Program-made: the position numbers and the translations under genes
IMG/VR virus record: IMGVR_UViG_3300032304_000966
Location: 1-25,644 of that record
Direction: 5' to 3' (one strand)
DNA length: 25,644 nucleotides
Origin: a virus
Part shown: piece after piece, positions 1 to 25,644 of the stretch
Numbering within the stretch: the first letter of the stretch is position 1
Layout of the letters: the number at the start of each line of letters is the position of its first letter
The notes under the pieces: generated by a model
Told to the model about the DNA's origin: nothing
What the model saw: the letters and a program-made list of their open reading frames with translations, nothing else
Database searches by the model: none

Positions 1-36
1 GTATACTTTTCACCACTTGAATACGTCAAGGAAATA
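1..36. repeat. 36-bp terminal direct repeat, left copy
   Basis: Identical to 25609-25644 and also to 7916-7951. All three copies encode the same piece of a YD repeat (ISLTYSSGEKYT) on the minus strand. Identity of the left copy with the internal copy continues to base 47. Confidence 0.9.
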
Positions 37-419
37 TTGTTATTCCTTTCATCATATTCAAAGGTATACTTTTTACCATTTGGATACGTCTGAGAAATCT
101 TGTTATTCCTATCATCATATTCATAAACAGAAAACCGAGATTTCATGCTGTCGGTGTATTCCTCTTCAGGAATGACACGGATGACCTTGAGCTTATCCGT
201 AACAGACTTGTCGCCTTCAGTATGCACATTACCAAGGATTTCAATTTCCAATAGAATGAAATCCGAAGAAAATGAATAATAATTGAGGACATCTTCCATC
301 TTTTGACAGAAGTGAAATCCGTATTCACAGATTTTCATACGATCAGCAGTGTAAGTCTTACCGACTTTATACTCTTGATTACGGCATTTGAAATTGTAGG
401 TGGCTTTGTAAGCGATCAT
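1..419 (-). CDS. YD-repeat protein, N-terminal part, runs off the left edge
   Basis: Partial gene, starting at ATG 417-419 and open to the window edge. Residues 1-99 form a globular N-terminal domain with GFHFCQKMEDV and a conserved EGDKSVTDKLKVIRVI segment; it is nearly identical to the start of the complete paralogue at 7885-8586. I recognise this only as a phage domain often placed before repeats. From residue 100 come 21-residue repeats beginning EYDDRNN and carrying TYPNGKKYTF, resembling the YD/RHS repeat. The start lies 6 nt after a TANNNT-like hexamer, as in the paralogue, so the mRNA may be leaderless. If the window closes on itself through its 36-bp terminal match, this part joins the C-terminus at 25452-25644 in frame, giving a protein of about 191 residues. 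Confidence 0.85.
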   Translation of the reverse strand, partial: MIAYKATYNFKCRNQEYKVGKTYTADRMKICEYGFHFCQKMEDVLNYYSFSSDFILLEIEILGNVHTEGDKSVTDKLKVIRVIPEEEYTDSMKSRFSVYEYDDRNNKISQTYPNGKKYTFEYDERNNNISLTYSSGEKY

Positions 420-425
420 ATTTGT

Positions 426-446
426 ATATTGCGTCAGTGTTTTATT
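426..446 (-). promoter_or_regulatory. Leaderless-type promoter element P1
   Basis: Minus strand shows AATAAAACACTG, 3 nt, then CAATAT (one change from TANNNT), then exactly 6 nt to the ATG of the left YD-repeat gene. Identical to the element before the paralogue at 8586, so it was copied with the gene. Confidence 0.55.
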
Positions 447-448
447 GT

Positions 449-805
449 TCAATCGTAATCAAAGCCATAAAGAACGAAGTGATCTCCGATCTTAATTTCC
501 TGAAGACCTCCCCTATACTTAGATTCCGCAGAAGTGGAATACAGATTGTCGAAGTTTTCACGACTTTCGCTGATACTGATAAGAGAACCACCTTCGTAGT
601 TGTAGCTATCCATCATCGAATCAATACGCTCAACCGCAGTTTGATAAAGCTCATGATTCTTAACAGCTTTCTGCATTTCATCATGCAGAGGAATGCTTGC
701 AATGTCTTGCTTGACAGCAATACTTTGATATTGATCGGGAAACACACCATGCTTGGAAGCATACGCATGAACCCACGACGGGAAATTAATGATAACGTCT
801 TGCAT
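449..805 (-). CDS. Hypothetical protein, 118 aa
   Basis: I do not recognise this protein. It begins MQDVIINFPSWVHAYASKHG and is mildly acidic with a predicted helical middle (HDEMQKAVKNHELYQTAVERI), and no cysteines or transmembrane segments are visible. I chose the ATG at 803-805 because it follows the stop of the upstream gene by 4 nt; an earlier in-frame ATG at 865 would overlap that gene by 56 nt. It is probably co-transcribed with the gp88-like gene before it. There is no Shine-Dalgarno sequence, so translation may be coupled to termination of the neighbour. Confidence 0.7.
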   Translation of the reverse strand: MQDVIINFPSWVHAYASKHGVFPDQYQSIAVKQDIASIPLHDEMQKAVKNHELYQTAVERIDSMMDSYNYEGGSLISISESRENFDNLYSTSAESKYRGGLQEIKIGDHFVLYGFDYD

Positions 806-809
806 AGAA

Positions 810-1511
810 TTAGAAATTGGAGACAACGAAACCAGAAGTATCTTTCTTGGCTTTACCAAGAGCAATCAAACCAACAACAACGTTCTTGGGATCAAGGAAG
901 CGAAGATCATCTTCAACTCCATTGATAACCTTCTTACCCTTGTAGGTTTCAGGAAGAGAACCCTTGAACACAACAGCAATGTTTCCACCACAAGCGAGAA
1001 CAATGTCGCACGCAGCGTCATTTGTTTCGCTACGGCTAAAGGTAAGGTGGTAGTTCTTAGGAAGATCACCACTAAGGAAGCGAAGCATACGCTTGTCATC
1101 CTTGGTGTAATCGTAGAATTGAACGTTGGGGAAGTGATCCATGAAGTTCTTACCTTCGAACTTGATGCTTTCCCAAGCAATGTCGCTGGTAAGATTAAGT
1201 CGGAAACAAGGAGTCAAACCTTTCTTTTCAGCCCGCTTGATTGTATTGGTAACTTCCCGATGCAGGGAAGTAAGGAATTCTTGGCGATTGTGCCAGAACT
1301 CTTGAGTCTTTTTAATTCTGGATTGTTGATTGCGGTTATACACACCCAATCCAGCGGTATTCAAACATCCAAGAGCGCATCCCGGACTTGCTTTAGGACA
1401 AGTATTCTTACCACTAAGAGTGTAAGGAGCAAGATGGATACCGCTGGAAAGGTATCCAAGCTTGGTTCCTTTGAGAATCTTTGGATTTGAGGTAGTCAGC
1501 AGCTTTTGCAT
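810..1511 (-). CDS. gp88-like cysteine-cluster phage protein
   Basis: 233 residues. The N-terminal third carries a cysteine cluster, NTCPKASPGCALGCLNTAG, followed by RIKKTQEFWHNRQEFL. This pattern (short N-terminal beta region, C-x5-C-x3-C, then a basic helix) is what I remember of the phage 'gene product 88' / DUF7227-like family, whose function is not established. The cysteines could bind metal or an Fe-S cluster, which is inference. The ATG at 1509-1511 is exactly 6 nt after the TAGGGT hexamer of the upstream promoter element, favouring it over a GTG 6 nt further upstream at 1515-1517. A purine-rich GGGTG upstream could also act as a weak ribosome binding site. Confidence 0.75.
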   Translation of the reverse strand: MQKLLTTSNPKILKGTKLGYLSSGIHLAPYTLSGKNTCPKASPGCALGCLNTAGLGVYNRNQQSRIKKTQEFWHNRQEFLTSLHREVTNTIKRAEKKGLTPCFRLNLTSDIAWESIKFEGKNFMDHFPNVQFYDYTKDDKRMLRFLSGDLPKNYHLTFSRSETNDAACDIVLACGGNIAVVFKGSLPETYKGKKVINGVEDDLRFLDPKNVVVGLIALGKAKKDTSGFVVSNF

Positions 1512-1517
1512 GCTCAC

Positions 1518-1538
1518 ACCCTAGCGCAGTGTTTAATT
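1518..1538 (-). promoter_or_regulatory. Leaderless-type promoter element P2
   Basis: Minus strand AAACACTG, 3 nt, TAGGGT, then 6 nt to ATG 1509-1511. The stop codon of the preceding gene (1540-1542) directly abuts the element. Confidence 0.55.
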
Positions 1539-1539
1539 G

Positions 1540-1779
1540 TTACCGAGCCTTGCTTCCTTTAACACTAGCCATTGTCCTGCGATACTTTCCAATGACTTCA
1601 TACAGTTCATTCTGCTTTTGAGCAAGGAAAGTAGCAACATCGGTAGCAGTAAGATTTCCACCTTTGCCATTGGTTTGAAGGAAACCACGGATATTAACCA
1701 TCAGTTCATGCTTCTCAGCAACTTCACGGTCATTAAATAGTTTGCCATCTTTAGTTTCAAATACCTTTACCAGTTTCAT
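1540..1779 (-). CDS. Hypothetical protein, 79 aa
   Basis: Begins MKLVKVFETKDGKLFNDREVAEKHE, then a probable helical region with NLTATDVATFLAQKQNELYEVIGKYRR and a basic tail. I do not recognise a family; the opening (beta strands with 'F-x-T-x-DGK-x-F' followed by a helix) is common in small phage proteins. The leader is A/T-rich with no Shine-Dalgarno. It follows the 103-aa gene with a 26-nt gap and is probably in the same transcript as the two genes before it. Confidence 0.7.
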   Translation of the reverse strand: MKLVKVFETKDGKLFNDREVAEKHELMVNIRGFLQTNGKGGNLTATDVATFLAQKQNELYEVIGKYRRTMASVKGSKAR

Positions 1780-1805
1780 ATTTTTTATTTTTTAGTTGTT
1801 GTTTA

Positions 1806-2117
1806 TTATCCTTTGTAAAGTTCTCCAAGTTCAACAAGAGTGTCCCAATTATTAGGATCAATACCCATATGACGATAGACTGATTCCCAATGCTCTTGTT
1901 CACCATCAGACGGATCAGGCAAATGCCAATACCCGAAATACTCATTGACCTGTTCTGTTTTGTCTTTCTGAATGCTATTCTTTTTATGTTTGAACGTTCT
2001 ATTGTCTCTGCAATACGCGCACGAACCATTGTTTTTACAAGACCAATCAAACCTGCGAGAATCGTAATATGGTTTGCGTTTTTCTTTGCCGTGGTGTATT
2101 GCTTTTTCCAGACTCAT
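1806..2117 (-). CDS. Small basic cysteine-motif phage protein
   Basis: 103 residues. It opens MSLEKAIHHGKEKRKPYY and contains WSCKNNGSCAYCRDNRTFKHKK, a C-x5-C-x2-C pattern in a basic stretch. I recognise this opening as a recurrent small phage protein of unknown function; a zinc-binding or nucleic-acid role is a guess from the cysteines and lysines. The C-terminal half is acidic (DPSDGEQEHWESVYRHMGIDP). Its ATG overlaps the stop of the upstream gene (ATGA), so translation is probably coupled. Confidence 0.8.
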   Translation of the reverse strand: MSLEKAIHHGKEKRKPYYDSRRFDWSCKNNGSCAYCRDNRTFKHKKNSIQKDKTEQVNEYFGYWHLPDPSDGEQEHWESVYRHMGIDPNNWDTLVELGELYKG

Positions 2118-2398
2118 AGAATTTTGTAAATTTTGTAAACGGTAGATGCTGTTTCCCCAACATCAATTTCCTCCATTCCGAAGTTTCCGTAGTCTTCAAT
2201 AATATGACGAATACGAGAAAAGTCAAACGTTTTGAATTCATGGGATTTGCAATTCTTGCAGTAATGAACTGCAATGAACTTTTCATTTGTTTCTGAGATT
2301 GAAATGCAATCTGATAGAGGATGCAATTCGGTTGAGTTATTGATAATGTCAGTAACAACCTTCGTAATGTCTTCGATGTTAAATGTATGTGCGCTCAT
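2114..2398 (-). CDS. Hypothetical protein with CxxC, 94 aa
   Basis: Begins MSAHTFNIEDITKVVTDIIN and has one CKNC pair in the middle (VHYCKNCKSHEF), which may bind zinc together with nearby histidines. I do not recognise a family. It is the first gene after a sigma70-like promoter at 2422-2450 and heads a small group of genes with the 103-aa and 79-aa proteins. The 4-nt ATGA overlap with the next gene supports an operon. Confidence 0.75.
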   Translation of the reverse strand: MSAHTFNIEDITKVVTDIINNSTELHPLSDCISISETNEKFIAVHYCKNCKSHEFKTFDFSRIRHIIEDYGNFGMEEIDVGETASTVYKIYKIL

Positions 2399-2421
2399 AT
2401 TAAGTGTGGTATTCTCTACTC

Positions 2422-2450
2422 ACTATACCATAGCGAGTTTGTCAGATCAA
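2422..2450 (-). promoter_or_regulatory. Sigma70-like promoter with extended -10
   Basis: Minus strand TTGATC, 17-bp spacer, TATAGT, with TG one base before the -10. Expected start is about 17 nt upstream of ATG 2396-2398. It lies in the gap after the TilS-like gene. No AAACACTG box is present, so this belongs to a different promoter class from most in the window. Confidence 0.55.
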
Positions 2451-2477
2451 TAAAGTTATTATAACAACATAAAGTTG

Positions 2478-3101
2478 TCAACTATAGAACTTTTTCTTGA
2501 CGATCTTTTCAAGACCAAACTTTTCAAACATCGGAGCAACCTCATTCCGAATCCAATTCCTTCTATACTTACTGTCTTGGTTGGTTTCATCTTCAATCAC
2601 ATAACCATTCAGCTTTTGACTGTTTGCATAGCTCACCATATTCTCTTTCGGAGAATGTAGAAATGGATGGCGAATACTGTATGAAGAATCATCCAACTGT
2701 GTGATTGTTGGAATTGGAATATATTCTGGACAACCGCGCAACATATTCATGATGTAACTCTCCACCGCATCATTGAGATGATGGCAAAGAACAACGTCAT
2801 GATTTAGACTGCGAAAGAAATCCAGTCTATCTTGGCGAAGATTATGCTCGACGTTGTTAAGAATGTCTTGGCTAGAGCGTGTTCCTACAACCAATTCAAT
2901 ATTCAATTCATGACAAAAGCGTTCAACGCTTTGTTGCATGATATTGTTTTGCGGTCGCAGGTTATGATTGTAGTGACACGCTTTAACACGATTGCCAAGC
3001 ATTCTATGTAGAAGGTGAAGGCAGGCGATACTATCAACACCACCACTCACCCCCACGAAAAAGGGACCATCAGGAATTAGCTTTTTATCAAAGAGAATCA
3101 T
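2478..3101 (-). CDS. tilS: TilS-like PP-loop ATPase (tRNA-Ile lysidine synthase N-domain)
   Basis: 207 residues. The PP-loop SGGVDS is at residues 19-24, YNHNLRP at 44-50, HHLNDAVE at 107-114, and the typical TilS segment DETNQDSKYRRNWIRNE at 171-187. TilS uses ATP and lysine to convert C34 of tRNA-Ile(CAU) to lysidine, changing decoding from AUG to AUA. Bacterial TilS is around 430 residues; this protein has only the catalytic N-terminal domain and lacks the C-terminal tRNA-binding domains. A purine-rich AAGGGA sits 7 nt before the ATG, one of the few good ribosome sites in the window. It could act on a phage or host tRNA, or on another substrate of the PP-loop superfamily. No tRNA gene is visible nearby. 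Confidence 0.88.
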   Translation of the reverse strand: MILFDKKLIPDGPFFVGVSGGVDSIACLHLLHRMLGNRVKACHYNHNLRPQNNIMQQSVERFCHELNIELVVGTRSSQDILNNVEHNLRQDRLDFFRSLNHDVVLCHHLNDAVESYIMNMLRGCPEYIPIPTITQLDDSSYSIRHPFLHSPKENMVSYANSQKLNGYVIEDETNQDSKYRRNWIRNEVAPMFEKFGLEKIVKKKFYS

Positions 3102-3119
3102 AGATGGTCCCTTGTTCGA

Positions 3120-3467
3120 TTAAGACAGAGCTTCATCAATGTCTTCAACAACAACAGATGCATCGAAATCAATACGAATGTTGTCCTCGGGAACGTCCTT
3201 GAAATAACGGATTGCCCGCTTCTCAAGTGCCCTGAAATGGTCCGCAATCTCCTCTTGGGTGTTCGGGCTCATCGGCAGGTTGAAGCTCTTACTGAGTGCC
3301 CTAGCGACCGCAATGCGGACTCCAAGTTGCTTGTCGAAACGATCAAGAGGATTGCAAAGAGAGTATCCATAGAATACTTCATTGTCCTTCTTGATTGCTA
3401 CGGTAACTCCACGCGGGTTATTCTTACGATCCCGGATGAACTGCTTGATGATAGTGTTATCGGTCAT
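3120..3467 (-). CDS. Conserved phage protein of unknown function, 115 aa
   Basis: Contains RDRKNNPRGVTVAIKKDNEVFYGYSLCNPLDRFDKQLGVRIAVARALS, a block I recall from many phage hypothetical proteins but for which I know no function. The N-terminal half looks like a small beta domain; the rest is helical with an acidic C-terminal tail. It lies 18 nt upstream of the TilS-like gene and 24 nt downstream of the 131-aa gene, in one presumed transcript. Confidence 0.8.
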   Translation of the reverse strand: MTDNTIIKQFIRDRKNNPRGVTVAIKKDNEVFYGYSLCNPLDRFDKQLGVRIAVARALSKSFNLPMSPNTQEEIADHFRALEKRAIRYFKDVPEDNIRIDFDASVVVEDIDEALS

Positions 3468-3491
3468 ATGTTTGTGTGTTATTGGTTGTTG

Positions 3492-3887
3492 TTACAGTTT
3501 GTGAAATTGTCGAAATTCAAGACTCTTTTCATGAAGTTTGTCAATCGCAGCATAGGTGAATGTTTGGCATCCAACCTCAATGCCATCTTTTTTGAAAAAT
3601 GCAGTGTATGAATCATTCAGCTTGCAAGTGTTTTCAACCTTGTTTGATAGCCAATTGATTACTTCAAGTGTATTATCTTCCCAAATCAAATCAGGAGCAT
3701 CATCACTTCCTTGCCAGTCTTTATATGCGCGACGGAAATTCACACCAATCCAAGGATTTCTTTTAAAGTCAGCGGCGTATGTTTCAACAGAGCGGTTATC
3801 AAAGCACTTATATCCAAACGACTGCGCAATAGTAAGAAGCGCAGGAAGATCATCGGGACTGATTTTTACGTTAATGTTGTTTTTCAT
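3492..3887 (-). CDS. Hypothetical protein, 131 aa, shares a C-terminal module with its neighbour
   Basis: Start chosen at ATG 3885-3887, one base after the stop of the preceding gene; an upstream in-frame ATG would lie deep inside that gene. The last 45 or so residues (KLNDSYTAFFKKDGIEVGCQTFTYAAIDKLHEK) match the end of the preceding gene product (KLNGSYTA...IQVGCQSIPVSAIREV). The N-terminal part (ISPDDLPALLTIAQSFGYKCFDNRS) is different. I do not recognise either domain. The shared end looks like a small beta-hairpin plus helix module used by both proteins. Confidence 0.75.
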   Translation of the reverse strand: MKNNINVKISPDDLPALLTIAQSFGYKCFDNRSVETYAADFKRNPWIGVNFRRAYKDWQGSDDAPDLIWEDNTLEVINWLSNKVENTCKLNDSYTAFFKKDGIEVGCQTFTYAAIDKLHEKSLEFRQFHKL

Positions 3888-3888
3888 A

Positions 3889-4503
3889 TTATTGGTTGTT
3901 TGAGACTTCATCGTAAGTTGCGAGAACTTCACGAATCGCGGAGACTGGAATACTCTGGCATCCGACTTGAATGGTCGTGGTATTAGGAACAATCTTAGCA
4001 GTGTATGAACCATTAAGCTTCACTTCGATTGGCTTTGGAGCAACGCTCAGATTACTAAGAGCAGCACTAACAGTAACCCAAGGAAGTAGAGTGTTTTTCG
4101 AAAGGGATTTGAAACACGCATAAAATGCATTTCGAGAAATATCAATGTCTCGGAAATGCTTTCTGATTTGTTTTTCAGCTTTAAACAAACCGTTCAACTT
4201 CTTTTCGAGTTTCCATTGTGCATCGTAAATAGCTTCGTTATCTACAATATCGAATGAATAGTCGGACAAACTACCGAAAAGTTTATCAGCTTCTTTTGAA
4301 GCTCTGTATTCGGAAAATTGTAAATAAATAGAATCAACATTATATGCATCGTTAAAAGGATGAAACAGATCAAAAATGTATTCAACATCATGCCCAAGGA
4401 CATTTACTGTGAGGCTCATTTGCTCATCAGGATTCCAAACCTTAGCAAATGCATCGTATAGTTTCTTAGCGAGTTTGAGGTCAATTAGACTTTCTTTTTT
4501 CAT
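3889..4503 (-). CDS. Hypothetical protein, 204 aa, with shared C-terminal module
   Basis: First gene of a four-gene run (this, 131 aa, 115 aa, TilS-like). Mostly helical, acidic N-terminal half; the middle has KLEKKLNGLFKAEKQIRKHFRD, possibly a short coiled coil. The C-terminal VKLNGSYTAKI...IQVGCQSIPVSAI repeats in the next gene product. No known family recognised. Its leader is CA-rich with no Shine-Dalgarno; a promoter element ends 22 nt upstream. Confidence 0.75.
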   Translation of the reverse strand: MKKESLIDLKLAKKLYDAFAKVWNPDEQMSLTVNVLGHDVEYIFDLFHPFNDAYNVDSIYLQFSEYRASKEADKLFGSLSDYSFDIVDNEAIYDAQWKLEKKLNGLFKAEKQIRKHFRDIDISRNAFYACFKSLSKNTLLPWVTVSAALSNLSVAPKPIEVKLNGSYTAKIVPNTTTIQVGCQSIPVSAIREVLATYDEVSNNQ

Positions 4504-4525
4504 AGTGGTTGTTGGTTGTGATGTT

Positions 4526-4546
4526 AGATTAGCGCAGTGTTTTATT
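4526..4546 (-). promoter_or_regulatory. Promoter element P3
   Basis: Minus strand AATAAAACACTG, 3 nt, TAATCT, then 22 nt to ATG 4501-4503. The TAA stop codons of the preceding gene lie within the element. Confidence 0.5.
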
Positions 4547-4838
4547 ATTCCATTAGATTTTCTAAGAATTTTTCGGTCTTCTTACGAAGATTCTTTATCA
4601 CTTGAGATTGTCCATTCTCTGTTCCAGCGACATAACCACAGTAATAAATAGCTCCGTAAAAATCTTTATCATTTCGGATGATCTTGGTAAATGAAAGTTT
4701 CAAAGTAATGATGGGAAAGTCAGAACTTCTCCACACACTTTCATAACATCCATCTTCACCTTGGATATTTTCAAATCCTTTACTCTTCATGAATTCATGA
4801 GAGTCATCATCCCGCAGCGGTATTTTTTCCATGTGCAT
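4545..4838 (-). CDS. Hypothetical protein, 97 aa
   Basis: Begins MHMEKIPLRDDDSHEFMKSKGF, followed by beta-rich sequence (FPIITLKLSFTKI, FYGAIYYCGYVAG) and a basic helical end (VIKNLRKKTEKFLENLME). It ends in two consecutive TAA codons inside promoter element P3. ATG 4836-4838 is two nt after the stop of the preceding gene; a second ATG two codons later is equally possible. No family recognised. Confidence 0.7.
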   Translation of the reverse strand: MHMEKIPLRDDDSHEFMKSKGFENIQGEDGCYESVWRSSDFPIITLKLSFTKIIRNDKDFYGAIYYCGYVAGTENGQSQVIKNLRKKTEKFLENLME

Positions 4839-4840
4839 GA

Positions 4841-5386
4841 TTAGAATACAACCTCTTCGTTTTTGATTTGACGACCTTGATAGAACTCAACCCATCCACC
4901 AAACTCATTGGTTGAACCAGTCTCAATAACCAGCAGTTGATAATCAACAATCTTGGATGGAGTTTCCCATTCAACGATACAAGTGTCTCCAAACATTTCA
5001 TTCTGAAACTTCTTCTTGTAAACAATATCACCGTTGTAGATTTCTTGTGGGTAACTGTCAAAGTCAAACAACCAACCATTATCACTTTCCATCAGAACGT
5101 TACGACGATCAGGTATAAAGAAGTCAGGACGATTGTAAAACTTAACGTCACAAGCATCTTGGAAAACGCTACACATCAAAAGGTATTCATTGTCACTTCC
5201 AACATGATCCAGAGTGATGACAATGTATTCAGAATGGTTAGCTTTCCAACCACGCTTTTCTTTAACGGTAAAGTCAGGAAGCTTGCCCTTGGCAGTATCA
5301 TCAAGCTCGATCAGAAGATCAACGTCGTTGATACGAATAAGATCACCTTGCTTTGAATTACGAAATGAGTTGATAAGTTCTTTCAT
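4841..5386 (-). CDS. Hypothetical protein, 181 aa, weak DUF4178 resemblance
   Basis: Begins at ATG 5384-5386, 5 nt after the stop of the Ser-rich membrane protein gene. Beta-rich, acidic: KQGDLIRINDVDLLIELDD, then SEYIVITLDHVGSDNEYLLMCSVFQDA, FYNRPDFFIPDRR and GGWVEFYQGRQI. The pattern of a small barrel followed by 'EYLL' and a Trp/Glu-rich end reminds me of DUF4178 proteins, which occur beside PspA homologues in bacteria. Here a PspA gene lies two genes upstream, which makes the idea attractive, but the sequence match is weak and unproven. Confidence 0.65.
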   Translation of the reverse strand: MKELINSFRNSKQGDLIRINDVDLLIELDDTAKGKLPDFTVKEKRGWKANHSEYIVITLDHVGSDNEYLLMCSVFQDACDVKFYNRPDFFIPDRRNVLMESDNGWLFDFDSYPQEIYNGDIVYKKKFQNEMFGDTCIVEWETPSKIVDYQLLVIETGSTNEFGGWVEFYQGRQIKNEEVVF

Positions 5387-5391
5387 ATATC

Positions 5392-6060
5392 TTACATTGT
5401 TCTTGAAATTAGAAATCCAATGATGATAAACAAGGGGGTAATTCCTACAATCCACAACATTACAGTCAGGAACGTGCTGCCAGTGTTAGAATGACTGACT
5501 ACAGTTGGAGCATCACCAACATAATAATGATCACGGTCCATCAAAGTATTCATCATGACAGCATCCGAGAGAGCATCATAAAGCATGAAGGTTCCAAGTC
5601 CCGGTCCACCACCATTCCAGTATCCATAACCACCAACATTTTGATTGTAAGTAATATTGTAGCTAGTGCCGTTGGCCTTGTAAGTCTGTGGAATATGATC
5701 GGGACGCTTGGTAGGTTCGGTAGCGAACTTACTGGTATATGTAGTTGCTTTCTTAGCCTTGAAATCAGCAACAGCAGATTCACGGGTTTTGAAAACAGTG
5801 CCACTCTTGGATGCCGCTTCATACTTGGACCGTTCAACATTAGACTGTGGACGGGTAGAAGTTTGAGGCTTAGAGAACCAGCTACTTGAACTCTTACTAG
5901 GAGTGCTGCCATTATATTTGGCACTATTGCTACCACTTGATCCAGTAGTGCCGTAACTCTTAGAGCTACTTGAGCTACTACTTGGTTTAGCGTCAATCAT
6001 GCCCACGCTTACAGTAAGAGCGATAAGGGCGAATCCGATTTGTTTAATGAGTGTTTTCAT
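5392..6060 (-). CDS. Secreted or membrane-anchored Ser-rich protein
   Basis: 222 residues. A clear N-terminal signal peptide (MKTLIKQIGFALIALTVSVG, probable cleavage after residues IDA near 24) is followed by a Ser/Thr/Gly-rich low-complexity region to about residue 75, a basic middle, then YGYWNGGGPGLGTFMLYDAL near 145-165 and one C-terminal hydrophobic segment (about 195-217, FLTVMLWIVGITPLFIIIGF) ending in SRTM. It therefore probably spans the inner membrane with most of the chain outside the cytoplasm. No enzyme motif is seen. It is directly downstream of PspA with its own promoter element and may be the membrane partner of PspA; that is inference from order. Confidence 0.8.
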   Translation of the reverse strand: MKTLIKQIGFALIALTVSVGMIDAKPSSSSSSSKSYGTTGSSGSNSAKYNGSTPSKSSSSWFSKPQTSTRPQSNVERSKYEAASKSGTVFKTRESAVADFKAKKATTYTSKFATEPTKRPDHIPQTYKANGTSYNITYNQNVGGYGYWNGGGPGLGTFMLYDALSDAVMMNTLMDRDHYYVGDAPTVVSHSNTGSTFLTVMLWIVGITPLFIIIGFLISRTM

Positions 6061-6069
6061 TCTGTAGTT

Positions 6070-6090
6070 ATATTAGGTCAGTGTTTAACG
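6070..6090 (-). promoter_or_regulatory. Promoter element P4
   Basis: Minus strand AAACACTG, 3 nt, TAATAT, then 9 nt to ATG 6058-6060. It overlaps the TAA stop (6085-6087) of the PspA gene. Confidence 0.55.
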
Positions 6091-6825
6091 AACAACCGTC
6101 GCTGTGGTTTCAATAACGTTGTCGAAAGAGTTGATTGGATTGTATGCAAGGTTGCCACCGTTGCTCTTACCTTCGAATTGAGCAAGAGCAAGTTCAGCCA
6201 TAGTCTGATTGGTAGCTTCAAGCTCATCAATTTCAGCGAGAGACACGCTATCTTTAGCCACACGAAGACGACCAGCCGCCTTGTTGCGTTCATCTTCAAC
6301 AAGCGTAGTGATACGTTCAAGACTTTCACCACTACTACCAAGTGAGGTAATCATACCGTTAGCCATTTCGGTAAGTTCGGCGGTTGCCTTCTTAACCTTG
6401 AGGTCATTGATACCACGACCAAGAGCTTCCATCTTATCTTTAGCAGCCTTGACAGAAACATCACGGGCACGGGTCAAATCCTTGTAAGACTTTTCAGCAG
6501 CTTCCAACTGTGCCAAAACTTCATCATGTTCCTTGTCAACAGTTTGTAGACGAAGAGCAAGTTGAGCAGCAAGATCTCGCTTACCAGCTTGTAGAAGAAC
6601 TGGAATCTTAGCCCGAAGATCGTCTTCATCAACAGACAACTTCTTAGCTTGTGCTGAGAGCTTTTCAACAAGAGCAGCTTGAATAGCAAGACCGCCGTTG
6701 AAGTTAGCAATTTGCTTACGAAGATTTTCCTTCTCATTTTCAAGAAGAGCTTCAGGATTATTCTTTTCAATGCCACCGATAAAGAGAGCAAAGAAACCAC
6801 GGATTAGATTGAGGAGGCGTTTCAT
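6085..6825 (-). CDS. pspA: PspA/IM30 family protein
   Basis: 246 residues, almost wholly helical and charged, with the PspA/IM30 pattern: a short amphipathic start (MKRLLNLIRGFFALFIGGIE), NPEALLENEKENLRKQI, long heptad-rich coiled coils (LAAQLALRLQTVDKEHDEVLAQLEAAEKSYKDL split over residues 100-140) and AKDKMEALGRGINDLKVKKA. This family, related to ESCRT-III, assembles on stressed inner membranes and limits proton leakage. Bacterial PspA is about 220 residues. Here the protein extends about 40 residues with a low-complexity Asn-rich end. Encoding it on a phage suggests protection of the membrane during infection or against abortive defences. The promoter element lies 27 nt upstream of the ATG. 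Confidence 0.9.
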   Translation of the reverse strand: MKRLLNLIRGFFALFIGGIEKNNPEALLENEKENLRKQIANFNGGLAIQAALVEKLSAQAKKLSVDEDDLRAKIPVLLQAGKRDLAAQLALRLQTVDKEHDEVLAQLEAAEKSYKDLTRARDVSVKAAKDKMEALGRGINDLKVKKATAELTEMANGMITSLGSSGESLERITTLVEDERNKAAGRLRVAKDSVSLAEIDELEATNQTMAELALAQFEGKSNGGNLAYNPINSFDNVIETTATVVR

Positions 6826-6852
6826 AGTGTTGTATCGTCTTGTGATGTTTGT

Positions 6853-6873
6853 AGATTAGAGCAGTGTTTTATT
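6853..6873 (-). promoter_or_regulatory. Promoter element P5
   Basis: Minus strand AATAAAACACTG, 3 nt, TAATCT, then 27 nt to ATG 6823-6825 of pspA. The TAA of the preceding 64-aa gene (6869-6871) is part of the element. Confidence 0.5.
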
Positions 6874-7063
6874 CTTTGTTACTTGTTTCAGGAAATCGTT
6901 CCACGTAAGATTCAATTCCATCGTTATGATCATCCAAACAAACCAAAGCATTGTTGAGCATCGCTTTGATTTCATTGATTGAAAGATTGGAAGTGTCAGA
7001 AGATGTAAAAAGCCATCCTTCCACATAATTACGGACTTGTTGGATTGTGAATTTGTCAGACAT
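6869..7063 (-). CDS. Hypothetical protein, 64 aa
   Basis: Starts at ATG 7061-7063, overlapping the end of the deoxyribosyltransferase-like gene by 8 nt; an earlier ATG would lie inside that gene. Sequence MSDKFTIQQVRNYVEGWLF, then SINEIKAMLNNALVCLDDHNDGIESYVERF: two or three helices, acidic. This helix pattern is common in small phage accessory proteins, and no function can be assigned. Its stop forms part of promoter element P5. Confidence 0.7.
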   Translation of the reverse strand: MSDKFTIQQVRNYVEGWLFTSSDTSNLSINEIKAMLNNALVCLDDHNDGIESYVERFPETSNKE

Positions 7064-7544
7064 AAAATGGAACTGCGTCGATGTATGCATACCAATCCTC
7101 TTTGTTTGTGAAGAATGGAATATTGTAGCGTTCACACACCACACGAACATTGCCTTGTCGCCAATATCCATCAGGACAGCAAACAATCAACTTTCGTTGG
7201 CTTGCATACAGTCCGAGTTCAAGAAGACTGATTGGACTTTTTGTATTGGGATCGAAATACATGACGATGATATCAGAATCATCAAGCATGTCAAGCTCCC
7301 AATTAACATGTTCATTGAATTGGTCGCTATTATGATCCCAACTAGCATCCCAATCATCCCGTCGAGGATTAAAGAACAACACATCTTTAGGATACCTTGC
7401 AACGAATTCTTTCTGCCAGTCTTGGGCGGACCCGTTTTCAATGCTACCCGCTAGGAAGATGGCAACATCAGCATTATACAATTCAACATCACTTCCAAAA
7501 GGATCGGGAAGTCTGTTCGGTGCTTTAATCTCAACGGAATTCAT
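7056..7544 (-). CDS. Nucleoside 2-deoxyribosyltransferase-like protein
   Basis: 162 residues with the family's ordered motifs: VAIFLAGSIENGSAQDWQ (about 27-44), FFNPRRDDWD (57-66), EHVNWELDMLDDSDIIVMYF and SPISLLELGLYA (about 78-114). The Glu in LLELG matches the catalytic Glu of the nucleoside deoxyribosyltransferase fold, and the Asp-rich loop fits the substrate pocket. Known members move 2-deoxyribose between bases or hydrolyse nucleotide N-glycosidic bonds, so roles in nucleotide salvage or signal-nucleotide breakdown are possible. Phage members often stand alone, as here, and the true substrate is unknown. Length is normal for the family. Confidence 0.85.
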   Translation of the reverse strand: MNSVEIKAPNRLPDPFGSDVELYNADVAIFLAGSIENGSAQDWQKEFVARYPKDVLFFNPRRDDWDASWDHNSDQFNEHVNWELDMLDDSDIIVMYFDPNTKSPISLLELGLYASQRKLIVCCPDGYWRQGNVRVVCERYNIPFFTNKEDWYAYIDAVPFYV

Positions 7545-7558
7545 ATATAGTTGTCGAT

Positions 7559-7861
7559 TTAGATTGGGAAGTGTCCGTAACCATAATCAATTTCAGGAAA
7601 TAACTTTTCCAACACCGATACTTCGGCATCTGAAACGGTTGTCACTTTGAAACAATTCAGGAATTCGCTGAATGAAGTATATTCATTTTCTTCATTAGTT
7701 CCAAAATAAATCGAGAAGCAGCAATCTTCATCATCTTCGATTTCTCGTTTGTCTTTGAATTCTTTGATAGCCTTTTGCCAGTCTTGTTCGCTTTTGAAAA
7801 GCTTAAACCCGCTGACATCCATTTCGTCAGCCCAATTTTCGTCAAATTTTATTAGTAGCAT
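7559..7861 (-). CDS. Hypothetical acidic protein, 100 aa
   Basis: Begins MLLIKFDENWADEMDVSGFKLF, then a charged helix (KSEQDWQKAIKEFKDKREIEDDED) and a mixed alpha/beta end (FSIYFGTNEENEYTSFSEFL, ...SVLEKLFPEIDYGYGHFPI). Strongly acidic. I do not recognise a family; the layout resembles small DNA-mimic or immunity-type proteins, but nothing proves that. It sits between the YD-repeat gene and the deoxyribosyltransferase-like gene and is probably in the same transcript. Confidence 0.7.
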   Translation of the reverse strand: MLLIKFDENWADEMDVSGFKLFKSEQDWQKAIKEFKDKREIEDDEDCCFSIYFGTNEENEYTSFSEFLNCFKVTTVSDAEVSVLEKLFPEIDYGYGHFPI

Positions 7862-7884
7862 ATTGTTAGTTAGTTGTGTAGTTT

Positions 7885-8586
7885 TTATTCTTCGGTGATT
7901 ACCGCATATTCAAAGGTATACTTTTCACCACTTGAATACGTCAAGGAAATATTGTTATTCCTATCATCATATTCAAAGGTATACTTTTCACCATTTGGAT
8001 ACGTTTCAGAAATCTTGTTATTCCTATCATCATATTCAAAGGTATACTTTTCACCATTTGGATACGTTTCAGAAATCTTGTTATTCCTATCATCATATTC
8101 ATAGGTGTATTTTTTACCATTTGGATACGTTTCAGAAATCTTGTTATTCCTATCATCATATTCAAAGGTATACTTTTCACCATTTGGATACGTCTGAGAA
8201 ATCCTGTTATTCCTCTCATCATATTCAAAGGTCCACTTGTCACCATCTGGATAAGTCTTGGAAATCTTATTATTCCGTTTATCATATTCATAGATGGGAA
8301 ACCAAGACTTCATCCATTCAGTATATTCCTCTTCAGGAATGACACGGATGACCTTGAGCTTATCCGTAACAGACTTGTCGCCTTCAGTATGCACATTACC
8401 AAGGATTTCAATTTCCAATAGAATGAAATCCGAAGAAGGATTATAGTAATTGAAAACGTCTTCCATCTTTTGGCAGAAATGGAATCCATGTTCACAGATT
8501 TTCATCCGATCAGCAGTGTAAGTCTTACCGACTTTATACTCTTGATTACGGCATTTGAAATTGTAGGTGGCTTTGTAAGCGATCAT
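7885..8586 (-). CDS. YD-repeat protein, complete, 233 aa
   Basis: Residues 1-99 form the same N-terminal domain as the partial gene at the left edge (MIAYKATYNFKCRNQEYKVG, GFHFCQKMEDVFNYY, EGDKSVTDKLKVIRVI). Residues 100-225 are six 21-residue repeats, each starting EYD-x-RNN-x-IS and carrying TYPNGEKYTF or a close variant, followed by the tail EYAVITEE. The repeat resembles the YD/RHS motif that forms beta-hairpin shells in secreted toxins and cell-wall proteins, but here there are only six units, no signal peptide and no toxin domain. It is more likely an intracellular binding or scaffold protein; this is inference. ATG 8584-8586 lies 6 nt after the hexamer of promoter P6. Confidence 0.9.
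   Translation of the reverse strand: MIAYKATYNFKCRNQEYKVGKTYTADRMKICEHGFHFCQKMEDVFNYYNPSSDFILLEIEILGNVHTEGDKSVTDKLKVIRVIPEEEYTEWMKSWFPIYEYDKRNNKISKTYPDGDKWTFEYDERNNRISQTYPNGEKYTFEYDDRNNKISETYPNGKKYTYEYDDRNNKISETYPNGEKYTFEYDDRNNKISETYPNGEKYTFEYDDRNNNISLTYSSGEKYTFEYAVITEE
7912..8289 (-). repeat. Six tandem 63-bp units coding YD repeats
   Basis: Each unit encodes 21 residues. The inner units are almost identical in DNA as well as protein, pointing to recent copy-number change; the outermost units are more diverged. The copies at both window edges use the same unit, with different numbers and order. Confidence 0.95.
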
Positions 8587-8614
8587 ATTTGTATATTGCG
8601 TCAGTGTTTTATTG
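8289..8614 (-). repeat. Duplicated block shared with 122-447
   Basis: The N-terminal coding region, start codon and whole promoter element match 122-447 closely (offset 8167). Similarity ends just past the promoter element, which marks the edge of the duplication. Confidence 0.9.
8593..8613 (-). promoter_or_regulatory. Leaderless-type promoter element P6
   Basis: Minus strand AATAAAACACTG, 3 nt, CAATAT, then 6 nt to ATG 8584-8586. Same sequence as P1. Confidence 0.55.
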
Positions 8615-8630
8615 TGAAGATTGTAACGGC

Positions 8631-8866
8631 GGAGGCTACTCCAATTAAGGTGCCCACTTTAAAGCATCGCTACCGTAATTTGTGATGTATTCACCGTGGA
8701 CACCCACGGCAGGTAATAGTCCACCACATTTCAGCCTCTGATCAGGTCGCTCATCTACTTGAAACCTTCAACAAGGTCATTGGCCGAAGCCTATCAAGCA
8801 TACTACGATTCTTTCAATGCCCTCATTGCAGAGGCTGAAATGTAATCTCCCGTATAGGTCCGGGAG
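8631..8866 (-). ncRNA. Candidate structured RNA between the NAMPT-like and YD-repeat genes
   Basis: No open reading frame fits this gap (8614-8882), but it is packed with perfect helices. Reading the minus strand from the NAMPT-like stop: 6-bp hairpin CUCCCG/CGGGAG (8847-8866); a 15-bp long-range stem (8829-8843 with 8726-8740) that encloses three hairpins, CAAUG-AGGG-CAUUG (8815-8828, abutting the long stem), GGC-UUCG-GCC (8782-8791) and ACCUU-GUUG-AAGGU (8764-8777); then CCGUGG-GUGU-CCACGG (8694-8709) and GGAG-UAGC-CUCC (8631-8642). The UUCG loop with C-G closure appears on the minus strand, matching the direction of transcription. It is not a tRNA: no acceptor stem or T-loop sequence is visible. 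Function is unknown; it could be a trans-acting RNA, a 3' UTR stabiliser or a riboswitch-like leader of the YD gene. Confidence 0.5.
8726..8843. repeat. 15-bp perfect inverted repeat, 88-nt interior
   Basis: Arms 8726-8740 and 8829-8843 are exact reverse complements. They close the three-hairpin junction of the candidate RNA. Confidence 0.9.
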
Positions 8867-8882
8867 CACGACCTTGAATAAT

Positions 8883-10388
8883 TTAGAAGTTCTTGGCGAC
8901 CAGTTCGCGAATTTCAGCCAGCGATGTTTCTCGGATGATTTTGCCATCTTCGAAAACAGTCTTGAGTTCTCCTCCAGCTTCTTCTTCAAGAGTGCATTGG
9001 TCCTTCAACACATATTCTCCATCAACAATATCAACACGAAGCAATCCCTTTGCGGAAACCTTCATACCATTATCAGTTTTTGGAGCTTTGAAAAGATCAT
9101 AACCGACTCCATCCACAAGTGCCCAAGTTGCTTTTTGAGCAATGCCAAGACTATCACGGGTAGCATAATTCATACTGTATGAACCAACTCCAAACACAAT
9201 ATTTGAAGATGCAAATCCTTTCTTCTTCAAGCCCTCCAAAATATTATAAATGACTGGCTGTGTGCATGAATCACCATAAATCAACCCAACCCGTTCATTG
9301 AGAACTTTGTAGCCTTTATCAGACAAAGTGCCTCCGAAAACATCCCAAAGACATTCAACGGCCCCTTTATATTCTGGAGAATTCACAGGAGCATCTGGAT
9401 CACCACACACAATCTTAACTGGATCACCACTATCAGGACGAAAGACTACCTTAGCAAGACCCAATGCATTGACCTCTCGATTGAGAATATCATCTTTAAG
9501 ATTGGTTACAGTCTCAGTAACAATCTTGAAGAAATCATAGGTGTCGCTAACAAGACTGACGATACCAGTTGGGTAATCTTCTGTAATAGCCTTTCGGAAA
9601 AATTCCTCTTCACTTGTAAGTGCGGTTTCCAAAGAAGTCACGGCATGCTCACTTGCAGGAACCGAAGCTGCGATAAATTCCTTCTCAGCATCGGCATTGT
9701 AATAATCCTCCAAATAATCAATTGCTGATACAGTATCAGTTCCATAAGTGCTGAGAAGAAGTCCTGCGCCCGAAGCTTTAGCGTCATATCGACCGCTCAT
9801 TCCTCGAAATTCGAAACCGTGCAATTGGAACATAGTATGATTTCGATTGCCAACAGTTTCATCAGCATAAATATTAATCAGATTCTTGTAAGATTTGACC
9901 AAAGTTGCTGTATAACAAGGCTTCCACAGTTCACATGACAATACTGTTTCCAAAAAGTTAGTCAACCAAGCATATTCATTGTGTGTATTAACAATGGTCA
10001 AGAATGGAACTTTCATTGGAACGGACGCACCTTCTGGAAGTGCTTTGATCTTAATTGGCAAGTATCCCAAATCATGAAGTTTTTCAAACTTTTCAACTGA
10101 AATACTATCCTTACCAAGAAAGGTATCCAGCCTACGCTTAAACCGCTTGATCACCTCATTCTTTGGCTTATTGAAGAACTCACGATTCCATTCATCAATA
10201 AGATAATCTTTGATGAATCCTTGAAGACTGAAAAACACAGCTTTACCATCATAAAATTCTGGCATTAGCGGCATGTATTTAGATGTTCTTGGAGTAAGAT
10301 TGGAATAAATCTTTTCAGTTCGTGCGTCCATGAATCCAGCGTGGGACAACTTGTAAGCATCTGTATTTGTCAACGGATTTGTGTTCAT
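8883..10388 (-). CDS. nadV: Nicotinamide phosphoribosyltransferase (NAMPT/NadV) family
   Basis: 501 residues, the normal length for this family. Recognisable active-site blocks in order: NTDAYKLSH at the start, HGFEFRG (190-196, substrate Arg), GTDT (216-219), VPASEHAVTS (243-252, catalytic-type His248), VSDTYDFF (280-287) and FRPDSGDP (316-323), plus GVGSYSMNYATRDSLG near the end. The usual reaction joins nicotinamide and PRPP to give NMN for NAD+ salvage. In the phage NARP1 pathway, enzymes of this same family instead use ADP-ribose pyrophosphate and make NAD+ in one step; sequence alone does not decide which. A PRPP-synthetase-like gene lies 4 kb away. Its leader holds two TATAAT boxes, one of them 8 nt before the ATG. 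Confidence 0.95.
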   Translation of the reverse strand: MNTNPLTNTDAYKLSHAGFMDARTEKIYSNLTPRTSKYMPLMPEFYDGKAVFFSLQGFIKDYLIDEWNREFFNKPKNEVIKRFKRRLDTFLGKDSISVEKFEKLHDLGYLPIKIKALPEGASVPMKVPFLTIVNTHNEYAWLTNFLETVLSCELWKPCYTATLVKSYKNLINIYADETVGNRNHTMFQLHGFEFRGMSGRYDAKASGAGLLLSTYGTDTVSAIDYLEDYYNADAEKEFIAASVPASEHAVTSLETALTSEEEFFRKAITEDYPTGIVSLVSDTYDFFKIVTETVTNLKDDILNREVNALGLAKVVFRPDSGDPVKIVCGDPDAPVNSPEYKGAVECLWDVFGGTLSDKGYKVLNERVGLIYGDSCTQPVIYNILEGLKKKGFASSNIVFGVGSYSMNYATRDSLGIAQKATWALVDGVGYDLFKAPKTDNGMKVSAKGLLRVDIVDGEYVLKDQCTLEEEAGGELKTVFEDGKIIRETSLAEIRELVAKNF

Positions 10389-10396
10389 ATATTTTT

Positions 10397-10426
10397 ATTA
10401 TATTTGTTGGGCTTGTAGTGATTATA
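10397..10426 (-). promoter_or_regulatory. Two TATAAT -10 boxes before the NAMPT-like gene
   Basis: Minus strand TATAAT at 10421-10426, preceded by AATAAAAACTAC (a variant of the window's common upstream box), and a second TATAAT at 10397-10402 that ends 8 nt before ATG 10386-10388. Confidence 0.4.
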
Positions 10427-10435
10427 TTGTAGTTT

Positions 10436-10747
10436 TTATTCGTAAAGTTCCACGATCTTATTGGAAGCAGCAAGGCTCAGGACAGTATCAGCGGGTGATC
10501 CGTATTCTTCATATTGCGAAGGAAATGCACTTTTAATTGCATCCAAGCGATCTTTATTGTTTCTGGAATATTCACGAAGAGCTTTGATCGCAGCAATCTT
10601 TTGCCCCGAACTAATCAGAAAAACAAAAACTCTTTCAATTTCTTGCTTACTGATTTCACCAGCAAGAACAGACGCCGCATATTGGCGGAATTTCAGACTG
10701 CGTTCCATGCAGTCCATCATAACTTCGGTCGGTAGATTGATTTTCAT
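10436..10747 (-). CDS. Hypothetical helical protein, 103 aa
   Basis: Begins MKINLPTEVMMDCMERSLKFRQYAASVLAGEISKQE and continues as short helices (SSGQKIAAIKALREYSRNNK, DTVLSLAASNKIVELYE). No motif or family recognised; the regular helix pattern fits a small helical-bundle protein. It lies between its own promoter element P7 and the NAMPT-like gene, with a 47-nt gap to the latter, and may share its transcript. Confidence 0.7.
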   Translation of the reverse strand: MKINLPTEVMMDCMERSLKFRQYAASVLAGEISKQEIERVFVFLISSGQKIAAIKALREYSRNNKDRLDAIKSAFPSQYEEYGSPADTVLSLAASNKIVELYE

Positions 10748-10785
10748 ATTTTTGTGAGGTGGATGTTCCGTTGGGAATTGTCGAT

Positions 10786-10806
10786 ACTCTAGCGCAGTGT
10801 TTTATT
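10786..10806 (-). promoter_or_regulatory. Promoter element P7
   Basis: Minus strand AATAAAACACTG, 3 nt, TAGAGT, then a 38-nt leader to ATG 10745-10747. Confidence 0.5.
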
Positions 10807-10812
10807 CTTGTA

Positions 10813-11097
10813 TTAGGGAAGGATAGTGATCAAAGAACGAGAAAACATATTGTAAACAACTTTCAAGTCAATACCTCTAAAGTTCACTTGGTAAACTGTT
10901 CCCTTTTCACCGGGATGAAGATATTTTCCTTTTGTGTGGGTTAGCTTCACTAACTCTTCGTAACGTTCATCAGTTAGAATATACCCTACCCTTTCGTAAA
11001 ATCTAGTCTTGCAATGCGTTTTCTGAGCATTTTTTTCGGAATTTTTCTTTTGCTTTTTTCCAAAACCAACAAAATCGTAAACGGCGCGAACTTTCAT
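10813..11097 (-). CDS. Hypothetical basic protein, 94 aa
   Basis: Begins MKVRAVYDFVGFGKKQKKNSEKNAQKTHCK, a very lysine-rich stretch, then RVGYILTDERYEELVKLTHTKGKYLHPGEKGTVYQVNFRGIDLKVVYN. The second half looks like a small beta-barrel, and the basic start suggests nucleic-acid or ribosome contact; both are inference. It starts 5 nt after the stop of the UvdE gene and is probably translated from that transcript. Confidence 0.65.
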   Translation of the reverse strand: MKVRAVYDFVGFGKKQKKNSEKNAQKTHCKTRFYERVGYILTDERYEELVKLTHTKGKYLHPGEKGTVYQVNFRGIDLKVVYNMFSRSLITILP

Positions 11098-11102
11098 ATT
11101 GT

Positions 11103-12020
11103 TTAATTGATGCTGTATTGATTGTTCAGCACTTTGACAATAGCTTTGTCTTTGCCTTTAAGCTCAAACTCCCAAACGCAATCAGCGTTGGATTGAACAA
11201 CAGCAGGCATATGACTAGCGTATTCAGCATGACTACGAGGAGCGTCTTTAAGACCTTCGCTCCAATGCATAACAGGAACATGAGAACCCCACGTGTGTTT
11301 GAATAGATCGAAGTGACAGAACGAAGAGAAGTTAACAGCATCATGCAAATTGTCAAATACCAAAGGCAGACGATTGCCAAAATTGTTGTAAAGATTCTCA
11401 GCGTTCCAAAAACCTTTGTCTTCGTTTTCAAGAACAAGACGATTACGAACACCAACATCACATTGATCAAATGCTTTGAAGAAGCGATCAATATAATTGA
11501 CAAGTGTTTCTTTGCTACTGTCAAATGACAGATTCAAATGCAAACACATCGGAGAAGAATAATCTTGTTTGCATCCAAACAAATCAAGAACGTAGGACTG
11601 ATGATTAAGTTCAATGATAGTTTTTGATACTGTATTGTCATTGAATGATGGCAACACATTGAATTGATCAGGATGTGATGAAATAGAAACGCCCAACTTA
11701 ACAGCAAGCTCGCCAGCATATTGCAAACGATTTTTGATTTCGGAAAAATCTGGCAGGTCTTCATACTTGAGACTGAGAGTGCTGTCAGTAATCAGCGGAA
11801 ACAAATTGCTACTAACACGATAATGCTTGATGCCCAAGGTAGCACAATGATGAATGATCACACTACACAAACGAGCGTTGTGTAGAATTTTCTTAGAAAG
11901 ATCGGAAACGGCAACAGCGCGATTCAAAGAATTGAAACGTGAACGAGTCATCGTTTGAAATGCGTTGGTTTTACTTTTAGCTTTGAGAATTTCACTGATA
12001 CAAACTAGACCGATATTCAT
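11103..12020 (-). CDS. uvsE: UV damage endonuclease (UvdE/UvsE family)
   Basis: 305 residues, the full family length. TIM-barrel motifs in order: GIKHYRVSSNLFPL (63-76), SSHPDQFNVLPS (114-125), LHLN (160-163), LVLENEDKGFW (195-205), LVFDNLHDAVN (220-230), MHWSEG (251-256) and FELKGKDKA (285-293), with His, Glu and Asp residues at the expected metal-binding places. The enzyme nicks DNA 5' of UV photoproducts and some other lesions, starting an alternative excision repair route; phages carry it to repair their own genome. Promoter element P8 lies 37 nt upstream. The gene is followed by a small basic gene without a gap of note. Confidence 0.95.
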   Translation of the reverse strand: MNIGLVCISEILKAKSKTNAFQTMTRSRFNSLNRAVAVSDLSKKILHNARLCSVIIHHCATLGIKHYRVSSNLFPLITDSTLSLKYEDLPDFSEIKNRLQYAGELAVKLGVSISSHPDQFNVLPSFNDNTVSKTIIELNHQSYVLDLFGCKQDYSSPMCLHLNLSFDSSKETLVNYIDRFFKAFDQCDVGVRNRLVLENEDKGFWNAENLYNNFGNRLPLVFDNLHDAVNFSSFCHFDLFKHTWGSHVPVMHWSEGLKDAPRSHAEYASHMPAVVQSNADCVWEFELKGKDKAIVKVLNNQYSIN

Positions 12021-12057
12021 GTGTGTGTTTGTTGGAGATATGAGCGATTACGTTTGT

Positions 12058-12078
12058 AAGTTACCGCAGTGTTTTATG
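12058..12078 (-). promoter_or_regulatory. Promoter element P8
   Basis: Minus strand ATAAAACACTG, 3 nt, TAACTT, then a 37-nt leader to the uvsE ATG at 12018-12020. Confidence 0.5.
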
Positions 12079-12079
12079 A

Positions 12080-12307
12080 TTACTCCCAAATGATTTCTTT
12101 TAAACCACCGACGACCATTCGAAGAATATAACCATGCTCAATTAGCATTTTTTCAACCGGATAAGGTATTGGCTTCTTAATCATAACGTAAGTCTTACAT
12201 TCCTCAATTGCATCATCAATAGCTTTTTCAATTTCAGCAATAAGATCCTTGTGTTTTTCAAGTGAACGTTCAAACGTTTTTATCTTAGCAAGTGCCGCTG
12301 TCTTCAT
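12080..12307 (-). CDS. Hypothetical protein, 75 aa
   Basis: Begins with a charged helix (MKTAALAKIKTFERSLEKHKDLIAEIEKAIDDAIEEC split here for description: residues 1-37) with heptad character, then YVMIKKPIPYPVEKMLIEHGYILRMV and a short end with GGLKEIIWE. A short coiled coil followed by a small alpha/beta piece is likely. The ATG overlaps the stop of the NADAR gene by 4 nt (ATGA), so the two are probably translationally coupled. No family recognised. Confidence 0.7.
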   Translation of the reverse strand: MKTAALAKIKTFERSLEKHKDLIAEIEKAIDDAIEECKTYVMIKKPIPYPVEKMLIEHGYILRMVVGGLKEIIWE

Positions 12308-12834
12308 AGCGTTTGAATAATCTTATTCCGTGCTTCGACAATAGCTTGACCAAGCAAGTTCATACCTTTCCACTTGTCTCTATCGAGAACATCGGGATCA
12401 TTTTCAGACATACCAATACCCCATATTTTATCTTCAGAAGAAGCTTCCACAAGTTCAAATCCATCTGTAAGAAGAAGCAAGTCCTTGAATTTGGAATTTT
12501 GGGAAAACTTCATAAAGTTGATATCTCGAACGATATTATAACGATGTTCTGTCCACAGCGCATCATCATAATTTTTGATCGTTCGTCCAATGGCTTTCAT
12601 GTTTCTAGGATCATCTTGAGCTAGAATGGTTTTCATAGCGTCGTAATCCTTGAAGAGCATAGCCTTCTTATACATCATTGCCTGTTCAGCGCAATTAAAA
12701 GCAATATCAACGTCTTTATCATAGAAGTCACACTTCGCCCATTGGCTAAAGATACCACCCCAAAAGAAGATTTGAAGAGTGTTTAGGGATACGGTTGCTC
12801 CCAATAGATCAGATTTGAATAGTCTAGTTGTCAT
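12304..12834 (-). CDS. NADAR (YbiA-like) family protein
   Basis: 176 residues with the NADAR blocks: FFWGGIFSQWAKCDF (23-37), FNCAEQAMMYKKAMLFKD (46-63, with the family's key Glu50), DDPRNMKAIGRTIKNYDDALW (74-94), and LVEASSEDKIWGIG followed by GMNLLGQAIVEAR near the end. Family members are N-glycosidases acting on riboflavin intermediates or, in phages and toxin systems, remove ADP-ribose from guanine in nucleic acid. In this window, with NAMPT-like, PRPP-synthetase-like and macro-domain genes, reversal of ADP-ribosylation by a host defence toxin is the more likely role; this is inference. It is preceded by a zincin gene with a 9-nt gap. Confidence 0.93.
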   Translation of the reverse strand: MTTRLFKSDLLGATVSLNTLQIFFWGGIFSQWAKCDFYDKDVDIAFNCAEQAMMYKKAMLFKDYDAMKTILAQDDPRNMKAIGRTIKNYDDALWTEHRYNIVRDINFMKFSQNSKFKDLLLLTDGFELVEASSEDKIWGIGMSENDPDVLDRDKWKGMNLLGQAIVEARNKIIQTL

Positions 12835-12843
12835 TTGATGATG

Positions 12844-13374
12844 TTATTCGATTTCATATGGTTTAAAGATTTGATCGTAAAGTGGGTCGGTATTGTCGCG
12901 TGCATGAACCTCCCAAGGAAAGTTCAAATAAGCTTGATATTGCGCTGTATACCAATCCATCACTTCTTGCCTATCAGGCACAGGAGAGAGTGGTTTGATC
13001 TTTGGTCCTTGATACAAGCATCCCCTCCAAAGCATGCGACCATGAGCTTCGTCAACTTGCAACATACCAGAATGCAATTGATGAATATGAACAAGCTCAT
13101 GACTGAGAGTCTTGAACAAGTTGGTCAGACCATTGGATGTGTGGTGAAGCTTCTCAAACGATCCGACATTGATATGGATTTGTTTGTCTCTGGCAAATCC
13201 AAGCATTTCTTCTTGTTCGAAGACATACAGGTAAAGATCAATAGAACTAGGCAATCTAAACTTGCAGTTGAAATCCCTAAGAATAGTCTGCATGAAATGA
13301 TGAACCTTAGTTGTATGTGGATGCGTTTTGAACAATGTTGGGGGAATGTATTTGACAATGTTGAACTTACTCAT
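12844..13374 (-). CDS. Zincin-type metalloprotease-like protein
   Basis: 176 residues. A zincin motif HELVH is at residues 92-96 in the context LSHELVHIHQLHSG, and the third-ligand-like segment FPWEVHARD is near 152-160. The spacing and the 'PWE-x-x-AR' ending are typical of phage SprT/IrrE-like minimal zincins. The protein has no signal peptide, so it probably acts in the cytoplasm; substrates are unknown (host regulator cleavage or processing of a phage protein are both possible). The N-terminal half is mixed alpha/beta and unrecognised. It belongs to the group of genes downstream of the PRPP-synthetase-like gene. Confidence 0.85.
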   Translation of the reverse strand: MSKFNIVKYIPPTLFKTHPHTTKVHHFMQTILRDFNCKFRLPSSIDLYLYVFEQEEMLGFARDKQIHINVGSFEKLHHTSNGLTNLFKTLSHELVHIHQLHSGMLQVDEAHGRMLWRGCLYQGPKIKPLSPVPDRQEVMDWYTAQYQAYLNFPWEVHARDNTDPLYDQIFKPYEIE

Positions 13375-13442
13375 GTTAGTTATTTGTTAATGCCATGAAA
13401 TAATCCAAACCTTAGTATAGTTTAGGCTGAATCCATTTTGTT

Positions 13443-13619
13443 TCAGTTATCGATAACAAAAGTCGTGAAAAGTGTGTCACATTCAACAGAATACCCTCCG
13501 CTCATTGCAGCATTCTTGATAGCAACCTCAAGAGATAAAAACATATTTTCATCAGCTTGTCCTTTTAGTTGATGTGCGACTGGATTGGTTATCTCGTTAG
13601 CTTCTTTTGCAGTAATCAT
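13443..13619 (-). CDS. Small conserved-looking protein, 58 aa
   Basis: Reads MITAKEANEITNPVAHQLKG, then helical sequence LSLEVAIKNAAMSGGYSV and an end with TTFVIDN before TGA. Its ATG overlaps the stop of the homing endonuclease gene by 4 nt (ATGA). The opening 'MITAKEAN' and the helix plus beta-hairpin layout are familiar from many small phage proteins, some of T4-like phages, but I know no function. The coding case rests on the exact stop/start overlap and normal codon choice. Confidence 0.6.
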   Translation of the reverse strand: MITAKEANEITNPVAHQLKGQADENMFLSLEVAIKNAAMSGGYSVECDTLFTTFVIDN

Positions 13620-14416
13620 ATTAGTTTATTCCATTTTCTTTCCATTACTGGAATATTCATATCTATTGTTAGATTTTTTAACTTTCGGAAATTTTCATTT
13701 TTGTAAATCATAAGTTTAGAATACCCTCTTGATGTCATTGAAATTCTCGATTCTATCTTGAAGTGTTTCTCTAAAGCTATTTTTATAGATTCTAACACTT
13801 CCATCCAAGATGAATGCAATTCAAATTTCATGGCCACTACTTTAGATTTTTGCATACAAAAACAACCATCACCATCAAACAGTCCAAAGAAAAATGATAC
13901 AAACTTATCCGAATCATTTAATATTTTTAATAGGCTTGGAGGATTTATGGTTTTTGTATGACCGACTTTATACAAATTTCGCAACTGTTCACATGCATTA
14001 ACATCTGATATGGAAATCGTGACAGATTCAGTATTGTTTGCGTAAGTGGTATTCCAAGTGGTGTGTTTTATTTGCTGCTTGACTTCTAAGAAGTCTCTAA
14101 ATTTTATTAGGTGTCCTTCATCTTTGGGAGAAACTGTGATTTTTATGTTATTGCGTTTTCCTATATGACCATCGGCTATTATGAAGCCATGCCAATAATA
14201 GGATTCAAGACTATCATTTAACAATTTAGATGCTTTATATTTTCGTTTGTCTATCAAACTTTTAATTTTGAATCGTCTAGCAGCCTCTTTTAGAGTGGAT
14301 CGTTTAATTCCTAGTTTTTTCGCTAATTGATTTTTATCACCTAACGGATATTCATCTTTTAAAAGTTGGATTTTTTCTGGCGTCCATTGGATTTGAGGTT
14401 TTATAAGTTGGCCCAT
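13616..14416 (-). CDS. LAGLIDADG homing endonuclease, free-standing
   Basis: 266 residues. An N-terminal helix-turn-helix (NQLAKKLGIKRSTLKEAARRF, about 29-49) precedes two LAGLIDADG motifs: WHGFIIADG at 75-83 and FGLFDGDG at 177-184, each with its acidic residue. Such enzymes cut a long site in a related genome lacking the gene, copying themselves in by repair. The gene sits between the PRPP-synthetase-like gene and a small gene, with no intron around it. Its base use is visibly more AT-rich (many AAA, ATT and TTT codons) than the neighbours, supporting separate arrival. The start codon lies in a perfect 9-bp inverted repeat. Confidence 0.92.
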   Translation of the reverse strand: MGQLIKPQIQWTPEKIQLLKDEYPLGDKNQLAKKLGIKRSTLKEAARRFKIKSLIDKRKYKASKLLNDSLESYYWHGFIIADGHIGKRNNIKITVSPKDEGHLIKFRDFLEVKQQIKHTTWNTTYANNTESVTISISDVNACEQLRNLYKVGHTKTINPPSLLKILNDSDKFVSFFFGLFDGDGCFCMQKSKVVAMKFELHSSWMEVLESIKIALEKHFKIESRISMTSRGYSKLMIYKNENFRKLKNLTIDMNIPVMERKWNKLI

Positions 14417-14438
14417 ACGTATATATTTAACGTATGGG
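14412..14438 (-). promoter_or_regulatory. Inverted repeat over the homing endonuclease start
   Basis: Arms CCCATACGT (minus 5' arm) and ACGTATGGG, 9 bp each, separated by 9 nt (14421-14429). The second arm contains the ATG at 14414-14416, so the RNA hairpin would hide the start codon. Confidence 0.7.
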
Positions 14439-14446
14439 TGGAACTT

Positions 14447-15388
14447 TTATACCAAAAACTTAAAACATGTGAAATTTTCACAATCTACCGATTCGTCCCA
14501 ATTATGTTTTGTATTGACAGTATACGCATGGTCAAAATGTTGACACACATTTTGAATACCTTCAACCGTATCTGAATGTGCCGTAAACAGGTAAATCGGC
14601 CCCGGATTTTTTTCTTTCAATTTTTTGGCCAAGCCTATAAACGTCCCTCCTTTACAATTCACGTCATCAAAAATAATGGATGGATGATTGCCAAGATCAT
14701 CAGCTTGCACAAAGAAATCCTTGAGCGAACCATTCCTAACGTCGCGAATCTTTTCGCATCGAATCATATCGAATTGAATGTCAGGAAATTCATTAGCAAG
14801 ATGCGTTGCAATCTTACCAACACGCTTACCAGCACCAGCATCAGGGCAAACGATATTAATGTTTTTGATGGTGCGGTCATCTTGAATCATACGAAGAACA
14901 ATAGACTTTGCATAGTTATGGTCATCAACAACCACAACATTGTTCAGAAGAGCAGGTGTCACTTCGCTATGAGGAGTGAAGATCAGAACTTGCGAGAAGC
15001 CGCAATCATTGATAAGCTTGGCAAAGACAGCAACAGTAAGCGGTTCACCAGCATTACAAACACGGTCTTGACGAGCAGCGGGAAAGTAAGGAATAACAAG
15101 CTTGAGATTGGTAAATCCTGCACGGCGAGCAGCGTCAACAGCAAGGATAATATCCATAAAGTCTGCCGCGCTATTGACTCGATGAGTGATAATCAAATCA
15201 CCGGGATTCTCCAGAGCAACATCAGTTGTAATCTGGAAATGAGGTTCTCCACCCGGAAAGACAAGCTTCTTGAACTGAAGAAAAAACAAATTGGTGGTAT
15301 CAGCAAATGGACTGAAATCAGTATCCAAGTTAAGGACACAGGTTTCATCGTTCTTCTTAATCCAATGTGTGTGTAGGTGTTGTTTCAT
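14447..15388 (-). CDS. prs: Ribose-phosphate pyrophosphokinase-like (PRPP synthetase family)
   Basis: 313 residues, the family length. Visible motifs: FPGGEPHFQI (44-53), NSAADFMDIILAVDAARRAG (72-91), PYFPAARQDR (100-109, ATP-binding), H140 in FTPHSEV, CPDAGAGKR (181-189) and DDVNCKGGT (241-249, the phosphoribosyl loop). The usual reaction is ribose 5-phosphate plus ATP to PRPP. Several sugar-binding positions differ from the standard enzyme (DTGGT is CKGGT; DLH is TPH; FxDGE is FPGGE). Enzymes of this family in the phage NARP1 pathway pyrophosphorylate ADP-ribose, and the changes would fit that, though I cannot prove it. It follows the rIIB terminator and has its own promoter element 9 nt before the ATG. 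Confidence 0.9.
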   Translation of the reverse strand: MKQHLHTHWIKKNDETCVLNLDTDFSPFADTTNLFFLQFKKLVFPGGEPHFQITTDVALENPGDLIITHRVNSAADFMDIILAVDAARRAGFTNLKLVIPYFPAARQDRVCNAGEPLTVAVFAKLINDCGFSQVLIFTPHSEVTPALLNNVVVVDDHNYAKSIVLRMIQDDRTIKNINIVCPDAGAGKRVGKIATHLANEFPDIQFDMIRCEKIRDVRNGSLKDFFVQADDLGNHPSIIFDDVNCKGGTFIGLAKKLKEKNPGPIYLFTAHSDTVEGIQNVCQHFDHAYTVNTKHNWDESVDCENFTCFKFLV

Positions 15389-15397
15389 GATGTTTGT

Positions 15398-15418
15398 ATT
15401 TTAGCGCAGTGTTTTATT
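15398..15418 (-). promoter_or_regulatory. Promoter element P9
   Basis: Minus strand AATAAAACACTG, 3 nt, TAAAAT, then 9 nt to ATG 15386-15388. It lies just downstream of a strong terminator, so it starts a fresh transcript. Confidence 0.6.
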
Positions 15419-15430
15419 CTGTAAATTTAG

Positions 15431-15471
15431 AAAAAAAAAGGTCGGTGGGAAAAACGACAATCCCACCGACC
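15431..15471 (-). terminator. Rho-independent terminator after rIIB
   Basis: Minus strand GGTCGGTGGGA paired with TCCCACCGACC (11 bp, 10-nt loop), followed by nine T residues. It lies 18 nt after the rIIB-like stop and is the clearest terminator in the window. Confidence 0.95.
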
Positions 15472-15488
15472 CTTCTTATGATTACCGC

Positions 15489-16508
15489 TTAGTCAAGCGG
15501 CACAATAACAACACCATCTTCATCGTGCCATCCATAACCGAGGGTCTGGAGAGCATCGTAAACCTTCTGACGGCTCGGATATTCAGGGGAGAAGCTGTTC
15601 TGAATCTGGCGAACAGTAACTTCGGAATAACCTTCGTCACTCTTGCGATCAAGATACTTCTCAACACGATTCACAAACTCAGAACGTGCATCACGAAGAT
15701 CAACGTCCTGCTGCTTCTTGCTTTCAGCAAGCGGCACACCTTCAGAATCGGTAACAGAAGCGGTGATTTCATCAACGTATTCGCTAAGAACCACATACTT
15801 GCTAACGCGAGCCTTCTGGCAGCTATAGTCATTAGGAACGCTAACAACATCAGCAGGGTTCACCTTCACGACAATCAGCTTAGGAGCGAATCCACGGGCA
15901 TAATCAAGAGAACCAACATGGAGTCCATGCGAGCAATGATTGAAACGGTTGTCATCAACGTCACGACGCTGAACTTCGATGGTATCTCCGATATTGTTCA
16001 GGATACGACCCTTAGAGTCAACGGTTCCCTGAAGAACAACAGTGTCAGGATTACCGCTACGGCTCCAGAAATCAACTTCAACACCCTTATAGGCGAGGAA
16101 ATGACCATCATCGGTGATTGGAAGTTCCTTGTATTCAAGGAAGTCCATCAACTCATTAACAGAGGTTGACGATGGATTAAGCTGGAGGTTCTCCCAAAAC
16201 TTCTCAAAGTGAGTAACAGGAAGACCATCGGTGATGATGCTTGCAACCTTAGCACTAAGAGCAGCAGGAAGCTTCTGATTCTTGTAGAAGACATCGCCAT
16301 CGACAATTTCAAAACCTTCAGCACCCTTGATCTTATTCAGAGTAGCGGTAACTGGGGTGACAATAGCTTCAACAGCAGCTTCCTGTTCTTCCTTTGGAAG
16401 ATCGAAGGTAGCGATAATTCGCGGATAGCGAACATCAGTCTTTTCAATTCGAACGCTCTTGCCGTTGACAAAGAGGATGATTGCGGTGGTGTTAATGATG
16501 TAGGTCAT
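15489..16508 (-). CDS. rIIB: rIIB-like protein
   Basis: 339 residues (T4 rIIB is about 312). The C-terminal two thirds carry the rIIB signature: GHFLAYKGVEVDF (135-147), RRDVDDNRFNHCSHGLHVGSLDYA (181-204 region), VVKVNPADVVSVPNDYSCQKARVSKY. The N-terminal 100 residues differ from T4 and look like a separate alpha/beta domain (IILFVNGKSVRIEKTDVRYP). In T4, rIIA and rIIB act at the membrane and overcome the RexAB exclusion of lambda lysogens. The gene follows rIIA but has its own promoter-like sequence, and ends in a terminator. The ATG lies 6 nt after TAAAAT. Confidence 0.85.
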   Translation of the reverse strand: MTYIINTTAIILFVNGKSVRIEKTDVRYPRIIATFDLPKEEQEAAVEAIVTPVTATLNKIKGAEGFEIVDGDVFYKNQKLPAALSAKVASIITDGLPVTHFEKFWENLQLNPSSTSVNELMDFLEYKELPITDDGHFLAYKGVEVDFWSRSGNPDTVVLQGTVDSKGRILNNIGDTIEVQRRDVDDNRFNHCSHGLHVGSLDYARGFAPKLIVVKVNPADVVSVPNDYSCQKARVSKYVVLSEYVDEITASVTDSEGVPLAESKKQQDVDLRDARSEFVNRVEKYLDRKSDEGYSEVTVRQIQNSFSPEYPSRQKVYDALQTLGYGWHDEDGVVIVPLD

Positions 16509-16514
16509 GGTTGT

Positions 16515-16542
16515 ATTTTATCAGTTGTTTTGTATTAGTCAA
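16515..16542 (-). promoter_or_regulatory. Sigma70-like promoter for rIIB, leaderless geometry
   Basis: Minus strand TTGACT, 16 bp, TAAAAT, then exactly 6 nt to ATG 16506-16508. There is no AAACACTG box, but the -10 to ATG spacing is the same as at several box-containing promoters. Confidence 0.45.
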
Positions 16543-16553
16543 GTAGATTTTTT

Positions 16554-18521
16554 TTATTTCAGAGAAAGCAAAGCGCGAAGGTCTTTGCGATCAATCATTG
16601 TGTAGCTATTTAGTTGGCGAATGATTCGAGAGCGAGTGCTGTTTTCGTTTTTGATCTTGGACCATGCTTTGATCAAACGTTCAGCAGTGTTTGGATCACT
16701 CTTGAGACGAGCTTTGACACGTTCAGAATAATTCGTATTCACAGCTTCAGTGTAAACAACACTCATAACAAGTTCCCGTCGCTGAATTTCTTCTGCTTTT
16801 TTCCTGAGTCGAGAAGACGCATCTTTGTATTCTGAACTATCTGCACTAATAAAATTCATAAGATGCAGAGCGTTTACCATTTTAGAGGTTTTAGCATAAA
16901 GAATGCGGTCCCCGAACTTGTAACGAGATTCTGTCAGATCAATGGTGAAGGCATTCAGATCATCAAAGTTGTCAACCTTCTCATGCCAATCTTCATCGTC
17001 AATATCAACCTTTGGAAACTTAGTAGCTTGATAAATGCTGAATTCTTCTGGAGTGAATGTTCCAATCTTCTTGTGCCATCCTCGATAAAGAGCATACTGA
17101 GTGCTTTTGCTCTTCGGCTTGCCATCATTTGCACTTGGAAGCTTTGGAAGCTTCAAAGATTTAAGATCAACAAACTTGATATTTGAAATGTCAACAGTAG
17201 TTGACTTTTTGTAATACTCCATGATTGCATCTTCCATTTTATACATCCAGTAATATCCGGTGTATTTGGGATCAGCAAACAAAGAACGCTGCAATCGCTT
17301 CATCCACATAGAAGACGAACGACCACGAGGAACTGTGTAAATGGTAGTGACTTTTTGGTCAGTAAGTAGTTTATCAGTTCCAGTATAATTTGGATTCATC
17401 TGACCATTCAACAGACGAAGAAATTCATAAGTATCAGGCAAAACATCACTCCAAGTATGGTTGAACACTTCACCCTTGTAAGTGCGCCCTCTATCAGAGA
17501 GTTTGTAAGTTTCAAACGGCTCGACCTTGATAGAAGCAGATTCATCTTTGCGGATATTGTCAATGATAGTTGCAATTTCAACAAACACCTTTGCAGTATC
17601 TGGTGTGTTTTCAATACCTTCACGGGAAATTGGAAGACTGAGAGCACCAATAGGAACATCAACAACAATTGGTTTGTGGGCGCTAACATTGTAGCCGCTC
17701 ATGTTTTTATATTCATAAATAACACCACCCATACGAATGTAATAATGTGTTACATATTTAGTTCCAAGTGAGTAATGCGAATCCATATTAAAACGTTCAG
17801 TAACTCCGGTTGCGTTCGGATCGTATGCATTGATAACATAATTACCAACTTTCTTGGTGTAAACCGCGCTAAATGGCTTGAACAGAGTATTACCGTAATA
17901 AAATTCAATCGCAGTTGGATTGGAATATCCATACACAAAATCCCTAGTTTTTGTAGAGAAATTTGTATAATCGTATGCTTTCAAATTAGCAGACACCATG
18001 ATACCAGTTTCAGTAGTTGGTGATTCGCTGATCTTATAGATTTCACCAACTGGAATGCCCTTCTGTCCACCACCAAGAACACATGCATACTTTGCGTGAG
18101 TGCCTTCGAAATAAGAGTCAACGTAGAAGGTGTCAGTGTAGCAATGAAATGCCTTGCTACCAATACCGAAACCGCCGATCTGATCGTTGCTACCGCTCTT
18201 GGTGCTTTCGAAATACATACCAAAGATGTTTCGAATGCTATCCTCGTTCAGACCTTTAGCAAAGTCACGAACGCTCCAAGTCCAAATTTGTTCAGCATTC
18301 TTATCAAGACGAACTTGAACTGGTGTGGTGATATTATGCTTGGTGTGTTCATCAAGCGCATTGCAAATGTATTCCCGAATAGGGGCGAGAATCTTATCAG
18401 AATAGATACGGTCGCGGAGGAAATACGCAGCCATGTCAGCACCCTTGGCACTCATGGTCATCGCACTACCGTTAAGACCATCACTAGCAATAGTCGGGCT
18501 CATTTGAATTCCTGTTTTCAT
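16554..18521 (-). CDS. rIIA: rIIA-like protein with GHKL ATPase domain
   Basis: 655 residues (T4 rIIA about 725). The N-terminus is a GHKL (Hsp90-type) ATP-binding domain: N-box EYICNALDE (50-58), G1 DFAKG (86-90), G2 GGFGIGSKA (116-124). The rest is mixed and I recognise no further domain, as in T4 rIIA. T4 rIIA associates with the inner membrane and, with rIIB, protects infection against exclusion systems; ATP use by T4 rIIA is not well defined. Two promoter elements lie upstream, one 9 nt before the ATG. The gap to rIIB is 45 nt and contains a separate promoter. Confidence 0.9.
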   Translation of the reverse strand: MKTGIQMSPTIASDGLNGSAMTMSAKGADMAAYFLRDRIYSDKILAPIREYICNALDEHTKHNITTPVQVRLDKNAEQIWTWSVRDFAKGLNEDSIRNIFGMYFESTKSGSNDQIGGFGIGSKAFHCYTDTFYVDSYFEGTHAKYACVLGGGQKGIPVGEIYKISESPTTETGIMVSANLKAYDYTNFSTKTRDFVYGYSNPTAIEFYYGNTLFKPFSAVYTKKVGNYVINAYDPNATGVTERFNMDSHYSLGTKYVTHYYIRMGGVIYEYKNMSGYNVSAHKPIVVDVPIGALSLPISREGIENTPDTAKVFVEIATIIDNIRKDESASIKVEPFETYKLSDRGRTYKGEVFNHTWSDVLPDTYEFLRLLNGQMNPNYTGTDKLLTDQKVTTIYTVPRGRSSSMWMKRLQRSLFADPKYTGYYWMYKMEDAIMEYYKKSTTVDISNIKFVDLKSLKLPKLPSANDGKPKSKSTQYALYRGWHKKIGTFTPEEFSIYQATKFPKVDIDDEDWHEKVDNFDDLNAFTIDLTESRYKFGDRILYAKTSKMVNALHLMNFISADSSEYKDASSRLRKKAEEIQRRELVMSVVYTEAVNTNYSERVKARLKSDPNTAERLIKAWSKIKNENSTRSRIIRQLNSYTMIDRKDLRALLSLK

Positions 18522-18530
18522 CGTGCAGTT

Positions 18531-18551
18531 ATCTTAGTTCAGTGTTTTATT
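18531..18551 (-). promoter_or_regulatory. Promoter element P10 (rIIA)
   Basis: Minus strand AATAAAACACTG, 3 nt, TAAGAT, then 9 nt to ATG 18519-18521. Confidence 0.6.
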
Positions 18552-18568
18552 GTTGAAGAGTCCCTTGC

Positions 18569-18607
18569 TTAGAACTTGAAGTTCTGAGTAGTGTTGCAAG
18601 TGATCAT
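18569..18607 (-). CDS. Possible 12-aa leader peptide upstream of rIIA
   Basis: Reads MITCNTTQNFKF and stops with TAA. It would be too small to notice except that its ATG is exactly 6 nt after the hexamer of promoter element P11, the same spacing as at four ordinary genes. A perfect 15-bp dyad overlaps its last codons. It may be a translated leader or chance. Confidence 0.25.
   Translation of the reverse strand: MITCNTTQNFKF
18571..18585. promoter_or_regulatory. Perfect dyad AGAACTT-N-AAGTTCT
   Basis: Seven-base arms around one base, between the two tandem promoter elements ahead of rIIA and downstream of P11. It has the form of an operator for a dimeric repressor or activator. Confidence 0.4.
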
Positions 18608-18613
18608 GTAAGT

Positions 18614-18634
18614 AATCTACCGCAGTGTTTAATA
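18614..18634 (-). promoter_or_regulatory. Promoter element P11
   Basis: Minus strand AAACACTG, 3 nt, TAGATT, then 6 nt to the ATG of the 12-codon reading frame. It overlaps the stop (18629-18631) of the AAA ATPase gene. Confidence 0.5.
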
Positions 18635-19732
18635 CGCGCCAAACCCGATGACTCTCTTCTCAAATGAATCCTCAATAGCGACTTCTTCTTCGTTAAAGAT
18701 TTCAGCCAGCGTCATTGGTTCGGTGATGGTTTTATTGATAGAGAGAAAATCAACCAAGTCTTGTCCTTCATCAGCAGACAGCTTGTCGAACTTATACTCA
18801 AAATGTAGTCGTCCTTTACGCATAAGAGCAGGATCAATCTGATTGAGAGGAGCATTCATCGTAGCAATAACCTTCAGATCAAGGCTATCTTTGAGGAAGC
18901 CATCTGTAAGACCAAGAAGATTATTGGTCGCTGAGTTTCGATCAATACTAAGAACTTGTTCAGCATCTTCAATCAGCAAAATCTTACCTTTGTTGTTGAG
19001 CATATATGACACAAAGTCGGGTCGAGAAATAGCAGCAAGCATACTTGGAGGAATATAGATAACATCCCGCTTGCTAAGACTAAGAAGATTCTTGATGTAG
19101 TTACTCTTACCAGTTCCCGGATCACCATGCAGCAAAAGGAAATTGTTGGTATCTTCGGTAACGAATTTCAAGAATTGATCGTGAGGGAACTTCTTGCCAT
19201 AATACAAATCATAGCGATCATCTTTGATCGGTGATGCTTTGCAAGTTGTTTCGATATTATACAATCCACTTTGATCCTGTGCGATCATGTAGAACTTATG
19301 TTCATTCTCTGATTTATTAGCATAAATCTTATTGATCAAAAAGGTCATCATTTCAACAACAAAATCCTTATTGCTTTCAAAGTGTGAGAAAGTAGCAATA
19401 ATGCCAAAATCCGACTTAAGGAAACTATTAGAAGCAGAGTCGAAATTGAAGTTTTTAGTAATGTTGATTGTTGATTTTTTGTCAATATTCACCAATTCAC
19501 TATAGGTTGTGTTTTTATAAAACACATATCCAAACTTTTGCAATTCCAACAGAATGTTATCATGATTTTCAACTTTTGATAGTTCAAGCTTGATGAACGG
19601 AGTGTCTGGAAAATACAAAGGATGAATTTCATAATCCGTCTTTGGATTTTCTCTTTTTATATGCAAGTCATCAGGCAACCATGTAATTTCATTTACAAAC
19701 AGTTCCAATTCTTTCAGGCTGGAGAGTATCAT
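18629..19732 (-). CDS. AAA+ ATPase (BCS1/CbbX-like core)
   Basis: 367 residues. Residues 1-190 are an unrecognised N-terminal domain. The AAA core follows: Walker A LLHGDPGTGKS (200-210), Walker B ILLIEDAEQV (251-260), sensor 1 VIATMNA (288-294), arginine-finger region ALMRKGRLHFEYKF (302-315). The layout resembles AAA proteins that remodel other proteins rather than DNA helicases. The start was chosen at ATG 19730-19732 because reading further upstream would run through a perfect hairpin into the end of the preceding gene. The gene has a second AAA ATPase counterpart at 23678-24886 with little sequence in common, suggesting different targets. Confidence 0.9.
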   Translation of the reverse strand: MILSSLKELELFVNEITWLPDDLHIKRENPKTDYEIHPLYFPDTPFIKLELSKVENHDNILLELQKFGYVFYKNTTYSELVNIDKKSTINITKNFNFDSASNSFLKSDFGIIATFSHFESNKDFVVEMMTFLINKIYANKSENEHKFYMIAQDQSGLYNIETTCKASPIKDDRYDLYYGKKFPHDQFLKFVTEDTNNFLLLHGDPGTGKSNYIKNLLSLSKRDVIYIPPSMLAAISRPDFVSYMLNNKGKILLIEDAEQVLSIDRNSATNNLLGLTDGFLKDSLDLKVIATMNAPLNQIDPALMRKGRLHFEYKFDKLSADEGQDLVDFLSINKTITEPMTLAEIFNEEEVAIEDSFEKRVIGFGAY

Positions 19733-19750
19733 TTTATTAAAAGGTAATGG

Positions 19751-19783
19751 TTTGGGTATCTGAATACGATCCAGATACCCAAA
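19751..19783. other. 12-bp perfect inverted repeat between genes
   Basis: Arms 19751-19762 and 19772-19783 with a 9-nt loop, in the gap between the 77-aa gene and the AAA ATPase gene. There is no T-run on either strand directly after it, so it is not a standard terminator; it could protect RNA ends, attenuate, or bind protein. Confidence 0.7.
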
Positions 19784-19794
19784 TAGTTTTCGGA

Positions 19795-20028
19795 TTACAG
19801 GGAATGGACGCCGTTCATTCGCATTTCGCGAGCAAAATCGCGAGTATCCACATTCACCCACTCATGAGAGTGTTGGTTCTTTCGTGAAAGAACCTTAGTT
19901 TCCTTTCCAAGAATTCGAAAACTGCCATCTGGTAGCTGCACGAACTTAGCAGTAAACAACTTAGGGTTCTTCTTCTGCTTAGGGTTACGCAACCAGTTCT
20001 TGTCTTTCTTATTTGTTGTGTTTTTCAT
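19795..20028 (-). CDS. Hypothetical basic protein, 77 aa
   Basis: Begins with a lysine/asparagine-rich tail (MKNTTNKKDKNWLRNPKQKK) and continues KLFTAKFVQLPDGSFRILGKETKVLSRKNQHSHEWVNV, which looks like a small beta domain on a basic arm. Nucleic-acid binding is likely from charge alone; no family is recognised. It follows the 68-aa gene by 8 nt and precedes the hairpin at 19751-19783. Confidence 0.65.
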   Translation of the reverse strand: MKNTTNKKDKNWLRNPKQKKNPKLFTAKFVQLPDGSFRILGKETKVLSRKNQHSHEWVNVDTRDFAREMRMNGVHSL

Positions 20029-20036
20029 ACGGTAAA

Positions 20037-20243
20037 TTATTCGGGGTCTGTGCCCATCGGGCCATTTTCAAGGAAATGTTCTACTTCTCCAATACAAATT
20101 AATTCAGCAACTTGATGTTTTAGTTTTTTGATCAGTTTTTGCTTTCGATTTATTTCATCTATTGAATTGGTTGGAAGCGTCAACACTTTTTCATACTTTG
20201 CAGTAAGTTTAACATACTCATTTTCAATTTCATCCTCTGTCAT
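20037..20243 (-). CDS. Hypothetical coiled-coil protein, 68 aa
   Basis: Two helices with heptad character (MTEDEIENEYVKLTAKYEKV and SIDEINRKQKLIKKLKHQVAEL) and an acidic end. No family recognised. First gene after a sigma70-like promoter at 20261-20288; the expected RNA start leaves an 11-nt leader with a weak AAGGGC purine run. Confidence 0.65.
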   Translation of the reverse strand: MTEDEIENEYVKLTAKYEKVLTLPTNSIDEINRKQKLIKKLKHQVAELICIGEVEHFLENGPMGTDPE

Positions 20244-20260
20244 AAAGTCTATATGCCCTT

Positions 20261-20288
20261 ACTCTAGCACACATCTCCGCTTTGTCAA
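20261..20288 (-). promoter_or_regulatory. Sigma70-like promoter with extended -10
   Basis: Minus strand TTGACA, 16 bp, TAGAGT with TG one base before it. It lies between the metallophosphoesterase gene and the 68-aa gene. Confidence 0.6.
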
Positions 20289-20292
20289 ACGA

Positions 20293-20940
20293 TCAATGAT
20301 GATCGAATGACGAAACGTTCTTCTTTCGAAGGATGGAAACAACCTCATCAATATCAAAGAATGCGGTTCCGTTGTGTGCCTTGGCATTTTCAACACCACA
20401 ATCCAGAATCTTACCAAAGTCATCCCGATCAGGGTTGATTTGCTTAAGATTGCCGTGAGAGTGTCCACAAAGACATACTCGTCCCTTATTCTGATCATGA
20501 AAGATCAACGGACTCATATGAGTGCAGAAAAATCTATCATGGTCGATATCAAGAAGAAATGATTCTCCAATCATGGTGACATTAGGAGAGATACGAAGCG
20601 GATAGATTTCACACTTCTCGAATCCTTCTGGCAAAGCAGCCCGGTATGCTTGATACACACCAGAGTTATGATTACCCCAAACCATCAGAGTCTCACAAGG
20701 AATGCGATTGAGGAAATCAATGATCGGACCGGGACCAACACTAAGTCCAACATCACCAAGACAGACAAGAAGACTGTCTGGATCAAGTTGAGCGAATTGA
20801 TCGTCCATCCAATCATTATGTTCCTTTGGAGTAAGGAATCCGCGAGGACCATACAGAAACTCTTTATCGTGTCCGTAGTGAATGTCACTACAAACTTTTA
20901 CACTTGAGTAATCCTTACGATACGTTTTGATCTTTAGCAT
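20293..20940 (-). CDS. Calcineurin-like metallophosphoesterase
   Basis: 215 residues with the full metal-binding set: SDIHYGHD (18-25), LGDVG (61-65), WGNHNS (88-93), CTHMSP and CGHSHGN in the second half. This fold removes phosphate from proteins, nucleotides or RNA ends depending on the member. The start at ATG 20938-20940 is favoured over one nine codons upstream because it shortens the overlap with the thioredoxin gene to 26 nt. It is the last gene of a run with RNA ligase and thioredoxin, so a 3'- or 2'-phosphatase role in RNA repair is a reasonable guess. Confidence 0.92.
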   Translation of the reverse strand: MLKIKTYRKDYSSVKVCSDIHYGHDKEFLYGPRGFLTPKEHNDWMDDQFAQLDPDSLLVCLGDVGLSVGPGPIIDFLNRIPCETLMVWGNHNSGVYQAYRAALPEGFEKCEIYPLRISPNVTMIGESFLLDIDHDRFFCTHMSPLIFHDQNKGRVCLCGHSHGNLKQINPDRDDFGKILDCGVENAKAHNGTAFFDIDEVVSILRKKNVSSFDHH

Positions 20941-21169
20941 GGTTTTTGATTTTAGTGATGATATCATCCATTCCCTGAATGGTTTCGATTAGTTCGTCAT
21001 TTTCATTAAGAACGACCAATCGTGGAACTGATTTAATTCCGTGTTTTTGAAAAAATTCAATATTGGATTCAAGCTCCATTGAATCCACTTCAAGAGAAGC
21101 GGTCTTCAATTTATTCTTGAGTTGAGCGCATGGCCCGCAGAATTTAGCAGTAGCTAGGATTAGTTTCAT
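20915..21169 (-). CDS. Thioredoxin/glutaredoxin-like protein
   Basis: 84 residues with the active-site CGPC at 11-14 (ATAKFCGPCAQLK) and the cis-proline segment SVPRLVVL at 47-54. This is a minimal thioredoxin fold like those of T4-type phages, which reduce ribonucleotide reductase or other phage enzymes. No reductase gene is in this window. It lies 6 nt after the RNA ligase gene and overlaps the metallophosphoesterase gene. Confidence 0.93.
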   Translation of the reverse strand: MKLILATAKFCGPCAQLKNKLKTASLEVDSMELESNIEFFQKHGIKSVPRLVVLNENDELIETIQGMDDIITKIKNHAKDQNVS

Positions 21170-21175
21170 AAATTA

Positions 21176-22267
21176 TTATTTGTTGAGAACCTTTTCAAGT
21201 TCAGCGTTGACAGCGTTTTCAACCATCTTATCAGACAATTCTCGATTGTCAAGTAGAGTGAATGCATGTCCAGTCTGCCATCCATGAAGATCTTGTTGGA
21301 TAATTTGAGCTTGTTCTTTGCGAGTTTCAATATCCTTGACAAGTTTAACCACGTTCTTCACACGTTCAACCTTCTTGAGATAGTTGTTGTATGCTTCAAC
21401 GATAGGCACCATATCATCCTTAATCTTCTCAGCAATCTCATAGTCAAGTGTGGTTTCAACATACTTGTAGAAATCTTCAACTGTGGTAAACTTAGGAGAA
21501 GCCAAGAACACATCAAGAACTTGATTGATATTCTTGATGCCAGTAGCAAGCTTATGAAGCTGGCAGTATTCATCCCCCTTGATCTTCTTCAAGGTCTGAC
21601 CATCAGGAGAAACAACAACAACACCTTCTCGACCTCGCCAAAGAGTCACATCAGCGATGCAATCATGGATATTAGCATACTTGAAACGTGCAGGGCGATT
21701 GACATTGATATGATCGCCAATGTAATCCAGCGTTCCCGGATCAAGATATTCATAATCAGAGTGACGAATCGCACCAACAAGAGTCAGGGTAGGTTCATTG
21801 TGTTCCCGTAAACAAATGATGTTGCTAGGTGTAGTCCATTCAAAAAGAAATGATGCAGTCTCAGCGTTAAGATATGCATTGTCAAAAGCAAGCGGATACT
21901 TCTTGATAAGAAGATCAATTTCATCACCGTTGTTCATCTGGCGAGCATCAGTAGTGCCGCGAGTGCGGATGATGTGCTTACCCTTATACTTGCTAACGCA
22001 CAACAAACTACCATCAAGCTTGTGAAAAGCAGTAAACTTCCAATCATTATCCCAAGGCTGAAACTCTGGACGCTCAGAAAAATTCACAAACTTCTTGAAA
22101 CCAAGGCTGATAACCTTGTGATCGTCCTTTCGAAGCAAGCAGCTACGAAAGTGAGCATTTGAATCATCCCAATGCGTTCCCATATCAGTAGGAGTAATGA
22201 GAAGGCATTCATCGCCATCGACCACAACATCCTTGATATTGAACTGTTCTGTATTCGGTAACTTCAT
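21176..22267 (-). CDS. rnlA: RNA ligase, Rnl1 (T4 RnlA) family
   Basis: 363 residues (T4 Rnl1 is 374). Nucleotidyltransferase motifs: motif I KLDGS at 83-87 (Lys83 takes AMP), FLFEWTTPSN at 140-149 (motif III region), REGVVVV at 213-219 (motif IV) and LKKIK at 226-230 (motif V). The N-terminal CLLRKDDHKVISLGFKKFVNF fits the beta subdomain before motif I. The C-terminal 130 residues are helical, as in Rnl1. The enzyme joins 3'-OH and 5'-phosphate RNA ends, in T4 to mend tRNA cut by host anticodon nucleases. Promoter P12 lies 7 nt before the ATG. Confidence 0.93.
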   Translation of the reverse strand: MKLPNTEQFNIKDVVVDGDECLLITPTDMGTHWDDSNAHFRSCLLRKDDHKVISLGFKKFVNFSERPEFQPWDNDWKFTAFHKLDGSLLCVSKYKGKHIIRTRGTTDARQMNNGDEIDLLIKKYPLAFDNAYLNAETASFLFEWTTPSNIICLREHNEPTLTLVGAIRHSDYEYLDPGTLDYIGDHINVNRPARFKYANIHDCIADVTLWRGREGVVVVSPDGQTLKKIKGDEYCQLHKLATGIKNINQVLDVFLASPKFTTVEDFYKYVETTLDYEIAEKIKDDMVPIVEAYNNYLKKVERVKNVVKLVKDIETRKEQAQIIQQDLHGWQTGHAFTLLDNRELSDKMVENAVNAELEKVLNK

Positions 22268-22274
22268 GGTTGCT

Positions 22275-22295
22275 ACATTAGAGCAGTGTTTTATG
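22275..22295 (-). promoter_or_regulatory. Promoter element P12 (RNA ligase)
   Basis: Minus strand ATAAAACACTG, 3 nt, TAATGT, then 7 nt to ATG 22265-22267. Confidence 0.55.
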
Positions 22296-22297
22296 AA

Positions 22298-22711
22298 TCA
22301 AATGAGCTTCAGATTATTGCGGATGTTCGCTTCCTGACGTTCAAGAACGTTCTCAGGAACGTTATGAACATTGCTGTTGCCGTGGCGATTCTCCATGACA
22401 ATGTGAAAGACAGTAGCGCCAACCTTAGCAGCTTCCTGTTCGTAAAACTTGCATTCAGCAGGAGTCGTATTGGTATTTGCAACAACAATACCTTCCACAG
22501 TAGCTTCATTAAGAGCTTCCATGAAATTGACCTTGCATTCAGCATGAGCATTGGAAAGCTTGGTAGCATCAAAATTATAATTACCATCGGCATCAGTAAA
22601 GTAATCATCAGCGCAGACACTAACCCATCCAATACGAGAGGTCAGAAGTTTTGCGAATGTGCTCTTACCTGCACCCGACACGGAGCGCAATAGGATAATT
22701 TGTTTGTTCAT
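22298..22711 (-). CDS. P-loop polynucleotide kinase-like protein
   Basis: 137 residues. Walker A SVSGAGKST (10-18) and CADDYF (33-38) in the place of the phospho-acceptor Asp of T4 polynucleotide kinase, then VVANTNTTPAECKFYEQEA and an arginine-containing lid (MENRHGNSNVHNVPENVLERQEANI). It matches the kinase half of T4 Pnkp and its relatives; the phosphatase half is absent. The likely reaction is 5'-phosphorylation of RNA or DNA. It lies directly after the 2H phosphoesterase gene (1-nt gap) and just upstream of RNA ligase, so it probably heals 5'-OH ends before sealing. Confidence 0.88.
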   Translation of the reverse strand: MNKQIILLRSVSGAGKSTFAKLLTSRIGWVSVCADDYFTDADGNYNFDATKLSNAHAECKVNFMEALNEATVEGIVVANTNTTPAECKFYEQEAAKVGATVFHIVMENRHGNSNVHNVPENVLERQEANIRNNLKLI

Positions 22712-22712
22712 A

Positions 22713-23147
22713 TTATTTGATTGTGATTAGTTCAGGCCACCACAAACGGTCGCCATTTTTATTTGTTCCTAGAGTGATATGCATTCCTTTGTAGCCATCA
22801 GATTCGACGACATTAAGATCGTTTTTAATTGATTCGATCTGGTCGGAAAATACACGAAGGTAAAACATTACAAAACCTTTGTTCAATCCACCTCTCACAG
22901 GATTGACATCATATTTGAACGATACGACTTTGCCATCGTATTTCTTCTTGGCAAGATTGTAATTGATGTTTGAATGCAGCTTCGGATTTGTAATAGTGAT
23001 ATGCGCTCCATAAAGAGGAGTATGTAGATCAATCCAATATTCACGTTTGATGAACCAGAGATAATAACGGATGAAATCTGAATCAAGCTCAACAACAATT
23101 CGTTGAGGATTCATATTCACCTTGAGCTTGCCTAGTCCAGATCGCAT
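22713..23147 (-). CDS. 2H phosphoesterase-like protein
   Basis: 144 residues with two H-x-T motifs, AHITIT (His49) and MHITLG (His123), 74 residues apart, the spacing of the 2H phosphoesterase fold (LigT, eukaryotic CPDases, Acb1). Such enzymes open 2',3'-cyclic phosphates or cleave 2'-5'/3'-5' linked oligonucleotides. Beside kinase and ligase genes, an RNA-end CPDase is likely; the alternative is an Acb1-like anti-CBASS enzyme. Two starts are possible: ATG 23147, exactly 6 nt after TAGTGT of promoter P13, or ATG 23114 with AAGGTG just upstream, one of the few good Shine-Dalgarno sequences here. Either leaves both motifs intact. Confidence 0.78.
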   Translation of the reverse strand: MRSGLGKLKVNMNPQRIVVELDSDFIRYYLWFIKREYWIDLHTPLYGAHITITNPKLHSNINYNLAKKKYDGKVVSFKYDVNPVRGGLNKGFVMFYLRVFSDQIESIKNDLNVVESDGYKGMHITLGTNKNGDRLWWPELITIK

Positions 23148-23153
23148 GTCATT

Positions 23154-23174
23154 ACACTACCGCAGTGTTTTATT
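23154..23174 (-). promoter_or_regulatory. Promoter element P13
   Basis: Minus strand AATAAAACACTG, 3 nt, TAGTGT, then 6 nt to ATG 23145-23147. It overlaps the stop of the preceding gene (23173-23175). Confidence 0.55.
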
Positions 23175-23454
23175 ATTCAAATTTCCAAGTTGTCCAAGAT
23201 ACAGAATCTCCACAGGTTTCACAGCTACCGTCTTCTTGGTCCCAACTATCGTATTGAAAGCAGTTGATCAAGCTATCAATGTCTACTGTATTCTCTTTTA
23301 GTTGCTTCTTAAATTCTTGCAAAAGGTAATCGACAAATTCATCCTTTTCCGCTTCTGTCATCAAGTTGGGTTCATATTCACCCGACCACTCTTTACCATT
23401 TACAGTAGTGCCATATGACAAACATCCCTCAGATTTAACAACTTCGTATTTCAT
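23173..23454 (-). CDS. Hypothetical acidic protein with CETCGD, 93 aa
   Basis: Begins MKYEVVKSEGCLSYGTTVNG, then an acidic helical middle (TEAEKDEFVDYLLQEFKKQL) and the end DSWDQEDGSCETCGDSVSWTTWK. The C-terminal C-x2-C may bind metal with the N-terminal Cys. The leader has AAAGGA about 6 nt before the ATG, a good ribosome site, and overlaps the previous gene by 4 nt. No family recognised. Confidence 0.7.
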   Translation of the reverse strand: MKYEVVKSEGCLSYGTTVNGKEWSGEYEPNLMTEAEKDEFVDYLLQEFKKQLKENTVDIDSLINCFQYDSWDQEDGSCETCGDSVSWTTWKFE

Positions 23455-23627
23455 ATAACATCCTTTGTTTTAGTGATTATTGCAGACAACTTTACATTCT
23501 CTGCAATAAGTTCCTCCAATCTATTTGCTGCTTCGTCAATACAAGCGTTGGCTACTCCATCTTCCGATGAAATATCATCAACCAAGATTCGCAAAGCTGC
23601 GATCAAAACATTATCAGGTGTTTTCAT
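23451..23627 (-). CDS. Small helical phage protein, 58 aa
   Basis: Reads MKTPDNVLIAALRILVDDIS, then DGVANACIDEAANRLEEL and a helical end finishing KTKDVI. The 'NVLIAALRIL ... DGVANA ... EAA-RLEEL' pattern recurs in small proteins of many phages; function unknown. The stop overlaps the next start as ATGA. Coding is supported by the overlap and the familiar pattern. Confidence 0.72.
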   Translation of the reverse strand: MKTPDNVLIAALRILVDDISSEDGVANACIDEAANRLEELIAENVKLSAIITKTKDVI

Positions 23628-23677
23628 AAATTGGAGTGAGCAGTTTAATGCCTGATATACTCAGATCTTCTGTATCT

Positions 23678-24886
23678 TTAGAATGCGTTAGCCTTGGAGG
23701 TCTCAGAGACCTTAAGGGTAAGCACATCGCCCGTGCGGTTGTTGGTGACAAACATATCGTTGCCCTGACGAACAATGGTGCATTCGTCACGGAACCAATT
23801 AAGGTCATAACTATCACGGGAATCGCTCTTGCGATCAGTATTGAGCATCCAGTTGACAACAATGCGCTGACGATCCGAGAACGGATTGCAGTAGTAGCTG
23901 TGATAGCTCTGCTGTGAGAACTCAATATGCTTGATAAGATCAGCGCCGATAGCACCTTCAACATCAGAAGCAGAAGTGAGATTCATTTCTTCGATGGTAT
24001 CAAGAGCGTTGTCAATTTCATACCACAGATCACTATGGCGTTCGACAAAGTTAAGCTGACCCTTACGAGCCTTCTTCATCTGCCACTTACGAACCGTGAC
24101 GAAAGCCTCGAAACGAGTGTTTTCCTGATTGCGAACATTGAAGAACTCAAGGAACTGTTCTGGCGCTTCATTATACATCAGACTTTCTTCAATCATGGAA
24201 ATCAGAGAGTCGGGGCTAAGATCGAAGAACATTTCAGCGGCCTTCTTCATTGCATTGTTGAGAGTAGGATCGGAAATCTTGTCATCAATGATGCTATGGA
24301 TAATAGCATTGTCGAGGGTGTTATATTGCTTGTGATAACGAATACGACCCGGACGGCTATCGAAGAACTCACCGATATTGCTCTCATTGGAAGTGAGAAC
24401 AAAAAGGTGGCGGGAGCTTGCCATACCATCAAGAAGGCTCAGAAGATAATTACGAGAGTCGGCATCGCTAAAGGTCTTCTCAAATTCATCAAGAACGAAC
24501 ACACAAGGCGTTTCGATACCATTGATAAAGTTGGTGAGTCCTTGTCCCGTGTAAGGAACAGAGATACCGATAACTGGCCTGTTAGAATTGGCAGCGATCA
24601 CCTTTGCGGTGATGCTCTTACCAGTTCCCTTCTTACCAGAAAGTAGGACAGCCATACCACGACCCCCTTCACGGAGGGTATTGGCGGTAGTGATAACGCG
24701 AGTTGCGAAGGTATATGGATCGCCGTAAATCTTACTAGGAAGGCTGAAATCATCCTTCTTCGTTAGGTAATAACCCTTGAACTCATTAAACGAAAGATCG
24801 TAATTACCGACTGGCAATACATCAGACGTTCGCTGAGCTTCAACGAGAAATACATCGCGACCCTGTTGCAATATTTTTAGTGACAT
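23678..24886 (-). CDS. AAA+ ATPase, second
   Basis: 402 residues. Walker A LLSGKKGTGKS (81-91), Walker B CVFVLDEFEKTF (128-139), sensor 1 LFVLTSNES (161-169), arginine-finger region SRPGRIRYHKQY (177-188). After the AAA core comes a helical part and an unusual C-terminal 130 residues (YEIDNALDTIEEMN..., ending in a beta-rich stretch NDMFVTNNRTGDVLTLKV). The N-terminal 50 residues also look beta-rich. It is most like protein-remodelling AAA ATPases; I cannot name its target. The leader is CA-rich with no Shine-Dalgarno. Confidence 0.9.
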   Translation of the reverse strand: MSLKILQQGRDVFLVEAQRTSDVLPVGNYDLSFNEFKGYYLTKKDDFSLPSKIYGDPYTFATRVITTANTLREGGRGMAVLLSGKKGTGKSITAKVIAANSNRPVIGISVPYTGQGLTNFINGIETPCVFVLDEFEKTFSDADSRNYLLSLLDGMASSRHLFVLTSNESNIGEFFDSRPGRIRYHKQYNTLDNAIIHSIIDDKISDPTLNNAMKKAAEMFFDLSPDSLISMIEESLMYNEAPEQFLEFFNVRNQENTRFEAFVTVRKWQMKKARKGQLNFVERHSDLWYEIDNALDTIEEMNLTSASDVEGAIGADLIKHIEFSQQSYHSYYCNPFSDRQRIVVNWMLNTDRKSDSRDSYDLNWFRDECTIVRQGNDMFVTNNRTGDVLTLKVSETSKANAF

Positions 24887-24949
24887 GTGTGTTGTTTGTT
24901 GTGTTTGTTTGTTTGGTTTGATTAGAAAGATTATCCTTTCTAAAAAATA

Positions 24950-25426
24950 TTATTTGGCATATTCTACTACGAGAATATCAATATCAGAATTTTCGAAAAT
25001 TGTTTCTAGCATGGCCATGACAATGCGCCAATCTCCACCAGCGCGATCACATGCCATTTTGTAAGGGACGCCAAGGGTTTTGAATCCTTTGGTTTCCATT
25101 AGATTCTTAGTCTGCCGCAGTGTTTCATACAGAGATTCGTAATTAACAAAACGAGAACCATCGTAGCCATAAAGGTTTTGTGCATGGAGATTCACAATCG
25201 CCTTGGTCTTGTCATCAATAAAGACCGAAATGGTTCCTAGAAAAAGACCACCAGCATCTTCTTCATGTTGCTTGTAAGCAAGATAGGCACCGGGAATTTC
25301 ATTTTTGATTTGGAGAGCAATACCGCTACCCATAACGCCTTGGCAATTGCAGCAATGTGCAATGACATCGCAATCGCTATCGTTGTAGTATTCCAGTAGG
25401 TCTCCCTTGGTTGTTTTAATGTTCAT
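24950..25426 (-). CDS. Macro-domain protein (ADP-ribose binding or hydrolysis)
   Basis: 158 residues forming a single macro domain: KGDLLEYYNDSDCDVIAHCCNCQGVMGSGIALQI divided over 7-40, with the ADP-ribose loop VMGSGIA (31-37), VNLHAQNLYG (78-87), and GVPYKMACDRAGGDW near 118-132. The last block resembles yeast Poa1p and related ADP-ribose-1''-phosphatases; other macro domains remove ADP-ribose from proteins or DNA (DarG type). Which applies here cannot be read from sequence. The gene has promoter element P14 9 nt upstream and is followed by an AAA ATPase. Confidence 0.92.
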   Translation of the reverse strand: MNIKTTKGDLLEYYNDSDCDVIAHCCNCQGVMGSGIALQIKNEIPGAYLAYKQHEEDAGGLFLGTISVFIDDKTKAIVNLHAQNLYGYDGSRFVNYESLYETLRQTKNLMETKGFKTLGVPYKMACDRAGGDWRIVMAMLETIFENSDIDILVVEYAK

Positions 25427-25435
25427 GATGTTTGT

Positions 25436-25456
25436 AGTCTAGCGCGGTGTTTTATT
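25436..25456 (-). promoter_or_regulatory. Promoter element P14 (macro-domain gene)
   Basis: Minus strand AATAAAACACCG (one change from the usual box), 3 nt, TAGACT, then 9 nt to ATG 25424-25426. It contains the stop codon (25452-25454) of the YD-repeat gene. Confidence 0.55.
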
Positions 25457-25644
25457 CTTCGGTGATTACCGCATATTCATAGGCGGTCTTGTAACCATTT
25501 GGATACGTCTGGGAAATCAGATTATTCCTATCATCATATTCAAAGGTGTATTTTTCACCACTTGGATACGTCTTAGAAATCATGTTATTCCTATCATCAT
25601 ATTCAAAGGTATACTTTTCACCACTTGAATACGTCAAGGAAATA
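25452..25644 (-). CDS. YD-repeat protein, C-terminal part, runs off the right edge
   Basis: 63 visible codons before the stop: the end of one repeat (ISLTYSSGEKYTF), two full 21-residue repeats beginning EYDDRNN, the second ending NGYKTAY, and the same tail EYAVITEE as the complete paralogue. The upstream part is outside the window. The final 36 bases repeat the first 36 bases of the window, so it may be the far end of the gene that starts at 419, or of another paralogue. Confidence 0.85.
   Translation of the reverse strand, partial: ISLTYSSGEKYTFEYDDRNNMISKTYPSGEKYTFEYDDRNNLISQTYPNGYKTAYEYAVITEE
25609..25644. repeat. 36-bp terminal direct repeat, right copy
   Basis: Identical to 1-36 and 7916-7951; see the left copy. 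In the minus direction it encodes the same repeat segment. Confidence 0.9.

Follow-up and report, generated by a model that had tools for sequence, protein, structure and literature searches.

The window, a 25.6 kb stretch of DNA from an IMG/VR virus record, carries five consecutive head-to-tail open reading frames on its minus strand. The first encodes a 2H phosphoesterase (22713..23147, 144 aa) with the tetrad H49-x-T51/H123-x-T125. It is followed after 1 nt by the gene for a P-loop polynucleotide-kinase-like protein (22298..22711, 137 aa) and, after a further 30 nt, by that for a T4 Rnl1-type ATP-dependent RNA ligase (21176..22267, 363 aa). A gap of 6 nt separates the ligase gene from that of a small thioredoxin (20915..21169, 84 aa). 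The last gene, for a calcineurin-like metallophosphoesterase (MPE), was listed as 20293..20967 (224 aa). The second methionine is where related proteins begin, so the start probably lies at 20940 (20293..20940), in which case the gene overlaps the thioredoxin gene by 26 nt; MPE residue numbers below are counted from 20967. With the open reading frames confirmed and PHROG families matched by all five proteins, the statement of the first-pass annotation that five consecutive genes of these types lie here holds. Pfam cut-offs were passed for AAA_33 (kinase), RNA_lig_T4_1 (ligase) and Thioredoxin, while 2H-SAK (18.3 of 27 bits) and Metallophos (20.1 of 21.5 bits) scored below theirs. A DNA-level search of known phages with the window gave no match, and a search for two cassette domains fused in one open reading frame found none.

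A 20-bp element, TWAAACACTG[CA]NNTARNNTA, occurs in 14 minus-strand copies in the window against 0.05 expected, from a few to 37 nt ahead of an ATG. Perfect copies of the query pattern on the minus strand precede the 2H gene (23153..23172) and the ligase gene (22274..22293); the cassette is therefore probably read as two units, 2H-kinase and ligase-thioredoxin-MPE. A Shine-Dalgarno-like sequence was seen at only 1 of 25 genes. Neither a tRNA nor an Rfam match was found in the window. Upstream of the cassette lies a gene for a macro-domain protein (24950..25426, minus strand; PF01661 above cut-off), which matched the NCBIfam DarG model at 1.1e-14, below its cut-off. Some relatives but not others have this DarG-like gene within 8 kb of their cassette, and it was rejected as a fixed member. 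A NADAR gene is also present in the window.

Conservation of the cassette was followed with profile searches and with scans that took the MPE or the kinase as anchor; the scans gave 149 loci. The order 2H-kinase-Rnl1-thioredoxin-MPE was found in 13 other IMG/VR contigs, some of them near-identical to each other, and this recurrence goes beyond chance association. In one further contig the 2H gene has moved to the end of the cassette. In the nearest relative, a contig of 48 kb, the gene order is unchanged and identity is 78-97%, but the ligase gene is interrupted; more distant contigs retain all five genes at 29-47% protein identity with extra genes between them. Among 34 MPE-anchored clusters (70% identity) the kinase was nearby in 24, Rnl1 in 17, the 2H gene in 12 and thioredoxin in 8, all on the same strand. 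Anchoring on the kinase (34 clusters) gave Rnl1 in 26, of which 25 on the same strand, the MPE in 21, thioredoxin in 9 and the 2H gene in 6. Nine large relatives, with records of 128-212 kb, hold the 2H, kinase, ligase and MPE genes together in a stretch of 3-18 kb; four random positions would cluster so tightly with a probability of 1e-5 to 3e-3 in each. The genes are scattered in two relatives, spanning 107 kb in G008 and 35 kb in G022. Cultured phages, e.g. Vibrio phages 166E36-1, Chester and pv27, carry a kinase-ligase-MPE trio, and in T4 rnlA and pseT lie close together.

The ligase matched PHROG 562 at 6.1e-34 over residues 31-355 and passed the PF09511 cut-off (32.4 bits, cut-off 28.3). 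Residues K83, E143, E214-G215, K228/K230 and Y234 align with K99, E159, E227-G228, K240/K242 and Y246 of T4 Rnl1, so that nucleotidyltransferase motifs I, III, IV and V are all present, and the T4 Rnl1 crystal sequence was found weakly with phmmer. The score against the NCBIfam equivalog model TIGR02308 (50.9 bits) lies below the cut-off of 242.25. Judged from these alignments, the protein is to be placed in the same superfamily branch as T4 RnlA and not as its equivalog by the TIGR02308 rule. About 130 residues follow motif V, in the part where a counterpart of the tRNA-specific C-terminal domain of T4 Rnl1 would lie; the alignment with the T4 enzyme is weak there, and the PHROG 562 match reaches residue 355.

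The kinase matched PHROG 2071 at 8.4e-34. Its match to PHROG 505, the T4-type kinase-phosphatase family of 295 positions, covers positions 2-136 only (6.1e-9), in agreement with the earlier view that the protein has no phosphatase half. A weak match to the T4 Pnkp kinase 1ly1 was also obtained (E 0.021). The P-loop lysine K16 is kept in 89 of 93 homologs and the catalytic D35 in 90 of 93. Arg38 matters in T4 Pnkp; the corresponding position in the window kinase is F38, and phenylalanine is found there in 70 of the 93 homologs. The missing arginine suggests caution in the kinase assignment.

The MPE matched PHROG 547 at 1.6e-21. Its two-metal ligand set of calcineurin-like metallophosphoesterases is complete, D28, H30, D72, N99, H100, H150, H169 and H171 being conserved in 98-100% of 80 homologs. 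The protein itself falls below the Pfam Metallophos cut-off, and its relative in L050 passes it with 25.4 bits. A phmmer search of solved structures gave no hits. The predicted model (pLDDT 92.6) found 1xm7, a protein of unknown function, as its best fold match (Z 15.7), followed by LpxH (Z 10-11.6); these matches do not settle the substrate. The phosphatase of Clostridium thermocellum Pnkp was absent among the fold matches listed, an absence that carries no weight. Prokaryote genomes scanned with the window MPE yielded no relative, so that no cellular source of it is known.

These fold matches leave room for the view that RNA is repaired by the kinase and ligase only, with small nucleotides or other phosphodiesters as the substrates of the MPE and the 2H protein. 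Other contigs show a second arrangement, MPE-2H-kinase with no Rnl1 close by, which could be read in the same way. The linkage of the MPE to the kinase and to Rnl1 in the clusters counted above argues against it, as does the kinase itself, which without a phosphatase half would leave the ends unhealed unless the host intervened. An RNA ligase was present in all 19 2H-bearing records of a test set of 26, Rnl1 in 17 and an Rnl2-like enzyme in two. Where an MPE-2H pair occurs in a genome that lacks Rnl1, as seen twice, Rnl2-like ligases are encoded elsewhere. Repair by kinase and ligase only is considered unlikely.

The 2H protein matched PHROG 12204 at 5.7e-17 and contains the two H-x-T/S motifs of the 2H superfamily. 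Among 33 unique homologs H49 is kept in 32, H123 in all 33 and T125 in 31. A phmmer search of solved structures gave no hits. With the AlphaFold model (pLDDT 86) the nearest solved folds were all 2H enzymes, which filled the top 43 rows at Z 4.4-7.2 before the score fell to 2.5; these values are below 8 and weigh only jointly with the H-x-T motifs. Among the first-ranking folds is that of Acb1, the anti-CBASS nuclease that T4 encodes as gene 57B: Acb1 7t26 was matched with Z 7.2 (3.6 Å over 111 residues), and the tetrad of Acb1 is likewise HxT/HxT (PMC9117128). The 2H protein could thus be pictured as an Acb1-like counter-defence enzyme that cuts cyclic oligonucleotide signals and merely adjoins RNA repair genes. 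CNPase 2yoz scored equally well (Z 7.1, 3.2 Å over 113 residues), with Usb1 and LigT-type proteins also among the matches, and comparison of the model therefore does not separate RNA from cyclic-nucleotide 2H enzymes.

Fold and tetrad are common to the two proteins, but no family match in sequence connects them. BLASTP of the window 2H protein against T4 Acb1 gave no meaningful similarity, and none of 27 members of its family matched Pfam Acb1 (PF23474) at E 0.1, a model that the T4 Acb1 control matched at 2.7e-60. The sole Pfam 2H model touched by the window family is 2H-SAK, whose cut-off is passed by the member in GAP32. T4 Acb1 belongs to PHROG 755, a family of which four relatives have a separate gene in addition to their window-family 2H gene. 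These results lower the likelihood that the 2H protein is active only on cyclic di- or trinucleotides, the outcome that the first-pass annotation had named as fatal to its proposal. The jumbo phages RaK2, 121Q and GAP32 speak for the Acb1-like role, as they retain a window-type 2H gene together with a full T4-type fused kinase-phosphatase, so that the 2H protein is not obviously required for healing there. In the same three phages, genes for a tRNA nucleotidyltransferase or an RNA ligase share the region of the 2H gene. Given also the fixed order of the 2H gene beside the kinase gene, an Acb1-like function is regarded as improbable.

The thioredoxin matched PHROG 22 at 4.6e-7 and passed the PF00085 cut-off (25.9 bits, cut-off 23.5). 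Each cysteine of its CGPC motif is kept in 17 of 22 unique homologs. Its position between the ligase and the MPE is kept in most cassette relatives, and it is a member of the conserved cassette. Host thioredoxin serves T7 DNA polymerase, and by analogy with that clamp the five proteins might form one RNA repair complex with thioredoxin as a working subunit, either a redox switch or a structural clamp. The 2H protein and the MPE would then divide the healing of the 2',3'-end between them, and a transient 2'-phosphate would direct or delay sealing. This elaboration is speculative and, as it stands, rather doubtful.

Taken together, the gene identities, the catalytic residues, intact with the caveat noted for the kinase, and the conserved order and linkage point to a split RNA end-repair cassette, a reading to which we assign a probability of about three in four. 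Host metal-independent nucleases would cut RNA, most plausibly in tRNA anticodon loops, and leave 2',3'-cyclic phosphate and 5'-OH ends, classically produced by PrrC and other anticodon nucleases (PMC3400036). The 2H enzyme would open the cyclic phosphate to a monophosphate. Its removal by the MPE would yield a 2',3'-diol, phosphorylation of the 5'-OH would fall to the kinase, and the Rnl1-type ligase would seal the break. The substrate of each enzyme, the order of the steps, tRNA as the target and the host defence countered all belong to the predicted part of this scheme. A healing and sealing set with its work split among separate proteins, as first put forward, is favoured by the linkage and order of the genes and by active sites that are intact. 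Points against it are the missing Arg38 of the kinase, the fused kinase-phosphatase found together with the 2H gene in three jumbo phages, the scattered genes of G008 and G022, and fold matches that tie Acb1 with CNPase for the 2H protein and place the MPE nearest to a protein of unknown function.

The 2H domains of yeast and plant (Trl1-type) enzymes yield 2'-phosphate ends (PMC3400036), and the 2H protein, kinase and ligase of the window represent the three activities of Trl1. By a fungal or plant route, the 2H enzyme would leave a 2'-phosphate, the ligase would seal over it, and a 2'-phosphotransferase (KptA/Tpt1) would clear it together with macro and NADAR enzymes; macro and NADAR genes lie in the window. 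No KptA/Tpt1 gene was found in any of 28 records (the window and 27 related ones, some of more than 200 kb, though records may be incomplete), so any 2'-phosphate would have to be removed by the MPE or by the host. The ligase is of the T4 Rnl1 and not of the Trl1 type, the macro protein is DarG-like and only sometimes near the cassette, and with the conserved MPE a phosphatase is directly at hand. The Trl1-like route is thus very unlikely, the least probable of the alternatives weighed here, and in the preferred split end-repair pathway the MPE would be the natural candidate for the phosphatase.

Among known systems, T4 Pnkp (pseT) and Rnl1 (rnlA) share with this cassette the Rnl1 motif residues, the P-loop and D35 of the 5'-kinase and the presumed substrate ends. 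The T4 healing enzyme is fused, whereas the window divides it into kinase, MPE and 2H protein, lacks Arg38 in the kinase and has a thioredoxin embedded in the cassette. Pnkp of the Clostridium thermocellum type unites kinase, MPE phosphatase and ligase in one protein. The same three activities, with a calcineurin-like rather than a HAD phosphatase, are encoded in the window, but by separate genes, with a ligase of the Rnl1 type and an additional 2H protein. In fungal and plant Trl1, and in Branchiostoma RNL with its kinase and CPD, a 2H-type cyclic phosphodiesterase, a kinase and a ligase cooperate (PMC3400036) as proposed here; the window differs in its separate genes, the presence of a phosphatase and relatives without KptA/Tpt1.

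For large and jumbo phages, 2H proteins, polynucleotide kinases, phosphoesterases (a few of them calcineurin-like) and Rnl1 have been proposed to act jointly in RNA repair (Iyer et al. 2021, PMC7824862; 2022, PMC9503650). As far as the accessible text of these two papers goes, a fixed five-gene order with thioredoxin is not described in them, and the phosphatases are mostly HAD-type, in contrast to the calcineurin-like enzyme of the window. From the same text, phage RNA repair sets were already predicted in 2021-2022, and the window cassette looks like a variant of them. This analysis adds that the five genes recur in one order, that the kinase stands free and is accompanied by MPE and 2H genes of their own, and that a thioredoxin is embedded in the set, together with the evidence parting the 2H protein from Acb1.

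If the split end-repair reading is true, these phages have swapped the fused kinase-phosphatase of T4 for a two-enzyme 3'-end pathway. The cassette would constitute a compact, easily expressed set with each healing or sealing step on its own polypeptide, and removing single genes could show how much each activity does to counter anticodon nucleases. It would also raise the question of why an RNA repair operon keeps a thioredoxin.

A 20-bp element, TWAAACACTG[CA]NNTARNNTA, is repeated at 14 sites on the minus strand of the window, against 0.05 expected, and its copies are located immediately 5′ of start codons. Copies at 23153-23172 and 22274-22293 precede the 2H phosphoesterase and ligase genes respectively, and further examples are found at 25435-25454 and 15397-15416, all on the minus strand. 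When the whole collection was scanned, the only other record rich in the element was that of a close relative, IMGVR_UViG_3300027712_001407. The repeat looks like a phage-specific promoter. The start regions of 25 minus-strand window genes were also inspected; a Shine-Dalgarno-like sequence lies upstream of only one, a possible sign that the host is of Bacteroidota type.

In the closest relative, the ligase gene is split (L006:8881-10969). A 59-aa ligase remnant, which shares 98% identity with the ligase of the window, is followed by an HNH endonuclease ORF and then by a full-length ligase ORF whose start region has diverged. One phage record (G018, locus L110) carries an Rnl1 and three more RNA_ligase-domain matches within ~20 kb, and several cassette phages encode a ~470-aa RNA_ligase-domain protein at a distance of a few kb from their 2H. 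An alternative arrangement, MPE-2H-(NADAR)-kinase, is seen at L043-L064 with no Rnl1 nearby; these loci suggest that the end-healing trio of MPE, 2H and kinase is able to partner other ligases. As a separate observation on annotation, T4 57B (L166:453-911), the anti-CBASS 2H nuclease Acb1, is still labelled 'RNA ligase' in its RefSeq record and in PHROG 755.

Elsewhere, the window encodes a TilS-like tRNA lysidine synthetase domain (2478-3101; TIGR02432, 1.7e-34, above cut-off), and related genes at 7885-8586, 3-452 and 25452-25643 contain multiple tandem copies of repeats like YTFEYDDRNNKISETYPNG. NAD-related genes are also present: nicotin(amid)ate phosphoribosyltransferase-like (8883-10388), NADAR (12304-12834), PRPP-synthetase-like (14447-15388) and DarG-like macro (24950-25426). 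In Vibrio phage Chester, genes related to this set adjoin RNA repair genes. The set may be a counter-defence that restores NAD and clears ADP-ribose.
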